Assembly: GCF_034479515.1 (NCBI RefSeq)
Contig: NZ_CP140152.1
Location: 5,518,001-5,582,000, forward strand
Length of the DNA stretch: 64,000 nucleotides
DNA from: Duganella zoogloeoides
GTDB lineage: Bacteria; Pseudomonadota; Gammaproteobacteria; Burkholderiales; Burkholderiaceae_D
Direction: 5' to 3'
The translations under genes were made by a program, and so were the position numbers. The notes under the pieces are model-generated. The model worked only from the letters and a program-made list of their open reading frames with translations, was not told the origin of the DNA and ran no database searches. Positions within the stretch are counted from its first letter, which is position 1; each line of letters starts with the position of its first letter. Below are positions 1 to 64,000 of this stretch, piece by piece.

Positions 1-383
1 GGTGCTGCATCGATGTCGGTCGCTTCTGGACGGTCCAGCAGCTCAACGTAAGCCATTGGAGCGTTGTCGCCAACGCGGAAACCCATTTTCAGGATGCGCA
101 GGTAGCCGCCGTTGCGGTTGGCGTAACGTGGGCCCAGTTCCGAGAACAGTTTGCCAACGATTTCGCGGTCGCGCAGACGGGAGAATGCCAGACGCTTGTT
201 GGCCAGGGTGTCTACCTTGCCCAGGGTCAGGATAGGCTCGACAACGCGGCGCAGTTCCTTCGCTTTTGGCAGGGTGGTTTTGATGGCTTCATGACGCAGC
301 AGGGAAACGGTCATGTTGCGCAGCATTGCCAGACGGTGGGACGAGGTACGATTGAGCTTACGGAGGCCGTGACGGTGACGCAT
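1..383 (-). CDS. rplQ: 50S ribosomal protein L17 (C-terminus cut by window edge)
   Basis: L17 is a large-subunit protein near the peptide exit side. The visible 127 codons begin [17 protein letters not shown], the typical L17 start, and run into the window boundary without a stop. The ATG at 383 is preceded on the minus strand by AAGGAAG. It is the last gene of the alpha operon, 250 bases after rpoA, an unusually long gap filled with hairpins (459-483 and 518-631). Identity is secure; only the last residues are missing. Confidence 0.97.
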
Positions 384-458
384 GGTACTTCCTTTCAGGT
401 GTTTAAATCCGAGTTCTTCGATCGCTCAACATGAGCGCGGACCGGTTCAAGTGATTGA

Positions 459-483
459 CGCCGCGAACAACGCGTTCGCGGCG
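459..483. other. Strong hairpin in the rpoA-rplQ gap
   Basis: CGCCGCGAA (459-467) and TTCGCGGCG (475-483) form a perfect 9-bp stem around a 7-base loop. No T-run follows on the minus strand, so it is not a standard terminator. It lies just upstream of rplQ and could be an RNA-processing or stability element. Confidence 0.5.
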
Positions 484-517
484 GGTACTACAACTACAAA
501 ACTGCTTAACTGCTGAT

Positions 518-576
518 CAGTTGGCAACAGAGCAGAACATCGCTATGCGATGTCCAGTCCTGTCCCCCATTCTAGT
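518..576. repeat. Tandem structured repeat, copy A (59 bases)
   Basis: This unit is repeated directly at 577-631 with a period of 59 bases. Both begin CAGTTGGCAACAGAGCAGAA. Here the core hairpin is ACATCGC (537-543), loop TAT, GCGATGT (547-553). It differs from copy B by a paired change that keeps the stem, so the pair looks selected as a folded RNA or DNA element rather than being chance noncoding sequence. Confidence 0.7.
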
Positions 577-631
577 CAGTTGGCAACAGAGCAGAACATT
601 GCTACGCAATGTCCAGCACTGTCGCCCAATT
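577..631. repeat. Tandem structured repeat, copy B
   Basis: The core hairpin is ACATTGC (596-602), loop TAC, GCAATGT (606-612). Compared with copy A, a C-G pair has become T-A, a compensatory change. On the minus strand GGCGACAG and CTGTTGCC flank the core and could add an outer stem with one G-U pair. It starts almost immediately after the rpoA stop codon. Confidence 0.7.
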
Positions 632-633
632 TG

Positions 634-1611
634 TTATTTTTCCAGCCCTGCAGGCGGCCAGTTTTCCAGCTTCATGCCCAGGGTCAGGCCGCGCGAGGCA
701 AGAACTTCCTTGATCTCGTTGAGCGACTTGCGGCCCAGGTTTGGCGTCTTCAGCAGCTCGTTTTCCGAACGCTGGATCAGGTCGCCAATGTAGTAGATGT
801 TTTCTGCTTTCAGGCAGTTGGCCGAACGCACGGTCAGTTCCAGATCGTCCACTGGACGCAGCAGGATCGGATCGACCAGCGGTGCGCGCGATGGCGCTTC
901 GGCAGCAGCTTCGGTGCCTTCCAGGGCAGCGAACACGTTCAGTTGATCGACCAGCACGCGGGCCGATTGACGGATCGCTTCTTCCGGCGAGATGACGCCG
1001 TTGGTTTCGATGTTGATGATCAGCTTGTCCAGGTCGGTACGCTGTTCGACGCGAGCGGACTCGACGAAGTACGATACGCGACGCACTGGCGAGAACGATG
1101 CATCGAGAATGATGCGACCGATGGTCTTGTTGGTGTCTTCCGACAGGCGACGGACGTTACCTGGAACATAGCCACGGCCTTTTTCGACCTTGATCTGCAT
1201 GTCCAGCTTGCCGCCGGCGGTCAGGTGGGCAATCACGTGGTCCGGGTTGATCAGTTCCACATCGTGTGGCAGATCGATATCGGAAGCCAGGACGGCGCCT
1301 TCGCCTTCTTTTTTCAGGGTCAGGGTAACGGAGTCACGGTTGTGCACCTTGAAGACAACACCCTTCAGGTTCAGCAACAGGTCTACGACGTCTTCCTGTA
1401 CGCCGTCGAGCGACGAGTATTCGTGCACGACGCCGGCGATCGTCACTTCGGTCGGCGCGTAGCCCACCATCGACGAGAGCAGTACGCGACGCAGCGCATT
1501 ACCCAACGTATGGCCATAGCCGCGTTCGAACGGCTCCATCACGACTTTCGCGTGGCCGGCGCCGAGCGCCTCTACATCGATAATACGTGGCTTCAACAAA
1601 CTGTTTTGCAT
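634..1611 (-). CDS. rpoA: DNA-directed RNA polymerase subunit alpha
   Basis: The alpha subunit dimerises to start core polymerase assembly, and its C-terminal domain contacts UP elements and activators. The 325-residue product has the N-terminal assembly domain (conserved [19 protein letters not shown]) and, after a linker near residues 230-245, the helix-hairpin-helix alpha-CTD ending in [15 protein letters not shown]. Two ATG codons are in frame at 1617 and 1611. AAGGA is one base before the first and seven before the second, so 1611 (MQNSLLKPR) is the better start. It lies downstream of rpsD across a gap with a hairpin and T-run. Confidence 0.98.
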
Positions 1612-1669
1612 GTACATGTCCTTTTCAATACCCTCGGCGCGTTAGGCCGATAAGGCTGATGGCATTAGT

Positions 1670-1695
1670 AAAAACGCCCGCTGGTATCAGCGGGC
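1670..1695 (-). terminator. Hairpin plus T-run between rpsD and rpoA
   Basis: GCCCGCTG (1676-1683) and CAGCGGGC (1688-1695) form a perfect 8-bp stem with a four-base loop. On the minus strand it is followed by five T residues (1674-1670). This has the form of a weak intrinsic terminator inside a co-directional operon, so it may let only part of transcription pass from rpsD into rpoA. Confidence 0.65.
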
Positions 1696-1722
1696 GGGTT
1701 TTGGTGCTACTTAGGCTACAGA

Positions 1723-2346
1723 TTAACGCGAGTACAGTTCGACGATCAGCGATTCGTTGACGTCGTTGGCGATTTCGTTACGCTCTGGCAGGGACTTGAA
1801 GGTGCCTTCCATTTTTTTCGAGTCAACCGAAACCCAGGCTGGCATGCCGACTTGTTCAGCCAGCGACAGCGCTTCAACGATACGCACTTGCTTTTTCGAT
1901 TTTTCACGAACAGCAATGACGTCGCCAACTTTCACAGCGTACGAAGCGATGTTGACCACTTGGCCGTTCACGGTGAACGCTTTGTGCGATACCAGCTGAC
2001 GCGCTTCAGCGCGGGTCGAGCCGAAGCCCATGCGGTATGCAACGTTGTCCAGGCGGGTTTCCAGCAGCTTCAGCAGGGTTTCGCCGGTGTTGCCTTTACG
2101 GCGGTCGGCTTCTGCGAAGTAGCGACGGAACTGGCGTTCCAGAACGCCGTACATACGCTTAACTTTTTGCTTTTCGCGCAGTTGGTTGCCGTAGTCCGAG
2201 GTGCGGGCACCCGACTTGACACCGTGCTGGCCTGGCTTGACGTCCAGTTTGCACTTGCTGTCCAGCGAGCGACGTGCGCTCTTCAGGAACAGGTCAGTAC
2301 CTTCACGGCGGGAGAGTTTTGCTTTTGGTCCGATATAACGTGCCAC
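1723..2346 (-). CDS. rpsD: 30S ribosomal protein S4
   Basis: S4 is a primary 16S rRNA binder that nucleates 30S assembly and is often the translational repressor of its own operon. The 207 residues start [20 protein letters not shown] and contain the S4 RNA-binding domain near residues 97-160. No zinc-binding cysteine set is seen in the N-terminus. The start codon is GTG at 2346, with AAAGGAAG four bases before it. A 311-base leader gap with its own candidate promoter and pseudoknot separates it from rpsK. Confidence 0.98.
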
Positions 2347-2373
2347 GATGCTTCCTTTGTTTTAAATAATGAC

Positions 2374-2441
2374 GCCCCAGCCACGCAACGGAGGTTGCCT
2401 GGTTAGGCGCTAGTCTGTGCCGCGAGGGGCCAGACGTGGCT
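2374..2441 (-). promoter_or_regulatory. Possible pseudoknot in the rpsD leader
   Basis: On the minus strand AGCCACG (2441-2435) can pair with CGTGGCT (2385-2379), and GCCCC (2430-2426) with GGGGC (2378-2374). The two pairings cross, giving an H-type pseudoknot that ends about 25 bases before the rpsD start codon. S4 represses translation by binding a pseudoknot in the E. coli alpha operon, so an analogous S4 target here is a reasonable inference. Confidence 0.45.
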
Positions 2442-2485
2442 AAAGTCTGCCAGCCTTGCGACATGACAGACGACAATAGCCGGGC

Positions 2486-2514
2486 AGTATAACCGTTTCC
2501 GGTCATCTGCTCCA
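2486..2514 (-). promoter_or_regulatory. Candidate sigma-70 promoter for rpsD-rpoA-rplQ
   Basis: A TATACT -10 (minus strand, 2491-2486) lies 17 bases from TGGAGC (2514-2509). The -10 matches consensus at five of six positions and the -35 is weak. Transcription would start near 2479 and give an rpsD leader of about 130 bases that includes the pseudoknot. Confidence 0.45.
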
Positions 2515-2542
2515 GCGATTTTTGACAGCTAACTGCCAGGAA

Positions 2543-2651
2543 CTCGCAAAACCGTAGCGAGCGGTTCGCTATCGTCTCGAGTAGCGGAAGCGTACAGAGG
2601 TACGCTAAGCAACGGAGAGGCGATAGCGGATCGCGCAGTAGGTTTTCCGAG
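2543..2651. repeat. Dispersed structured repeat, copy 1
   Basis: This 109-base element is about 80% identical, in reverse orientation, to 50450-50555. Its ends pair (CTCGCAAAACC with GGTTTTCCGAG), an inner stem pairs CGCTATCG with CGATAGCG, and GTACGC closes an apical hairpin. The inner stem differs from copy 2 by two compensatory changes. It begins six bases after the rpsK stop codon and fills most of the rest of the rpsK-rpsD gap; 2515-2542 shows nothing else. Confidence 0.75.
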
Positions 2652-2657
2652 ATTTCC

Positions 2658-3062
2658 TTAGATACGACGACGCTTAGGTGGACGGCAGCCGTTGTGTGGC
2701 ACTGGGGTAACGTCCTGGATTTCGGTGATCTTGATGCCCAGGTTGTTCAGTGCGCGCACTGCGGACTCGCGACCAGGACCTGGGCCCTTGATACGCACTT
2801 CCAGGTTCTTCACGCCGCATTCCACTGCCACTTTACCAGCTGCTTCAGCCGCAACCTGCGCTGCGAACGGAGTCGATTTACGCGAACCCTTGAAGCCAGC
2901 GCCACCGGAGGTAGCCCACGACAGAGCATTGCCCTGACGGTCGGTAATGGTGATGATGGTGTTGTTGAAGGAAGCGTGAACGTGTGCGATACCTTCTGCA
3001 ACGTTCTTCTTGACCTTCTTGCGCACGCGGGCTGCTGCTGCGCTGCTTTGTTGCTTAGCCAT
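2658..3062 (-). CDS. rpsK: 30S ribosomal protein S11
   Basis: S11 sits on the 30S platform near the E site and the mRNA exit. The 134-residue product has the basic N-terminal tail and the conserved C-terminal segment ending [14 protein letters not shown]. It is 14 bases downstream of rpsM and upstream of the structured-repeat gap before rpsD. The ATG at 3062 follows AGGGAAATCAC on the minus strand. Length is typical and nothing is unusual in the protein. Confidence 0.98.
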
Positions 3063-3076
3063 GTGATTTCCCTAGA

Positions 3077-3442
3077 TTATTTCTTGAGCGATTGAGCGGC
3101 TTTGCGCGGGCCCTTGCGGGTACGTGCATTGGTGCGGGTACGCTGACCGCGGACCGGCAGGCCCTTACGGTGACGCATACCGCGGTAGCAACCCAGATCC
3201 ATCAAACGCTTGATGTTCATGGACAGTTCGCGACGCAGATCGCCTTCGACGATGAATTTTGCTACTTCATCGCGCAGCTTTTCCAGTTCGCTGTCGTCCA
3301 GGTCTTTGACCTTTTTGTCGGTCGCAATACCCGTCGCGGCGCAGATGAACTTTGCGCGCGGGCGGCCAACACCGTAGATGGCCGTCAGGCCGATAACGGT
3401 GTGCTGATGATTTGGGATATTAACCCCTGCAATACGTGCCAT
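3077..3442 (-). CDS. rpsM: 30S ribosomal protein S13
   Basis: S13 lies in the 30S head and forms bridges with the large subunit and contacts with P-site tRNA through its C-terminal tail. The 121 residues start [19 protein letters not shown] and end in the lysine-rich [11 protein letters not shown] tail. It opens the alpha-operon gene set, 27 bases after rpmJ. Standard length and sequence. Confidence 0.98.
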
Positions 3443-3469
3443 TCGTTATTCCTCGATAAATAACGGTTA

Positions 3470-3583
3470 TTAACCTTGACGCTGCTTGTGACGTGGTTCG
3501 ACGCAGATTACGCGAACAACGCCCTTGCGCTTGATGATCTTGCAGTTGCGGCAGATCCGCTTAACTGAGGCGTTAACTTTCAT
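3470..3583 (-). CDS. rpmJ: 50S ribosomal protein L36
   Basis: This 37-residue protein is a late-assembling large-subunit component. Translation of the minus strand gives [20 protein letters not shown] and then the rest of a complete L36. Cys11, Cys14, Cys27 and His32 form the CCCH zinc ribbon, so this is the zinc-binding form. It lies between infA and rpsM, the usual spc-operon position in proteobacteria. It is short and easily missed by gene callers with a length cut-off. Confidence 0.96.
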
Positions 3584-3615
3584 TATGAACTCTCTTCTAA
3601 AAGGTTCGATTAAAT

Positions 3616-3834
3616 TTACTTGGTCCGGAACACGATGCGGGCACGGGACAGGTCGTAAGGTGTCAGCTCTACCGTCACCTTGTCGCCAGGGAGGATGCGG
3701 ATATAGTTCATCCGCATTTTACCCGAAATATGTCCGAGCACCACGTGTCCGTTTTCCAGTTTCACTCGAAATGTTGCATTCGGGAGATTCTCAAGAATCT
3801 CGCCTTGCATCTGTATGACGTCGTCTTTTGCCAT
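3616..3834 (-). CDS. infA: Translation initiation factor IF-1
   Basis: IF-1 blocks the ribosomal A site during initiation and works with IF-2 and IF-3. The 72-residue OB-fold protein begins [20 protein letters not shown] and contains [19 protein letters not shown]. It is between secY (18-base gap) and rpmJ, where Burkholderiales usually place infA, whereas E. coli keeps it elsewhere. Full length. Confidence 0.97.
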
Positions 3835-3852
3835 TCGGTATGTTTACCGCGC

Positions 3853-5187
3853 TTATCGCGTCGGAATTCCGCCCTTGAAGTTTGCTTTGCGCAGCAGCGA
3901 TTCATATTGCTGCGACATCACGTAGTTTTGTACTTGCGCCATGAAATCCATGGTAACAACCACAATAATCAACAGAGAAGTACCGCCAAAATAGAAAGGT
4001 ACTTTCCACTCAGCGACCATGAATTCCGGCAGCAAGCACACCAAAGTGATGTAAATGGCGCCAGCCAGTGTCAGTCGTGTCAGGATCTTGTCGATGTAAC
4101 GGGCAGTCTGCTCACCGGGACGAATCCCTGGCACAAAGGCCCCGCTCTTCTTCAAGTTATCTGCTGTTTCCTTGCTGTTGAAAACCAGCGCGGTGTAAAA
4201 GAAGCAGAAGAACACGATGGCCACCGCGTACAACAGTGCGTGGATGGGCTCGCCTGGCCCCATCGATGCAGCCAAATCTTTCAGGAACCGGACCACCGGG
4301 TTGGTGGTGTCAGCGCCTGTCGTGAACCAGCCCACGATCGTTGCCGGGAACAAGATAATCGACGAAGCGAAGATCGGTGGGATCACGCCAGCCATGTTCA
4401 ACTTCAATGGCAGGTGCGACGTTTGTCCACCGTAAATCTTGTTACCCACCTGGCGTTTCGCATAGTTCACCAGAATCTTGCGTTGGCCACGTTCCACAAA
4501 TACCACGAAGAACGTTACCGCCACTACCAGGATCATGATGATGATCGCCGAGAAAGCACCAATCGATCCGTTCGACACCGAGGAGCCCAAGCCACCCAGC
4601 GCGCCCGGCAAACCGGCTGCGATACCTGCGAAAATGATGATCGAGATGCCATTACCTAAGCCACGCTCGGTAATTTGCTCGCCCAACCACATCACGAACA
4701 TGGTTCCGGTCAACAGCGTTACGACCGTTACGAAACGGAATGCGTAACCAGGATCGAGCACCAGACCTTGTTGCGACTCCAGAGCGACGGCAATGCCGAG
4801 GGCCTGGAACGTAGCCAGAACAACCGTGAAATAACGGGTGTATTGGGTGATCTTGCGACGGCCTGCTTCGCCTTCCTTCTTGAGCGCTTCCATCTGCGGC
4901 GAGACGATCGACACCAACTGCATGATGATCGAGGCCGAGATGTACGGCGTGATACCCAGCGCAAACACCGTAAAGCGCGCGAGAGCGCCACCACTGAACA
5001 TGTTCAACATGCCCAGGATGCCGCCCTCTTGCGACTTGAACAGCGCGGCCAGCTGTACCGGATCAATCCCGGGGACCGGGATGTGAGCACCGATACGATA
5101 TACCACCAATGCGCCAAGCAAGAACCAGAGCCGGCCCCAAGGGAACCCGGCTGCAGCGCTTTTTGCAAGTTGTGGATTAGTCGCCAA
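3853..5187 (-). CDS. secY: Protein translocase subunit SecY
   Basis: SecY forms the channel of the SecYEG translocon in the inner membrane, for protein secretion and membrane insertion. The 444-residue product has the expected ten hydrophobic segments. It starts at about residue 20 with [20 protein letters not shown], followed by the plug-region motif [18 protein letters not shown]. It follows rplO (33-base gap), the conserved spc-operon order, and precedes infA. No irregularity. Confidence 0.98.
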
Positions 5188-5220
5188 TTTTCGCTCCGAT
5201 CAAGCTGTTTAGCGGCAAGC

Positions 5221-5652
5221 TCAGGCTACCGAGCCGCCAGCTGCTTCGATGGCTGCTTTCGCGCCAGCGGTCACTTTCAGGCCCTTGAGGTTCACCGCTT
5301 TGGTGATCTCGCCGGACAGGATGACGCGCACGTCGCGTGCCAGCACGCTCAGAACGCCAGCTTGCTTCAGCACCAGGATGTCGACATCGCCAACAGCCAG
5401 GTTGTTCAGGTCGGACAGACGCACTTCAGCTTTGAAGGTGGCGTTGAGCGACTTGAAACCGCGCTTAGGCAGACGGCGTTGCAGAGGCATCTGACCGCCT
5501 TCGAAGCCGACTTTGTGGAAGCCGCCCGAACGCGATTTTTGACCCTTGTGACCACGGCCCGAGGTTTTGCCCAGACCGGAGCCGATACCGCGGCCGACGC
5601 GACGCTTGTAGTGCTTGGCGCCGTCGGCTGGTTGAATGGTATTCAGTTCCAT
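5221..5652 (-). CDS. rplO: 50S ribosomal protein L15
   Basis: L15 is a late-assembly 23S rRNA binder. The 143 residues have the long basic N-terminal arm ([20 protein letters not shown]) and a globular C-terminal domain. It lies 27 bases after rpmD and before secY. Its length matches other proteobacterial L15 proteins. Confidence 0.98.
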
Positions 5653-5679
5653 GATTTCTCCGTGTGTAAGCCTTGCGGC

Positions 5680-5862
5680 TTACCCAACTACTTTAACGAG
5701 GTACGAGACTTTGTTGATCATGCCGCGCACGGATGGGGTGTCCTGCAACTCGGAAACCGAGTTAACACGACGCAGGCCCAGGCCGCGTACGGTGGCACGG
5801 TGATCTTCACGCGTACCGATCAAGCCCTTGACCAGTTGTACTTTGACAGTTTTGTTAGTCAT
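5680..5862 (-). CDS. rpmD: 50S ribosomal protein L30
   Basis: L30 is a small ferredoxin-like-fold protein of the large subunit. The reading frame is open upstream to 5892, but the family starts at [17 protein letters not shown], which places the ATG at 5862. That start gives the usual 60 residues and a 10-base spacing from rpsE. Conserved [14 protein letters not shown] is present. Confidence 0.96.
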
Positions 5863-5872
5863 ATCGTTCACC

Positions 5873-6391
5873 TTAGCCCAGGATCTCTTCAACCGACTTG
5901 CCGCGCTTGGCAGCGATATCGGAAGCAGTCGTCATTTTTGCCAGACCGTCGAGGGTCGCACGCACCAGATTGTAAGGGTTGCTCGAGCCGGTGGATTTCG
6001 CCACGACGTCGGTCACGCCCATTACTTCGAAGATAGCGCGCATGGCGCCACCAGCGATCACGCCGGTACCTGGTTTCGCAGGGATCATCATTACTTTCGA
6101 TGCGCCATGACGACCGTGTACGGTGTGATGCAGGGTGCCGTTTTTCAACGGTACTTTGATCAGGTTGCGACGGGCTTCTTCCATTGCCTTCTGCACACCC
6201 ACTGGTACTTCTTTCGACTTGCCCTTGCCCATGCCGATGCGGCCATCGCCGTCACCAACCACGGTCAGCGCGGCGAAACCCATGATACGACCACCCTTGA
6301 CCACTTTGGTCACGCGGTTGATCGCGATCATTTTTTCGCGCATGCCATCATCCGGCTTGTCGCTTGCCATTTTTGCTTGCATTTTTGCCAT
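5873..6391 (-). CDS. rpsE: 30S ribosomal protein S5
   Basis: S5 lies at the mRNA entry channel and contributes to decoding accuracy. The 172 residues hold the double-stranded RNA-binding-like N-terminal domain ([19 protein letters not shown]) and the C-terminal domain of the S5 family. It is 9 bases after rplR and 10 before rpmD. Standard length. Confidence 0.98.
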
Positions 6392-6400
6392 GATCGCTCC

Positions 6401-6763
6401 TTAGAACTTCAGACCGGCTTCACGCGCGGCTTCAGCCAGCGCCTTCACACGGCCATGGAAACGGAAACCGGAACGGTCGAAGGCGACTTCGGTGATTCCT
6501 GCTTTCAGTGCTTTCTCTGCGACACGCTTGCCCACCAGTGCGGCAGCAGCGGCGTTACCGCCCTTGCCCGATTGGCCAGCCAGTTCAGCGCGTACTTCCG
6601 CTTCCAGGGTCGAGGCCGAAACCAATACTTTGGCTTCCGGGCTGATCAGGCTTGCGTAGATATGCAGGTTGGTGCGGTGAACCGACAGGCGGTTGACCTT
6701 CTGCTGCGCAATCTTGATCCGGGTTTGACGTCCGCGACGCAGACGAGATTCTTTTTTATCCAT
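6401..6763 (-). CDS. rplR: 50S ribosomal protein L18
   Basis: L18 binds 5S rRNA and joins it to the large subunit with L5 and L25. The 120 residues start [18 protein letters not shown], with the basic N-terminal tail and the conserved [20 protein letters not shown] near the C-terminus. It lies between rplF (13-base gap) and rpsE. Confidence 0.98.
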
Positions 6764-6776
6764 CGTCAGCCCCTAA

Positions 6777-7310
6777 TTACTTCTTCTTGGTTTCTTTAAG
6801 CTTAACCACTTCGTCCGAATAACGGACGCCCTTGCCCTTGTAAGGCTCAGGAGCGCGGTAAGCGCGAACTTCGGCAGCCACTTGGCCCACTTTTTGACGG
6901 TCGATGCCTTTGATGACGATCTCGGTCGGAGTGGCGGTAACAACCGTTACGCCTTCTGGCATGGCATGCACGACAGGGTGCGAGAAACCCAGCGACAGGT
7001 TCAGCTTGTCGCCCTGGGCTTGGGCTTTGTAGCCCACGCCGATCAGGTTCAGTTTTTTCTCGAAGCCCTTGGTGACGCCGTTGACCATGTTGTTGACCAG
7101 TGCGCGCAGCGTACCGGACATGGCGTTGGCTTCACGGCTGTCGTTCGCTGGCTCAAAGCTCAGCGTGCCGTCGTTGTTTTGTACTTTTACCAGGCCGTTC
7201 AGGTTCTGGGTCAGGACGCCCAGGGGGCCCTTGACGGTGATCGCTTGTGCGGAGATGGCGACATCAGCGCCAGCTGGCACAGCGATTGGCATTTTAGCTA
7301 CACGGGACAT
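6777..7310 (-). CDS. rplF: 50S ribosomal protein L6
   Basis: L6 sits near the sarcin-ricin loop and the GTPase centre. The 177 residues contain two tandem L6 domains and the C-terminal signature [16 protein letters not shown]. It is 10 bases after rpsH and 13 before rplR. Full length, no oddities. Confidence 0.98.
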
Positions 7311-7320
7311 GTGTTACTCC

Positions 7321-7716
7321 TTAAGCGACGTAGCAAATAACTTCGCCGCCGACACCGGTAGCGCGTGCTTTGCGATCGGTCATGACGCCTTGCGGAGTCG
7401 ACACGATGGCCACACCCAGACCGTTCATCACCGTTGGGATCTCGTCCTTGCCTTTGTAGACGCGCAGGCCCGGACGGGATACGCGCTCCAGGCGCTCGAT
7501 GACGGGACGACCGACATAATATTTCAAACCGATTTTCAGTTCCGCTTTGCCACCATCTTCGGCAACTGCGAAATCTTCAATGTAACCCTCGTCCTTGAGG
7601 ACGTTGGCAATCGCTACTTTGACTTTCGACGATGGCATGGCCACGGTCGTTTTTTGAACGCCTTGGGCGTTGCGAATGCGGGTCAGCATATCGGCGATAG
7701 GATCGCTCATACTCAT
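7321..7716 (-). CDS. rpsH: 30S ribosomal protein S8
   Basis: S8 is a primary 16S rRNA binder and in E. coli the repressor of the spc operon. The 131 residues have the C-terminal signature [20 protein letters not shown]. Two ATG codons are close ([11 protein letters not shown]). AGGAG lies eight bases before the first, supporting the start at 7716. It is 14 bases after rpsN. Confidence 0.98.
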
Positions 7717-7730
7717 TGCATATTCTCCTA

Positions 7731-8036
7731 TTACCAGCTAGCTTTAGTCATACCCGGAATTTCACCACGCATGGCGAATTCACGGAGCTTGATACGGCCC
7801 AGACCGAATTTACGGAAGGTGCCGCGTGGACGACCGGTGACGGCGCAGCGGTTACGCTGGCGGGTCGGAGCCGAGTTACGTGGCAGGGTCTGCAGTTTCA
7901 GACGCGCTTCGTAACGTTCTTCTTCCGATTTCGACTGGTCATCGATGATGGCCTTGAGCGAGGCGCGCTTGGCGGCGAATTTGTTCGCCAGTGCCACGCG
8001 TTTCGCTTCACGGTTAATCAGTGCGAGTTTTGCCAT
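7731..8036 (-). CDS. rpsN: 30S ribosomal protein S14 (zinc-free type)
   Basis: S14 is in the 30S head near the A-site side. The product is 101 residues, the long form. It has a single cysteine ([18 protein letters not shown]) instead of the CXXC pairs of the short zinc-binding form, so it is the C-minus type. It lies 6 bases after rplE and 14 before rpsH. Confidence 0.98.
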
Positions 8037-8042
8037 GATCTC

Positions 8043-8582
8043 TTAGTTCCTGAACGGGAATTTGAAGGCGGCGAGCAGAGCTTTCGCTTCGTCGTCGGTC
8101 TTAGCGGTGGTGGTGATCGAAATGTTCATACCACGCAGCGCATCGATCTTGTCGTACTCGATTTCCGGGAAGATGATCTGCTCTTTCACGCCGATGTTGT
8201 AGTTACCACGACCATCGAACGAACGGCCATTCACACCGCGGAAGTCACGCACGCGTGGCAGGGCCACGGTGATGAAACGATCCAGGAACTCGTACATGCG
8301 AGCGCCGCGCAGGGTAACCATGGTACCGATCGGATAGCCTTCACGGATTTTGAAGCCCGCGATTGCTTTGCGCGACTTGGTGGTCACTGGCTTCTGGCCA
8401 GCGATCTTGGTCAGATCGCCAACAGCGTGCTCAAGGACTTTCTTGTCCGCGATTGCCTCACCAACACCCATGTTCAGGGTGATCTTGGTCAGACGGGGAA
8501 CTTCCATCACCGACTTGTAACCGAATTTTTCGGTCAGGTCAGCGACGACTTTTTCTTTATAGAACTCTTGGAGACGTGCCAT
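8043..8582 (-). CDS. rplE: 50S ribosomal protein L5
   Basis: L5 binds 5S rRNA and contacts the P-site tRNA. The 179 residues carry the family motifs [13 protein letters not shown] near residue 30 and [19 protein letters not shown] near the C-terminus. It is tightly packed, 6 bases from both rplX and rpsN. Confidence 0.98.
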
Positions 8583-8588
8583 GATTTC

Positions 8589-8903
8589 TTAAGCCTTCAC
8601 TACTTCGCCGGTCGATTTGAAGACGCGGACTTTTTTGCCGTCGACATCTTTGAAACCTACGCGGTCTGCCTTGCCACTAGCTGCATTGAACAATGCAACG
8701 TTGGACACGTGAATCGGCATAGTCTTGTCGACGATACCACCTTGTACGCCAGTCATCGGGTTCGGCTTGGTCGCTTTTTTAGCAACGTTGACGCCTTCAA
8801 CCACTACGTGTTCTGCGTCTACGCGACGCGAAACGACACCGCGTTTGCCCTTGTCTTTACCGGCCAGAACGATGACTTCGTCGTTTTTACGAATCTTATC
8901 CAT
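8589..8903 (-). CDS. rplX: 50S ribosomal protein L24
   Basis: L24 is an assembly initiator that binds the 5' end of 23S rRNA near the exit tunnel. The 104 residues begin [20 protein letters not shown], the KOW motif. It is 10 bases after rplN and 6 before rplE. Confidence 0.98.
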
Positions 8904-8913
8904 TGCTGACTCC

Positions 8914-9282
8914 TTACAGTACTTCAGGTGCCAGGGACACGATCTTCATGAACTTTTCAGTGCGCAGCTCGCGCGTCACTGGTCCGAAGATACGGGTACC
9001 GATCGGTTCCAGCTTGGCGTTCAACAGAACGGCGGCATTGCCGTCGAACTTCACCAGGGAACCGTCTTGGCGGCGAACACCTTTAGCGGTGCGCACAACC
9101 ACGGCGTTATAAATTTCACCTTTTTTGACACGACCACGTGGCGCAGCAACCTTAACGGTTACTTTGATCACGTCGCCAATGCCAGCATAACGGCGCTTGG
9201 AGCCACCCAATACCTTGATGCACAAAACTTCTTTTGCACCGGTATTGTCGGCAACTTCGAGCCGGCTTTCAGTTTGAATCAT
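8914..9282 (-). CDS. rplN: 50S ribosomal protein L14
   Basis: L14 is at the subunit interface and forms intersubunit bridges. The 122 residues start [20 protein letters not shown], diagnostic for the family. In E. coli rplN is the first gene of the spc operon. Here a 265-base gap with several hairpins separates it from rpsQ, consistent with the same boundary. GGGAAAGAG precedes the ATG at 9282. Confidence 0.98.
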
Positions 9283-9330
9283 AGTATTCTCTTTCCCAAC
9301 TTAAGCCGAAGAATCCACACAATGCGGACC

Positions 9331-9412
9331 TGCGGTCAGTCTTGGTCCCGCCAATGCGCTCAAGCAGAGCTCATTGTTTGGGTGCTTGACCTTCGTACTG
9401 CTACTGACCGCA
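9331..9412 (-). promoter_or_regulatory. Long-range inverted repeat in the rplN leader
   Basis: TGCGGTCAGT (9331-9340) and ACTGACCGCA (9403-9412) are perfect complements enclosing 62 bases, so the RNA upstream of rplN could close into one large domain. Its 3' arm ends about 50 bases before the rplN start. It may be part of an autoregulatory leader, but no specific protein-binding motif is recognised. Confidence 0.4.
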
Positions 9413-9457
9413 CGGTTCAGCGTCTGTGGCCAGACACTTTGCGGCGTTACATGAACG

Positions 9458-9491
9458 AAGCCCGCAAGTATTACATACCTTTTGCGGGCTT
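9458..9491 (-). other. 10-bp hairpin between rpsQ and rplN
   Basis: AAGCCCGCAA (9458-9467) and TTGCGGGCTT (9482-9491) form a perfect stem with a 14-base loop. No T-run follows on the minus strand, so it may stabilise an RNA end or belong to the rplN leader rather than terminate. Confidence 0.5.
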
Positions 9492-9506
9492 GCAAGAACT
9501 AATTGA

Positions 9507-9538
9507 AAAGCGCCGCCGAAACCACAGTTCCGGCGGCG
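9507..9538 (-). terminator. Terminator-like hairpin after rpsQ
   Basis: CGCCGCCG (9511-9518) and CGGCGGCG (9531-9538) form an 8-bp GC stem, followed on the minus strand by CTTTTC. It begins 10 bases past the rpsQ stop, at the expected end of the S10 operon. The T-run is short, so termination may be partial. Confidence 0.55.
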
Positions 9539-9547
9539 ATGTCTCAA

Positions 9548-9817
9548 TTAAACGATTTGCGCGGCTTGCACCACGCGAGTCACGGTCCATGCCTTCGTTT
9601 TGGAGATCGGACGACCTTCCACGATTTCCACCGTGTCACCGGCTTTCACCTGGTTGGTCTCGTCGTGCGCGTGATACTTGTTCGAGCGCACGATGATCTT
9701 GCCGTACAAAGGATGTTTCACGTGACGTTCGATCAGAACGGTAACGGTTTTGTCCATTTTGTCGGACACCACTTTACCGATCAGGGTGCGCTTGAGCGAC
9801 TTTACTGGTTCGGTCAT
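9548..9817 (-). CDS. rpsQ: 30S ribosomal protein S17
   Basis: S17 is a primary 16S rRNA binder of the 30S body. The 89-residue OB-fold protein contains [20 protein letters not shown]. Its start codon overlaps the end of rpmC in an ATGA arrangement, which implies translational coupling. It is the last gene of the S10 set and is followed by a terminator-like hairpin. Confidence 0.98.
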
Positions 9818-10005
9818 TTGGCTTCCTTGGTGTTCATTACCGTTTTTACGCGTGCGATATCGCGACGTACCTTCTTGAGCTGCGAAGTGTTGCTCAGCTG
9901 CTGCGTAGCGATTTGCATACGCAGGCCGAACTGGGCCTTCAGCAGGTCATTCAGCTCTTTTTGCAGAGCTACCTGGTCTTTGCCGCGGAGTTCAGATGCT
10001 TTCAT
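9814..10005 (-). CDS. rpmC: 50S ribosomal protein L29
   Basis: L29 lies next to L23 at the tunnel exit. The 63 residues form the family's helical hairpin, with [20 protein letters not shown] at the start and [17 protein letters not shown] at the end. It overlaps rpsQ by four bases and follows rplP by 12. Confidence 0.97.
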
Positions 10006-10017
10006 ATTTCACTCCTG

Positions 10018-10437
10018 TTATTGGCCAACTTGACGAACCACGAACGTGGTCGCCAGTGGCAGTTTGGCAGCGGCCAGGCGGAATGCTTCGCGCGCCAGTT
10101 CTTCTGCGACGCCATCCATTTCGTACAGGACTTTGCCTGGACGGATTTCAGCGACGTAGTACTCTGGATTACCTTTACCGTTACCCATACGAACTTCAGC
10201 TGGCTTGTTCGAAATCGGCTTGTCCGGGAAAACGCGGATCCAGATACGACCGCCACGTTTGATGTGGCGGGTCATGGCGCGACGAGCGGCTTCGATCTGG
10301 CGTGCCGTGATACGACCACGGGCAACTGCTTTCAGACCGAACTCACCGAACGACACCGAAGTGCCGGTGCCATGCGAAATGCCGGTGTTACGGCCTTTCT
10401 GCTCTTTACGATACTTTCTGCGTGCTGGTTGCAGCAT
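10018..10437 (-). CDS. rplP: 50S ribosomal protein L16
   Basis: L16 helps organise the A-site side of the peptidyl transferase region. The 139 residues start [19 protein letters not shown] and contain [20 protein letters not shown]. It is only two bases past rpsC, suggesting coupling. Standard length. Confidence 0.98.
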
Positions 10438-10439
10438 GA

Positions 10440-11222
10440 TTATTCTCCTGCTTTCTCAGCCGGCTTGGCAGCAGCACGACGGGCGCCTGCAGGACCAGCT
10501 GGACGTGGACGGCCCGATGGCTTGCCGTCGTCACGACGTGGGCCACGTGGCTTTTTCTCGTCAGGTGGGGTATCGATGACTGGTGCATCGCCGTTCGGCG
10601 CGCGGTCACCCTTGTATACCCAAACCTTGACACCGATGATGCCGTAGGTGGTCGAAGCTTCGCTGGTGCCGTAGTCGATGTCAGCGCGCAGGGTGTGCAG
10701 TGGCACACGGCCTTCGCGATACCATTCGGTACGGGCGATTTCGATGCCGTTCAGACGACCCGACGACATGATCTTGATGCCCAGGGCACCCAGACGCATG
10801 GCGTTTTGCATCGCGCGTTTCATGGCGCGACGGAACATGATGCGTTTTTCGAGCTGTTGCGAGATCGAATCGGCGATCAGTTGCGAATCGATTTCCGGCT
10901 TGCGGATTTCCTCGATATTGACGTGCACTGGCACGCCCATGATCTTGGTCAGCGCCGACTTCAGCACTTCGATGTCTTCGCCTTTTTTACCGATGACCAC
11001 GCCTGGACGCGAGCTGTAGATCGTGAAGCGCGCGTTCTTGGCTGGACGCTCGATAACGATGCGACCGACCGAAGCGTTCTTCAGTTTGGTTTTCAGGTAA
11101 GCGCGTGCTTTCAAGTCTTCGTTCAGCATGGCAGCGAAATTGCCGTTGCCTGCATACCAGCGCGAAGCCCAGTTACGGGTGACCGCCAGGCGGAAACCGG
11201 TTGGATGAATTTTCTGACCCAT
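10440..11222 (-). CDS. rpsC: 30S ribosomal protein S3
   Basis: S3 lies at the mRNA entry channel and has helicase activity with S4 and S5. The 260-residue product has the KH domain ([19 protein letters not shown] near residues 68-86) and the C-terminal S3 domain. Its tail after about residue 212 is rich in Arg, Pro, Ala and Lys, a basic extension seen in many betaproteobacterial S3 proteins. It is 9 bases after rplV. Confidence 0.98.
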
Positions 11223-11231
11223 CGTAGCTCC

Positions 11232-11561
11232 TTAGTTACCGACGGTCACATAAATGTGACACGATTGTTTCGAGATACGATCGCCACGACCTTTAGCGCG
11301 TGCAGTGAAGCGCTTGAGGATCGGGCCCTTTTCAACGTAGATCGTTTTCACGAACAACTCGTCGATATCGGCACCATCGTTGTGCTCGGCGTTGGCGATT
11401 GCCGACTCGAGTACTTTCTTGATGATGGTGGCGCCTTTTTTCGGGCTGAATTGCAGAATGTTGAGTGCTGCGTCAACTTTCTTGCCACGAATCAGGTCAG
11501 CAACCAGACGGCCCTTTTGGTCCGACAGGCGCACGCCTTTGAGGATAGCTTTGGTTTCCAT
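11232..11561 (-). CDS. rplV: 50S ribosomal protein L22
   Basis: L22 lines the peptide exit tunnel through its long beta hairpin ([20 protein letters not shown], residues about 71-90), a site where macrolide resistance mutations can arise. The 109 residues look wild type. Its ATG shares one base with the rpsS stop codon. Confidence 0.98.
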
Positions 11562-11836
11562 TATTTCTTCGCCTTCTTGTCAGCGGCATGGCCCTTGAAC
11601 GTGCGGGTCAGTGCGAATTCACCGAGCTTGTGACCTACCATGTTCTCGGAAACGTACACAGGCACGTGCAGCTTGCCGTTGTGAACAGCGATCGTCAGGC
11701 CGATGAAGTCAGGCATGATGGTCGAACGACGGGACCAGGTTTTGATTGGCTTTTTGTCTTTGATCGCTTGCGCGGCTTCGACTTTTTTCACCAGGTGGGC
11801 GTCACAGAACGGCCCTTTTTTCAATGAACGAGTCAT
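11561..11836 (-). CDS. rpsS: 30S ribosomal protein S19
   Basis: S19 forms a complex with S13 in the 30S head. The 91 residues start [19 protein letters not shown] and contain [20 protein letters not shown]. It overlaps rplV by one base and follows rplB by nine. Confidence 0.98.
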
Positions 11837-11845
11837 GATTTATCC

Positions 11846-12676
11846 TTATTTCTTGCCGCGGCGCGAGACGATCATGGAAGACGTGCGCTTGTTGCTGCGA
11901 GTCTTCTTACCCTTGGTCTGCTGGCCCCATGGCGACACTGGGTGACGACCGGCTGCAGTTTTACCTTCACCACCACCGTGCGGGTGATCGACCGGGTTCA
12001 TGACCACACCGCGAACGGTAGGACGAATACCGCGCCAACGCATGGCACCGGCTTTACCGATCTTGCGCAGGCTGTGTTCGGCATTGCCGACTTCGCCTAC
12101 GGTCGCGCGGCACTCGATGTGCACGCGGCGCACTTCACCCGAACGCAGGCGAACCTGGGCGTAGGTGCCGTCACGGGCCATCAGAACAACGCCGGCGCCG
12201 GCGGTACGGGCCATTTGGGCACCCTTACCTGGCAGCATTTCGACGCAGTTCATCACGGTACCGACCGGGATGTTGCGGATTGGCAGGCAGTTACCGGCCT
12301 TGATCGGGGCTTCCGAACCGCTCATCACGGTATCGCCTACGGACATGCCTTTGGTGGCGATGATGTAAGCACGGGCGCCGTCGGCGTAGCACAGCAGTGC
12401 GATGTGCGCGGTACGGTTTGGATCGTATTCGATACGTTCCACTTTCGCCGGGATGCCATCTTTGCTGTTACGCTTGAAGTCGATCAGACGGTAGTGCTGC
12501 TTGTGACCACCACCGATATGACGGGTGGTGATGTGGCCGTTGTTGTTACGGCCAGCAGTTTTCGATTTTTTCTCAACCAGGGCTGCCAGCGGACGACCTT
12601 TGAACAGGTCGCTGTTGACAACTTTCACCATGCCGCGACGGCCTGGGGAGGTTGGCTTCATCTTAACGAGTGCCAT
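11846..12676 (-). CDS. rplB: 50S ribosomal protein L2
   Basis: L2 is needed for subunit association and for peptidyl transferase centre formation. The 276 residues have the OB-fold and SH3-like domains and the hallmark [14 protein letters not shown] near residue 225, including the conserved histidine. The start codon shares one base with the rplW stop. Confidence 0.98.
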
Positions 12677-12990
12677 TATTTAGCCTCCTCGGTGAAATTG
12701 ATTTCCTGGCCAGGCTTCAGGCACACGAAAGCACGCTTGGTGTGGTTGCGACGGCCAGTGTGGGCGCCCGAGCGCTTCTGCTTACCTTCGCGGTTCACGG
12801 TCTGCACCGATTCCACTTGCACTTTGAACAGCAGTTCAACGGCAGCCTTGATTTCTGGCTTGGTTGCGTCGGTGGTGACGCGGAACACGATCTGCTCGTT
12901 CTTTTCCGCGACCATGGTGGCCTTCTCGGAAATCACTGGAGCAACCAGCACCTTCATCAGGCGCTCTTCGCTAAATTTCAATGCGCTCAT
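12676..12990 (-). CDS. rplW: 50S ribosomal protein L23
   Basis: L23 is the docking site for trigger factor and SRP at the tunnel exit. The 104 residues include [20 protein letters not shown] near the N-terminus and the tunnel-side loop. It overlaps rplD by four bases in an ATGA junction. Confidence 0.97.
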
Positions 12991-13607
12991 GCCAGCATCT
13001 CCTCAATCTTGGCCAATGCAGCTTTGGTGACCACGATCTTCTTGTAGAACACCAGGGACATCGGATCTGCGTGACGTGGTTCAACAACCAGTACGTTAGG
13101 CAGGTTACGCGATGCCAGTTCCAGGTTTTCGTTGGCGACGTCGGTGATGATCAGCACGGACTCCAGGCCCATACCGTTCAGCTTTTGCGACAGCAGCTTG
13201 GTTTTTGGAGCTTCGATAGCGAAGTCTTCAACAACAACCAGGCGCTCTTCACGAGCCAGCTGGGACAGGATCGAGCAGATACCTGCGCGATACATCTTCT
13301 TGTTCACTTTGTGGGTGAAGTTCTCGTCAGGCGAGTTCGGGAAGATGCGACCACCGCCGCGCCACAGTGGCGACGACGACATACCAGCACGAGCACGGCC
13401 GGTACCTTTTTGGCGCCATGGCTTCTTGGTCGTGTGGTGGACTTCTTCACGGTCTTTTTGTTTACGGTTGCCGCTGCGAGCATTGGCTTGGTAAGCAACG
13501 ACGATCTGGTGGATCAGGGCTTCGTTGTAGTCGCGACCGAATACGGAGTCGGCGGCAGCAACATTAGAGGCGGCTTGACCTTGAGCATTCAAGAGCTTGA
13601 GTTCCAT
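12987..13607 (-). CDS. rplD: 50S ribosomal protein L4
   Basis: L4 lines the exit tunnel and in E. coli represses the S10 operon. The 206 residues hold the extended tunnel loop ([20 protein letters not shown], residues about 64-83), with no visible macrolide-resistance insertion. It is 3 bases past rplC and overlaps rplW. Confidence 0.98.
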
Positions 13608-13610
13608 CGT

Positions 13611-14267
13611 TTAAGCTCCCTTCTTTGCTTTAACTTTGACAGCAGGCGATACCACGACCTGGCCGTTTTTGGCGCCAGGAATCGCACCTTTGACCAGCAG
13701 CAGCTGACGGTCGGCGTCGATACGAGCGATTTCGAGGTTCTGCACGGTGCAGGTAACGTCACCCATGTGACCGGTCATGCGCTTACCAGGGAATACACGA
13801 CCTGGATCCTGCGCCATACCGATCGAGCCTGGTACGTTGTGCGAACGCGAGTTACCGTGGGTAGCGCGGCCCGAAGCGAAGTTGTGACGCTTGATGGTAC
13901 CGGCGTAGCCTTTACCAATCGAAACACCTTGAACGTCGATTTTTTGACCGACTTCGAACAGGGAAGCAGCGATCACTTCGCCAGCTTTCAGTTCTGCAGC
14001 TTTGGCTGCGTCGATGCGGAACTCTTTCAGCAGAGTACCAGCTTCAACACCGGCTTTAGCGTGGTGACCAGCAACAGCTTTCGTTACGCGGGAAGCGCGA
14101 CGTTGACCGAATGCGACCTGAACTGCGGTGTAACCATCAGTTTCAGGAGTTTTGATTTGTGCAACACGGTTGTTCGATACGTCGACAACGGTGACTGGGA
14201 TCGAATCCCCGTCATCGGTGAAGATGCGCATCATACCAACCTTGCGACCGAGGAGGCCAAGGCTCAT
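13611..14267 (-). CDS. rplC: 50S ribosomal protein L3
   Basis: L3 is an early assembly protein whose central extension reaches toward the peptidyl transferase centre. The frame is open to 14285, but GGAG lies five or six bases before the ATG at 14267, giving [20 protein letters not shown] and 218 residues, as in the family. The site of Gln methylation in L3 ([20 protein letters not shown]) is present. Unusually, rpsJ does not precede it: 10 kb of other genes do, and it has its own candidate promoter. Confidence 0.97.
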
Positions 14268-14618
14268 TTTTTCTCCAATTCCCACCTACGATTGGGCGGG
14301 GATATGTTGAACTACAAAATAAGTACGGATCAATAAAAAGATGAATCCATACCGAAGCCGGCTAGTGTAGCGTGAAAAGACCCTTGACGCAACAACTTAG
14401 TACGAGGTATGTCAGGTTTTTGCGGCGTTGTTGTTAAGGGTTCGTTGCATGTTGGAAAAGCTGTGGCGCGGATGCGCTTTTTTGGCCGTAAAGCGTGGCG
14501 CCATGCGGGTTTGGCGGCGGTCCCTGCGTGCGCGCAAACGGCGGGGTGGACGACGGCCTAGCATCGATCAGGCAGGCGCCCGTCTGCCTCGTTCATCCTT
14601 CCACCCACCGGAGCTCCC
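14268..14618. other. 351-base intergenic region between divergent rplC and PEP-CTERM gene
   Basis: The rplC side holds the promoter at 14364-14392 and a small leader hairpin, CCCACC (14281-14286) with GGCGGG (14295-14300), just upstream of the ribosome binding site. The half toward the PEP-CTERM gene (about 14400-14618) is GC-rich. Beyond a 4-bp GCGC hairpin followed by six T residues near 14467-14484 and the GGAG site at 14610, no promoter motif was recognised there. Confidence 0.6.
14364..14392 (-). promoter_or_regulatory. Candidate sigma-70 promoter of rplC
   Basis: On the minus strand TTGCGT (14392-14387) and TACACT (14369-14364) are separated by 17 bases. The same -10 hexamer and spacing occur in the rpsL promoter at 29797-29825. 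Transcription would start near 14357 and leave a leader of about 90 bases. The -35 match is modest. Confidence 0.6.
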
Positions 14619-15497
14619 ATGAAAACCGTGCTACCCGCAGTGCTGCTGACCCTGGCCGCACTGACCACCACCCTCGCCGCGCCGTCGGCCCAGGCCGGCG
14701 CCGACGGCGCCTCGCGCATCGAGAATGTCGCCCTCGGCGTGATCGACCTCACGCCCGGGGACGGCAGTGGCCCCAGCTATACGCTCAACTATGGCGACAG
14801 CCGCCTGCTGACTTATTCCAACACGCTCAACAACGGCGGCAATTACACACAGCTGTCGGTGTACCCGGCGCCCTTCTCTGCCGGCCAGGCCGTGCTGCCC
14901 GCCAGCGCAGGTCCCGGCACCGCCGTGGCTGGCACCACCGGCGCCGTGGGCAATGTTGCTGCCACTGCGGCGGCCGCCATGTCGCTGGGGATTGGCAACT
15001 ACGTGGGCGCCGAGGGCTACCAGCAAGTGGGGCTGACGCTGGCGCCGCACACCTTGCTCACGGTCGGCGGCGATTTATTGACGCAGGCGCGCCGCACCAT
15101 GGAGGCCGGTGAGAACTACGCGGTATTCAGCTGGGCCTCGATCGACATCACCGACGCCGAGGGCACGACGTCCACCACGCTCAACCGCGAAAGCGCGTTG
15201 CGCTGGGACGACCCGTACGCCACCGAGGCCGCGCGCCAGGAACGCTTCCTGCTGGCATTCGCCAATCCCGGCGACTACGAGCTGTTCGTGACCTTGAGCT
15301 TCCTCGCCTACACCGACATCACGGTCAACCCCGTCAATGCAGGTGGCGGCGTAGCACCGGTACCGGAGCCCGAAACCTGGGCCACGCTACTGGCCGGATT
15401 GCTCCTCACCGGCTCCCTCGCCCGCCGCCACCCACTTCGGGGTCAGTGCCGACATTCGGACACGGCCTCATCGTTGAATAGTCCAGCTCGTGTCTAG
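14619..15497 (+). CDS. PEP-CTERM sorting domain-containing protein
   Basis: An exported protein with a Sec signal peptide (residues 1-26, ending APSAQAG), a body of unknown function, and a C-terminal PEP-CTERM signal. VPEPETWATLLAGLLLTG is followed by ARR. Such proteins are processed by exosortase and linked to exopolysaccharide-producing outer surfaces. After ARRH the frame continues for about 20 residues translated from an inverted repeat (15436-15517), so the natural C-terminus may have been overwritten. GGAG five bases upstream supports the ATG. No exosortase gene is in the window. Confidence 0.88.
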   Translation: MKTVLPAVLLTLAALTTTLAAPSAQAGADGASRIENVALGVIDLTPGDGSGPSYTLNYGDSRLLTYSNTLNNGGNYTQLSVYPAPFSAGQAVLPASAGPGTAVAGTTGAVGNVAATAAAAMSLGIGNYVGAEGYQQVGLTLAPHTLLTVGGDLLTQARRTMEAGENYAVFSWASIDITDAEGTTSTTLNRESALRWDDPYATEAARQERFLLAFANPGDYELFVTLSFLAYTDITVNPVNAGGGVAPVPEPETWATLLAGLLLTGSLARRHPLRGQCRHSDTASSLNSPARV

Positions 15498-15517
15498 ATG
15501 TCGGCACTGACCCCGAA
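15436..15517. repeat. 82-base inverted repeat at convergent gene ends
   Basis: Perfect 20-bp arms TTCGGGGTCAGTGCCGACAT (15436-15455) and its complement (15498-15517) enclose 42 bases, with a further GACACG/CGTGTC pairing inside. The element covers the last 20 codons and stop of the PEP-CTERM gene and ends one base before the DUF817 stop codon. The GGGGTCAG/CTGACCCC ends resemble REP-type elements, although no transposase is nearby. It could act as a two-way terminator. Confidence 0.8.
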
Positions 15518-15518
15518 C

Positions 15519-16373
15519 TTAAGCGTCGGGGACGTGGATGCTGGCCTTGATGTGCTTGAGGTGGGCGATGATGGTGAAGGTCATCACGACCAGCAGCGAC
15601 CATGAGCTCCATTTGCTGACGTGGACGGCGCTCCAGGCGCCGAGCTGGTTGGGATAGCGCCACACGCCCCAGAACGTGCTGATGTTTTCGGCCAGCCAGA
15701 TGAATAGGCCGATCAGTACGAACGACAGCAGCAGGGGCATGCGGCGGTCGCGGTCCAGCGGGCGGTAGATCACCATGGTGCGGGCATACAGGCCCAGCGC
15801 GGCGGCGGCCAGGTACCAGCGGTAGTCGCCGATGTAATGGTGGGTAAAGAAGTTGGCGTAGATGAGGAGCGCGATCAGCACCGCCATCCAGTACGGCGGA
15901 TGGTGGCGGATGCGCAGGTCGAACAGGCGCCAGGCCTGGATGATGTAGCTGCCCACGGCGGCATACATAAAGCCCGAGAACAGCGGCACGCCCCACAGCT
16001 TGGTGTAGGCGAAGTCGGGGTAGCTCCACGAAGCAATCGCCCCGGAAACCTTGAACACCTCGAGTGCAAACCCCACCAGGTGGAACAGGCACACGGCCTT
16101 CAGTTCATCCCAGGTCTCGAGCCGGCTCCACACCATGCCGGCCTGGATGGCCAGCGCGGCAACGAGCAGCACGTCGTAGCGCGGCACGCCGAACAGGCCG
16201 GCGCGCGGGGTCAAAAACACGGCGCTGAAGAACAGCCCCACGAACAGGCAGGCACGGGCGTTCTTGATGCCGAAATACAGGAACTCGAGCAGGAAGCGCT
16301 GCATGCCACGCAAGCCGCTGCGCGGGGCGCCATCGAGCAAATGGGTGTCGAACGTGTTGAGGGTATTGAGCAT
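15519..16373 (-). CDS. DUF817 family integral membrane protein
   Basis: This 284-residue polytopic membrane protein matches what I know of the DUF817 family (YoaT-like). About eight hydrophobic segments are visible, with charged and aromatic motifs such as SWSYPDFAYTKLWGVPLFSG and NFFTHHYIGDYRWYLAA between them. The function of the family is unknown. It stands alone, convergent with the PEP-CTERM gene across the inverted repeat. No clear ribosome binding site precedes the ATG at 16373. The family assignment is from memory of sequence patterns. Confidence 0.8.
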   Translation of the reverse strand: MLNTLNTFDTHLLDGAPRSGLRGMQRFLLEFLYFGIKNARACLFVGLFFSAVFLTPRAGLFGVPRYDVLLVAALAIQAGMVWSRLETWDELKAVCLFHLVGFALEVFKVSGAIASWSYPDFAYTKLWGVPLFSGFMYAAVGSYIIQAWRLFDLRIRHHPPYWMAVLIALLIYANFFTHHYIGDYRWYLAAAALGLYARTMVIYRPLDRDRRMPLLLSFVLIGLFIWLAENISTFWGVWRYPNQLGAWSAVHVSKWSSWSLLVVMTFTIIAHLKHIKASIHVPDA

Positions 16374-16411
16374 GCGGCAACTCTAGCGCCCGCCCCTTGT
16401 GATGTAAAGCG

Positions 16412-16445
16412 CAAAAAAAAAGACCAGGCATCGAGCCTGGTCTTT
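16412..16445 (-). terminator. Intrinsic terminator of the first TonB receptor gene
   Basis: AGACCAGGC (16421-16429) and GCCTGGTCT (16435-16443) form a 9-bp stem with a five-base loop, extended by A-T pairs, and followed on the minus strand by a run of T residues to 16412. This is a classical strong terminator about 50 bases after the receptor stop codon. Confidence 0.88.
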
Positions 16446-16494
16446 CGGTGGTCACCCGGTATCGCTACCGGGCGGCATGATCAGCTGGCGCCGA

Positions 16495-19290
16495 TCAGAA
16501 GAACGTGTAGCTGGCGGTCAGGCCGATGCGACGGAACTGCGGCGAGAAGCCATCACGCCACTGGATCGGCGCATCTTGCTGGAACAGGTTGTCGATGTAC
16601 AGGCTGATCTTGGTATTTTTGATACCGCTGTACGCCAGGTTGTAATCCACCGTGGTGTTGCTGCCAACATGACCGCAAGTACCCAGATTGGCGGCCGACA
16701 CATTGTTGGTCACGCAGTAGGTTGGCGAACCCAGGCTGTTGTTGCTGTAGCCGCTGGCGTAGTTGATGGTCATGCCATGGTCGAACGAACCGGCCCTCAG
16801 GCTACCGCGCAGCTTGGTTTTCAGACGCGAACCCATGTCGTAGGTACCAGCCATGTTGGTGTCGTAAGCGTTGTCGGCAACGCTGAACTCCTGGTATTTC
16901 CACAGGTACGTACCTTCCAGTTTCAGGCGAGCCTGACCAACCGGGGTGTTGAAGCGGCCAGATGCGTCAAAGTCGAAGCCCGAAGCACGGGTCTTGCCGC
17001 TGTTGACGTATGGGTTGTACAACAAACCGATGGCGCCAATGCCGCCGAAGTTGGTCGTGCTGGTTGGCGCATACTTACGTGCCAGCGCAACGAATTGCGC
17101 ATCGGAAGCGGTGTTGTCAACACGAACCAATTGACCGGCTGGCAGGTTGGCTTCGTCGCGCAGCACGTCGGCCACCGAACGGGTACCGATTTCATCCTTG
17201 CGCTCGATGTGGTAGTAGTCCAGCGCCATGGTCCAGTTCTTGATCGGCTCGAAGACAACACCGGCGGTGAACGAACGCGAGGTTTCTGGCTTCAGATCCT
17301 TGTTCGAGGACACGAAGGTCGGCACGCCGGCCAGGCAGTCCGCGTTGCGCAGAGTGTTGGCTTGCGACTTGTCGGCAGGGGTAGCGTTGGCAGCGTTTTG
17401 CACCAGGTTGTTCAGCGTGCTGGCGATGCCGCAACGACGTGGATCGTTGGTGCTGGTTGCGAACGAACTGCGGCCCAGGCCGTTGCCGGTTTCCACCACG
17501 TTCGGTGCGCGGAAGCCGCCCGATGCGGTAGCGCGCAGCAACAGACCGTCGGTCACGGTGTAGCGCACGCCCAGTTTCGGGGAGTAGTGCACGTCGCTGT
17601 TGGTCGATTTGTCGGCACGCAGCGCAGCGTTCAGTTCAACGCTCTTGAACACAGGAATGGTCGCTTCCGTGAACAGTGCGTAGTGGTCCATCTTGTCCTT
17701 GACCTGCAGACCGGCGATACCAATCAGGTCACCACGCAGCACGTTGTCCGAGCTGGCCATTTCGTACTTTTCCTGGCGGATGTCGGTACCGAACGCAATG
17801 TTCAGCGGGCCGGCCGGCAGTTGGGCGACTGCACCCGACACTACGGCATTGGCAAAACCGATTTTCGATTCGCCGATGGTGGTGCGTATCGGGAACATCG
17901 AGTCCAGCAGCGCATAGCTGTTGGTGCCCGCAGGACCATTGAACTTGTAGGCGCCGCTGGTGATGGCGTTGGTATAGCCGGTGGCGCTGGCAGCGCGGGT
18001 AGCCTTGGTCGCGTCCGAGGTCATGTAGCCGACCGACGATTTCCAGTCGAAGCCTTTGACTTCGCCGGTCAGGCTCAGCATGACGCGCGACTGTTTCGAT
18101 TCGGTGCGGTTGAAGTTGAAGCCGTCGCCGGTATCCATCATGCGGGCACGGAATTCAACCGGTACGTTGTACGGGTTGTTGGCATGGCCAACCGGCAGTT
18201 TCGGGTAAAAATACGGCCCTACCATTTTGCCATCGATGGCGTTGTACCAGGTGCTCGACGCGGTGGTTGGCTGCACGGCAAACGGGGCAACGATGTAATC
18301 GTTGGCGGCGCTGGCGTGGGTGATCTCGAAGTTGGCGTCGATATCCTTGCCGATGCGGAAGTGCGTGTTGCTGGCCAGCGCATAACGCTTGGCGTCGGTG
18401 GTCAGGCCGGTTTGCGGCAGGATGTCGTATTTGCACAGGCCGTCGCGTGGATCGATCGACGAGGCCGGGCAGCCTGGCGCCGCCACATAGTTGGAAGCGC
18501 TGCGGTACAGGTTACCGGTTGGCGAATAAACGCTTGGCACGTCCCAGGTCGAGCGGCCCGGGGTCTGGCGGTGCCATTCCGGGTAGTGGTTGCGCAGGTC
18601 GCCGGTCGAATAGCCGTCGCTCTTGTAAGCGTCGTAGGTCAGGTAGGTGTTGAAACCGTTACGGTCGATGTCACCCCAACCGATGATGCCGGAGATGTTG
18701 CTGTTACGGTTTTCCTTGAAGTTCTCGGATTCCTTATAGTTCGCGGAAATACGGGCGCCTTCGAAGTCCTTGAGCAGGATGATGTTGATCACACCGGCGA
18801 TAGCGTCGGAACCATAGATGGCCGATGCGCCGTCTTTCAGGATCTCGATGCGGTCGATCGCCGAGGCTGAAATGGCATCGAGGTTGGTGAAGTTTTGTTG
18901 TGCACCATCGGCCAGGCCGTATTGTGCAATGCGCTGGCCATTAACCAGGACCAGAGTAGCAACCTTGCCCAGGCCGCGCATGCCCACGCCGGACGAACCG
19001 GTCGCGAAGCTGCCCGAGCTGCTCGATGCCGAGCTGATGTCGGTGCTGATCGCGGACGACGAATTCAGAATACCCAGTGCGGTGGTCTGGCCGGTACGTT
19101 CGATATCGTCACGGGTCAGGATCTGGATCGAGCCGGCAGCTTCCTGTTCGGTGCGCTTGATGCTACTACCGGTGATTTCGATGCGTTGCAGCTTGGGTTC
19201 AGTGGCTGCTGCTTCTTGCGCCGCAGCGTGCTGCGAAAATGCCAGGCCCAGCGCCATAGCAATGGCACTTTTTTTCATGGTGTGTTTCAA
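16495..19290 (-). CDS. TonB-dependent outer membrane receptor 1
   Basis: A beta-barrel receptor for active uptake of an unknown ligand. After a signal peptide ending FSQHAAAQ it has a TonB-box-like LQRIEITGSSIKRT, the plug domain with DAISASAIDRIEILKDGASA and YGSDAIAGVINIILLK, and a barrel ending in Phe (GLTASYTFF). GGGAG lies five bases before a TTG at 19290, giving MKHTMKKSAIAMALG. An ATG at 19278 is the alternative. The product is about 931 residues. It is a single-gene unit with its own terminator and no nearby enzyme or transporter to suggest the substrate. Confidence 0.92.
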   Translation of the reverse strand: MKHTMKKSAIAMALGLAFSQHAAAQEAAATEPKLQRIEITGSSIKRTEQEAAGSIQILTRDDIERTGQTTALGILNSSSAISTDISSASSSSGSFATGSSGVGMRGLGKVATLVLVNGQRIAQYGLADGAQQNFTNLDAISASAIDRIEILKDGASAIYGSDAIAGVINIILLKDFEGARISANYKESENFKENRNSNISGIIGWGDIDRNGFNTYLTYDAYKSDGYSTGDLRNHYPEWHRQTPGRSTWDVPSVYSPTGNLYRSASNYVAAPGCPASSIDPRDGLCKYDILPQTGLTTDAKRYALASNTHFRIGKDIDANFEITHASAANDYIVAPFAVQPTTASSTWYNAIDGKMVGPYFYPKLPVGHANNPYNVPVEFRARMMDTGDGFNFNRTESKQSRVMLSLTGEVKGFDWKSSVGYMTSDATKATRAASATGYTNAITSGAYKFNGPAGTNSYALLDSMFPIRTTIGESKIGFANAVVSGAVAQLPAGPLNIAFGTDIRQEKYEMASSDNVLRGDLIGIAGLQVKDKMDHYALFTEATIPVFKSVELNAALRADKSTNSDVHYSPKLGVRYTVTDGLLLRATASGGFRAPNVVETGNGLGRSSFATSTNDPRRCGIASTLNNLVQNAANATPADKSQANTLRNADCLAGVPTFVSSNKDLKPETSRSFTAGVVFEPIKNWTMALDYYHIERKDEIGTRSVADVLRDEANLPAGQLVRVDNTASDAQFVALARKYAPTSTTNFGGIGAIGLLYNPYVNSGKTRASGFDFDASGRFNTPVGQARLKLEGTYLWKYQEFSVADNAYDTNMAGTYDMGSRLKTKLRGSLRAGSFDHGMTINYASGYSNNSLGSPTYCVTNNVSAANLGTCGHVGSNTTVDYNLAYSGIKNTKISLYIDNLFQQDAPIQWRDGFSPQFRRIGLTASYTFF

Positions 19291-19583
19291 AACTACTCCC
19301 GAGAAATTAATGGATTCCATGCGCTTCTAAGCACCATCGACCGGGTAAGGTGATCAGCACTTTCGACGTCTAAGGAAGAATCTCTCACAATATTGACGGG
19401 TGGGAAAAGACCCAGTGCAGTTTTTGCACGGCATTTGTCGAAAAACCCCGCATTTTGTTGTTTTTCTGTTCGAAAATCATTGTCTATTGAATAGCAACAA
19501 AATATTCCACTCCAGAACATTAAAAGAAAAGCTTTTTATATTAGCAACCCATGCCGATGCGGCTGTTCTCGGAAGACGCGCAT
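19291..19583. other. AT-rich upstream region of TonB receptor 1
   Basis: This 293-base gap is much richer in A and T than the flanking genes. It includes an imperfect GTGCA/TGCAC hairpin near 19415-19440 on the minus strand. No hexamer pair close to sigma-70 or sigma-54 consensus was found. It presumably carries the receptor's promoter and the end of the SapC/cupin transcript. Confidence 0.4.
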
Positions 19584-20621
19584 CTAGCGCTTCATGCGGT
19601 TGAGCAAGTGCGCGCGCAGCATGCGGGCGCCCATGGCGTCGATCGGCGCCAGCACATGGCGCGCTGCCTCGGGGATGTGGGCGGCCTCGCTGCCGTCGCT
19701 CTCGAACACGTAGTGGCGGAACAGTTCCTGCCATGCCAGCCGCTGCGCCGGCGGCAGGTCACGCATGGTCAGCAGCGCATGCAGCAACGTGGTTGCAGGC
19801 GTATCCATGTACGCGGGCGACTGCCGCCACCAGTAATTGACCAGCACATTGAAACTGTCCAGCGCCTCGATATGGTGCCACCACATGCTGGGAATGAAGA
19901 TGGCGTCGCCGGCGGCCAGCTCGGCCTGCCGAGCATGCGCCCACGCGGTCGCAAAACGCGGATAACGCACCAGGTCCGCAGCGGCGAAATCGACCAGGCT
20001 GACCGCCTGGCCGGCCGGTGTCAGGTCGAGCGGACCGATGTACAGGTTGGCCAGCTGGTCGGGCGGGAACAGCATAAAGCGGCGGCGCCCGGCCGCCACG
20101 CATGCCAGGTTGTCGGGCAAATCGTAGTGGGCGGGAATGCGGGTGCGGTTGCCCACCCAGATGCTGGCCAGCGCATCGCGCGTACCGAGCCTGACATCGT
20201 TTTCAGCCGTGAAGCCCGGCAGGCAGGCGTCGATCGTGGTCGAGCCCACGTACAGCGTGGGTGGGCGCGGATCGTCCTGGTGCGCGCGCAAGGCGTCGAG
20301 CACGGCGTCGAAGCGTACCTGCTGCATGCTGAAATTAAAGCCGGACATATCGTCGTTGTAAAAAATCCGCCCGTCGATCTCGGGCGCACCGTGCATCGCC
20401 ATCACGGTGGCGTCGCGGTAAAAGCCGCGCAGGTAGGCATCGGCCGCCTGGCTGGACGTTTTGGCGGCGCGCACCATCGGCCAGTGCGATACCAGGCCGC
20501 GCAGCACCACCGGTTCGGTGGCTGCCAGGATTTCATCGGGCAGCGGCGCGCCGGCGGTCCAGGCGATCTCGGCAATCGGCTGGACCGCCGGCAGCATCAC
20601 GGCGTCAGCGTGGGACGGCAT
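19584..20621 (-). CDS. Cupin-like (JmjC-type) domain protein
   Basis: A 345-residue protein of the cupin-like/JmjC class of Fe(II) and 2-oxoglutarate-dependent oxygenases. The metal-binding set HYD (165-167) and the distal His in MWWHHIEAL (249 or 250) are visible, as is the usual RRRFMLFPPDQLANLYIGPL segment. The ATG overlaps the SapC gene by 17 bases, implying translational coupling. Receptor, SapC and cupin-like genes recur together in several Gram-negative groups, often with a tryptophan-halogenase-like gene that is absent here. Substrate unknown. Confidence 0.85.
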   Translation of the reverse strand: MPSHADAVMLPAVQPIAEIAWTAGAPLPDEILAATEPVVLRGLVSHWPMVRAAKTSSQAADAYLRGFYRDATVMAMHGAPEIDGRIFYNDDMSGFNFSMQQVRFDAVLDALRAHQDDPRPPTLYVGSTTIDACLPGFTAENDVRLGTRDALASIWVGNRTRIPAHYDLPDNLACVAAGRRRFMLFPPDQLANLYIGPLDLTPAGQAVSLVDFAAADLVRYPRFATAWAHARQAELAAGDAIFIPSMWWHHIEALDSFNVLVNYWWRQSPAYMDTPATTLLHALLTMRDLPPAQRLAWQELFRHYVFESDGSEAAHIPEAARHVLAPIDAMGARMLRAHLLNRMKR

Positions 20622-21318
20622 ACCGGCGGTTCTCGCGTTCGATCAGGGCACGGAAGTTCGACAGCGACGCCACCACCATGTAGACCGGCAGCAGGTAGCC
20701 GGCGCGGTGCAGGCGGTCCAGCGCCGCCGCGTCCAGCGCTGCCAGTGCTTCCTCGTTGATGGTGTACAGGCCCTCCAGCCGGCGCTCGCTGCCGTCAGCC
20801 AGTTCGATCTCGAACACGAATGCTTCGAGCAGCGCGTGCTCGCGCAGGGCGGCAATCAGGCCCGTCATTTCCAGCATGCCCTCGTGCAGTGCGAACAGCA
20901 TCGAATTGACTTGCTCGAGATACGGCGTGGGACTGCCCTCCTCCAGGAACACGGCTTCGCCTTCGTCAGGACCGCAGCGCAGGCGCGCGCTGTCCTCGTC
21001 CACGTGGACGGTCAGTTCCTGGCCCGAGACGCCGATCAGGAACGGCTGGCGGCGCACGGCCAGCGGCACGTAGTCGGCATCCCAGCCGTCATTGCTCAGG
21101 AAAAGGTTGTCGCCAGCAGCCAGGCCGAACAAGGCCAGCGCTTCAAAGCCGTCGCCGGCCGTGGGCCGGAACACGATCGGATAATGCGCCTGCGCCTGAC
21201 GGAACTCGGCCGCGATGATCGGTGCGGCCATCTGGTTGTCGCCGAATTCGGCGCCGGGCCCGGTACGCACGCGCAGGTGCTGGTGGGTGATGTTATTGAG
21301 TAAGACTGGCTTGGCCAT
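20605..21318 (-). CDS. SapC family protein
   Basis: A 237-residue protein of the SapC family, seen mostly beside TonB-dependent receptors; its biochemical role is not established. The N-terminus MAKPVLLNNITHQHLRVRTG and the segment YPIVFRPTAGDGFEALALFG fit the family. The frame is open ten codons further upstream, but MAKPV is the expected start and has AAAGAG upstream. It lies between TonB receptor 2 (84-base gap) and the cupin-like gene, almost surely in the same transcript. No membrane segment is evident. Confidence 0.85.
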   Translation of the reverse strand: MAKPVLLNNITHQHLRVRTGPGAEFGDNQMAAPIIAAEFRQAQAHYPIVFRPTAGDGFEALALFGLAAGDNLFLSNDGWDADYVPLAVRRQPFLIGVSGQELTVHVDEDSARLRCGPDEGEAVFLEEGSPTPYLEQVNSMLFALHEGMLEMTGLIAALREHALLEAFVFEIELADGSERRLEGLYTINEEALAALDAAALDRLHRAGYLLPVYMVVASLSNFRALIERENRRYAVPR

Positions 21319-21402
21319 GGTTGCTCTTTGATTGCGTTGACTGAACAAGAAAGGGGCGGCACTTGTCAGCGCCGCCCCCGGGTCACACCTCGATGTTACC
21401 GA

Positions 21403-24402
21403 TCAGAACTTGTAGCGCGCGCCCAGCATATACCGTGGGCCGGCTTGCGTCACGTTCAACGTCGCCATGCTGGTACGGCCGTGCTGACGCTGGGTCTCGT
21501 CGGTCAGGTTGATCGCCTCGAGCTGGAAGCTCAGGTTCTTGTTGTAGTTGTAGCCGATGCTCACGTCGGTCTGGCCGTAGCTGTCGGTGTACACCGGCGC
21601 TGCCTTGCCCGAGCCGTCCACGGTGGCAGCGAGGAACTCGCCGCGCCAGTTGTAGGCCAGGCGCACCGACCACTTCTCATTCTCGAAGATGCCGACCACG
21701 TTGGCCGAATTGCTCAGCCCCAGGATCGCGAACTGGTCGCTGACGTTGGCGTTGTCGTACTTGAGCGGCGAGCGCACGTAGGTGTAGTTCGCCTGCACGC
21801 CAAAGCCGGTTCGGCCGAACATGTGCTGGATGTTCGCTTCCGCGCCACTGACGCGCGCCGACTTCTGGTTGGCGTAGCTGGTGGTGAGGAAGTTGGCCAG
21901 CGGATCGGTTGGCAGGCCGGTGATGCGGCCCTTCAGGTTGCCGTCGGGGTTGACACCGGTGCGCACCACGCCAGGCTGGCCGTCGTACCTGGTCAGGATG
22001 TAGTTACGGATGCAGTTGGTATCTGCCACCGTGCAGCCGCCCTGGGACAGCGCCGTATTGTAGTAGGCGCCGCCGACGGGGGTATGCAGGTCGTATTGCG
22101 AGCCCGGCGTAACGATCGTTGCTGCGTAGTTATCCATTTCCTTGCGGAACAGGGCCAGCGACAACACGCTCTGCTTGTCGTAGTACCATTCGTAGGACAA
22201 GTCCAGGTTCTTCGACTTCACCGGCTTCAGGGCCGGATTACCGACCGAAGCGGTGCCGTTATAGGTGCTGGCGATCGTGCCCAGGCTGAGGCCCCCCTGC
22301 AGCTGGTCGTAGCGAGCGCGACCGATAGTGGCGCCGGCGCTGGCGCGCAACTTCATGTCGGACCGCAAATCGATATCGAAGTTCAGGCTTGGCAGCACGT
22401 TGTTATACGACGAGGCCGTGGTGGACAATTCCGCGCCCGCCAGGGTGATCGGCAACTCGTTCTGCGATTCCCACACCATGGCTACGCCAGGCTGCACCTG
22501 GGCCACCGAGGTGACCTTGGTTTTCTCGAAGCGCACGCCGGCGGACGTGTGCATTGGCATCGCCGTATCCCAGTCGGTACCGAACGAGGCGTAGACCGAA
22601 GAGGTTTTTTCCGTCAGCAGGCGGTCGGTGTCGGCGCTGGCAAAGTTCGGCAGGTAGCCGGCCTGGTTGCCGGTGGCGTTGGCGGTCAGTGCGCGCACGG
22701 TGGCGAAGTCGAACGTGTAGAGCGTGCCGAACAGGTTCGGCGAGCCGCCGATCTTGCTGAAGTAGTCACCCAGCGGGTTGGCCTGGTAAGCGCTGGCCGG
22801 GTAGTCGGACGCCTTGCTGGCGCCGCTCCAGGTGTTGTTCTGCACGTTCGAATAGGTCGAGCGGTTCGACGACTTGGTATAGCCGGCGCCGAACTTCACG
22901 GTCGACGCTTCCAGCACCTGCCAGTCGCCACCGACCTGCGCCTGGTCCACCTTCGATTTCTGGTAGCTGTTGTGGAACCACGAGCCGGTGCCCTGGATCG
23001 GCTGCGCTGCCAGGTTGGCGGCCGGCATCGAGACGATCGGCAGCTTGTTGGTGAAGTCGACCGAGGTGGTGCCACGGCTGAAGCTGGCGTTGGACAGGTT
23101 GTTCTCGGTACCCCACGGGCTGTCGGCGCCCGATTCGGCGGTCGAGTGGTGGACGTCGAAATTGAGCTTGAGGGCGTTGCTGGCCTTCCACACGGTGTTG
23201 AAACCGATCGACTCGTTCTTGGTCTTGGTGGCGTAGTCGCCGCCCACGATCGAGATATCCTGTGGCGAGTTATAAGACTCCGAGTACGTCAACGGGGACT
23301 GGACATGGCCGCCCGGCCAGCTGCTGGTCGAGGTTGGCGTCTGCGCGAACCATACGCTCAGCTCGTTACGCTTGGTCTGCACCTTGTTTTCCGAATAGGT
23401 GAAGTCCAGCGTGCTGGTGATGTCCTTGACCGGGCGGAACTGCAAGGCCAACTGGCCATTGGTGCGTTGGCGCTGGATGCCGTTGACGCCGTAGCCGAAG
23501 TTTTGCGGAATCGAATACACGTCGGTCGGGCCGGGACGGTTGGTGATGTTTTGCGAACCTGGCTGGCCAGGCTGCGGCAAGGTCGAGCCGGGCGTCGTGT
23601 CCGAACCCAGGTACGGGCCCTGGTAGCCATTGGCCAGGCCGGCGCGGTTGAAGCCCGAATTGCGCTCCTGGTAACTGGCGCTCACGGCCACGCCGAAGCG
23701 GCCGTCTTCGCTGGTGTTGGTGTAGATGCCGGACACTTCCGGGGTGGTGCTGTCGCCCTTGAGCATGCCCGGCAGGTGCTTGTTCGACGTGTCGTGCACG
23801 GCTTTCACGCCGATACTCGAATGCATGCCAGGGTTGTCGAACGGACGCGCGGTCATTACGTTGATGGTGGCGCCGATGCCGCCGCTCGGATTGTCGGCCC
23901 GGCCTGACTTGTACACCTGCAGCTGCGAAATCGATTCCGAGGCCAGGTTGGAGAAGTCGAACGAGCGGCCGCCCAGGTCGCCCAGGTCGGTGGTTGGCAT
24001 CTGGCGGCCGTTGAGCAGTACCAGGTTGAAGTCCGGACCGAGGCCGCGCACGGTGACCTTCTGCCCTTCGCCATTGCTGCGGTCGATCGACACGCCGCTG
24101 ATGCGCTGCAGCGACTCGGCCAGGTTGGTATCGGGGAATTTACCGATGTCGTCAGCGACGATGCCGTCGACGATGCCGTCGCTGTTGCGCTTCATGTTCA
24201 TGGTGGACTGCATGCTGGCGCGGATACCGGTCACGACCACTTTCGGGCCATCGACATCGCCCGGCACCGGGGCGGCGACCTGCTGTGCATGGGCCGGCAC
24301 GAAGCTGGCGCAGGCGCCGGCAACCGCCAGGGCGATCAGGCGGCGTTGCTTCGGCAGAGGTTTCGGCAGAAGCTTTGAAAACGTTTTCAGATTTTGTTGC
24401 AT
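21403..24402 (-). CDS. TonB-dependent outer membrane receptor 2
   Basis: A 999-residue receptor of the large type with a long plug. After the signal peptide (cleaved near FVPAHAQ), the TonB-box region is KVVVTGIRASMQST. The plug has NLAESLQRISGVSIDRSNGE and VRGLGPDFNLVLLNGRQMPT, and the barrel ends ARYKF. GGAG five bases before the ATG fixes the start. It leads an operon with SapC and cupin-like genes. A good sigma-70 promoter lies at 24539-24567, with a palindrome next to it and another in codons 5-9. These receptors often take up oligosaccharides or other scavenged nutrients; the ligand here is unknown. Confidence 0.93.
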   Translation of the reverse strand: MQQNLKTFSKLLPKPLPKQRRLIALAVAGACASFVPAHAQQVAAPVPGDVDGPKVVVTGIRASMQSTMNMKRNSDGIVDGIVADDIGKFPDTNLAESLQRISGVSIDRSNGEGQKVTVRGLGPDFNLVLLNGRQMPTTDLGDLGGRSFDFSNLASESISQLQVYKSGRADNPSGGIGATINVMTARPFDNPGMHSSIGVKAVHDTSNKHLPGMLKGDSTTPEVSGIYTNTSEDGRFGVAVSASYQERNSGFNRAGLANGYQGPYLGSDTTPGSTLPQPGQPGSQNITNRPGPTDVYSIPQNFGYGVNGIQRQRTNGQLALQFRPVKDITSTLDFTYSENKVQTKRNELSVWFAQTPTSTSSWPGGHVQSPLTYSESYNSPQDISIVGGDYATKTKNESIGFNTVWKASNALKLNFDVHHSTAESGADSPWGTENNLSNASFSRGTTSVDFTNKLPIVSMPAANLAAQPIQGTGSWFHNSYQKSKVDQAQVGGDWQVLEASTVKFGAGYTKSSNRSTYSNVQNNTWSGASKASDYPASAYQANPLGDYFSKIGGSPNLFGTLYTFDFATVRALTANATGNQAGYLPNFASADTDRLLTEKTSSVYASFGTDWDTAMPMHTSAGVRFEKTKVTSVAQVQPGVAMVWESQNELPITLAGAELSTTASSYNNVLPSLNFDIDLRSDMKLRASAGATIGRARYDQLQGGLSLGTIASTYNGTASVGNPALKPVKSKNLDLSYEWYYDKQSVLSLALFRKEMDNYAATIVTPGSQYDLHTPVGGAYYNTALSQGGCTVADTNCIRNYILTRYDGQPGVVRTGVNPDGNLKGRITGLPTDPLANFLTTSYANQKSARVSGAEANIQHMFGRTGFGVQANYTYVRSPLKYDNANVSDQFAILGLSNSANVVGIFENEKWSVRLAYNWRGEFLAATVDGSGKAAPVYTDSYGQTDVSIGYNYNKNLSFQLEAINLTDETQRQHGRTSMATLNVTQAGPRYMLGARYKF
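24376..24389. promoter_or_regulatory. Perfect 14-bp palindrome in the first codons of TonB receptor 2
   Basis: TGAAAACGTTTTCA is a perfect palindrome with a central CG, the pattern of many LacI/GalR-family operators. It lies within codons 5-9 of the receptor gene, about 145 bases downstream of the predicted transcription start. No LacI-type regulator gene is in the window, so the role is inferred from shape and position only. Confidence 0.4.
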
Positions 24403-24538
24403 TTTGTCTCCGTTGTTTGTCAGTTTATTTTTTACGACTTATTTTCGGGTAAAACAGGCGGGGCGGTGGCAGCCCCGGGGGGCGCGTTACGGCACGGGCT
24501 GCCAAAGTGGCATGCTTGGCGTGTAGATATCGCTATCA

Positions 24539-24567
24539 AGAATAGGAGCAAAATAATTTTTAGTCAA
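24539..24567 (-). promoter_or_regulatory. Sigma-70 promoter of the receptor-SapC-cupin operon
   Basis: On the minus strand TTGACT (24567-24562) and TATTCT (24544-24539) are 17 bases apart. Transcription would begin near 24532, leaving a leader of about 130 bases before the receptor ATG. The surrounding bases are AT-rich and no gene lies between. Confidence 0.7.
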
Positions 24568-24573
24568 TTCAAG

Positions 24574-24588
24574 TCGCACATTGTGCGA
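24574..24588. promoter_or_regulatory. 15-bp palindrome beside the receptor promoter
   Basis: TCGCACA and TGTGCGA flank a single T, giving a perfect 15-bp dyad whose near edge is seven bases upstream of the -35 element of the receptor promoter. Its placement suits an activator or repressor site. It does not match an operator I can name. Confidence 0.45.
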
Positions 24589-24639
24589 AGCAATCTCGAC
24601 AATGAGGTAAACGCGCAACAGTTACTTCGGGTATGGACG

Positions 24640-24666
24640 AAAAAAAACCGGACGTTGCCGTCCGGT
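24640..24666 (-). terminator. Strong intrinsic terminator after rpsJ
   Basis: ACCGGACG (24647-24654) and CGTCCGGT (24659-24666) form an 8-bp stem with a four-base loop, followed on the minus strand by eight T residues. It ends the str-operon transcript about 45 bases after the rpsJ stop, separating rpsJ from everything downstream, including rplC. Confidence 0.9.
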
Positions 24667-24711
24667 CTTTTCTTGGCTGGCAGCGCTGTGCGCCGCCCGG
24701 CTCGACTGCAA

Positions 24712-25029
24712 TTATTGCAGTTTGATTTCGACGTCAACACCAGCTGGCAGGTCCAGCTTCATCAGTGCGTCAACGGTCTTGTCGGTTGGGTCGACGATGT
24801 CCATCAGGCGCTGGTGGGTACGGATCTCGAACTGGTCGCGCGAGGTTTTGTTGACGTGCGGGGAACGCAGTACGTCAAAACGCTGGATGCGGGTTGGCAG
24901 TGGAACTGGGCCTTTGACCACGGCGCCGGTACGCTTGGCGGTGTCAACGATTTCCAGTGCGGACTGGTCGATCAGCTTGTAGTCGAAAGCTTTCAGGCGA
25001 ATACGGATTTTCTGGTTTGGTGCGGACAT
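24712..25029 (-). CDS. rpsJ: 30S ribosomal protein S10 (NusE)
   Basis: S10 is in the 30S head and also acts with NusB in transcription antitermination. The 105-residue product starts [20 protein letters not shown] and contains [19 protein letters not shown]. It is the last gene of the str transcript, 128 bases after tuf, and is followed by a strong terminator rather than by rplC, its partner in the usual S10 operon. Confidence 0.98.
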
Positions 25030-25102
25030 GATATTTCCTTGAAAAGAACGAACTGGCGGCTATGTAGTGCCAGCAAATTTAAAAAGAACGAGGTTCTGCA
25101 AC

Positions 25103-25137
25103 GAAGCCCGACATGGTAGCACACCTTGCCGGGCTTC
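25103..25137 (-). other. Stem-loop in the tuf-rpsJ gap
   Basis: GAAGCCCG (25103-25110) and CGGGCTTC (25130-25137) form an 8-bp stem with a further partly paired interior (ATGGT with ACCTT). No T-run follows on the minus strand. It may be an RNA-processing or stability structure between the very highly expressed tuf and rpsJ. Confidence 0.5.
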
Positions 25138-25157
25138 ATTTATTCAGCGCTTAAAAA

Positions 25158-26348
25158 TTAAGCGATGATTTTTGCAACAACGCCGGCGCCGACGGTACGA
25201 CCGCCTTCACGGATAGCGAAACGCAGACCTTCTTCCATCGCGATCGGGTTGATCAGCTTGACGGTGATCGACACGTTGTCGCCTGGCATGACCATTTCTT
25301 TGTCTGCTGGCAGTTCGATCGAACCGGTCACGTCAGTCGTACGGAAGTAGAACTGTGGACGATAGTTGTTGAAGAACGGGGTGTGACGGCCGCCTTCATC
25401 TTTCGACAGAACGTAGATCTCGCCGGTGAAGTGGTTGTGCGGCTTGATCGACGCTGGCTTGGCCAGAACCTGACCACGCTGTACGTCTTCACGCTTGGTG
25501 CCGCGCAGCAGCAGACCAACGTTGTCGCCGGCTTGACCCTGGTCCAGCAGCTTGCGGAACATTTCCACGCCGGTGCAAGTGGTTTTGACGGTGTCGATAA
25601 TGCCGACGATTTCGATCTCTTCGCCGACCTTGATCACGCCGCGCTCGATACGACCGGTCACAACGGTACCGCGACCCGAGATCGAGAACACGTCTTCCAC
25701 TGGCATCAGGAAGGCGCCATCGACTGCGCGCTCTGGCGTAGGGATGTAGCTGTCCAGTGCATCGGCCAGACGCATGATGGCGTCAACGCCCATCTCGCCT
25801 TCTTTGCCTTCCAGCGCCATACGTGCCGAACCCTTGATGATTGGTACGTCGTCGCCTGGGAACTCGTATTTCGACAGCAATTCACGCACTTCCATTTCGA
25901 CCAGTTCCAGCAGTTCTGCGTCGTCAACCAGGTCGCACTTGTTCAGGAACACGATGATGTATGGAACGCCAACTTGGCGGGCCAGCAGGATGTGCTCGCG
26001 GGTCTGTGGCATTGGGCCGTCAGCTGCGGAGCAAACCAGGATCGCGCCGTCCATCTGCGCTGCACCGGTAATCATGTTTTTGATGTAGTCGGCGTGGCCT
26101 GGGCAGTCAACGTGAGCGTAGTGACGGCCAGCGGTTTCGTACTCAACGTGTGCGGTGTTGATGGTAATGCCGCGTGCTTTTTCTTCCGGTGCAGCGTCGA
26201 TCTGGTCGTAAGCTTTTGCTTCGCCGCCGAATTTCTTCGACAGAACGGTAGCGATCGCTGCGGTCAGGGTGGTTTTGCCGTGGTCGACGTGACCGATGGT
26301 GCCTACGTTGACGTGCGGTTTAGTCCGCTCGAACTTTTCTTTTGCCAT
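25158..26348 (-). CDS. tuf: Elongation factor Tu
   Basis: EF-Tu delivers aminoacyl-tRNA to the ribosome as a GTP complex. The 396 residues have G1 (GHVDHGKT, residues 19-26), DCPGHADY near residue 81 and NKCD near 136, followed by the two beta-barrel domains. It follows fusA by 69 bases. Betaproteobacteria usually have a second identical tuf copy elsewhere, so gene conversion between copies is expected but cannot be judged here. Confidence 0.98.
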
Positions 26349-26381
26349 TTTGAATCATCCTTAAAACATTGTTTGAAATAT

Positions 26382-26406
26382 GCGGCCCGGTGATCGACCG
26401 GACCGC
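26382..26406 (-). other. Hairpin in the fusA-tuf gap
   Basis: GCGG-CCCGGT (26382-26391) and ACCGG-A-CCGC (26397-26406) form a GC-rich stem with one mismatch and a five-base loop. There is no T-run. It lies between the fusA stop and the tuf ribosome binding site and may affect the relative amounts of the two messages. Confidence 0.4.
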
Positions 26407-26417
26407 AATGACACTAA

Positions 26418-28523
26418 TTACTTGGCTTTCGCGGTAACGATCGCGTCGATCACGTGCTTAGGCGCTTCCGAGTAGTGCTTGAATTCCATCGTGTAGGTAG
26501 CACGACCTTGCGTTGCGGAACGCAGGGTGGTCGAGTAACCAAACATCTCCGACAGTGGCACTTCGGCTTTGATGATCTTGCCGCCGCCGCCTGGGATTTC
26601 GTCCATGCCCTGCACCATACCGCGGCGGGACGACAGGTCGCCCATCACGGTACCGGCGTAGTCTTCCGGCGTTTCCACTTCCACAGCCATCATTGGCTCC
26701 AGAATGACTGGCGATGCTTTGCGGCAGCCTTCTTTGAATGCCATCGAAGCGGCCATCTGGAACGCGTTTTCGTTCGAGTCCACATCGTGGTACGAACCGA
26801 AGAACAGCGTGACCTTGACGTCCACGACCGGGTAACCAGCCAGCACGCCGGTGTTCAGGGTGCCGCGCACGCCTTTTTCCACCGCAGGGATGTACTCGCG
26901 AGGAACGGTACCGCCCTTGATGGCGTCAACGAACTCGAAGCCCTTGCCTGGTTCTTGCGGCTCGATCTTCAGCACAACGTGACCGTATTGACCACGACCA
27001 CCGGATTGCTTGACGAACTTGCCTTCCGATTCTTCGCAGGTTTTACGGATCGTTTCGCGGTAAGCCACTTGTGGCTTGCCGACGGTTGCTTCCACGCCGA
27101 ATTCGCGCTTCATGCGGTCAACGATAATTTCCAGGTGCAGCTCGCCCATACCACCGATGATGGTCTGGCCCGATTCTTCATCGGTCTTCACGCGGAACGA
27201 AGGATCTTCCTGTGCCAGGCGGTTCAGTGCCAGGCCCATTTTTTCCTGGTCGGCCTTGGTTTTTGGCTCGACTGCCTGTTGAATCACAGGCTCAGGGAAG
27301 ATCATTTTTTCCAGCGTGATGATGGCGGTCGGATCGCACAGGGTTTCGCCCGTGGTCACGTCTTTCAGGCCAACCGCAGCGGCGATGTCGCCGGCGCGCA
27401 CTTCTTTGATCTCTTCGCGCTGATTCGCGTGCATCTGCAGAATACGGCCCAGACGCTCTTTACGACCTTTGACCGAGTTGTACACGGTGTCGCCCGAATT
27501 GACGGCGCCCGAGTACACGCGGAAGAAGGCCAATTGACCGACGAACGGGTCGGTCATGATCTTGAAGGCCAGCGCCGAGAATTTCTCGTCGTCAGCTGCG
27601 CGACGGGTGGTTGGCTGGTCGTCTTCGTCCGTACCGCCGACATCGTCGATGTCCAGTGGCGATGGCAGGTATTCGATGACCGCGTCCAGCATGGCCTGTA
27701 CGCCCTTGTTCTTGAAGGCGGTACCGCACATCATCGGAACGATTTCCGAAGCGATGGTACGGGTACGCAGCGCCTGCTTGATCTCGGCTTCGGTCAGGTC
27801 GCCTTCTTCCAGGTACTTGTTCATCAGCTCTTCGGTGGCTTCAGCAGCAGCTTCAACCATCTTTTCGCGCCACTCGGCGGCCGAATCAGCCAGCTCTGCA
27901 GGAATATCGACGTAGTCGAATTTCATGCCTTGCGACGCTTCGTCCCACAGGATAGCCTTCATCTTGACCAGATCGATCACGCCTTTGAAGTTGTCTTCAG
28001 CGCCGATAGGGATCTGGATCAGGACCGGGTTGGCCTTCAGGCGAGCACGCATCTGCTCGTACACCTTGAAGAAGTTGGCGCCGGTACGGTCCATCTTGTT
28101 GACGAAGGCCAGACGTGGCACTTTGTACTTGTTAGCCTGACGCCACACGGTTTCCGACTGTGGCTGAACACCGCCCACTGCGCAGTAAACCATGCAAGCA
28201 CCGTCAAGCACGCGCATCGAGCGTTCAACTTCAATGGTGAAGTCAACGTGGCCCGGGGTGTCGATGATGTTGATGTGGTGCTCAGGGAAGTTGTTCGCCA
28301 TACCTTTCCAGAAGCAGGTCGTCGCTGCCGAGGTAATGGTAATGCCGCGCTCTTGTTCCTGTTCCATCCAGTCCATGGTGGCGGCGCCATCGTGAACTTC
28401 ACCGATCTTGTGGTTCACGCCCGTGTAGAACAGGACGCGCTCGGTGGTAGTGGTCTTACCTGCATCGATGTGAGCGGAGATACCGATGTTGCGGTAGCGC
28501 TCGATGGGGGTCTTGCGGGCCAT
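26418..28523 (-). CDS. fusA: Elongation factor G
   Basis: EF-G catalyses GTP-dependent translocation. The 701 residues begin [20 protein letters not shown], with the P-loop AHIDAGKT (17-24), then DTPGHVDFT and NKMDRTGA, and domains II-V ending in the conserved C-terminal helix region. It lies 114 bases after rpsG; that gap contains only an AT-rich imperfect hairpin. Typical of the str-operon copy. Confidence 0.98.
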
Positions 28524-28637
28524 AATTAATCCTAAATCTTTTAATGGACAAAACCGAGCAGCATTTTTTGTGAAAAAAAATGAGCCCGGCCTCGAACAAC
28601 AGATAACAACCAGACCACAGTGGCCCGGTCGATTTTA

Positions 28638-29108
28638 TTAGAAGCGGAAGTGCGAGAACGCCTTGTTCGCTTCTGCCATACGGTGCACTTCATCACGCTT
28701 TTTCATCGCACCGCCGCGGCCTTCAGCCGCTTCCATCAGCTCACCGCCGAGGCGTTGTGGCATGGATTTTTCGCTGCGCTTGTTGGCAGCTTCACGCAGC
28801 CAACGCATCGACAGCGCCATACGGCGTACTGGGCGTACTTCAACCGGCACCTGGTAGTTTGCACCACCGACGCGACGGGATTTTACTTCAACCAGTGGCT
28901 TGGCGTTGTTGATCGCGGTTGCGAACACTTCCAGCGGGTCTTTACCCGACTTGGCAGCGATGTGCTCGAAGGCACCGTAGATGATGTTTTCTGCGACCGA
29001 TTTTTTACCGGACAGCATCAGAACGTTCACGAATTTGGCGACATCCGTGTTACCGAATTTAGGATCCGGCAGGATTTCGCGCTTGGGTACTTCACGACGA
29101 CGTGGCAT
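28638..29108 (-). CDS. rpsG: 30S ribosomal protein S7
   Basis: S7 nucleates the 30S head and in E. coli represses the str operon. The 156-residue product begins [20 protein letters not shown]. The frame is open upstream to a TTG at 29123, but AAGGA six bases before the ATG at 29108 decides the start. The 147-base rpsL-rpsG gap contains a TCGACC/GGTCGA hairpin near 29190-29207, in the place where E. coli has its S7-binding site. Confidence 0.98.
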
Positions 29109-29255
29109 ATCAATTCCTTTCAATCTTCAGTTGAGGTGCGCGATATGGGTTCGCACTCTCGCGGAGGGTCATCATAACCATCCACTTACTCGACCATTTC
29201 CGGTCGATTACATTCACTTAGCTAGTTGCCACTGAGCGAAAACTTTTAATGCAGA

Positions 29256-29636
29256 TTACTTCTTGGCTTTAGCGCGCTTGGTACCGTATTTCGAGCGAGC
29301 TTGCTTACGGTCTTTAACGCCCTGGGTATCCAGTGCACCGCGAACCATGTGGTAACGCACACCTGGCAAGTCTTTTACGCGACCGCCGCGCAGCAGAACA
29401 ACGCTGTGCTCTTGCAGGTTGTGGCCTTCACCGCCGATGTACGAAATGACTTCGAAACCGTTGGTCAGACGCACTTTGGCGACTTTACGCAAAGCCGAGT
29501 TAGGCTTCTTAGGAGTGGTGGTGTACACACGGGTGCAAACACCGCGCTTTTGCGGGCTGTTTTCCAGCGCCGGCGATTTGCTTTTCACGGTCAGGGCGAC
29601 GCGTGGATTGCGAATCAGTTGATTGATGGTTGGCAT
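29256..29636 (-). CDS. rpsL: 30S ribosomal protein S12
   Basis: S12 is at the decoding centre and controls accuracy. The 126 residues have [13 protein letters not shown] with lysine at position 43 and [10 protein letters not shown] with lysine at position 88, the residues of streptomycin-sensitive strains. It is the first gene of the str transcript, with its promoter at 29797-29825 and a leader hairpin at 29671-29689. Confidence 0.98.
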
Positions 29637-29670
29637 CGTTCTAAACCCAACTTAATAACAACGTGGACAA

Positions 29671-29689
29671 CCCGGACGAAGTGTCCGGG
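29671..29689 (-). promoter_or_regulatory. Leader hairpin upstream of rpsL
   Basis: CCCGGAC (29671-29677) and GTCCGGG (29683-29689) form a perfect 7-bp stem with a five-base loop in the rpsL leader, 35 bases before the start codon. No T-run follows on the minus strand, so it is not an attenuator of the usual kind. Confidence 0.45.
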
Positions 29690-29796
29690 GACGAATCTCA
29701 GTCTCGATTTACCGGGCATCGGAGGCGCACACAGCCAGTCTCTGGGACCAGCCGAAAACAGCGTATACGATGCGCAGACTAAATGGAGAACTCGCG

Positions 29797-29825
29797 AGTG
29801 TAGGGCAATTGACCTGAACAGTCAA
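29797..29825 (-). promoter_or_regulatory. Sigma-70 promoter of the str operon
   Basis: On the minus strand TTGACT (29825-29820) and TACACT (29802-29797) lie 17 bases apart, a near-consensus promoter. The -10 hexamer and spacing equal those found before rplC. The start point would be near 29790. Confidence 0.75.
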
Positions 29826-29957
29826 CATAAAGCGCAGAAAGATGTGGTAGCGCGAAAGCGCAGATTGACTTGCGAGCCGCCGCAAAAGCCGCCCGCAACG
29901 GCCGGAAACGCCTGATAATAGCGCACTCTCCATTATAGCTGCTGCCTGTTGCCTTCC

Positions 29958-31664
29958 ATGCGATCCCTGTTGCGACTCCCTCCCCTGTTCGTGCTGGGCA
30001 GCTACCTGCTGCTGTCGCTGGTGCCGTGCGTGCCCTTGCTGCTGGGCCGGCCCGCGCCCGTTCTCGGCGCCATCCTCGGCCTCGAGGCGCTGCTGTGGAT
30101 CGCGGTCTGGGGCGTGTTCCAGCGCCCCACCTGGTTCCACTGGCTGTTGCTGCCCGCGCTGCTCGGTCTGCCCACCGAGCTGTACCTGTTCCTGTACTAC
30201 GGCCAGGGCATTTCCACCCACCACCTCGGCATCATTGCCGAGAGCAGCCCGGTGGAAGCGATGGAATTCCTCGGCAACAAGATCTGGCTGATGGCGGCCG
30301 TGTTGATTGCCGTGCTGGCCTGGTGGGTAGCCGTGTTCATGGCCGCGCGCCGCAGTCCGGGACTGGTCTGGCGCGGCAAGACCCGCTGGCTGGCAGTGCC
30401 GGCGCTTGCCGCCCTGGCCGTGCTGGGCTGGCCCACGCCGACGCCGGTGTTCCAGCAGGCGCCGTTCACTTTTAATAACTTTGCCAATTCCTGGCCGTTC
30501 GGCCTGACCGCGCGCGGCGTCGATTTTTATAACGAACGCCGCTACCTGGCCGAACTGGGCAAGCGCAGCAGCAACTTCACGTTCAAGGCCCGCCAGGCCG
30601 CGCCCGATGGCGAGCCGGAAGTGGTGATCATGGTGCTCGGCGAATCGTCGCGCTACGACCGCTGGAGCATCAACGGCTACGCGCGCGCAACCACCCCGCT
30701 GCTGGCGCAGGAGCCCAACCTGGTGTCGCTCACCAATATGATCACGGCGGTCTCCGCCACGCGGCTGTCGGTGCCGGTGATCATTTCGCGCAAACCTGCC
30801 ATGCAGAGCCTGAAAGCGGGGTTTTCGGAAAAATCGTTCCTCACCGCTTATAAGGAGGCCGGTTTCAAAACCTGGTGGCTGTCGAACCAGATCTCGTTCG
30901 GCGAGTTCGACACCCCGGTTTCGGTATTTGCCAAGGAAGCGGACGTGATCCAGTTCATGAACCTCGGCAGTTTTAATAACCGCTCCAACTTCGACCAGAT
31001 TTTGCTGGGGCCGCTGCAACAGGCAATGCACGACCCGGCGCCGAAAAAACTGATCGTGCTGCACACGCTGGGCAACCACTGGAACTACAGCCAGCGCTAC
31101 CCGCAGGAATTCGACAAGTGGCAACCGTCGCTGTTCGGCGTGGACAAGCCGGAACACACCGACGTCAAGATCAAGGTAGAACTGAACAACAGCTACGACA
31201 ACTCGATCCTGTACACCGACTGGTTCCTGGCCCAGGTGATCGGCCAGCTCAAGCAGAGCGGCCAGCGTACCTCGATGCTGTACGTGGCCGACCACGGCCA
31301 GGTGTTATATGACGGCAGCTGCGGCATCGCCTTCCACGGCCACAACACGCAATACGATTTTCATGTGCCGGCGCTGGTGTGGTATTCCGACCAGTACCAG
31401 TCGCACTACCCGGACAAGATCAAGCAACTGAAGCGCCTGCGCAAGGCCAGGCTGGCAACCGAAAACGTGTTCCACAGCCTGCTCGACCTCGGCGACATCA
31501 CCTACGGCGACCAACGCCTCGAGTGGAGTTTTTTAAATAAACAGTTCAAGCCCCACAAGCGCTACGTGGACAGCTATGGCTGGACCAACTACGACAACGC
31601 CACGTTTAAAGGCGACTGCCGCGAGGTGATCGACAAGGGCACGCCGCTCAAGCGGGAGAAATAA
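29958..31664 (+). CDS. Phosphoethanolamine transferase-like membrane sulfatase-fold enzyme
   Basis: A 568-residue inner-membrane protein with about five N-terminal membrane segments (to about residue 165) and a periplasmic alkaline-phosphatase-fold domain. The motif GESSRYDRWSINGYARATTP, then NMITAVSATRLSVPVIISRK with the likely nucleophilic Thr, LHTLGNHWNYSQRYP, and the metal site VADHGQ with HGHN fit the EptA/CptA family that adds phosphoethanolamine to lipid A or core sugars. The ATG at 29958 has no good ribosome binding site. It is a lone gene. Substrate (lipid A, core or another envelope sugar) cannot be told from sequence alone. Confidence 0.88.
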   Translation: MRSLLRLPPLFVLGSYLLLSLVPCVPLLLGRPAPVLGAILGLEALLWIAVWGVFQRPTWFHWLLLPALLGLPTELYLFLYYGQGISTHHLGIIAESSPVEAMEFLGNKIWLMAAVLIAVLAWWVAVFMAARRSPGLVWRGKTRWLAVPALAALAVLGWPTPTPVFQQAPFTFNNFANSWPFGLTARGVDFYNERRYLAELGKRSSNFTFKARQAAPDGEPEVVIMVLGESSRYDRWSINGYARATTPLLAQEPNLVSLTNMITAVSATRLSVPVIISRKPAMQSLKAGFSEKSFLTAYKEAGFKTWWLSNQISFGEFDTPVSVFAKEADVIQFMNLGSFNNRSNFDQILLGPLQQAMHDPAPKKLIVLHTLGNHWNYSQRYPQEFDKWQPSLFGVDKPEHTDVKIKVELNNSYDNSILYTDWFLAQVIGQLKQSGQRTSMLYVADHGQVLYDGSCGIAFHGHNTQYDFHVPALVWYSDQYQSHYPDKIKQLKRLRKARLATENVFHSLLDLGDITYGDQRLEWSFLNKQFKPHKRYVDSYGWTNYDNATFKGDCREVIDKGTPLKREK

Positions 31665-31673
31665 CCACCGCAT

Positions 31674-31699
31674 GGGGTCGGACCCAGGAGGGTCCGCCC
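31674..31699. terminator. GGGGTCGG-type hairpin between convergent genes
   Basis: GGGTCGGACCC and GGGTCCGCCC pair around AGGA with one bulged base. It lies between the ends of the transferase gene and the epimerase gene. No T-run is present, so termination is an inference from position. The GGGGTC start recalls the longer repeat at 15436-15517. Confidence 0.5.
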
Positions 31700-31726
31700 G
31701 GCCTGGCCGTGCGGGGTAGCGCCAGC

Positions 31727-32692
31727 TCACACCAGGCTGGCGAGCGCCGGCGCCAACTGCGGGTAGCGGAATGCGAAGCCAGTGGCCAGCAGGCGCTGCG
31801 GCGCCACCCGCTGCCCTTCGAGCAGCAAGTCGGCCTGCTCGCCGAGCGCCAGGCGCATTGGCCAGCCCGGCGTCGGGAAACCGTATGGGCGGTGCAGCAC
31901 CTTGGCCGCCACCCGGCTGAACTGCGCCTGCGTCAGGCTTTCGGGTGCGGTGAAGTTGTAGCTGCCGCCCTCCGCGGCGCCGCTGGAACAAAGGTGCGCC
32001 ATGGCGCCGATCACGTCATCGACGTGGATCCACGACTGCCACTGCCGACCGCCGCCGAGCGGCCCGCCCAGGCCCAGCCGGATCGGCAACAGCAGCATCG
32101 GCAGCGCGCCCTGGCGCCCCAGCACCAGGCCAAAGCGCATGCACGCCACGGTCACGCCGTACGCGTTGGCGCGCCGCGCGGCCTCTTCCCACTCGCGGCA
32201 CAGGTCGGACATGAAGACAGGTTGCGGCGGCGCGGTTTCGGTCAGCACCGTGTCGTCGCCCTGCCGCTGCACGCCGTAATAGCCGATCGCCGAGCCGGAA
32301 AGCATCAGCGCCGGCTTGTGCTCGGCCTGCGCGATCCAGTCCACCACCCTGGCGGTCAGCGCCACCCGGCTGCGCCGCAACGCTGCACGCCGCGCCGCCG
32401 TCCAGCGCCAGCCGAGAATGCGCGCGCCGGCCAGGTTGATCACCACGTCGATGCGGCGCGAGGGTGGCAGCTGGTCCATGTCGCCGACGCACTCGACGCG
32501 ACCCAGGCGCTGGTCGAACAACGACCTTGCCTTGGCCGGATCGCGCGTGAGTACCGTGACCTGCTGGCCGTCGCGCAGCAGCGCGCGCACCAGTTGCTGG
32601 CCGATGAAGCCGGTGGCGCCGGTGATGAGGAAGCTGCGCTTGTCGTTGCCGAACACCGGCGTTGCCGATTGTTCTCGGGTTGAATTGTTCAT
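31727..32692 (-). CDS. TIGR01777 family NAD(P)-binding epimerase-like protein
   Basis: A 321-residue extended short-chain dehydrogenase of the YfcH/TIGR01777 group. The dinucleotide-binding motif GATGFIGQQLVRALL is near residue 25 and the catalytic-type region SGSAIGYYG near 150. The C-terminal DUF1731-like part has AAKVLHRP and PGWPMRLALGEQADLLLEGQ. Its ATG overlaps the GbsR gene in an ATGA junction, with AAAGGA five bases upstream. The natural substrate of this family is not established. It is the last gene of a regulator-containing operon. Confidence 0.88.
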   Translation of the reverse strand: MNNSTREQSATPVFGNDKRSFLITGATGFIGQQLVRALLRDGQQVTVLTRDPAKARSLFDQRLGRVECVGDMDQLPPSRRIDVVINLAGARILGWRWTAARRAALRRSRVALTARVVDWIAQAEHKPALMLSGSAIGYYGVQRQGDDTVLTETAPPQPVFMSDLCREWEEAARRANAYGVTVACMRFGLVLGRQGALPMLLLPIRLGLGGPLGGGRQWQSWIHVDDVIGAMAHLCSSGAAEGGSYNFTAPESLTQAQFSRVAAKVLHRPYGFPTPGWPMRLALGEQADLLLEGQRVAPQRLLATGFAFRYPQLAPALASLV

Positions 32693-33237
32693 GACCGTCC
32701 TTTATCGTTGCCAACCTTGCCCATCAGCTTTGCCATCTTGCCACCCATGGTCAACATGCGTTGCAGCGTGGCCGGCGGCAGGTGCTTGGTGTCGCCGTAG
32801 GCGGTCGTGAGCATTTCCATGAAGGCCAGCACCTGGTCCATCTTGACCTTGGTGGCCTCTTCCAGCGCGGGGTCGCTCTCGGCTTCCTGCGCGCATTCGC
32901 GCAAGACGGTGAGCGTGGGATCGATCTCGCGTTTCTTGCGCTCTTCGACGATGACGCGGAAGATTTCCCACACGTCCTGCAAAGCCAGGAAATGGTCGCG
33001 GCGGTCGCCGGCCAGGTGGGTCACGCGCACCAGGCCCCAGCTTTGTAACTCCTTGAGACTGTTGCTCACGTTGGAGCGGGCCACGGTAAGGGTGTCGGCG
33101 ATTTCCTCGGCGTGCAGCGGGCGGTTGACCAGGAATAGCAGCGCGTGGATTTGCGCCACCGTGCGGTTGACGCCCCAGCGGGTGCCCATCTCACCCCAGT
33201 GCAAGATGTATTTCTGGATGGTTGGTGCGAGGGTCAT
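32689..33237 (-). CDS. GbsR/MarR family transcriptional regulator
   Basis: A 182-residue winged-helix regulator. The N-terminal part carries the DNA-binding domain (AQIHALLFLVNRPLHAEEIA followed by TLTVARSNVSNSLKEL, residues about 27-68, and wing THLAGDRRDHF). The C-terminal half is a helical dimerisation segment. It lies third in a four-gene operon headed by two identical-arm palindromes (35046-35065, 35123-35142), the likely autoregulatory sites. The inducing signal is unknown; GbsR proper senses choline, but that cannot be assumed here. Confidence 0.88.
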   Translation of the reverse strand: MTLAPTIQKYILHWGEMGTRWGVNRTVAQIHALLFLVNRPLHAEEIADTLTVARSNVSNSLKELQSWGLVRVTHLAGDRRDHFLALQDVWEIFRVIVEERKKREIDPTLTVLRECAQEAESDPALEEATKVKMDQVLAFMEMLTTAYGDTKHLPPATLQRMLTMGGKMAKLMGKVGNDKGRS

Positions 33238-33281
33238 GCGGCGTCCTTATCTGTGACTGTTGTTGGTGAATTGTTATTGGT

Positions 33282-33746
33282 TTATATGGGCTTGTGCACC
33301 ATCAGCCAGTACACGGCCATCAGCGCGCCAAAGGCGGGAAAGCCCAGTGCGGTCCAGATTTTTTCGTAGCGCCAGTAGCGCGCCGGCAGCGGCAGCAGGT
33401 TGCGCGCAGCCTCTGCGGCCATGTCGCGCATGCGCAATTGCAGCCATACTACCGGCAGCCAGCACAGGCCGGCCAGCACGTACAAGGCGATCGACCACAT
33501 GATCCAGCGCGAGTGCAACGGGTAGCCGGCCAGGTGGATCATCCAGAAACCGGACAAGGGCTGAATGATCACGGCCGGCGTGGTGAACCACCAGTCGGCG
33601 CGGGCGACGAGCCGGGTGACCACGGCCATCGCCTGCACATTGCCGCTGCGGTTGACGAAAAACATGTAGAAGGCGGTGCCGAAGCCAGTGCCCACCATCA
33701 GCGTGGCCGACAGGATGTGCAGCACTTTGACGGCAAAATATTCCAT
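33282..33746 (-). CDS. DUF2269 family membrane protein
   Basis: A 154-residue protein with four hydrophobic segments, starting MEYFAVKVLHILSATLMVGT. It fits the DUF2269 family of small integral membrane proteins of unknown function. GAGGAG seven bases upstream supports the ATG at 33746, which overlaps the stop codon of the SDR/DoxX gene (TAATG). The His in VLHILSA and the repeated Trp and Arg positions are typical, and a haem or redox role has been guessed for such folds but is unproven. Confidence 0.82.
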   Translation of the reverse strand: MEYFAVKVLHILSATLMVGTGFGTAFYMFFVNRSGNVQAMAVVTRLVARADWWFTTPAVIIQPLSGFWMIHLAGYPLHSRWIMWSIALYVLAGLCWLPVVWLQLRMRDMAAEAARNLLPLPARYWRYEKIWTALGFPAFGALMAVYWLMVHKPI

Positions 33747-35029
33747 TATCTTTCTCCTCGATGGTTGCGGGGACTGGCGCGCCACATCAACAGCATCAGC
33801 GCCAGCAACGGCAGGTTCTTGGTCAGCGGCCCGAACGGATGCCGCCAGAAATCGGGCAGGAACACGCTGAGCATGGCGGTGTAGCCGCCGACGAGCGCCA
33901 GCTGCGCCGCCCACAGCCAGCGGCGCGGGCGCAACAGCAGCAGCACGCCGATGGCGGCGTCGGTCACGCTGGCGGCCAGCAGCACCGGCTCCTGCCAGGC
34001 GGGCGGCACGCCGCAGGCGCCCAACCAGGACCGGCTCTCGGCATGGGGCCAGGCAAACCACGACACATATGCCGTGATCAGCCACATCAGTGCGATCGCC
34101 ACCGTCACCAAAGGCGCGCCCCACGACCAAGCGGCCGTGATGCGCTGCGCCGGCCGGGCAAAGGTGGCGGGATCGCGCAGCGGCCGACCGAGCAGCGCTT
34201 GCGCCGGGGCGGCATCGGCGGTGTTGGAGCCGTCGGCGCTGCGTTCGAGCATCAACAACGACTCGGGCGTGAAGGCGGACGACGGCGCCAGCGCGGCCAA
34301 GTGCGCGGCCGCGCGCGCTACCGGTGCCGGCAATGTCACCACCAGCGCAGCGGGCGCCTGCATGCCGCGCCGCAGATCGGCCAGGTAGCCAGCCATGGTC
34401 ATGGCGCGCGGGCCAACCACGGCCAGTTCGCGCGGCAGCGCGGCTTGCGTGGTCAGCAACCGCACGACCACATCGGCCAGGTCTGCAACATGAATCGGCT
34501 GTACCAGCGCCCGGTGGGCAGCCGGCAACATTAGCACCGGCAAGATGGCCAGCATGCGAAACAGCGCGCTGCTGGCGCCGTCGTCACCATAGACCAGCGA
34601 TGGGCGAATGATGGTGGCATCGACGTTGCGCGCCAGCAGGTCAGCCTCGGCCACGCCCTTGCTGCGCCAGTACCCGGTAGCGGCTTGCGGATGGCTGCCC
34701 AGCGCGGAGACCTGCAATACGCGCAGCCCCAGCTGTTCGCAGGCGGCAAACAGCGCTACCGGCGCGGCGCGGTGCAGGCGGTCGAAGTCGCCTTCCCGCG
34801 TCTCGCGGATGATGCCCACGGCGTTGACCACGGCATCGTACCCATGCAGCAGCGGCAGCCATTGCTGGACGGCAGTCATGCTGCCGAAGTCGAGCTCGAA
34901 CCAGTGATGGGCCGCCGCACCGGCCGGGCGGCGACGGCTGGCGCCGTCCACTTCAAGGCCGGCGGTGCGTAGTGCCCACATTACGTGGACGCCGACCAGT
35001 CCCGTGGCGCCGATCACCAGTACCCGCAT
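33746..35029 (-). CDS. Fusion of NAD(P)H-binding SDR domain and DoxX-like membrane domain
   Basis: The 427-residue protein has an atypical SDR domain at residues 1-280 (VLVIGATGLVGVHVMWALRT at the N-terminus, VNAVGIIRE, YWRSKGVAEADLL with the conserved Tyr/Lys spacing altered). A DoxX-like domain of four membrane segments follows from about residue 300 to the end. GGAGG four bases upstream fixes the start. It leads the operon with DUF2269, GbsR and the epimerase. The pairing suggests a membrane-associated redox or quinone-related activity, but no substrate is evident. Confidence 0.85.
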   Translation of the reverse strand: MRVLVIGATGLVGVHVMWALRTAGLEVDGASRRRPAGAAAHHWFELDFGSMTAVQQWLPLLHGYDAVVNAVGIIRETREGDFDRLHRAAPVALFAACEQLGLRVLQVSALGSHPQAATGYWRSKGVAEADLLARNVDATIIRPSLVYGDDGASSALFRMLAILPVLMLPAAHRALVQPIHVADLADVVVRLLTTQAALPRELAVVGPRAMTMAGYLADLRRGMQAPAALVVTLPAPVARAAAHLAALAPSSAFTPESLLMLERSADGSNTADAAPAQALLGRPLRDPATFARPAQRITAAWSWGAPLVTVAIALMWLITAYVSWFAWPHAESRSWLGACGVPPAWQEPVLLAASVTDAAIGVLLLLRPRRWLWAAQLALVGGYTAMLSVFLPDFWRHPFGPLTKNLPLLALMLLMWRASPRNHRGER

Positions 35030-35045
35030 ATCGCCTCCGTCACTG

Positions 35046-35065
35046 ATTTCTGTAAAGACAGAAAT
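35046..35065. promoter_or_regulatory. Operator 1: ATTTCTGT-N4-ACAGAAAT
   Basis: A perfect 8-bp dyad with a 4-base spacer (AAAG) lies 16 bases upstream of the SDR/DoxX start codon and covers the predicted transcription start. The same arms and spacer length recur 77 bases away. It is the likely binding site of the GbsR/MarR regulator in this operon. Confidence 0.7.
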
Positions 35066-35070
35066 TCATG

Positions 35071-35099
35071 GTTAAAAATTTGACCGACGAATCGGCCAA
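35071..35099 (-). promoter_or_regulatory. Candidate promoter of the SDR/DoxX-GbsR operon
   Basis: On the minus strand TTGGCC (35099-35094) and TTTAAC (35076-35071) are 17 bases apart. Each matches four of six consensus bases. Transcription would start near 35064, inside operator 1. Confidence 0.45.
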
Positions 35100-35122
35100 G
35101 GTTTTGTGGCAGGGAATACTGA

Positions 35123-35142
35123 ATTTCTGTCATTACAGAAAT
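35123..35142. promoter_or_regulatory. Operator 2: ATTTCTGT-N4-ACAGAAAT
   Basis: It is identical in both arms to operator 1, with CATT as the spacer. It lies upstream of the predicted -35 element, so two bound dimers could bracket the promoter. No other gene reads out of this 147-base gap, and the chemoreceptor gene ends toward it. Confidence 0.7.
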
Positions 35143-35176
35143 AATAGAATTCCCCGCCAAAGATGTCAAGCGAATA

Positions 35177-36784
35177 TCAGGTCAGCGCCAGGTTACGGCT
35201 GGCTGACCGCGCCGGACGGCCCACGCTGGCGGCGCCGTCGATCTTGAAGATGCTCACCGTCTGCGCCAGCTCGGTGGCCTGGTCTTGCAGCGACTGGGTG
35301 GCGGCAGCGGCCTCTTCCACCAGCGCGGCATTTTGCTGGGTAACCTGGTCCATCTGGGCGATGGCCTGGTTGACCTGGTCGATACCCTCGCTCTGCTCGC
35401 GGCTGGCGGTGGCGATTTCACCGACGATCTGCGTAACCTGGTGGACGTTATCGACCAGCGTGTTCATGGTGGTGCCGGCTTTTTCCACCAGGTCGGTGCC
35501 GAGCTGGATTTTTTGTACCGAGGCGTCGATCAGCACCTTGATCTCCTTGGCGGCCGATGCCGAGCGCTGCGCCAGGTTGCGCACTTCCGAGGCCACCACC
35601 GCAAAGCCCCGGCCCTGCTCGCCGGCACGCGCCGCTTCCACCGCCGCGTTCAGGGCCAGGATGTTGGTCTGGAACGCAATGCCGTCGATCACGCCGGTGA
35701 TATCGACGATCTTGCGCGACGCTTCGTTGATGTCGTTCATGGTGGACACCACCTGCTGCATCACCTCGCCGCCATGGGCAGCCGTGCTCGACGCGCCTTC
35801 CACCAGGCCGCGCGCGTGCTGGGCGTTTTCCGAATTCTGCTTGACGGTGCTGGTCAGTTCCTCGATCGAAGCGGCGGTTTCCTCCAGCGAGCTGGCCTGG
35901 GTCTCGGTGCGCGACGACAGTTCCATGTTGCCGGAAGCGAGTTCGCGCGAGCCGCGGTCGATCATCTCGGCGCCGCCGCGCACGCGCGAGACGGTGCTCA
36001 GCAAATCGGTCTGCATGCGGGCGATCGCCTGCAGCAGACGCTTGACTTCGTTCTCGCCCGGCTCGTCGATATGGGCGGTCAGGTCGCCATGGGCCACCTG
36101 GTCGAGCAATACCACGGCGCGTTCGAGCGGATTCAGTACCACCGATTTCAGCAACAGGTGCACGCCCACCACCAGCACCAGCGCGCCCAGCAGGCCAAAG
36201 CCCACCAGCCATTTCACCAGCGTGTAGGCGCCCTGGCGCTCATCCATCAGCGCGGTCATCTGCTCGTCGCTGAGCTTCTGGTATTTTTCCAGCTGGGCCG
36301 AGAAGGTCGCGCCGGTCGGCGTCAGTTCCTTGAAGTTAATGGCGACATAAGCGTCGGAATCGCCCTTGGCCAGCGCGGCGGCAGCGCGGTCGAGCACCGC
36401 CGACTGCGCGCGGCCGGCCTCGATCAGCGATTTCTTCAACGCCGCATCCTCGCCCGGATAGGCGGCGGCTTTTTCATACTTGGCGATGTAGTCGAGTCCG
36501 CGCAGATAGGTCTTTTTGGCGGCCGCCTGCGCCGCTTCAAGGTCGGCCGGCGCGCCGCCATCCTTGACGATGGTATGGACCCGCGTCAGGGCCGAGCGGG
36601 TGCGGGTGGTGTCCTTGTAGGCATCGTTGATGGCGATGACCTGCATGCTGGTCTGGTACATGGTGGACATTGCCTGGTTGGCCTGGCCCAGGGCGTGGAC
36701 GCCAAGACCGGCGCCCGCCAGCAGCATCGCAGTAAATACCAGTAAAACGCCCAGCAAACTGGCGCGTACGGTCACGTTATTCAT
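35177..36784 (-). CDS. Methyl-accepting chemotaxis protein
   Basis: A 535-residue transmembrane chemoreceptor. A membrane segment at residues 7-29, a periplasmic four-helix-type sensor to about 187, a second membrane segment (187-209) and a HAMP domain are followed by the signalling domain. The conserved hairpin tip GIAFQTNILALNAAVEAARA is intact, and the receptor contacts CheA and CheW there. No CheR-tethering pentapeptide is seen at the C-terminus (RSASRNLALT). CAGGAG five bases upstream supports the ATG. It is a single gene between the GbsR operon and a MutS-like gene; the ligand is unknown. Confidence 0.95.
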   Translation of the reverse strand: MNNVTVRASLLGVLLVFTAMLLAGAGLGVHALGQANQAMSTMYQTSMQVIAINDAYKDTTRTRSALTRVHTIVKDGGAPADLEAAQAAAKKTYLRGLDYIAKYEKAAAYPGEDAALKKSLIEAGRAQSAVLDRAAAALAKGDSDAYVAINFKELTPTGATFSAQLEKYQKLSDEQMTALMDERQGAYTLVKWLVGFGLLGALVLVVGVHLLLKSVVLNPLERAVVLLDQVAHGDLTAHIDEPGENEVKRLLQAIARMQTDLLSTVSRVRGGAEMIDRGSRELASGNMELSSRTETQASSLEETAASIEELTSTVKQNSENAQHARGLVEGASSTAAHGGEVMQQVVSTMNDINEASRKIVDITGVIDGIAFQTNILALNAAVEAARAGEQGRGFAVVASEVRNLAQRSASAAKEIKVLIDASVQKIQLGTDLVEKAGTTMNTLVDNVHQVTQIVGEIATASREQSEGIDQVNQAIAQMDQVTQQNAALVEEAAAATQSLQDQATELAQTVSIFKIDGAASVGRPARSASRNLALT

Positions 36785-36813
36785 TGCATCTCCTGCATTC
36801 TTATCAATTTAGA

Positions 36814-36829
36814 ATTGCCTCTTGGCAAT
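36814..36829. promoter_or_regulatory. ATTGCC-N4-GGCAAT dyad upstream of the chemoreceptor gene
   Basis: A 6-bp dyad with a 4-base spacer lies just downstream of an extended -10 sequence, TGGTATATT (minus strand, 36851-36843), and 30 bases before the start codon. It could be an operator or a leader hairpin. No sigma-28 motility promoter was seen. Confidence 0.35.
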
Positions 36830-36903
36830 ACTGTGAAGCCCGAATATACCAAGAAATTGACATTTCGGGGTTGAAATCGGCTCATGCAGGAGCCTGGGCG
36901 TGG

Positions 36904-38394
36904 CTAATCCAGTACAGATTCGCACGCCTGCGGATAGGCCAGGTAATAGGTGGCCAACTTGTCGTGGACGCGGCCGGCCTTGGCCGCAAGCACGCCATCG
37001 ACATCGACCGTCGCCAGCAGGGACATACCATTGGTTTCCGTGAGCACGCCCGGCTCGACCTGCAGGCGGCCGTCCACGCGCGCCACGCACAGCGGCACCA
37101 GCCGCCGCGCCAACAGCGGCGCCAGGATCAAATTGTGCGACGACACCAGCACGCAGCCGGATTCGGCCAGCGTATCGAGCACCGCCGCCGAGCCGGAGAC
37201 CGATTCCAGCTGGTTGGTGCCACGGAAGATTTCATCGATGAGAAAGATGGCCGGCCCGCGCCGGGCCAGCGCCAGCAGTTCGCCGGCCCGCCGCACCTCG
37301 GCCATGTACAGGCTTTCGCCGCCTTCGAGCGTATCCTCGTTCTGCATGCTCGCGTACACGGGCAGGTCAGGCGTGACCGCAGCGTCGGCATAGCAAAAGC
37401 CGAACCCGCGCGCCGTAGCCAGGTTCAGGCCCACGGTGCGCAGCAAGGTGCTCTTGCCGATGCCGTTCTGGCCCGAGATGAAGGCGCCCCGGCCGTCCTC
37501 GCCCACCCGCAGCGACAGCGGCGCCGGCACCTCGAGCAAAGGATGCACGGCCAGCTCGAACGCAAAGCGGGCGGTATTCCCTGCCACGCCGGCAGCCCAG
37601 CAGAAGCGCGGCGTGCGCACCAGGTGCCGCGCCAGCGCCAGGTCCGCCTCGACCGTGGCCACGCGCACAAAGCTTGATCGCAGCAACGGCAGGTGAGCGG
37701 CCACCACCGCCCGGCTGGCGAAGTAGTGGCGTATATTGCGCAGCAGGACCCAGTCGCCATATTCCTGCAAGCCGGGCACAAAGCTCAGCGACAGCTGCCA
37801 CAGGCGGCGATTGAGCCGGGCGGCAGCAATGACGTCGGGCCGCAATGACGCCGCCACCGCATCGCCGAGGCCAGCGAGTGACGCATGGGTACGCAGCATG
37901 TGGCCGATGGCATCGAGCTGCAATTGCCAGTTGGCGGCGACGTACTGCAAGCGCATCTGGATCGCCATCAGCAGCAGCCACAGCGCGGCGGCCACACCCC
38001 ACCACGGCAACGCCCCCGTCACCAGCGCCAGCGCGACTGCGACCATGAATCCCAGCGGCAGCGCACCCAGCCACCGTGCCCAGCGCGGCGTTGGCGCCAG
38101 CGGCGGGCCGAACAGGGTTTCGCTCACTTCGCTTTCGGCCCTGCGCAGGCCCTCGCACGCCGCCTGCACGCGCTGACGCGCGGCGTCATCGGCCACCAGC
38201 ACGCGCACGTGTGGCGTGCGCGCGGAAGTATCGATGGCACAGGGCGCCTGCAAGCGCCGGTACAGTTCCTGCTGGCCGAAAATACTGGTCTGCGGCGCCA
38301 GGCAGGCGCTGTACTGCGGCAACATCAAATCATCCCAGGTCTGGACATCGAGCGCGTCTGCCTCGCCGTGCACCAGGCGCTGATACTGCGCCAC
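36904..38394 (-). CDS. Membrane-associated MutS-like ATPase, N-terminus out of frame
   Basis: A 496-residue product with two or three hydrophobic segments around residues 108-145 and a C-terminal MutS-type ATPase domain. Walker A GQNGIGKST is near residue 307, then YMAEVRRAGELLALA, Walker B IFLIDEIFRGTNQLES and VLVSSHN. It lacks mismatch-recognition and lever domains, so a mismatch-repair role is doubtful. The first in-frame start is a GTG at 38394 with no good ribosome binding site. A 23-codon start in another frame (38485-38417) joins it exactly if one base is removed at 38416, so the gene looks frameshifted. The rest is intact. Confidence 0.82.
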   Translation of the reverse strand: MAQYQRLVHGEADALDVQTWDDLMLPQYSACLAPQTSIFGQQELYRRLQAPCAIDTSARTPHVRVLVADDAARQRVQAACEGLRRAESEVSETLFGPPLAPTPRWARWLGALPLGFMVAVALALVTGALPWWGVAAALWLLLMAIQMRLQYVAANWQLQLDAIGHMLRTHASLAGLGDAVAASLRPDVIAAARLNRRLWQLSLSFVPGLQEYGDWVLLRNIRHYFASRAVVAAHLPLLRSSFVRVATVEADLALARHLVRTPRFCWAAGVAGNTARFAFELAVHPLLEVPAPLSLRVGEDGRGAFISGQNGIGKSTLLRTVGLNLATARGFGFCYADAAVTPDLPVYASMQNEDTLEGGESLYMAEVRRAGELLALARRGPAIFLIDEIFRGTNQLESVSGSAAVLDTLAESGCVLVSSHNLILAPLLARRLVPLCVARVDGRLQVEPGVLTETNGMSLLATVDVDGVLAAKAGRVHDKLATYYLAYPQACESVLD

Positions 38395-38416
38395 CTTGCT
38401 GGCGGCGAAATGGAAG

Positions 38417-38485
38417 GTCGGTGACCGGCGCCAGCGCGGGAAGCGCCAGATTGATCAGGCTGGTAAGACGAGCGAACAGCGGCAT
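38417..38485 (-). other. Displaced N-terminal codons of the MutS-like gene
   Basis: ATG at 38485 opens MPLFARLTSLINLALPALAP followed by VTD, then the frame leaves the ATPase frame. Dropping one C of the minus-strand GACC (position 38416 or 38417) continues it as FHFAASKVAQYQR into the main product, giving 526 residues. This could be a true mutation, a programmed shift or a sequencing error. Confidence 0.6.
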
Positions 38486-38574
38486 GGGGTGCTTAAAAGT
38501 TTCGAATGAACATCAATTGGTGGTGATTGGCAGAATATCAAGATGACAATGACAATGCCGCCCGTGGGCAGGGA

Positions 38575-38627
38575 GTCCGGACGGACAGCCCCCCGGACAC
38601 CACCGGACACTCGCGGACACCGGACAC
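38575..38627 (+). promoter_or_regulatory. Phased CGGACAC repeats, likely enhancer of the sigma-54 promoter
   Basis: CGGACAC occurs at 38594, 38604, 38614 and 38621, with CGGACAG at 38582 and the dyad GTCCGGAC at 38575-38582. Most copies are 10-12 bases apart, about one helical turn, so a protein would meet them on one face. They lie upstream of the sigma-54 promoter, where NtrC-type activators bind. The response regulator of this operon is the natural candidate. Confidence 0.65.
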
Positions 38628-38665
38628 ATCACTGCTAAACCCAATCAAATCAAGCACTTAGAATC

Positions 38666-38681
38666 TGGCACGAATACTGCA
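38666..38681 (+). promoter_or_regulatory. Sigma-54 promoter of the export operon
   Basis: TGGCACG-AATA-CTGCA matches the -24/-12 consensus TGGCACG-N4-TTGCA with one mismatch and has the obligatory GG-N10-GC spacing. Transcription would begin near 38691, 25 bases before the membrane-fusion protein start codon. Confidence 0.8.
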
Positions 38682-38715
38682 TAAACGCTACTTATTGAAT
38701 CTTTATGCAACCGCC

Positions 38716-39984
38716 ATGATCCGAGACACTTCACACCAGGACGCCGTCATCACCGCCCCCAAGGGCCAGCAAACCAGGCGCCGCCTGGCCATCGCCGCCG
38801 GCATCGCCCTGCTGCTGGCAGCCGGCTACTACCTGGTCCACACCTGGCGCGACACCGACCATTCGGTCTCGATCGCCCGCCTCCGCATCGCCGAAGTGGG
38901 CCGGGGCACGCTGGTGCGCGACGCTGCCGTCAATGGCCGCATCGTCGCCGCCGTCAGCCCCACCCTGTACGCCACGTCGGCCGCCACCGTCACCCTGAAG
39001 GTGGCGGCGGGCGACACCGTCAAAAAGAACGATGTGCTGGCCGTGCTCGAATCGCCCGACCTGGCCGATGCCCTCAAGCGAGAACAGTCGGCTTACGCCC
39101 AGATCGAAGCCGACGTGGCGCGCCAGCGCATCCTGGCGCGCAAGCAGCAATTGCTGGCGCGGCGCGATGCCGACACCGCAGAGATCGACCGCCTGTCCGC
39201 GCAGCGCACGCTCGAGCGCTACGACGCCGTGGCCAACGACGGCATCGTCGCCAAGATCGACTACCAGAAAGCGAAAGACGCGCTCAACTCGGCCCAGATC
39301 CGCGCCCGCCACGCCGGCCAGGCCGCCGAACTGGAAGGCGACAACGTGGCGCTGGAACTGCAATCGAAAATCAAGCAGCTGGAACAGCAGCGCATGATCC
39401 TGTCGAACGCCCAGCGCCGGGTCGATGAGCTGACCGTGCGTGCGCCGGTCGATGGCTTCATCGGCACGCTGTCGGTGGCCAACCGCAGCGTGGTGCCGCT
39501 CAACACGCCGTTGATGACGCTGGTCGATCTGTCGCAGCTGGAAGTGGAACTGGAAGTACCGGAAACCTACGTGGCCGACATGGGCCTGGGCATGCGCGCC
39601 GAGATCAACTACGGCACCGGCAACGCCACCGGCAAGCTCTCGGCGCTGTCGCCCGAGGTGGTCAAGAACCAGGTGCTGGCGCGCGTGCGCTTCGATGGCA
39701 AGCAGCCGGCCGGCCTGCGCCAGAACCAGCGCGTGACCGCGCGCCTGTTGATCGACGAAAAACCCAACGCGCTGATCGTGCAGCGCGGTCCGTTCGTGGA
39801 ATCCGAAGGCGGCCGCTACGCTTACGTGGTGCGCGACGGCGTCGTGATCCGCACCGCTATCCGCCTGGGCGCCACCAGCGTCACCGCCGTGGAAATTCTC
39901 GACGGTCTGAAACAGGGTGACAAGATCGTCATTGCCGGCAGCGAGACGTTCGAGAACGCCGCCCGCATCTCCATCAACAATTAA
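38716..39984 (+). CDS. HlyD-type periplasmic adaptor (membrane-fusion) protein
   Basis: A 422-residue adaptor linking an inner-membrane ABC exporter to an outer-membrane channel. It has one N-terminal membrane segment (residues about 24-41), a split lipoyl domain, a long coiled-coil hairpin at about 110-235 rich in Gln, Ala, Arg and Glu, and beta-barrel and membrane-proximal domains. RAPVDGFIGTLSVANRSVVP marks the return lipoyl half. It is the first gene after the sigma-54 promoter and 17 bases before the ATPase gene. No outer-membrane TolC-like gene is in the operon, so a shared one is presumably used. Confidence 0.9.
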   Translation: MIRDTSHQDAVITAPKGQQTRRRLAIAAGIALLLAAGYYLVHTWRDTDHSVSIARLRIAEVGRGTLVRDAAVNGRIVAAVSPTLYATSAATVTLKVAAGDTVKKNDVLAVLESPDLADALKREQSAYAQIEADVARQRILARKQQLLARRDADTAEIDRLSAQRTLERYDAVANDGIVAKIDYQKAKDALNSAQIRARHAGQAAELEGDNVALELQSKIKQLEQQRMILSNAQRRVDELTVRAPVDGFIGTLSVANRSVVPLNTPLMTLVDLSQLEVELEVPETYVADMGLGMRAEINYGTGNATGKLSALSPEVVKNQVLARVRFDGKQPAGLRQNQRVTARLLIDEKPNALIVQRGPFVESEGGRYAYVVRDGVVIRTAIRLGATSVTAVEILDGLKQGDKIVIAGSETFENAARISINN

Positions 39985-40001
39985 CCAACCCGAGGCCCAC
40001 C

Positions 40002-40709
40002 ATGCTGCGCATGCATAACCTGAGCAAAGTCTACCGCACCCACATGATCGAAACCCACGCGCTGCGCGGCTTCGAGATCCATGTCGAGCAGGGCGAATTC
40101 GTCACCGTCACCGGCCCGTCCGGCTCCGGCAAGACCAGCTTTTTGAACATCGCCGGCCTGCTCGAGGAGTTCACCGACGGTGAATACATCCTCGACGGCG
40201 TCAACGTCAAGGGCATGGACGACAGCGCCCGCTCGCGCCTGCGCAACGAAAAGCTCGGCTTCATCTTCCAGGGTTTTAACCTGATCCCCGACCTGTCGCT
40301 GTTCGACAACGTCGATGTGCCGCTGCGCTACCGCGGCTTCAACCGCGCCGAGCGAAAGGAACGCATCGAGGATGCACTGGCCAAGGTGGGCCTGGCGTCG
40401 CGCATGAAGCACTACCCGGCCGAACTGTCGGGCGGCCAGCAGCAACGGGTGGCGATCGCCCGCGCGCTGGCCGGCTCGCCCAGGCTGCTGCTGGCCGACG
40501 AGCCGACCGGCAACCTCGACACGCAAATGGCGCGCGGCGTGATGGAACTGCTCGAAGAAATCAATGCCCAGGGCACCACCATCCTGATGGTCACCCACGA
40601 TCCCGAACTGGCCGAACGCACGCGCCGCAACGTCCACATCATCGACGGCCAGGTCTCGGACCTGGTGCGCAAGGGTCCGTCCTTGTATGACACCAGCAAC
40701 GTGGCTTGA
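40002..40709 (+). CDS. ABC transporter ATP-binding protein (MacB/LolD type)
   Basis: The 235-residue ATPase has Walker A GPSGSGKT (38-45), signature LSGGQQQRVAIARALAG, Walker B LLLADEPTGNLD and the switch His in MVTHDPELAE. This is the subgroup that works with FtsX-fold permeases, as in MacB and LolCDE. It lies between the adaptor and the first permease, 9 bases before the latter. It powers mechanotransmission rather than classical alternating access, as known for MacB. Confidence 0.95.
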   Translation: MLRMHNLSKVYRTHMIETHALRGFEIHVEQGEFVTVTGPSGSGKTSFLNIAGLLEEFTDGEYILDGVNVKGMDDSARSRLRNEKLGFIFQGFNLIPDLSLFDNVDVPLRYRGFNRAERKERIEDALAKVGLASRMKHYPAELSGGQQQRVAIARALAGSPRLLLADEPTGNLDTQMARGVMELLEEINAQGTTILMVTHDPELAERTRRNVHIIDGQVSDLVRKGPSLYDTSNVA

Positions 40710-40718
40710 GGAGATCCC

Positions 40719-42035
40719 ATGTTCCAGTATTATTTTCTGCTCGGCCTGCGCAGCCTGCGCCGCAACCCGGCGCTGACCGCGCTGCTGGTGCTCACGCTGG
40801 CCGTCGGCGTGGCCGCCAGCATCGCCACGCTGACCATCCTGCACGTGATGTCGGGCGACCCCATTCCGCTTAAAAGCGACCGCCTGTTCGTGCCGACACT
40901 CGACAACGGCCCGCTGGCCGGCTACAAGCCCGGCGACGACGCCAACGATGACCAGCTCAGCTACATCGATGCGCGCAACCTGCTCAATGCCAAGATCGGC
41001 GAACGGCGCACGGCGCTGTTCGGCGTGGCCGGCCCGGTGGAGTCGGAACGCACCGACCTGGGCGTGTTCACCGCCGGCGGCGAGGCGGTCACGGCCGACT
41101 TCTTCCCGATGTTCGACGCGCCGTTCCGCCACGGCCAGCCGTGGAGCGCGCTCGAGGACAAGGCCGGCGCTGCCGTGATCGTGCTCAGCAGCCAACTGGC
41201 CGCCAAGCTGTACGGCGACGCCTCGCCGGTCGGACGCCGCCTGCGCATCGCCGGCCATGCCTACCAGGTCATCGGCGTGCTGGAGAAATGGACCGTGGTG
41301 CCGCGCTTTCACCACATCATCGGCAACAACGGCGGCGCCTTCAGCGAGGAAGATGAATTCTTCGTCCCGCTGACCACGGCAATCGCGCACCAGATTGGAC
41401 GCAACGGCAGCTCGGGCTGCACCACGGACCCCGGCGCCGGCTACCAGGCCTTTGTCGATTCGGAATGTACCTGGCTGCACTTCTGGTTCGAGCTGGCAAG
41501 CCGCAGCGACCGGCCCGCGCTGCAAAGCTTCCTCGACAGCTACGCCGCCGAACAGCGCAAGCTGGGCCGCATGCAGCGCCAGGCGCCCAACAAGCTGTAC
41601 GACGTGCGCGAATGGCTCGACTACCTGAAAGTGGTGGGCAACGACAACAAGCTGTCGGCCTGGCTGGCGTTCGGCTTCCTGTTGCTGTGCCTGGTCAACA
41701 CGATCGGCCTGCTGCTGGCCAAGTTCTCGGTGCGCGCACCCGAGGTGGGCATCCGTCGCGCGCTGGGCGCGTCGCGCCGCGAGATCTTCTACCAGTTCCT
41801 TCTCGAGAGCACGGTGGTGGGCCTGGCCGGCGGCATGCTGGGCCTGCTGCTGGCGTTCGGCGCGCTGGCCCTGATCGCCATGCAATCGAAGGAACTGACC
41901 AGGGTCGCGCACATGGACTGGATCATGCTGCTGACCACGTTTGCGCTGGCGGTGGCTGCCGCCATCCTGGCCGGCCTGCTGCCCACCTGGCGCGCCTGCC
42001 AGGTCACGCCGGCCCTGCAACTGAAATCACAATAA
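40719..42035 (+). CDS. FtsX/MacB-like ABC permease 1
   Basis: The 438-residue permease has an N-terminal membrane segment (NPALTALLVLTLAVGVAASI), a large periplasmic MacB-type domain (residues about 45-300) and three C-terminal membrane segments beginning near LSAWLAFGFLLLCLVNTIGL. The coupling region VGIRRALGASRREIFYQFLL is conserved. GGAG is seven bases upstream. It probably pairs with permease 2 as a heterodimer, since each is encoded once and neither is fused to an ATPase. Confidence 0.92.
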   Translation: MFQYYFLLGLRSLRRNPALTALLVLTLAVGVAASIATLTILHVMSGDPIPLKSDRLFVPTLDNGPLAGYKPGDDANDDQLSYIDARNLLNAKIGERRTALFGVAGPVESERTDLGVFTAGGEAVTADFFPMFDAPFRHGQPWSALEDKAGAAVIVLSSQLAAKLYGDASPVGRRLRIAGHAYQVIGVLEKWTVVPRFHHIIGNNGGAFSEEDEFFVPLTTAIAHQIGRNGSSGCTTDPGAGYQAFVDSECTWLHFWFELASRSDRPALQSFLDSYAAEQRKLGRMQRQAPNKLYDVREWLDYLKVVGNDNKLSAWLAFGFLLLCLVNTIGLLLAKFSVRAPEVGIRRALGASRREIFYQFLLESTVVGLAGGMLGLLLAFGALALIAMQSKELTRVAHMDWIMLLTTFALAVAAAILAGLLPTWRACQVTPALQLKSQ

Positions 42036-42044
42036 GGACTTCCC

Positions 42045-43277
42045 ATGGCACATCCGATCCTTTCCGCGCTGTGGCGCAACAAGACCGGCCCGCTGCTGGT
42101 GGCCACCCAGGTGGCGCTGAGCTTGGCCATCCTGGCCAACGCGCTGTACATCGTGCAGGTGCGCCAGGCCGTGGCGGCGCGGCCATCGGGCGTGGCCCAC
42201 GAGCAGCAGATCTTCGGCGTGGAAGTGCGCCGCATGGGCGTGGGCACGCACCAGGACGAGCTGGCGCTGCAGCGGCGCGAGACAGCTACGCTGCGCGCGG
42301 TGGCCGGCGTGCAGGCGGCCGCTGCCACCACCCAGGCGCCGCTCACGCGCTCGGGCAACTACAGCGGCCTGACCACCGACCGCAAGCAGGTGGTCATGCA
42401 AGCCAATACCACCAACTACATGGTGGGCGACTCGATCGTGCAGGCCTGGGAACTGCAACTGGTGGCCGGGCGCGATTTCCTGCCCAACGAGTATGTCGAG
42501 ATCGACATGAACACCAGCAAGGAGTCGCCGCGCGTGGCCATTATCACCCAGGCGCTGGCGCGCAAGCTGTTTCCCGGCGTCGACAATGTCGTGGGCAAAA
42601 TTTTTTATAATGGCAATGGCGTTTCGGCGCGCGAACTGCAAGTCGTCGGCGTGGTCGAGCGCCTGCAAACGCCGGCCGCGCAGATCGACGAACGCGGCGA
42701 ATTCTCCACCATCGTGCCGGTCCGCCTGACCGGCATGCCCGGCAGCGACTACACGGTGCGCGCCGAACCGGGCCAGCGCGACCGCGTGATGAAGGAAGTG
42801 GAAGCAGCATTGCGCGCGGCCTCGCCCACGCCGATCATCGTACGCACCAAGAGCTTCGAGGAATTCCGCAGCCTGCGCTACCGCGCCGATTACGCCATGG
42901 CCTGGATGCTGGTCACCGTCAGCGTGCTGCTGCTCTTGATCACCGCCAGCGGCATCGTCGGCATGGCCAGCCTGTGGGTCACGCAGCGGCGCAAGCAGAT
43001 CGGCGTGCGCCGCGCGCTCGGTGCCCGGCGCGTGGACATCCTGCGCTACTTCCTGGCCGAGAACTTCATGATCACCAGCGCCGGCGTGGTGGCCGGCGTG
43101 CTGCTGGGGCTGGGTCTGAACCAACTGCTGGTCAGTCAGCTTGAATTGCCACGCCTGCCACCAGTGTACCTGGCGGGCGGCGCCGTCCTGCTGTGGCTGC
43201 TGGGCCTGGCCGCCGTGTACGGCCCGGCCTGGCGCGCAGCCAGCATCTCGCCAGCTACCGCCACCCGCAGCGCATGA
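42045..43277 (+). CDS. FtsX/MacB-like ABC permease 2
   Basis: The 410-residue permease has the same layout as its neighbour: an N-terminal membrane segment, a periplasmic domain, and three C-terminal segments. The coupling helix QIGVRRALGARRVDILRYFL follows. It begins nine bases after permease 1, with AAGGA seven bases before its ATG. The periplasmic domain is shorter than that of permease 1. The exported compound is unknown; MacAB-like systems move peptides, lipoproteins or amphipathic antibiotics. Confidence 0.92.
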   Translation: MAHPILSALWRNKTGPLLVATQVALSLAILANALYIVQVRQAVAARPSGVAHEQQIFGVEVRRMGVGTHQDELALQRRETATLRAVAGVQAAAATTQAPLTRSGNYSGLTTDRKQVVMQANTTNYMVGDSIVQAWELQLVAGRDFLPNEYVEIDMNTSKESPRVAIITQALARKLFPGVDNVVGKIFYNGNGVSARELQVVGVVERLQTPAAQIDERGEFSTIVPVRLTGMPGSDYTVRAEPGQRDRVMKEVEAALRAASPTPIIVRTKSFEEFRSLRYRADYAMAWMLVTVSVLLLLITASGIVGMASLWVTQRRKQIGVRRALGARRVDILRYFLAENFMITSAGVVAGVLLGLGLNQLLVSQLELPRLPPVYLAGGAVLLWLLGLAAVYGPAWRAASISPATATRSA

Positions 43278-43315
43278 CCGGCCACAGGATGGGAAGGCAA
43301 TGTTATGCTTACAGC

Positions 43316-44671
43316 ATGCCTACCGTACTCATTATCGACGACAACGCCGGCGTCGCCCTGGCGCTGGACGTGCTGTTCTCGCTGCACGACATCGCCACGC
43401 TGCGCGCCGCCTCGCCGCAAGAGGGCCTGGACCTGCTGGCGCGACACCAGGTGGACCTGGTGCTGCAAGACATGAACTTTACTGCCGACACCACGTCCGG
43501 CGCGGAAGGCGTGGCGCTGTTCCGCGCCATCCGCGCGCGCCACCCCGAGCTGCCGGTCATCCTGCTCACGGCGTGGACCCACCTGGACGCGGCGGTGGAC
43601 CTGGTCAAGGCCGGCGCCGCCGACTATTTGCCCAAGCCGTGGGACGACACCCGGCTGGTGGCCACCGTCAACAACCTGATCGCCCTGGGCCAGGCGCGGC
43701 GCGACCTGGCCCGCCGCGCGCAGGCCGAGCAGCGCCAGCGCCGCGAACTTGAAGCGGGCCACGACCTGCGCGGCATGGTGTGGCAAGACCCGGCCACCGA
43801 ACGCGTGATCCACCTGGCCTGCCAGGTGGCGCGCGCCGACGTGCCGGTCTTGATCAGTGGACCCAACGGCGCCGGCAAGGAAGGCATTGCCGCCATCATC
43901 CAGGCCAATTCCGCCGTGCGCGACGGCCCGTTCGTGGTGCTCAACTGCGGCGCCCTGCCCGCCGAGCTGATCGAGGCCGAACTGTTCGGCGCCGAAGCAG
44001 GCGCCTACACCGGCGCCACCCGCGCACGCGAAGGCAGGTTCGAGGCGGCCGATGGCGGTACCCTGTTCCTCGACGAGATCGGCAACCTGCCGCTGGCCGG
44101 GCAAATGAAGCTGCTGCGCGTGCTGGAAACCGGTCGCTTCGAGCGCCTGGGCGCCAACCGCGAACGGCAAGTCAAGGTCCGCGTGATCAGCGCCACCAAC
44201 GCCGACCTGCCCGCCATGATCCGCGCTGGCACGTTTCGCGAAGACCTGTTCTACCGCCTCAACGTGATCGAATTGAAGGTGCCGCCGCTGGCCGCGCGCC
44301 CGGCCGACATCGTGCCGCTGGCGGTTCACTTCCTCGGCGCTGGCAGGCAGCTGCATGCCGATGCGCAGGCTGCGCTGCTGGCCCATGGCTGGCCCGGCAA
44401 TGTGCGCGAGCTGAAAAACGTCATGCTGCGCGCCAGCCTGCTGGCGCGGGGCGAGCTGATCCTGGCCGGCGACCTGGGCCTGCCGGCGGCGCCCGCCACG
44501 CCATTGACCGGCGCTGCACCGGACGACGCCGGCCGCGAACCGGACCGCGACGCCATCGGCCTGGCCCTGGCGCGCGCCGGCGGCGTGGTGGCGCAGGCGG
44601 CAGCCGAGCTCGGCCTGTCGCGCCAGGCGCTGTACCGGCGCATGGAACGCCTGGGCATCGTGCGGCCCTGA
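43316..44671 (+). CDS. Sigma-54-dependent response regulator (NtrC family)
   Basis: The 451-residue regulator has a receiver domain with acidic pair D8/D9, phospho-acceptor D52, T85 and K107. A AAA+ domain follows with Walker A GPNGAGKE (182-189), the sigma-54 contact loop GAYTGA (229-234, Tyr in place of the usual Phe), and Walker B LFLDEI. The C-terminal Fis-type helix-turn-helix ends [20 protein letters not shown]. It begins 38 bases after permease 2 and its stop overlaps the kinase start (TGATG). The sigma-54 promoter of the operon points to autoregulation. Confidence 0.95.
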
Positions 44672-46134
44672 TGGCCAGCGTCGCGCCGCCCGAACAGTCG
44701 CCGGAACCGCAGGCGCAAGCGCCGGCACAGAAGCCGCCGGCCCCGGACCGGCACGTGCCCGCCCCCGGCGCGCGTGCGCAACGCATGCGCCTGTCCTTGC
44801 TCACGCGCTGGACCGCACTGATCGCTACGCTGGTGACGGTCGGCATCGTGATCGCCCAGGGCCTGAGCTACCTGCTGCCCGACCAGCCGCTGCTGGTGCT
44901 GGCGCTGTGCCTGCTGTGCGTGCTGCCGCTGGCCATCATCACCATCCGCGCCCAGCTCGAACACATGCTGTCGCTGTTCCGCGCCCTGACCGGCACCGTC
45001 ACCAGCTACCAGGACGGCGATTTTTCGTTTTCCCTGCGCTGGCCGCAAAACGACGAACTGAGCGACCTGGTGGACGCCCACAACGCGCTGGGCGACGTGC
45101 TGCGCCAGCAACGCCTGGCGCTGGTGCAACGTGAATTACTGCTCGACACCATGGTGCAAAACACCCCGGTGGCGATGCTGCTGATAAACAGCGGTGCTGG
45201 CAACGGCACCGATAGCGCGGGCCACAGCGGCGCCGTGGTGTATGCCAACATCGCCGCGCGCCAGTTGCTGGCCGAGGGCCGCAAGCTCGAAGGCCAGCGC
45301 CTCGACGCCATCCTGGCGCAGGTGTCGCCGGCGCTGTCGGAAGCCCTGGCGCGCGGCGGCGACGGCCTGTTTACCACCACCGCAAGCGGGAGCGGGGCCG
45401 ATGGCGACGAAGAAGATGTGTACCACCTGGCGCGGCGCAGTTTCCAGCTCAACGGCCGCCGCCACGAACTGCTGCTGCTGCGCCAGCTCACCATGGAACT
45501 GCGGCGCCAGGAAGTGCAGACCTGGAAAAAAGTGATACGCGTGATCAGCCACGAACTGAACAATTCGCTGGCGCCGCTGACGTCGCTGGCCCATTCCGGC
45601 GCCGAGCTGGTGCGGCGCGGCCAAACCGAACGCCTGCCCCACATCCTCGCTACCATCGAAGAACGCACGCGCCACCTGGAGACTTTCATCCTCGGCTATG
45701 CCCGCTTCGCCAAGCTGCCCACGCCGCGCCTTGCGATGCAGCATTGGGCGCCGTTTCTGGCCGCGCTGGGCGAGCAAATCCTGTTCCGCGTGGTCGGTTC
45801 GCTGCCGTCCGAGCCGTGCGCCTTCGATCCGGCCCAGCTTGAGCAAGCGCTGCTCAACCTAATCAAGAATGCCCACGAATCGGGATCCCCACCCGACCAG
45901 GTGGCGCTCGAAGTACGCCGACACTACAATCTGCTGCGCATCGACGTCCACGATCGCGGTCCGGGCATGAGCGATACGGTGCGGACCAACGCGCTGGTAC
46001 CGTTTTACTCGACCAAGCGCAGCGGCACCGGCCTGGGCTTGGCGCTGGCGCGCGAAATCATCGAAGCCCACGGCGGCCGCATTACGCTGAGCAATCGCGA
46101 AGGCGGCGGACTGACAGTTACCCTGATGCTTTAG
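44671..46134 (+). CDS. Sensor histidine kinase (NtrY/PrsK-like)
   Basis: The 487-residue kinase has two membrane segments close together (about 46-66 and 74-92), so almost no periplasmic sensor. A HAMP-like stretch and a PAS-like region follow at about 150-270. The H box RVISHELNNSLAPLTSLAHS has His294, and the ATPase domain has NLIKNAHES, DRGPGM and STKRSGTGLGLALAREI. It is translationally coupled to the response regulator. Its signal is likely sensed in or near the membrane, perhaps the exported compound itself. Confidence 0.93.
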   Translation: MASVAPPEQSPEPQAQAPAQKPPAPDRHVPAPGARAQRMRLSLLTRWTALIATLVTVGIVIAQGLSYLLPDQPLLVLALCLLCVLPLAIITIRAQLEHMLSLFRALTGTVTSYQDGDFSFSLRWPQNDELSDLVDAHNALGDVLRQQRLALVQRELLLDTMVQNTPVAMLLINSGAGNGTDSAGHSGAVVYANIAARQLLAEGRKLEGQRLDAILAQVSPALSEALARGGDGLFTTTASGSGADGDEEDVYHLARRSFQLNGRRHELLLLRQLTMELRRQEVQTWKKVIRVISHELNNSLAPLTSLAHSGAELVRRGQTERLPHILATIEERTRHLETFILGYARFAKLPTPRLAMQHWAPFLAALGEQILFRVVGSLPSEPCAFDPAQLEQALLNLIKNAHESGSPPDQVALEVRRHYNLLRIDVHDRGPGMSDTVRTNALVPFYSTKRSGTGLGLALAREIIEAHGGRITLSNREGGGLTVTLML

Positions 46135-46375
46135 TGTCTGCTACACGCAACGCGCCATTGGCGAACTCGACAATAAAATTTTAAATTTTGCACAACGGAA
46201 ATTAATATAAAGTAATTTTTGTGCACTGCGCCCCTGATGATATAAAAAAGCTATTGAAGTTTGAAATTACATAAGTAAATATAAAATTGACAAGCAATTG
46301 AGCCCATCGTAAGTTGACGTTGTAGTTTGCGTTTTCTTGAATCTTCCTCGGGTCTTTATTAAGCGGAGTCATATA
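46135..46375. other. AT-rich gap between the kinase gene and the FxDxF protein gene
   Basis: These 241 bases are strikingly AT-rich against GC-rich flanks, with runs such as ATAAAATTTTAAATTTTG and AATATAAAATTGACA. A candidate promoter lies at 46314-46342. No terminator hairpin follows the kinase gene. The composition suggests a nucleoid-protein-bound or transferred promoter region. Confidence 0.55.
46314..46342 (+). promoter_or_regulatory. Candidate sigma-70 promoter of the FxDxF PEP-CTERM gene
   Basis: TTGACG (46314-46319) and TTGAAT (46337-46342) lie 17 bases apart. Transcription would start near 46349, with the CGGAG ribosome site and ATG following at once. A second TTGACA at 46288 could be an alternative -35 with a poorer -10. 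Confidence 0.5.
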
Positions 46376-46909
46376 ATGAAATTAAAATTCATCGCACTGG
46401 CAGCAATGCTCGCCGGGTCTATCGCCACCAGCGCCCACGCGGGTTCGTATAACGGAGGTCCTTCCACCCCCGACATCCAGCTGGAGCAAAACAGCACCAA
46501 TCCCAGCTACTGGACCGCTGGCTTCAGCCACACGCCGGTCAATGCCGCTTCGGGCTTCTTCACCGACGTGTTCACCTTCACCCCATCGCCTACCACGCCA
46601 GTCTGGGCCAGCGGCGGCGTGATCAACTTCTCGCTGTTCGGCTTTGGCGACCTCGGTTCGATCACGGCTTCGCTCAACAACAACCCGTTCACCGCCTCGG
46701 CAACCCAGCCAGGCGTGTTCACGCTGGCGCCGGTGTACCTGGGCGCCGGCCCACTGACGCTCACCGTCAGCGGCATCGTCTCGTCGGGCGGCGGCTCCTA
46801 TGGCGGCAACATCAATGTGCTGGCCGTACCGGAACCGGAAACCTACGCCATGATGTTGGGCGGCCTGGGCCTGCTGGGCTTCATGGCCCGTCGCCGCAAG
46901 AAGAACTGA
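46376..46909 (+). CDS. FxDxF family PEP-CTERM protein
   Basis: A 177-residue exported protein. The signal peptide (MKLKFIALAAMLAGSIATSA, cleaved near AHAG) is followed by a beta-rich body with the family motif FTDVFTF (about residues 62-68) and LFGFGDLGSITASLNNN. The C-terminal PEP-CTERM signal VPEPETYAMMLGGLGLLGF ends in ARRRKKN. Proteins of this type are sorted by exosortase and found in bacteria with exopolysaccharide-rich surfaces. CGGAG seven bases upstream supports the ATG at 46376. It is a single-gene unit ended by the terminator at 46928-46953. Confidence 0.93.
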   Translation: MKLKFIALAAMLAGSIATSAHAGSYNGGPSTPDIQLEQNSTNPSYWTAGFSHTPVNAASGFFTDVFTFTPSPTTPVWASGGVINFSLFGFGDLGSITASLNNNPFTASATQPGVFTLAPVYLGAGPLTLTVSGIVSSGGGSYGGNINVLAVPEPETYAMMLGGLGLLGFMARRRKKN

Positions 46910-46927
46910 ATCTCCGCGCGAAACCCG

Positions 46928-46953
46928 AAAAGACGCTGCGGCGTCTTTTTTTT
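46928..46953 (+). terminator. Intrinsic terminator after the FxDxF gene
   Basis: AAAAGACGC (46928-46936) and GCGTCTTTT (46941-46949) form a 9-bp stem with loop TGCG and run into eight T residues (46946-46953). It ends about 20 bases before the next start codon on the same strand. Confidence 0.9.
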
Positions 46954-46969
46954 ACCGGCAGCCGGTACA

Positions 46970-47743
46970 ATGCCGGCCATGTCTTCCATTCCTACCCGCT
47001 TCGACCAGCCGGGCCACCCGCCCGCCACCATCACCGAATACCAGGGCGTGCGCAGCCTGCACCTGGGCACCTCGTGGGTGCAGGGCGCCATGCGCATCGC
47101 CAAGCCCGACAACATCGAGCTCGAGTACGTGCAAATGATGATGATGTGGCTGCTTTTCAACGACAGCCCGCGCCACATCGTGCAACTGGGCCTGGGCAGC
47201 GCTGCATTGACCAAGTTCAGCTACCGGCGCTTTCCGAAAGCGCGCGTGACCGTAGCCGAACTCAATCCCAACGTGATCGCCATGTGCCAGGCGCAATTCG
47301 GCCTGCCGTCCAACGACGAGCGCCTCGACGTGCGTGAAATGAACGCCATGGACTTCGTGCTCGACCCGGCCAACCACGGCACCGTGGACGTGTTGCAGGT
47401 GGACCTGTACGACGAGGAGGCGCGCGGCCCGGTGCTCGACTCGCCCGAGTTCTACCAGGCCTGCTACGACACCCTGGCCGACGGCGGCATCATGACCACC
47501 AATGTGTTTGGCGACTTTTCCAACTATGACAAGAATTTGCAGGCCATGGAACTGGTGTTCGACGCCGTGGTGTGGCTGCCTGAAGTGCACGATGCCAACA
47601 TCGTGGTGATCGCTTTCAAGCAGGCGCCGGTGATCGATTTTTCGGTGCTGTACGAGCGCGCCGGGCAGATCAAGAAAACACTTAATTTGCCGGCCAAGGC
47701 CTGGGTCAACGGTTTGAAGGGCTGGATGCTGGACCAGCGGTAG
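46970..47743 (+). CDS. Spermidine synthase-like methyltransferase-fold protein
   Basis: A 257-residue Rossmann-fold protein of the spermine/spermidine synthase superfamily. The nucleotide-binding loop is VQLGLGSAALTKF instead of the usual GGGDGG form, then VAELNPNVIAMCQ and LQVDLYDEEARGPVLDSPEF in the place of the catalytic Asp region. Many such solitary homologues are not true polyamine synthases, so the reaction is open. ATG codons at 46970 and 46979 are both possible and neither has a ribosome binding site. It directly follows a terminator, so the transcript must be short-leadered or leaderless. Confidence 0.8.
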   Translation: MPAMSSIPTRFDQPGHPPATITEYQGVRSLHLGTSWVQGAMRIAKPDNIELEYVQMMMMWLLFNDSPRHIVQLGLGSAALTKFSYRRFPKARVTVAELNPNVIAMCQAQFGLPSNDERLDVREMNAMDFVLDPANHGTVDVLQVDLYDEEARGPVLDSPEFYQACYDTLADGGIMTTNVFGDFSNYDKNLQAMELVFDAVVWLPEVHDANIVVIAFKQAPVIDFSVLYERAGQIKKTLNLPAKAWVNGLKGWMLDQR

Positions 47744-47774
47744 CGCTGGCCAGCGATGCAGGCGCGCCACACTT

Positions 47775-47793
47775 TGCGGCGGCAGCCGCCGCA
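47775..47793. other. GC hairpin after the spermidine-synthase-like gene
   Basis: TGCGGCGG (47775-47782) and CCGCCGCA (47786-47793) form an 8-bp stem with a three-base loop, 30 bases past the stop codon. No T-run follows. It is placed as a terminator or RNA 3'-end protector. A second small dyad, ATTGCGT (47826-47832) and ACGCAAT (47841-47847), lies closer to the next gene. Confidence 0.4.
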
Positions 47794-47999
47794 TGCATGA
47801 CTGGTGCCAGCCCAGCATACGATACATTGCGTTACAAAGCACGCAATATCGTCATGACAGCATGCCAAGTATTCATTCTGCAACATTGCCCGCCTGGGGG
47901 TTGAAAACCCTCATTGCTGCGGGGCCTGCCTCCGACTAGTATTTTTTGACCGACCGGTACCACCGGGCGTTCCCCACAAAAAAATCCTGGAAAGAGACC

Positions 48000-50441
48000 A
48001 TGACAAGAGCACCCCACTTCAAGCGCAGCCAGCTCGCCGGCATCATCGCCGGCGCCATCGCCCTGCTGGCCGCCGGCCAGTCCGGCGCGCAGTCGGCTGC
48101 CGAGGAACAGGCAGCCAAAGAACAAACTGTGGTCGTACTGGGCTCGCGCTCGGTGGCCAAGACGGCACTCGATACCTCGTCCCCCGTCGGCCTGATCAGC
48201 CTGAAAGACATGCAGACCGCCGGCCCGCTGGAGCTGGGCAAGCTGCTGCAGACGCTGGACCCGTCGTTCAACTTCTCCAGCACGTTTATCAGCGACGGCA
48301 CCGACAGCATCCGCCCCGCCACCCTGCGTTCGCTGGGACCGGACCAGGTACTGGTCCTGGTCAACGGCAAGCGCCGCCACCAGCAGGCGCTGGTCAACGT
48401 CCAGCAAAGCGTGGGACGCGGCTCGGCCGGTACCGACATCAACGCCATTCCGCTGGCAGCCATCCACCATATCGAGGTGCTGCGCGACGGCGCCGCCGCC
48501 CAGTACGGCTCGGACGCGATTGCCGGCGTGATCAACATCGTGCTCAAGTCGCAGGTCGAGGAGACGTCGGTGAGCGGCACCTACGGCACCACCTCGGAAG
48601 GCGACGGCGACCTGTACTCGGCCAGCGCCAACACCGGCGTGGCGCTGGGCCAGGACGGCGGCTACCTGAACCTGACGGTCGAAGCGCGCAAGCGCGGCGA
48701 AACCAACCGCGCCGGCGTCGACTCGCTGCGCGTGAACCCGCCGCGTGTCACGCAGCATATCGGCGACAGCAATACCCGCGACCTGTACTTCTGGTGGAAT
48801 GCCGCGCTGCCGATCGACAAGGACAGCGAGTTCTACGCCTTCGGCGGCGTCTCCAAGCGCAAGGGCGACTCGTTCGGCTTCTTCCGCTCGGCCGGCGACG
48901 ACCGCACCGTACCGGCCGTGTCGCCAAACGGCTTCCTGCCCGCCATCCACACCGACATCAAGGACGCCTCGTTCGCGTTCGGCTACCGGCGCGACCTGGC
49001 CAATGACTGGAAGGCCGACATCAGCATCAACCACGGCGCCAGCGAACTGGCGTTCCACGAATCGGACAGCATCAATACCAGCTACTGGTACGAACCGAAA
49101 CCGGGCGGCGGCATTTACGCCGAATCGCCGCGCGAGGCCGATACCGGCACCCTGAAATTCAACCAGACTACCTTCAACGCCGACATCAAGGGCCCGGTCA
49201 AACTGGGCGACGCCAGCCTGTTCCTGGCCACCGGTTTCGAATACCGCCGCGACAACTACCAGATAGTCGCCGGCGACCCGGTCTCGTACCAGTACGGCCG
49301 CACCAACAACCCGGCCATCCGCATCGTGGGCCAGAACGGCAACACCGCCGCCTCGGGCATCCAGGGCTTCCCCGGCTACACCCCCGCCACCGCGGTCGAT
49401 GACGGCCGCCACAACATCGCGCTGTTCCTCGACGTCGAGCACAAGCCGGTGGACAATGTCACGCTGGCCGGCGCCGTGCGCTATGAAAAATACTCGGACT
49501 TCGGCAACACCGTCACCGGCAAACTCAGCGCCCGCTGGGACCCGACCAAGACGGTGGGCGTACGCGGCAGCATCTCCTCCGGCTTCCGCGCACCGAGCGT
49601 GCAGCAGGAGTTCTACAGCTCCGTCTCGACCAACCTGAATAACGGCGTGCTGACCGAAACGCTGACCGCGCGCCAGGGCAGCGCCGTCACGCAAGCCTTC
49701 GGCATCGCTCCGCTCAAGGAAGAGACCTCGCGCAACGCCAGCGTGGGCCTGGTACTGCGGCCGGCATCGAACATGTCGCTGACGGTGGACGCGTACCAGA
49801 TCAAGATCCGTGACCGCATCGTGTTCTCGAGCGAGATCGCACCGGAAGCGAACGGCGGCCCGATCGCCAACGTGCTGCGCCCGCTGGGCGTGGGCCAGGC
49901 GCAGTTCTTCACCAACGCGGTCGATACCCGCACCCGGGGCCTCGACATCGTGGCCGAACACACCAGCCGCTTCGCCTCGTCGGCGCTGGTGCTGTCGGGC
50001 CAACTGGGCTTCAACAAGACCGAAGTGGCCAAGCGCCATTCGACGTCATCGGTATTGAGCGGCGAGACCCTGTTCGACCAGGCGCAGGTGACCCTGCTGG
50101 AACGCGGCCAGCCGCGCAAGCACCACGTGGTGGCGGCCGATTACACCAACGGTGCGTGGAACCTCAACGCCCGCGCCAACTACTACGGCGAAGTGCAGGC
50201 GCAAAGCTTCAGCCCCCTGCATACATGGGATGCGAAGTGGCTGGTCGATACGTCGGTGCGCTATGCCTTCAGCAAGCGCACCTTCCTGAGCCTGGGCGTC
50301 AACAACCTGTTCGACCAGTTGCCGTCCGAATGGACCAACGGCGGCGATTTCCCGAAACTGGGCTTTACGCGCTGCTGGGAAACCTGCCCGTTCGGCGTCA
50401 ATGGCCGTTCGATGTACGTGCGCGCCGATACGGCGTTTTAA
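48000..50441 (+). CDS. TonB-dependent outer membrane receptor 3
   Basis: An 813-residue receptor. The signal peptide MTRAPHFKRSQLAGIIAGAI ends near SGAQS. The TonB-box region is EQTVVVLGSRSV, the plug has LRSLGPDQVLVLVNGKRRHQ and IEVLRDGAAAQYGSDAIAGV, and the barrel ends ADTAF. The frame is open upstream, but GGAAAGAG precedes the ATG at 48000, where the signal peptide begins. The 256-base region before it holds only small dyads. The gene's stop codon overlaps the end of the structured repeat at 50440-50562. Ligand unknown. Confidence 0.93.
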   Translation: MTRAPHFKRSQLAGIIAGAIALLAAGQSGAQSAAEEQAAKEQTVVVLGSRSVAKTALDTSSPVGLISLKDMQTAGPLELGKLLQTLDPSFNFSSTFISDGTDSIRPATLRSLGPDQVLVLVNGKRRHQQALVNVQQSVGRGSAGTDINAIPLAAIHHIEVLRDGAAAQYGSDAIAGVINIVLKSQVEETSVSGTYGTTSEGDGDLYSASANTGVALGQDGGYLNLTVEARKRGETNRAGVDSLRVNPPRVTQHIGDSNTRDLYFWWNAALPIDKDSEFYAFGGVSKRKGDSFGFFRSAGDDRTVPAVSPNGFLPAIHTDIKDASFAFGYRRDLANDWKADISINHGASELAFHESDSINTSYWYEPKPGGGIYAESPREADTGTLKFNQTTFNADIKGPVKLGDASLFLATGFEYRRDNYQIVAGDPVSYQYGRTNNPAIRIVGQNGNTAASGIQGFPGYTPATAVDDGRHNIALFLDVEHKPVDNVTLAGAVRYEKYSDFGNTVTGKLSARWDPTKTVGVRGSISSGFRAPSVQQEFYSSVSTNLNNGVLTETLTARQGSAVTQAFGIAPLKEETSRNASVGLVLRPASNMSLTVDAYQIKIRDRIVFSSEIAPEANGGPIANVLRPLGVGQAQFFTNAVDTRTRGLDIVAEHTSRFASSALVLSGQLGFNKTEVAKRHSTSSVLSGETLFDQAQVTLLERGQPRKHHVVAADYTNGAWNLNARANYYGEVQAQSFSPLHTWDAKWLVDTSVRYAFSKRTFLSLGVNNLFDQLPSEWTNGGDFPKLGFTRCWETCPFGVNGRSMYVRADTAF

Positions 50442-50562
50442 GTGACCCCGGCAAACCTGCTGCGCGGCCCGGTGTCGCCCCTGCGTTGCTCAGCATACCT
50501 TCGTACGCTTGCGCTACTCGGGACGACACCGAACCGCTCACTACGGTTTTCCGAGGTCACTT
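50440..50562. repeat. Dispersed structured repeat, copy 2
   Basis: The element runs between terminal arms AAGTGACC (50440-50447) and GGTCACTT (50555-50562). It has an AAACC/GGTTT stem, an inner CGGTGTCG/CGACACCG stem, and an apical GCATAC/GTACGC hairpin with one mismatch. It matches copy 1 (2543-2651, opposite strand) at about 80%, with paired substitutions in the inner stem. It contains the last two bases of the TonB receptor 3 stop codon and the whole stop codon of the MocR gene. Confidence 0.8.
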
Positions 50563-52035
50563 TGCCGCACGCTGGCGGCAGTTGTACGCCGCCAGGTGCA
50601 CCACCACCGCCAGCCGCCTGACCAGGTCGTCCATCTCTGCCGCCGGCACCTGCGCGTAGCCGAGCATCAGTCCCTTCCAGCCCGAGCCGCCGTGCGTGTC
50701 ATGGCGGCTCAGGGCGTTTACCACCACGCCTTGCGCCAGCGCCTGCGCGCTGATCGCAGCGTCGTCGAGGTCCTGGTCGCGCAGGCGCAGCGACAAGTGC
50801 ATACCGGCCGATGCGCCGTGCACCGTCGCCACCGATCCCAGGTGTTTTTCCAGCGCCACCGCCAGCGCATCGCGCCGCTGCCGGTACAGCCGCCGCATGC
50901 GCCGCACGTGCAGGGCAAACTGGCCGCTACGCAGGAATTCGGCCAGCGCCAGTTGCTCGGCCGCGCGCCCGCTCGCATAAGACTGCGCGCGCATGGCGGC
51001 AAACGCCGGCGCCAGGTCCCGTGGCACCACCACGAAACCGATGCGCAGGCCCGGGAACATGGTTTTGCTGAAGGTGCCCAGGTACACCACCGGCGCCTCG
51101 GGCACCAGGCCCTGCATGGCCGACAGCGGCGCGCCGTCGTGGCGAAATTCGCTGTCGTAGTCGTCCTCGATGATCAGGGCGCCGGCCACCCGCGCCGCGT
51201 CGATCAGCGCCAGTCGCCGCCGCAAACTGAGTACGCTGCCCACCGGGTACTGGTGCGACGGCGTGGTATAGACCAGGCGCGGAGGACGCAGCAGCCAGTC
51301 GTCGGCCGTGGGCGCGATGCCGTCGTCATCGACATCGATGCCGGTGACCGCCAGCCCGGCCCCGCGCGCGGCCGCCAGCGCGCCGCCGTAGCCGGGGTTC
51401 TCGAGCCAGATGGTGTCGCCGGCATCGGCCAGCGCACGCAGGCACAGGTCCAGTCCACTCTGGGCGCCATCGGTGATGAACACCTGGCCGGCTTCGCACA
51501 CCACGCCGCGCGCGGCGCGCAGGTGATCGGCAATCGCCGTCCGCAGTTCCGCTTCGCCGCAGGGGTCGCCGTAGTTCAGCTGCGCAGGCGCGAGTGCACG
51601 CCAGGCGCGCTCGACCAGGCGCCGCCACAAGGCCATCGGAAACTGGTCGAGCGCGGGCACGCCGGGGACGAACGCGCCCATGCGCTGGGCGGTGCCGTAG
51701 AGCGGGCGCAGGTTGCGGGCGCGCTGGGACAGGCCGGTGGTGGTGATCGTGCTCGGAACAGCCGGGGGCAGCGGCACCAGGGGCCCCACCACGGTGCCAC
51801 GCCGGTCGGTGACAACAAAGCCTTCGCTGGCCAGTTGCTCGTACGCGTACAGCACGGTGTTGCGGGCCACGTGTAATTCCTCCGCCAGCACGCGCGACGC
51901 GGCCAGGCGGGTGCCGGCGGCCAGCGTGCCGTCGCGGATCGCCGCGCGCAGGCATTCGTGCAGCAGGCGCTGGCGCGGCCAGGCGCGGTGGCTGTGCTGG
52001 TGCGTATAGGTGGCGAGCAGCCGGGCAAGATCCAT
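50557..52035 (-). CDS. MocR-type PLP-dependent transcriptional regulator (GntR family)
   Basis: The 492-residue regulator joins an N-terminal GntR winged helix (RLLHECLRAAIRDGTLAAGT followed by RLAASRVLAEELHVARNTV, residues about 23-61) to a fold-type I aminotransferase-like domain. The PLP Lys is in GTFSKTMFPGLRIGF and the cofactor Asp/Tyr region is IIEDDYDSEFRHDG. MocR proteins such as PdxR bind PLP as effector rather than transaminating. It is divergent from a pyridoxamine-oxidase-like gene, the common target of such regulators, across 80 bases. Its stop codon lies within structured repeat copy 2. Confidence 0.93.
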   Translation of the reverse strand: MDLARLLATYTHQHSHRAWPRQRLLHECLRAAIRDGTLAAGTRLAASRVLAEELHVARNTVLYAYEQLASEGFVVTDRRGTVVGPLVPLPPAVPSTITTTGLSQRARNLRPLYGTAQRMGAFVPGVPALDQFPMALWRRLVERAWRALAPAQLNYGDPCGEAELRTAIADHLRAARGVVCEAGQVFITDGAQSGLDLCLRALADAGDTIWLENPGYGGALAAARGAGLAVTGIDVDDDGIAPTADDWLLRPPRLVYTTPSHQYPVGSVLSLRRRLALIDAARVAGALIIEDDYDSEFRHDGAPLSAMQGLVPEAPVVYLGTFSKTMFPGLRIGFVVVPRDLAPAFAAMRAQSYASGRAAEQLALAEFLRSGQFALHVRRMRRLYRQRRDALAVALEKHLGSVATVHGASAGMHLSLRLRDQDLDDAAISAQALAQGVVVNALSRHDTHGGSGWKGLMLGYAQVPAAEMDDLVRRLAVVVHLAAYNCRQRAAK

Positions 52036-52115
52036 CGTGGCTCCATGAAAACTGATAGTTGTGGACCTTATTTCAGGGCCAGCATCGTATTATATTGGTG
52101 TCTCACTTTTCTGAG

Positions 52116-52775
52116 ATGGAGAACATGAACGACCACGCCAACGCCCCCAGCGCGCGCACCCGCGTACGCCGCGTCGCCAGCAACGCGCACTACGACGCCG
52201 CCACCCTGCACGCGATCATCGACGCCGCCTACCTGTGCCACATCGCCTTTACCGACAGCCTGGGCGCGCACTGCATACCGACCGCCTGCTGGCGCAACGG
52301 CGAGTACCTGTACATCCACGGCTCCAACGGCAGCCGCATGCTCAAGCGCCTGCAGGAGAGCGACGCCTGCGTGACCATCACCCACCTGGACGGCCTAGTG
52401 ATGGCGCGTTCGGCGTTCAGCCATTCGATGAACTACCGGTCGGCGATGATCTACGGACGCTTCGAAGTGGTGGCCGACGAGGCAGCGCGGCGCCGGGCGA
52501 TGGAGGATTTCATGGAGCAGTTGCTGCCGGGCCGCCAGGCCGAAGTGCGGCCGGGCTCGGACAAGGAATACGCGGCAACGACCGTGATGCGCATCGCGCT
52601 CGACGAAGCGGCCTGCAAGGTGCGCAGCGGCGGCCCGAAGGACGACGAGGAAGACCTGTCCTGGCCGGCGTGGGCGGGCGTGCTGCCGTTTGCGCAAACC
52701 CGGCTGGCGCCGGTGGCCGATCCGGCCTGCGCCATCGAGGCGCCGGCGCATGTAGCGGGATGGCAGAGCGTTTGA
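52116..52775 (+). CDS. Pyridoxamine 5'-phosphate oxidase family (flavin-binding split-barrel) protein
   Basis: A 219-residue protein of the FMN-binding split-barrel group related to NimA and pyridoxamine-phosphate oxidase. Motifs are YLCHIAFTDSLGAHCIPTAC and YIHGSNGSRMLKRLQ. It is not the canonical PdxH, so the substrate is uncertain. Start codons at 52116 and 52125 are both plausible; GGAG lies only three bases before the second. A TATTATATT stretch at about 52089 in the divergent gap is a likely -10 region. The MocR gene opposite suggests PLP-responsive control. It converges on the next operon with four bases between stop codons. Confidence 0.85.
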   Translation: MENMNDHANAPSARTRVRRVASNAHYDAATLHAIIDAAYLCHIAFTDSLGAHCIPTACWRNGEYLYIHGSNGSRMLKRLQESDACVTITHLDGLVMARSAFSHSMNYRSAMIYGRFEVVADEAARRRAMEDFMEQLLPGRQAEVRPGSDKEYAATTVMRIALDEAACKVRSGGPKDDEEDLSWPAWAGVLPFAQTRLAPVADPACAIEAPAHVAGWQSV

Positions 52776-52779
52776 ATCG

Positions 52780-54612
52780 TTAACCGGCCACCGGGATGCC
52801 GGGGTCGGTATCGGCGTTGAGTCCCGGCGCTGGTCGTGCAGGGTTGCCATGCTGCTCGCGCCACCACAGCGCCAGCATGCACAGCGCGAACAAGATGGCA
52901 AACGGCATCGCTGGCAGCGGGCGGTCATTGACGGCGCCGCGAGTGGTGCCGTTAGTGGTGCCGTTAGTGCCATTGGCGGCATCACTGGTGCCGTTGTCGT
53001 TTGCCTCGCCGGTGGCAGCCCGGGTGCTGCCAGCGCGCGCGGCATAGGCGGCAGTTGCCTCGCGCCGCAGCGTGCGCTGCCACGCCGGCCAGTCGCCCGG
53101 TGCATACACGTACTGGCGTCCCGCCTCCAGGCCCTCGCTACGCAGCGCCAGCCAGCCCGCCTGTGGCGCCCACACGGCGGCGCACATGGCATCGGCCTTG
53201 CCGGCACGCGCCAGCAGGCGGGCATCGGCCAGGCCGTCGATATGCAGCGCCGCGCCTGGCTTGGCGCCTCGCGCGCAAATTTCGGTGCGCAGTCCGGGCA
53301 GCGGCATCGGGTCCGTCAACACCCACCCGGCCCCGGACTCGCCGGCCAGCGCCATCGCATCCATCGCCCCCTGCCACCACAGCGCCAGCGCCCTTGGCGC
53401 GCTGATCGCGTAGCGATGCCAGTCGGCCACGCCTATCCACACCACGCGCCCCTGGCCCAGCGCGCGCTGCCACGCCCATGGCCGTGCATGGCTGTCGCGC
53501 GCCAGCGTCGTCCACTCGCCGCCGGCCACATCATCGGGATTGAGTGCCGCCGGCGCCAGCGTCAACTCCGCACCGGCAAGCGCAAACCGGCGCTGGTCTT
53601 CCTGTTCCGTGGTCGGCGACTGTGGCCGCACCCGCAAGCCCAGGTCGCGCTGCCACAGGCCGGCATCGGCCGCGTTGCCGCCCAGGACCACCAGCGGCAC
53701 GCCCTGCCTCACTTGCGCCAGCAAGGCCGCGCGCGCAGCGGGCGCCAGCTGTTCGACATGAGCGGCATCGACCACCATCGCATTGGGAGTCGTAATGGCC
53801 GTGCGTGCGGTCTCGGTACGGGCAATGGCCTTGCCCAGCACGACCTGCCAGTCGAGCACCGCGCCGCCGTCGGTCAGCAGGCGATTGAGCGCGCTGGCGT
53901 CGAACGACGGTGCGTTGAAGCGGCCGACGATCTGCAGCGGCACCGGGGCCGTTACCTGGACCGGTACCGGTCCGCTGGCGACGACCTTGCCGGCGGCATC
54001 GAGCACGCGCGCATGCAATACCATCGCCTCGGCCACCGGTGGCAGCCATTGCACGGACCGTTGGAGCGATTTACCGGCGCTGCTGCTGGCGGCATTGGCT
54101 GCATTTTTCGCATTGGCTGCATCTGGCGCATGAGCGGCACTGGATGCCGAATCGGCCAGCAACTGGCCGTTCTCGGCCAGCAGTTGCAGCCGCCACGCAC
54201 CGTGCGCCTGCGGACGGTGCACGGTGAGCGTGAACACGCGGCCCAGCGCCATGGTGCGCGGGAAGTCGAGCGACAGCGCTTCGTCTTTGGTTGGCGTCCA
54301 GCGCAGCGGACGGGCCGGCAGATCCTGCCATTGCGCCGCGCGCAGGCCATCGCCGGCCAGGTCGATCGAGCCGGCATCTGCCATCGCCTGCAATTGGGCG
54401 TCGGCGATGGCGCCGCTGGCATCGGTGACGACCGTCAGCGCAGGCGCAGGCACGGGCAGGCGGGCATCGGCCAGCGCCACAGCCAGCGCCGCTCCCGCCA
54501 GCATGGCCAGCAACGCTTTGAACCACTGGCGCCGCCGGCCATACAGCGCGGCGCTGAAAATGCCGATGGCCAGGGCCACGCAAGCTGGCGCCAGATGGGT
54601 GACCGAGATCAT
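52780..54612 (-). CDS. Membrane-anchored protein of unknown function, last gene of the MoxR/TldD operon
   Basis: A 610-residue protein with two N-terminal membrane segments (about residues 5-22 and 33-49), a large periplasmic region and one C-terminal segment (MPFAILFALCMLALWW). The middle contains PLVVLGGNAADAGLWQRDLG and RVVWIGVADWHRYAI, resembling the amidotransferase-like fold found in BatA-type operons. A Thr/Asn/Gly-rich linker near residue 545 comes from a 12-base repeat. The ATG overlaps the preceding gene (ATGA). I do not recognise a named family. The position implies an envelope partner of the MoxR/DUF58 proteins. Confidence 0.75.
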   Translation of the reverse strand: MISVTHLAPACVALAIGIFSAALYGRRRQWFKALLAMLAGAALAVALADARLPVPAPALTVVTDASGAIADAQLQAMADAGSIDLAGDGLRAAQWQDLPARPLRWTPTKDEALSLDFPRTMALGRVFTLTVHRPQAHGAWRLQLLAENGQLLADSASSAAHAPDAANAKNAANAASSSAGKSLQRSVQWLPPVAEAMVLHARVLDAAGKVVASGPVPVQVTAPVPLQIVGRFNAPSFDASALNRLLTDGGAVLDWQVVLGKAIARTETARTAITTPNAMVVDAAHVEQLAPAARAALLAQVRQGVPLVVLGGNAADAGLWQRDLGLRVRPQSPTTEQEDQRRFALAGAELTLAPAALNPDDVAGGEWTTLARDSHARPWAWQRALGQGRVVWIGVADWHRYAISAPRALALWWQGAMDAMALAGESGAGWVLTDPMPLPGLRTEICARGAKPGAALHIDGLADARLLARAGKADAMCAAVWAPQAGWLALRSEGLEAGRQYVYAPGDWPAWQRTLRREATAAYAARAGSTRAATGEANDNGTSDAANGTNGTTNGTTRGAVNDRPLPAMPFAILFALCMLALWWREQHGNPARPAPGLNADTDPGIPVAG

Positions 54613-56873
54613 CGTTGCGGCTCCGGTTTCGGATGATGTTTGGACTGCGGCGGCTGCTGTTGTGCGGACGGCTGCGATTGCGATCGCGACTGCTGTTGCA
54701 ATTGGGGCTGCGGCTGCTGTTCCGGCCGCTCCTGGTGCCTGGCCTCGTTGCGCCAGGCGCTCAGGAATGGCGACTGCGTTGCCACGCGCGCCTGCACCAG
54801 CACGGGCGCATCGGCCAGCGTGCCGCGCAGCCAGGCGCGCAGCGGACCGCGACACGGTACGCAGCCGTCCTGCACATCCTGCACCGCACGTTGCGCCGCC
54901 AGTTTCTGTTCCGGGTCGGCGATGCGGGCGCCGATGGCGTCGCGTGCGGCCTTGCTCCACAACGCCGGCAGCGCGCCGTCCAGCGCCAGCGCCTGCACCA
55001 GGTCGCGTACTTCGGCCGGCACCGTGTCGTCCGGGGCTCCCTGCGCGCGCTTGTAACTCATGGCGCCCACCATGTCGCCGCTCAGGCGTTTTTCTTCCTT
55101 GAGCGCGGGCGGTACAAAGGCGGTGCGGTGCAGGTACACGCGCTCGGCCGCCTGCAGTTCCTTGATGGCACCCAACGCCTTGTACTCGGGACCCAGCGCT
55201 GCCTTCGGTGTCACCGCGCGCAGCGCCTTTTCCGCATCCCACATGGCCGCCAGCGCGCGTTTCAGGATCGCCTTGGTTTGCGGGTCGAAAATGGTGGCGT
55301 TGTCTTCCTGGTCGTGGACGTGGCCGAAGCGCTGCATGGCGCCAACCTCGGTGCCCATCGATTGATTGCTGTGCTGCTGGTCGCTGGGTGCACCGCCATG
55401 CTCCTCGTGACTGTCATGCTCCTTGTGGCTATCATCTTCCTTGTGGCCGGGCTGCTTGCTGTCATGCCCCTCGTGCCCATGCTCGTCGCCGAACAAGCTC
55501 GATTCCTCGCCCAGGAACTGGCCGTAGCGCAGCCGCAGCGCGGCCTGGTCGGCGGCGATTGCCTCGCTGCGCGCGCGCAGGTCGGCCAGCTTGGGCCGGG
55601 CCTGGAGGTCCGCCACCAGTTGTTCGGTGTCGATGATGACCTGGCGCTGGCTGCGCAGGCTCTCCGGTTTGACCATGGTGGGCAGCGCGGTCGACTCGAC
55701 GCTTTCGGCCTCCGGTCCCGGCAGGCGCAGCGTATAGGTGGGCGACTGCACGGTGTGCGGATTTTCGGGATCGTTGTCGGTGGCGCGTACGAAGAAATAC
55801 AGTTCGTCGCCCGGCTCCATGCCCAGCTCAGCCAAGGTCCACTGCTTGTTCCAGGTCCGCTGTTTGGGGTCAGCGGACTTGGGCAGCGGCACTTCGCGGT
55901 CGGTGAAGCGCACGTTCTCGCCGCTGCCGCGCGCCAGCGTCATATGCAGGCTGGCGCGCATGATGGCGTAGTCGTCGCGCACCACCACGGCGATGCGCGC
56001 GGCCGCCGCATCCCTGGCCAGCAGGTGGATCAATTCAACCGGCTCGGCGATGGTCACCTGCGGCGCCTGGTCCTGTGTGACGCGGATGTTGTAGCGCGCG
56101 CCGCCGCCAGCGCCGGCACTGCGGGCGCGCCAGAACAGCGAGTCTTCCACGCGGCGCATGGCGCAGGCTGCGCCCACGGCCAGGATGGCGCCGTCGCTCA
56201 GCTCCACCGCCGCCTTTTCGGCGGGCGAGTCGGCCGGCTGGCGCACGCACCACTGCACCTGCGCGTATTGCGGCACCTCGATATCGCGCGCGCCAGTCTC
56301 GAAGGCTGCCACGCCAGTGTAAGCAGGCGGCGTCACGCGCAGGTAGATTTCGCCGGCAACCACCGGCGTGTTGGCAGAAGGCGTTGCGGCGGGTTGCGCA
56401 ACGGCGCGTACGGCGCTGGCACCGTAACACCAGGCGGCGCCGGTGGCGATCATTGCCAGCACCACCGGTGCGAGCGAGGATGGTGCGGCCAGCGGCGCGC
56501 GGCGGCAGGCGATGGCGCGATAGTCGGCGGCGCTCAAGCTGGTAGCCAGGCGCGCCTGCAACCGCTGCTGCTGCAAGCGCGCCATGGGCGTGGCTGGCTC
56601 GCCGGCCAGCAGCGCGCTGCTGTCTTCCAGCGCCGGCACGGCGGCGTCCAGCCAGGCGGCCCATTGCGCGGCGATGCGCTGGCGCCAGCGCCAGGCGTCC
56701 AGCGCCAGCCCAAGGGCCCAGGCGGCCAGCGCCGCCAGCAGCCACGTGCGCATGGCCGGCAGCAGCACAGCGGCGGCCACCAGCGGGGTCAACGCGACCA
56801 ACCAGGCTGGCGCACGGCGGCGCAGCACGGCGGCCCACAGCCGCTGGCGCAACAGGTCAGGAGCGGCGGGCAT
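54609..56873 (-). CDS. Large DUF4175-like membrane protein with His-rich segment
   Basis: A 754-residue protein with two membrane segments near the N-terminus (about 24-55) and a third near 132-150, then a long periplasmic part. The stretch YLRVTPPAYTGVAA and the later RFTDREVPLPKSADPKQRTW resemble DUF4175-type proteins of MoxR operons. Residues about 464-500 are rich in His, Asp, Glu and Lys (for example HGHEGHDSKQPGHKEDD), suggesting metal binding. The C-terminus is Gln, Pro and Ser-rich. It overlaps the BatA-like gene by 17 bases and the next by four. Function unknown. Confidence 0.78.
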   Translation of the reverse strand: MPAAPDLLRQRLWAAVLRRRAPAWLVALTPLVAAAVLLPAMRTWLLAALAAWALGLALDAWRWRQRIAAQWAAWLDAAVPALEDSSALLAGEPATPMARLQQQRLQARLATSLSAADYRAIACRRAPLAAPSSLAPVVLAMIATGAAWCYGASAVRAVAQPAATPSANTPVVAGEIYLRVTPPAYTGVAAFETGARDIEVPQYAQVQWCVRQPADSPAEKAAVELSDGAILAVGAACAMRRVEDSLFWRARSAGAGGGARYNIRVTQDQAPQVTIAEPVELIHLLARDAAAARIAVVVRDDYAIMRASLHMTLARGSGENVRFTDREVPLPKSADPKQRTWNKQWTLAELGMEPGDELYFFVRATDNDPENPHTVQSPTYTLRLPGPEAESVESTALPTMVKPESLRSQRQVIIDTEQLVADLQARPKLADLRARSEAIAADQAALRLRYGQFLGEESSLFGDEHGHEGHDSKQPGHKEDDSHKEHDSHEEHGGAPSDQQHSNQSMGTEVGAMQRFGHVHDQEDNATIFDPQTKAILKRALAAMWDAEKALRAVTPKAALGPEYKALGAIKELQAAERVYLHRTAFVPPALKEEKRLSGDMVGAMSYKRAQGAPDDTVPAEVRDLVQALALDGALPALWSKAARDAIGARIADPEQKLAAQRAVQDVQDGCVPCRGPLRAWLRGTLADAPVLVQARVATQSPFLSAWRNEARHQERPEQQPQPQLQQQSRSQSQPSAQQQPPQSKHHPKPEPQR

Positions 56874-57906
56874 GGGTCAGACTCCGTTCCAGTAAAAACA
56901 GTGCCAGCAACAGCCAGGCGATCCAGTAGGCAGGCTTGGCATCGGCGGCAGCGGATGCCATGACAAACTTGTGCGACGGCGCCGGATAGACAGGCGCCGG
57001 TGCGACAGCGAGCAGGCGCCATGCTTCGTACAGGGCGCGCGCGGTCTCGGCATCTTGCGGCGGGAAGGCGGCCGAGGTCCACAGGCGGCCGCGCGCACTG
57101 TCGGCGTAACGCAGTGTGACGCCGTTGATGGTGATGGTGGTGGCTTTGCCCAGTTCCGGCCAGGCCTTGTCACTACCGGCGCCCAGCCACCAGTGCGGCG
57201 CGCGCCAGTCTGCCGGTGGTGCCAGCGTTGGTGTATCCCAGACGATCAATTCGGTCGTGGCGACGGGCGCGCCAGCAATGACGTAACGCTGCGCGCCATC
57301 GCCAGCCTGGCCGAACGCGGCAAATAGCGCGCGCCAGGCCTGTACACGCTCGGGCGTTGCCGATAGCGCGACCCGGTGACTCACTGGTGACGTGGCTGGT
57401 GCCGGAGGTACGTTTGGCGCAGCCTGCACCCGCAGCTCCACCGCATGACCGAACTGCGGCGCCCGCGCGGGCATGCCGATCTGCCCCTCGCGCGCCACGA
57501 TCAACAGCCGCGCACCGGCGCGCCAGTCAGGTTCGTTGTGGCGCAGCCAGGCCAGCGCGTCCGGCGGCAAATCGATACGCCGTGCGCCATCCATCCCTGC
57601 ATCGGCGATCTGGCGCGCAGCCCATGCATGGTCGGCGCCGGCATCGACCAGCACCGTGTCGCCGCGCCATGGTAATACGGTGACGGCCAGCCAGGCGATC
57701 AGCGCCACCAGCAACAGGCAGCGCACCAGCAACAGCAAGCGGTCGCGCCACTGCCATACGCGCAACTGCTGCGGCGCGGCAGCAGGCAGGAAGCGCGCGG
57801 TAGCCAGAAATTGGGCGTCGAGGCGCTGGCGCTTTTGCCGGTGCCACCAGATCGGTAGCAACAGCAGCGGCAGCGCCAGCCACCACCAGGGATAGCTACT
57901 CGTCAT
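56857..57906 (-). CDS. BatA-like membrane protein (aerotolerance N-terminal domain)
   Basis: A 349-residue protein starting MTSSYPWWWLALPLLLLPIW, with a second membrane segment at about residue 57 and a third at the C-terminus (YWIAWLLLALFLLERSLTHA). The two-helix N-terminus followed by a basic linker is the BatA N-terminal pattern. The central domain, however, lacks an evident VWA metal-binding motif (DXSXS). It overlaps DUF58 by one base (TGATG) and the next gene by 17. In known MoxR operons BatA-like proteins sit in the inner membrane with DUF58 proteins. Confidence 0.78.
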   Translation of the reverse strand: MTSSYPWWWLALPLLLLPIWWHRQKRQRLDAQFLATARFLPAAAPQQLRVWQWRDRLLLLVRCLLLVALIAWLAVTVLPWRGDTVLVDAGADHAWAARQIADAGMDGARRIDLPPDALAWLRHNEPDWRAGARLLIVAREGQIGMPARAPQFGHAVELRVQAAPNVPPAPATSPVSHRVALSATPERVQAWRALFAAFGQAGDGAQRYVIAGAPVATTELIVWDTPTLAPPADWRAPHWWLGAGSDKAWPELGKATTITINGVTLRYADSARGRLWTSAAFPPQDAETARALYEAWRLLAVAPAPVYPAPSHKFVMASAAADAKPAYWIAWLLLALFLLERSLTHARRS

Positions 57907-58844
57907 CAACGCGCTCCCGCTTTTTGCAGCCAGCGGCGCAGGACGTCCGCCAGCGGCTGCTCGACACACGCCTCGTGGTGGACAATATCGTGCTGGCGGC
58001 AGCTGGTGGCAAGCGCGCCGAAGTGGGCCGCGCTGCACTCGAGGTAAGCGGCGCGTTCGGCTTTGGTAAACCTGTGCAGGCCCGTCTCCTGTTCGGGATC
58101 GCGATAAGCGGCGCCGGAAGGGAAACTGGCTTCGACTTCGGCCCGCGTGCGCACCGTCAGCAGCCGCACATCGTGGTGCAGCTTGCGCAGGCGCAGCAGC
58201 GCCTCCGACAGCGGCGACGGCCCAGACTGGCCGTGCCAGTCCAGGCCATCGGTGGCGGCAAATACGAGGCTCGGCGCACGCGCAAAATGCAGGTTCGATT
58301 TCAATACCTGCGCGGTTGGCGGCAGGCCTTCCGCCCGCGCGCCAGCCAGCCGCGCCAGCACCCGCTGCAAGTGCCGTGGTCCGCGATCGGCCGGCGTGAA
58401 TGCCACCTTGCCGCCGCTGCAAATGGCCAGGCCAAAGGCGTCGCCCTGGCGCTGGGCGATGGCGGCCACGCAGGCTAGCGCCGTGCGGGCAAACCACAGC
58501 TTATCGACCCCTTTCAATTCGCGGCTAGGTTCCGCCATCGACGCCGTGGCGTCGAGCCACAGCCAGGTGGCGACGTGGCTGTCGCGCTCCGCCTCGCGCA
58601 CAAAATAACGGTCGGCGCGCGCCAGCAGTTTCCAGTCCACGCGCCGCCATTCGTCGCCGGGCGCATAGGCGCGGTACTCGGAAAACTCGACGCCCGCGCC
58701 GCGCTCGCGGCCCGCGTGAATGCCGTGGCCGAGACCGGCCAGCACGTGGCGAATCACCAGCTCCAGGTCGCGCGTGGCGGCCATGGCGGCATTGGTCGCA
58801 GCGGGAATGGCGGCGGGGGATGGAGGTGAAACGGGCATCGGCAA
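57906..58844 (-). CDS. DUF58 domain protein (VWA-like, MoxR partner)
   Basis: The 312-residue protein contains the family signature FSEYRAYAPGDEWRRVDWKL near residue 54 and a VWA-like half with LWLDATASMA, a DXTXS form of the metal site. DUF58 proteins accompany MoxR ATPases and are thought to be their substrates or adaptors. Two ATG codons (58844, 58838) are close and no strong ribosome site distinguishes them. It lies 37 bases after the MoxR gene. Confidence 0.92.
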   Translation of the reverse strand: MPMPVSPPSPAAIPAATNAAMAATRDLELVIRHVLAGLGHGIHAGRERGAGVEFSEYRAYAPGDEWRRVDWKLLARADRYFVREAERDSHVATWLWLDATASMAEPSRELKGVDKLWFARTALACVAAIAQRQGDAFGLAICSGGKVAFTPADRGPRHLQRVLARLAGARAEGLPPTAQVLKSNLHFARAPSLVFAATDGLDWHGQSGPSPLSEALLRLRKLHHDVRLLTVRTRAEVEASFPSGAAYRDPEQETGLHRFTKAERAAYLECSAAHFGALATSCRQHDIVHHEACVEQPLADVLRRWLQKAGAR

Positions 58845-58881
58845 TGGGCGCGTGTTGGACGAAATGGACGTGGAGCGTCGG

Positions 58882-59889
<1,008 letters not shown>

Positions 59890-60507
59890 CTAAGCTCCCA
59901 ACGCGTATTGAATGATATTGACCGCAAAGCGGGTGTTGTCGATCGCCAGAAAACGCTTGTTGCGAAAGTCGTAGTCCCACTCGCAGCCGTAGTCCTTGTT
60001 GCTGTATAAAATCCGCACCCGTCCGCCCACTTCCACCGCCTTCAGGTAGTCGTGCACCAGGTCGTCGCCCCATCCATTGAGTTCCACGCCGGTCGTCGGC
60101 GGCCCCTCGAACTTGAAGAAGCTCGAATAGACCGGGTGGTTGTTCGGGATCTTGTTCAAGGCGCGCTTGCCGAAAATGCTGGCGATCTCGGATTCGAACG
60201 ACTTGGCGAACAGGCCGTCGATATCGTGGTTGCAGTCATCCACGAACACGAAGCCGCCGCCCTTCACGTAGCGCTCGAGGTTCTTGCGCTCGGCCGGCGT
60301 GAACTGCACCAGCTTGTGGCCGGCGAAGTAGCAGAACGGCGCCTCGAGCATCTTCGGGTCGGACAGGGCCACGATACGCTCCACCGGATCGACGCGCAGG
60401 GTCGTGTACTCGACCAGCGAATTGAGCACGTTGCTGGGCATGCGCACATCGACATCCCAGTCGCCCGACTCGTAAGTCAGGCGGGTGAAGTAGAAATCCC
60501 AGGCCAA
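59890..60507 (-). CDS. DUF4159 domain protein
   Basis: A 205-residue stand-alone DUF4159 protein. It has FYFTRLTYESGDWDVDVRMP at the N-terminus, KYVKGGGFVFVDDCNHDIDG-type residues near 89-105 and GWGDDLVHDYLKAVEVGG later, typical for the family, whose fold resembles class I amidotransferases. In many alphaproteobacteria this domain is fused to a BatA-like membrane part; here it is separate. No signal peptide or membrane segment is seen. The start codon appears to be TTG at 60507, with AAAGGG nine bases upstream, and no in-frame ATG is available. Confidence 0.88.
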   Translation of the reverse strand: MAWDFYFTRLTYESGDWDVDVRMPSNVLNSLVEYTTLRVDPVERIVALSDPKMLEAPFCYFAGHKLVQFTPAERKNLERYVKGGGFVFVDDCNHDIDGLFAKSFESEIASIFGKRALNKIPNNHPVYSSFFKFEGPPTTGVELNGWGDDLVHDYLKAVEVGGRVRILYSNKDYGCEWDYDFRNKRFLAIDNTRFAVNIIQYALGA

Positions 60508-60530
60508 AGCCGTCTGCCCTTTCGTTAAAC

Positions 60531-61868
60531 CTACACCGCGTCCGACAGCGACGTGAAGTTAAAGTCGCGCACCTTCATCGGCGGGATCATCATCTGGTAA
60601 CGCACTTCGTCGCCGCCGATCACCACCGGCTTGCCCAGTTCCTCGATATTGTTCAGCATCGACACCGGGCTCTCGTTGAAGCGGAAGTTCTTGATCGGGT
60701 GCTTGATCTTGCCGTTCTCGATGTAGAAGGTGCCATCGCGCGTCAGGCCCGTGAGCAGCAGCGACTGCGGATCGACCATGCGGATATACCAGGTGCGCGT
60801 GACCAGCACGCCCTTCTTGGTGGACGCGATCAGCTCTTCGGTGGACTTGCCGCCGCCCGACATGATCATGTTGCCGTGGCGGCCGATGGCGCGCTTGCCC
60901 TGCTTCTCGGCCCAGTAAGGGGTGTAGTCGAGCGAGGCGATCTTGCCGCCCTTGATCACGTCGGTGCGCTCGCGCGCCAGCATCGAGGCGTTGTCCCAGC
61001 CCAGCACCGGCACGTCCGGGTTCCACGGATCGGCCCACAGGTTCACCTGCTCGTCGAACAGCTTTTCGCCGAGGCGGTTACCGCCACCTTTTTTCGACAG
61101 GAAGCTGCGGCCCTCGTCGGCCTGGCGCGCATCGAACGCGCCGAACATGCGGCCGATGATTTCCGACGTGGCGGCCGGCTCCAGGATCACCGTGTAGCGA
61201 CCCGGCTCGATGGCCTTGGCATTGACCGAAGTAAGCGCTTTTTCGATGGCAATCTCGGACGCCTCGCGCGCGTTGAACCTGGCGGCATCGTTGGCCGAGC
61301 GCGTGACCCAGCCCGAGCCCAGGCCGTCCTCGGTGCGGGTCGTGACCGTGAAGCCGAGGTTGGTCAGGGTCTGGTAGCCGAACACGCCGTTGGAGTTGGC
61401 CACGGTTTCGAAGCCGGTGGTATCGCTGAAAAAGCCGGCGGCGACCAGGCCTTTTTTACGCGCCAGCTCGATGCTCGCTGCCGCCACCTCCGCGCGGTAC
61501 TCGGGATCGATGGCGGCGGTGGCCGCGCTGTACGTCGACGATGCTTTATAAACCTGCCCTTTCACGGCCGGCAGGAACTCCGGATTTTCCGGTGCCAGGC
61601 GCGCCACTTCCTCGGCGCGGCGCACGGCCTTTTCCAGCGACTTGTCATCGAACTCGTTCACCGACGCCGTGCCCTGGCGCTTGCCAAAGGCCACGCTCAC
61701 GGTGAGCTGGGTGTTTTGCACCAGGCCGGCGGTGGACACGCTGTTGCGCGCGTAGCGCACGTTGCCGCGCTGGCTGCCCGAAATCTGCACCCGGCATTCG
61801 TCGGCTTTCGACAGCGCCATCACCTTGTCGCAAATCTGTTTTGCCTGGTCTTGCGTGAGCATCTTCAT
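60531..61868 (-). CDS. TldD/PmbA family protein (TldE-like)
   Basis: A 445-residue TldE/PmbA-type protein. This subunit usually lacks the zinc motif and pairs with TldD in a heterodimeric protease that clears unfolded peptides or matures modified peptides. No HEXXXH is present, while the C-terminal signature TRTWYIRMVDPQSLLLTGLT and IKHPIKNFRFNESPVSMLNN is. No signal peptide is visible. It is three bases downstream of the Tat-signal TldD gene and 23 before DUF4159. A close paralogue lies just upstream at 63530-64000. Confidence 0.93.
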   Translation of the reverse strand: MKMLTQDQAKQICDKVMALSKADECRVQISGSQRGNVRYARNSVSTAGLVQNTQLTVSVAFGKRQGTASVNEFDDKSLEKAVRRAEEVARLAPENPEFLPAVKGQVYKASSTYSAATAAIDPEYRAEVAAASIELARKKGLVAAGFFSDTTGFETVANSNGVFGYQTLTNLGFTVTTRTEDGLGSGWVTRSANDAARFNAREASEIAIEKALTSVNAKAIEPGRYTVILEPAATSEIIGRMFGAFDARQADEGRSFLSKKGGGNRLGEKLFDEQVNLWADPWNPDVPVLGWDNASMLARERTDVIKGGKIASLDYTPYWAEKQGKRAIGRHGNMIMSGGGKSTEELIASTKKGVLVTRTWYIRMVDPQSLLLTGLTRDGTFYIENGKIKHPIKNFRFNESPVSMLNNIEELGKPVVIGGDEVRYQMMIPPMKVRDFNFTSLSDAV

Positions 61869-61871
61869 CGT

Positions 61872-63509
61872 TTATCCTATTTTGCGTGCGGTGTTGATCA
61901 CATTGATGCCGTTGAAGCGCGTGGTGGGCGAACCGTGCGACACGGCGCTGACCTGGCTCGGCTGGCCCTTGCCGTCGAAGAAGGAGCCGCCCATGCGCCA
62001 GTCGCGCGCATCGCACAGCGCCGTGCAGGCGTTCCAGAACTCCTGGGTGTTCGATTGGTAGGCCACGTCTTCGAGCTGGTTGCCGATCTTGCCGTTCCTG
62101 ATCTCGAAATACAGCTGGCCGCCGAACTGGAAGTTGTAGCGCTGCTGGTCGATCGAGAACGAGCCGCGGCCGAGGATGTAAATCCCCTTCTTGACATCCT
62201 TGACCATCTCGTCGGGCGTCAGCTGCTTCTTGCCCGCCGCCAGGGAGACGTTGGGCATGCGCTGGAACTGCACGCTGCTCCAGCTGTCCGCGTACGAGCA
62301 GCCTTGCGATTCCTTCTCGCCGATGACGTGAGCCTGGTCGCGCGTGGCCTGGTAGTTGACCAGGATGCCGTCCTTGATGATGTCCCAGCGCTTGGCCGGC
62401 ACTCCCTCGTCGTCGTAACCGACGCAACCGAGCGACGCCGCGGTGGTGCGATCCGCGATGAAGTTGACGATATCGGAGCCGTACTTGAATTTCTTGCTTT
62501 GCCACTTGTCGAGCGTGGCAAAGCTGGTGCCGGCGTAGTTGGCTTCGTAGCCGAGCACGCGGTCCAGTTCCGTCGCGTGGCCCACCGACTCGTGGATGGT
62601 CAGGAACAGGTGTTCGGGCGAGAGCACCAGGTCGTACTTGCCCGGCTCCACCGACTTGGCGGTGAGCTTTTCGCGCGCCTGGCGCCCGGCCGCACGGGCG
62701 TCCTCGATCAGGTCATACGAACCGTTGTACAGCGTGGTCACGCCGCCGGCCGCCTTGAGCTTGTGCTCGGGACGGGCGTCGAAGAATTCATAACCCATCG
62801 CCACCGGCGACGACAATCCATCGCGGGTACGGAAGCGGTTACTGGCCTTGTCCACGGCAGTGGCGGTGAACGGCGACCACAAACGGTGCAAGTCCTGGTC
62901 GATGTAGGAGCCGTCGGTGGACGCAAAATACTTTTGCTGGTTGACCTGGAACAGGTTGGCCTGCATGAAGTTGGCGCCCGCTTCCAGGCCGGCCTTGTTG
63001 GCGGCGATCAGCAGTTCTGCCTTTTCCTTGATGGGCACCGCGCGCCAGTCCTTCTTGAACGGCGTGGCCCATGCCACGTCGCCCACGCCCTTGACGGGCG
63101 CCAGCACCACGGGTTCGAGCTGCAGCTTCGCATTGGCGCGGGCAATCGCCACGGCCTGGCGCGCGGCGTCGGCCACCGAGTCGAGCGTCATCACGTTGGT
63201 CGAGCAAAAGCCGTAGGCGCCGCCGGCGATCACGCGCACACCCACGCCGGACGACTCGGTGTTGACGATGTCTTCCACGTTGAGGTCGCGCGTGGTGATG
63301 AACTGGTTCAGGTAGCGGCCGATGCGCACGTCGCAGTAGCTGGCGCCGGCCTTGGTGGCCGCGTTGAGGGCGGCGTCGGCCAGCGACTTCTTGAACTGCA
63401 CGGCCATTGGGCTCAGCAACTCGTCGGCGGCGATGGCGTTACCGAAAACGGGGATCAGCAAGCTGCCGCCGGCGGCGGCGCTGACCTTTAAAAATGAACG
63501 TCGTTCCAC
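61872..63509 (-). CDS. TldD family metalloprotease with Tat-type signal
   Basis: The 545-residue protein has the zinc motif HESVGH (306-311) followed by ATELDR, as in TldD. Unlike cytoplasmic TldD it begins MERRSFLKVSAAAGGSLLIP, a twin-arginine motif (RRSFLK) plus a hydrophobic stretch and an Ala-rich cleavage region near residue 28. It is therefore predicted to be exported folded. It sits between two TldE-like genes (20 and 3 base gaps), so it probably forms heterodimers with one or both. Confidence 0.92.
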   Translation of the reverse strand: MERRSFLKVSAAAGGSLLIPVFGNAIAADELLSPMAVQFKKSLADAALNAATKAGASYCDVRIGRYLNQFITTRDLNVEDIVNTESSGVGVRVIAGGAYGFCSTNVMTLDSVADAARQAVAIARANAKLQLEPVVLAPVKGVGDVAWATPFKKDWRAVPIKEKAELLIAANKAGLEAGANFMQANLFQVNQQKYFASTDGSYIDQDLHRLWSPFTATAVDKASNRFRTRDGLSSPVAMGYEFFDARPEHKLKAAGGVTTLYNGSYDLIEDARAAGRQAREKLTAKSVEPGKYDLVLSPEHLFLTIHESVGHATELDRVLGYEANYAGTSFATLDKWQSKKFKYGSDIVNFIADRTTAASLGCVGYDDEGVPAKRWDIIKDGILVNYQATRDQAHVIGEKESQGCSYADSWSSVQFQRMPNVSLAAGKKQLTPDEMVKDVKKGIYILGRGSFSIDQQRYNFQFGGQLYFEIRNGKIGNQLEDVAYQSNTQEFWNACTALCDARDWRMGGSFFDGKGQPSQVSAVSHGSPTTRFNGINVINTARKIG

Positions 63510-63529
63510 TGATACTCCAAAAGTCTGTT

Positions 63530-64000
63530 TTAAACCGCGTCCGACAGCGACGTGAAATTGAAATCGCGCACGCGCATGGCCGGCACCAGCAACTGGTACG
63601 GCGATTCGTCGCCCGACAGGATTTCCGGCCGGCCCAGTTCATCGATATTGTTCAACATCGATACCGGGCTTTCGTTGAAGCGGAAGTTCTTGATCGGGTG
63701 CTTGATCTTGCCGTTCTCGATATAGAACGTGCCGTCGCGCGTCAAGCCCGTGAGCAGCACCGACTGCGGATCGACCATGCGGATATACCAGGTGCGCGTG
63801 ACCAGCACCCCTTTTTTAGTATTCGCAATCAGCTCCTCGGTGGATTTGTTGGTGCCGGCCATGATGATGTTGCCGGGCGCCCCCACTGCGCGCTGGCCCT
63901 GCTTCTTGGCCCAGTACATCGAGTAATTGAGATCCTGGACGCGGCCATTCTTGATCAGGTCCTGGCGTTCGCGCGCCAGCATCGAGCCGCCATCCCACGG
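63530..64000 (-). CDS. Second TldE-like protein (N-terminus beyond window)
   Basis: Only the last 156 codons are visible, entering at 64000 in frame as PWDGGS and ending at TAA in 63530-63532. The C-terminus has TRTWYIRMVDPQSVLLTGLT and IKHPIKNFRFNESPVSMLNN, nearly identical to the TldE-like protein at 60531-61868, ending in the same SLSDAV. Stretches of nearly 50 identical bases are shared. It is the first visible gene of the operon; its promoter lies outside the window. Confidence 0.93.
   Translation of the reverse strand, partial: PWDGGSMLARERQDLIKNGRVQDLNYSMYWAKKQGQRAVGAPGNIIMAGTNKSTEELIANTKKGVLVTRTWYIRMVDPQSVLLTGLTRDGTFYIENGKIKHPIKNFRFNESPVSMLNNIDELGRPEILSGDESPYQLLVPAMRVRDFNFTSLSDAV

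Follow-up and report, generated by a model that had tools for sequence, protein, structure and literature searches.

Introduction

Systems of the MoxR-DUF58-Bat kind are common and few of their clients are known, and what the TldD/TldE proteases do in general is likewise open. We know of no biochemical link between TldD/TldE and MoxR. We take RL3499-RL3502 (cmdABCD) of Rhizobium leguminosarum to be the studied member of an alphaproteobacterial MoxR-DUF58-BatA/DUF4159-GATase operon type. RL3499-RL3502 mutants are reported to have envelope and morphology defects.

The TldD/TldE pair of E. coli is described in PMC5810440 as a heterodimer enclosing a cavity, the inner surface of which cleaves unfolded peptides, and as active without an ATPase of its own. 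As the pair needs no ATPase, ATP-driven feeding is not required for cleavage. The one mention of a TldD-MoxR operon that we found in the open-licence literature is in PMC7688217, which describes the S. maltophilia operon NIPOLPBK_01784-01792, encoding two TldD proteins together with a MoxR-like ATPase, calls it not yet characterised, and reports that some of its genes are downregulated in biofilm in all isolates. Likened by this description, it is probably the same module as the one analysed here. A search of the open-licence literature for DUF4159 by name found nothing.

Organization of the operon in Duganella zoogloeoides

The D. zoogloeoides genome is a single 6.32 Mb contig, and positions 5518001-5582000 make up the window, the whole 64,000 nt stretch that was analysed. 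All of the genes named in an initial annotation were found on the minus strand between positions 52780 and 64000 of the window, in the co-directional and tightly spaced cluster that it had described, with spacings of -17 to +37 nt. It had counted at least nine genes; the operon contains ten, in a set that is interrupted by the window end and extends past it. Their order is tldD1-tldE1-tldD2-tldE2-DUF4159-moxR-DUF58-batA-like-DUF4175-like (P754)-P610. With the GTG, TTG and ATG starts that we chose, on which these values depend, the intergenic distances along the operon are 17, 20, 3, 23, 0, 37, -1, -17 and -4 nt. The ten genes would be transcribed as a single transcript. Matches to Pfam above cut-off were obtained for TldD, TldE, DUF4159, MoxR and DUF58.

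As the window edge cuts the operon, the initial annotation listed one TldD and two TldE-like proteins, which has to be revised to two TldD/TldE pairs, with tldD1 and most of tldE1 past the window end. The second TldD had been missed along with the export signals described below.

Distribution and linkage of the gene set

Genomes were surveyed with a TldD profile (A1, 16 rows) applied at a threshold of E 1e-120 in the family sample, and the genome surveys scored only the few highest-ranking TldD candidates of each genome. Among the 145 genomes of the family sample, DUF4159 (PF13709) was found in 26, and the profile A1 TldD in the same 26 and in 0/119 others (Fisher 2.8e-29, with kinship ignored). 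Ranked by stop position, all ten genes follow the same succession in 25/26 of these, D. zoogloeoides included, and the 26th (L069) lacks tldE1. Two genomes of the same genus in the family sample have neither the TldD type nor DUF4159.

In the phylum sample, DUF4159 was found in 72 of 299 genomes, in a frame of less than 300 aa in nine and of 578 aa or more in 63. Strong TldD matches (>1000 bits) were returned from nine genomes, exactly the nine with the short DUF4159, and one genome with a long DUF4159 (G330) has a weaker TldD (468 bits) located far from its DUF4159. At the other Pseudomonadota loci with short DUF4159, TldD-TldE-DUF4159-MoxR-DUF58-P754 lie on one strand in 7/7. When the neighbourhoods of the long DUF4159, which are of the alphaproteobacterial type, were compared in eight of the 63 genomes, MoxR and DUF58 were found in 8/8 and TldD in 0/8 within about 20 kb. 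Thus, TldD/TldE are not needed for every MoxR-DUF58-DUF4159 system.

The class sample of 369 genomes contains the operon TldD type in four, with DUF4159 in 4/4. Ten genomes scored above the DUF4159 cut-off and an eleventh fell below it; six of the ten have a divergent DUF4159 only and no TldD, ruling out that any DUF4159 implies the operon TldD. When 13 DUF4159 places from these six genomes were scored with a model of the operon type, 12 reached 19-59 bits and one gave no score, compared with 409-425 bits for seven operon copies. MoxR and DUF58 are nearby in 3/13 and TldD in 0/13 within the fetched stretch. As the divergent DUF4159 score low and are without TldD, the co-occurrence rule is restricted to operon-type DUF4159.

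A scan of named genomes with profile A1 returned at least 581 confirmed stretches, from which the best-scoring 78 loci were kept. These are from Oxalobacteraceae, Gammaproteobacteria (Microbulbifer, Alteromonas, Paraglaciecola, Colwellia, Lysobacteraceae, Nevskiaceae and others) and Bacteroidota (Dyadobacter, Spirosoma and kin, Flavobacteriaceae, Pontibacter and Rufibacter), with identities of 63-91%. DUF4159 and MoxR are beside TldD in 67 of these best-scoring 78 loci, always on one strand and with their stop positions in an unchanged order, and 64 of those 67 also include DUF58 and the DUF4175-like gene. The initial annotation had made its idea of a combined machine depend on whether TldD/TldE accompanies the MoxR set in other genomes, and both this survey and the family sample strongly support that it does. 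A linkage local to one genome is ruled out by the recurrence of the order in Oxalobacteraceae, Gammaproteobacteria and Bacteroidota.

Among the remaining 11, two (L152, L155) extend to DUF4159 before the contig stops, and in four (L109, L134, L151, L166) it stops ahead of DUF4159. The other five (L137, L147, L154, L156, L167) have no DUF4159 or MoxR beside TldD; they were ruled out as exceptions because a MoxR set is found elsewhere in each genome. Four of the five genomes carry a TldD-TldE-DUF4159-MoxR-DUF58 set at another place, and three of these sets were seen to include the DUF4175-like gene. In the L167 genome, MoxR-DUF58-DUF4175-like genes are on another contig; DUF4159 adjoins them in opposite orientation, and TldD is absent there.

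The gene set is probably one working unit. It is possible, if doubtful, that the genes share a regulon and not a machine, with an exported TldD/TldE envelope protease and a MoxR-DUF58-BatA envelope chaperone needed under the same conditions and never in contact. Pontibacter and Rufibacter genomes with an extra TldD/TldE pair far from the MoxR set would fit such an arrangement, as would one Sphingobacteriaceae genome with the TldD/TldE and MoxR parts on different contigs, the alphaproteobacterial core without TldD nearby (8/8 loci), and, in S. maltophilia, the joint change in biofilm of part of the genes of an operon of this kind (PMC7688217). However, order as well as presence is preserved across two phyla, and the TldD type is confined to genomes with operon-type or short DUF4159, save for the weaker match in G330.

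When families of ORFs of at least 80 codons were compared over 44 non-Oxalobacteraceae loci, none apart from the BatA-like and P610-like genes occurred at more than seven of the loci. A substrate gene adjoining the operon was therefore rejected as a candidate: the widest of 14 such families is in 7/44 loci, mostly Microbulbifer. The same survey, which revealed no conserved precursor-like or modification gene of at least 80 codons beside the operon, argues against dedicated maturation of a peptide or RiPP, in which TldD/TldE would cleave the leader off a modified peptide, with the MoxR set responsible for export or producer protection. Several RiPPs are finished by TldD-type proteases according to PMC5810440 and PMC12257519, and we consider such a role here to be very improbable.

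TldD and TldE proteins

The first pair consists of tldD1 (64885-66522 in extended window coordinates, L007:6886-8523, beyond the window, minus strand), upstream of tldE1 (63530-64000, running on to 64867 past the window, minus strand), which encodes a PmbA/TldE-like protein of 445 aa with PF19289, PF01523 and PF19290 above cut-off. The second consists of tldD2 (61872-63509, minus strand; 545 aa from an assumed GTG start), which encodes a TldD-type metalloprotease with a Tat-type leader, the same three Pfam domains and the motif HESVGH, and tldE2 (60531-61868, minus strand), which encodes a leaderless PmbA/TldE-like protein of 445 aa, assigned by Pfam. TldD1 and TldD2 are 82.8% identical, and TldE1 and TldE2 70.8%. 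The TldDs of the operon are most closely related to those of Duganella sp. OV510 (90-91% identity), in line with a place in Oxalobacteraceae. Elsewhere in the D. zoogloeoides genome there is a separate TldD-like protein with HEAIGH, plus a PmbA-like protein.

When the PDB was queried by sequence, TldD2 matched the E. coli TldD structure 5nj5 (E 2.4e-17), and TldE2 matched 1vpb (E 7.4e-18) and E. coli PmbA, 5nj5_B (E 4.7e-10). Both fall short of the NCBIfam equivalog cut-offs (81.1 versus 513 for TldD2 and 52.2 versus 438 for TldE2). On these scores, the operon TldD/TldE are a distinct subfamily outside the equivalogs.

The HExxxH motif is invariant in 16/16 aligned TldDs and absent from both window TldEs. 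In E. coli TldD, the metal ligands are His262, His267 and Cys454, and Lys456 is tied to Glu270 and Asp272 (PMC5810440, in part). The Cys that serves as third ligand is missing in the operon TldD, where an invariant Asp is found at or beside its position. In the alignment of the invariant segment F-F-D-G-K-G-Q to the genome's canonical TldD, F511 is opposite the Cys and D512 adjoins it; shifting the alignment by one residue (D-G-K on C-G-K) would place Asp512 and Lys514 at the Cys and Lys. E314 and D316 align with the acidic pair that follows HExxxH in E. coli TldD. As HExxxH is intact, E314/D316 are aligned and an Asp is able to replace the Cys, as it does in some TldDs (PMC5810440, in part), the operon TldD is likely to have protease activity, judged from these residues.

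The 67 loci with DUF4159 and MoxR beside TldD among the best-scoring 78 contain one to three TldD and one to three TldE genes each, and ten have two TldD and one TldE. In the tree, both Oxalobacteraceae TldDs group in a single 24-row clade (100/100), apart from the copies of Lysobacteraceae, Microbulbifer and Spirosomataceae, which fall into other clades; this pattern suggests repeated duplication.

Putative export signals

A leader is present at the N-terminus of the operon TldDs, usually M or L, one residue and then RRxF. The twin Arg was found in 194/195 TldD rows by column alignment, the lone exception being KRSEF, and an earlier pattern-based count gave 133/135 TldDs. In many rows the RR is followed by a hydrophobic stretch and an AxA-like end. 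The Tat model TIGR01409 scored 19.3 bits on TldD2 against a cut-off of 16.7, the Pfam Tat model scored below its cut-off on TldD2, and no Tat match to TldD1 was returned from the Pfam and NCBIfam libraries. TatC was found in 18/18 genomes checked. A hydrophobic N-terminus was seen in 0/174 TldE rows. Some genomes appear to be in both surveys (L063/L105, L074/L106), so the rows counted for TldD/TldE and for the DUF4159 leader below are not all independent.

Since both R and K would be expected among Sec leaders, the near-invariant RR points to Tat. With a twin-Arg leader on TldD and none on TldE, the subfamily is probably exported folded, with TldE carried along as a passenger. Export of a leaderless partner together with a Tat substrate, or hitchhiking, is a known route (PMC4273604 and PMC10924467, in part). 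Among the matches listed in a search of the open-licence literature, only PMC5810440 has TldD, and it does not have twin-arginine.

Alternatively, the N-terminal RR may not be a Tat signal, and the pair may degrade or mature cytoplasmic peptides presented by MoxR-DUF58. The modified microcin precursor and CcdA41 are cytoplasmic. These are substrates named for the E. coli pair (PMC5810440, in part), and TldE, and DUF4159 in Oxalobacteraceae, are leaderless, as a cytoplasmic pair would have it. We regard this as unlikely, since RR is kept over two phyla, is often followed by a hydrophobic stretch and an AxA-like end, and TatC is present in every genome checked.

DUF4159, MoxR and DUF58

The DUF4159 gene (59890-60507, minus strand) encodes a protein of 205 aa from an assumed TTG start (PF13709, E 8.4e-50) that matches the solved relative 4i66 (E 5.2e-10, PDB by sequence). 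Of the proteobacterial DUF4159 rows from outside Oxalobacteraceae, 22/25 have a hydrophobic leader, and the other three show an RR leader by eye. No leader was found in Oxalobacteraceae (0/63 anchored rows; a 64th, starting at the domain, is unanchorable). In Bacteroidota, 2/12 rows were flagged for a leader, both in upstream sequence without a Met, and we therefore count DUF4159 as leaderless there. In the alphaproteobacterial fusions, DUF4159 comes after the third hydrophobic stretch and an Arg-rich turn, and a fourth TM is above threshold in 1/5 only, which is suggestive of the side of the membrane on which the DUF4159 of the fusion lies.

The next gene, moxR (58882-59889, minus strand), encodes an AAA+ ATPase of 335 aa (PF07726, E 1.9e-64) with the Walker A motif GVPGLGKT and the Walker B region LLADEINR, and matches 2r44 (E 2e-75, PDB by sequence). 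Its one marginal hydrophobic stretch is part of the AAA domain. The adjoining gene for a vWA-type partner, DUF58 (57906-58844, minus strand; 312 aa; PF01882, E 8.4e-27), encodes the MIDAS-like string DATAS, and a search of the PDB by sequence with DUF58 gave nothing informative. By hydropathy, no hydrophobic stretch above threshold was found in DUF58, DUF4159 or TldE.

Membrane proteins

The BatA-like membrane protein (56857-57906, minus strand; 349 aa) is homologous to the N-terminus of the alphaproteobacterial BatA-DUF4159 fusion. Its initial designation as BatA-like holds at 24.1 bits against the TIGR02226 cut-off of 23.05 and narrowly fails against the Pfam PF07584 cut-off of 25.9, making it a weak assignment for the window copy. 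The initial annotation also listed two large envelope proteins. Both are indeed of membrane type, and can now be specified as a DUF4175 relative, P754 (54609-56873, minus strand), and P610 (52780-54612, minus strand), which is homologous to the last protein of the alphaproteobacterial MoxR operon type.

Neither P754 nor P610 of the window has a Pfam or NCBIfam match at E 0.01. The DUF4175 relationship comes from 7/33 aligned members of the P754 family that match PF13779 (best E 8.6e-16). P754 is predicted to have two Ig-like domains, and its model (md6b890beeb60, pLDDT 76.5) includes a beta region at 172-388; comparison of P754 with the alphaproteobacterial fusion by hhalign gave 0.1%. P610 has three hydrophobic stretches, and its predicted domains are Ig-like and glutamine-amidotransferase-like (GATase-like). 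Fold searches with P754 and P610 returned common Ig-like and GATase-like folds, which do not indicate function. The hydrophobic stretches in BatA-like, P754 and P610 fit membrane anchors. Together with the Tat-type leaders of TldD and the DUF4159 leaders in Proteobacteria outside Oxalobacteraceae, they support the envelope location that had been proposed at the outset.

A proposed cell-envelope module

The reading we prefer, with a probability of about 0.55, is that the operon encodes a conserved module of the cell envelope, with a TldD/TldE metalloprotease outside the cytoplasm that cooperates with a membrane-remodelling machine of the MoxR type. MoxR hexamers and the vWA-like DUF58 adaptor would sit at the cytoplasmic face and spend ATP on a membrane trio of the BatA-like, DUF4175-like and P610 proteins, whose large domains would be directed toward the periplasm. 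TldD would be exported folded via Tat, bringing the leaderless TldE as a hitchhiker. DUF4159 would use its own leader in other Proteobacteria, and in Oxalobacteraceae and Bacteroidota would either hitchhike or stay inside; its leaderless form in Oxalobacteraceae, and in Bacteroidota as read here, counts against this explanation. So do the alphaproteobacterial operons with no TldD nearby, the five loci where TldD/TldE stand apart from the other genes, the missing Tat match to TldD1 and the sub-cut-off Pfam Tat score of TldD2, and the ATPase-free activity of the E. coli pair. In the periplasm, the closed TldD/TldE chamber would cut unfolded peptides or loops exposed by the membrane complex, and the net role of the module may be envelope integrity or quality control. 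The parts might then act as one machine that matures or clears an envelope peptide, as first proposed.

More tentatively, the module may form a transmembrane protease machine, in which MoxR-DUF58 ATP hydrolysis would be passed via BatA-like/DUF4175-like/P610 to a chambered, Tat-exported TldD/TldE that would be accompanied by DUF4159 on the periplasmic side. TldD-TldE would be exported as a folded hitchhiker complex, which in some clades would include DUF4159. If this is true, the ATP-free periplasm gains an energised peptide-cutting device of a kind not described. A probably exported TldD/TldE subfamily that travels with a MoxR module in Pseudomonadota and Bacteroidota joins the problem of the MoxR clients to that of the TldD/TldE role and points to the periplasm, and the idea that a MoxR machine has a proteolytic arm there can be tested directly.

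Comparison with known systems

The operon shares with the alphaproteobacterial type adjoining MoxR and DUF58 genes, a DUF4159, a BatA-like protein corresponding to the N-terminus of the fusion, and P610 corresponding to the last protein. However, DUF4159 is here a separate gene ahead of moxR and not a BatA fusion, and the gene set further includes a DUF4175-like gene and, depending on the locus, one to three TldD/TldE sets, TldD being found at 0/8 of the alphaproteobacterial loci. The cmdABCD-type succession of MoxR-DUF58, a BatA/DUF4159 fusion and a GATase-like membrane protein is thus not that of the Duganella operon.

MoxR, DUF58 and a BatA-type N-terminal domain are also found in the Bat (Bacteroides aerotolerance) operon (PMC5700661, in part), which differs in that TldD/TldE and DUF4159 are added here and no TPR or BatD family match was found in the ten proteins (Pfam, E 0.01). 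In place of BatA/BatB vWA, TPR and BatD genes, the Duganella operon has only a borderline BatA-type N-terminus. In NorQ-NorD and RavA-ViaA, too, a MoxR ATPase is paired with a vWA-type partner, and a membrane-linked target is remodelled (PMC13036017 and PMC3893208, in part), but these pairs probably belong to other subfamilies with other clients, and include no protease.

The operon pair resembles E. coli TldD/TldE (PmbA) in its three PmbA/TldD domains, in having HExxxH in TldD alone, and in E314/D316 at the positions of the acidic pair. In contrast to the E. coli protein, the operon TldD has a Tat-type leader, has an Asp at or beside the position of the third-ligand Cys, and falls far below the equivalog cut-offs. 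By sequence, an export-type leader on a TldD subfamily that is tied to a MoxR envelope module is probably what is new here.

TldD, TldE and DUF4159 copies in other genomes

Among the matches listed, at least 10 loci, including L102, L128, L129, L138 and L140, contain two TldDs and a single TldE, and one TldE may therefore serve two TldDs. An extra TldD/TldE pair that lies apart from the MoxR–DUF58 part of the operon was also seen among the matches listed, in Pontibacter and Rufibacter (L137, L147, L154 and L156).

When A1, the TldD profile derived from 16 aligned rows, was used to search the phylum sample, an intermediate TldD scoring 468 bits was found in genome G330 (G330:C6:4062708-4064201). 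This TldD is approximately 3.1 Mb from DUF4159, which is of the long-frame type. Further DUF4159 subfamilies, with no TldD adjoining, are present at L202, L203 and L178-L190, and the genomes behind these loci carry one to three copies of DUF4159.

Genes flanking the operon

The flanking frames were read by eye. Upstream of tldD1 and divergent from it, in the DNA adjoining the window end (L007), is a frame that resembles a methyltransferase and whose start is leader-like (L007:8818-9636, plus strand); beyond this frame are CheB-, CheR-, CheW- and CheA-like frames (L007:9670-14337, minus strand). Near the P610 end of the operon, the window includes an 831 aa TonB-dependent receptor-like open frame (47946-50441, plus strand), a 492 aa GntR/MocR-type regulator-like frame with an aminotransferase-like part (50557-52035, minus strand) and a pyridoxamine-oxidase-like frame (52059-52775, plus strand). 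The last two are divergent, and were judged to form a MocR arrangement of the typical kind.
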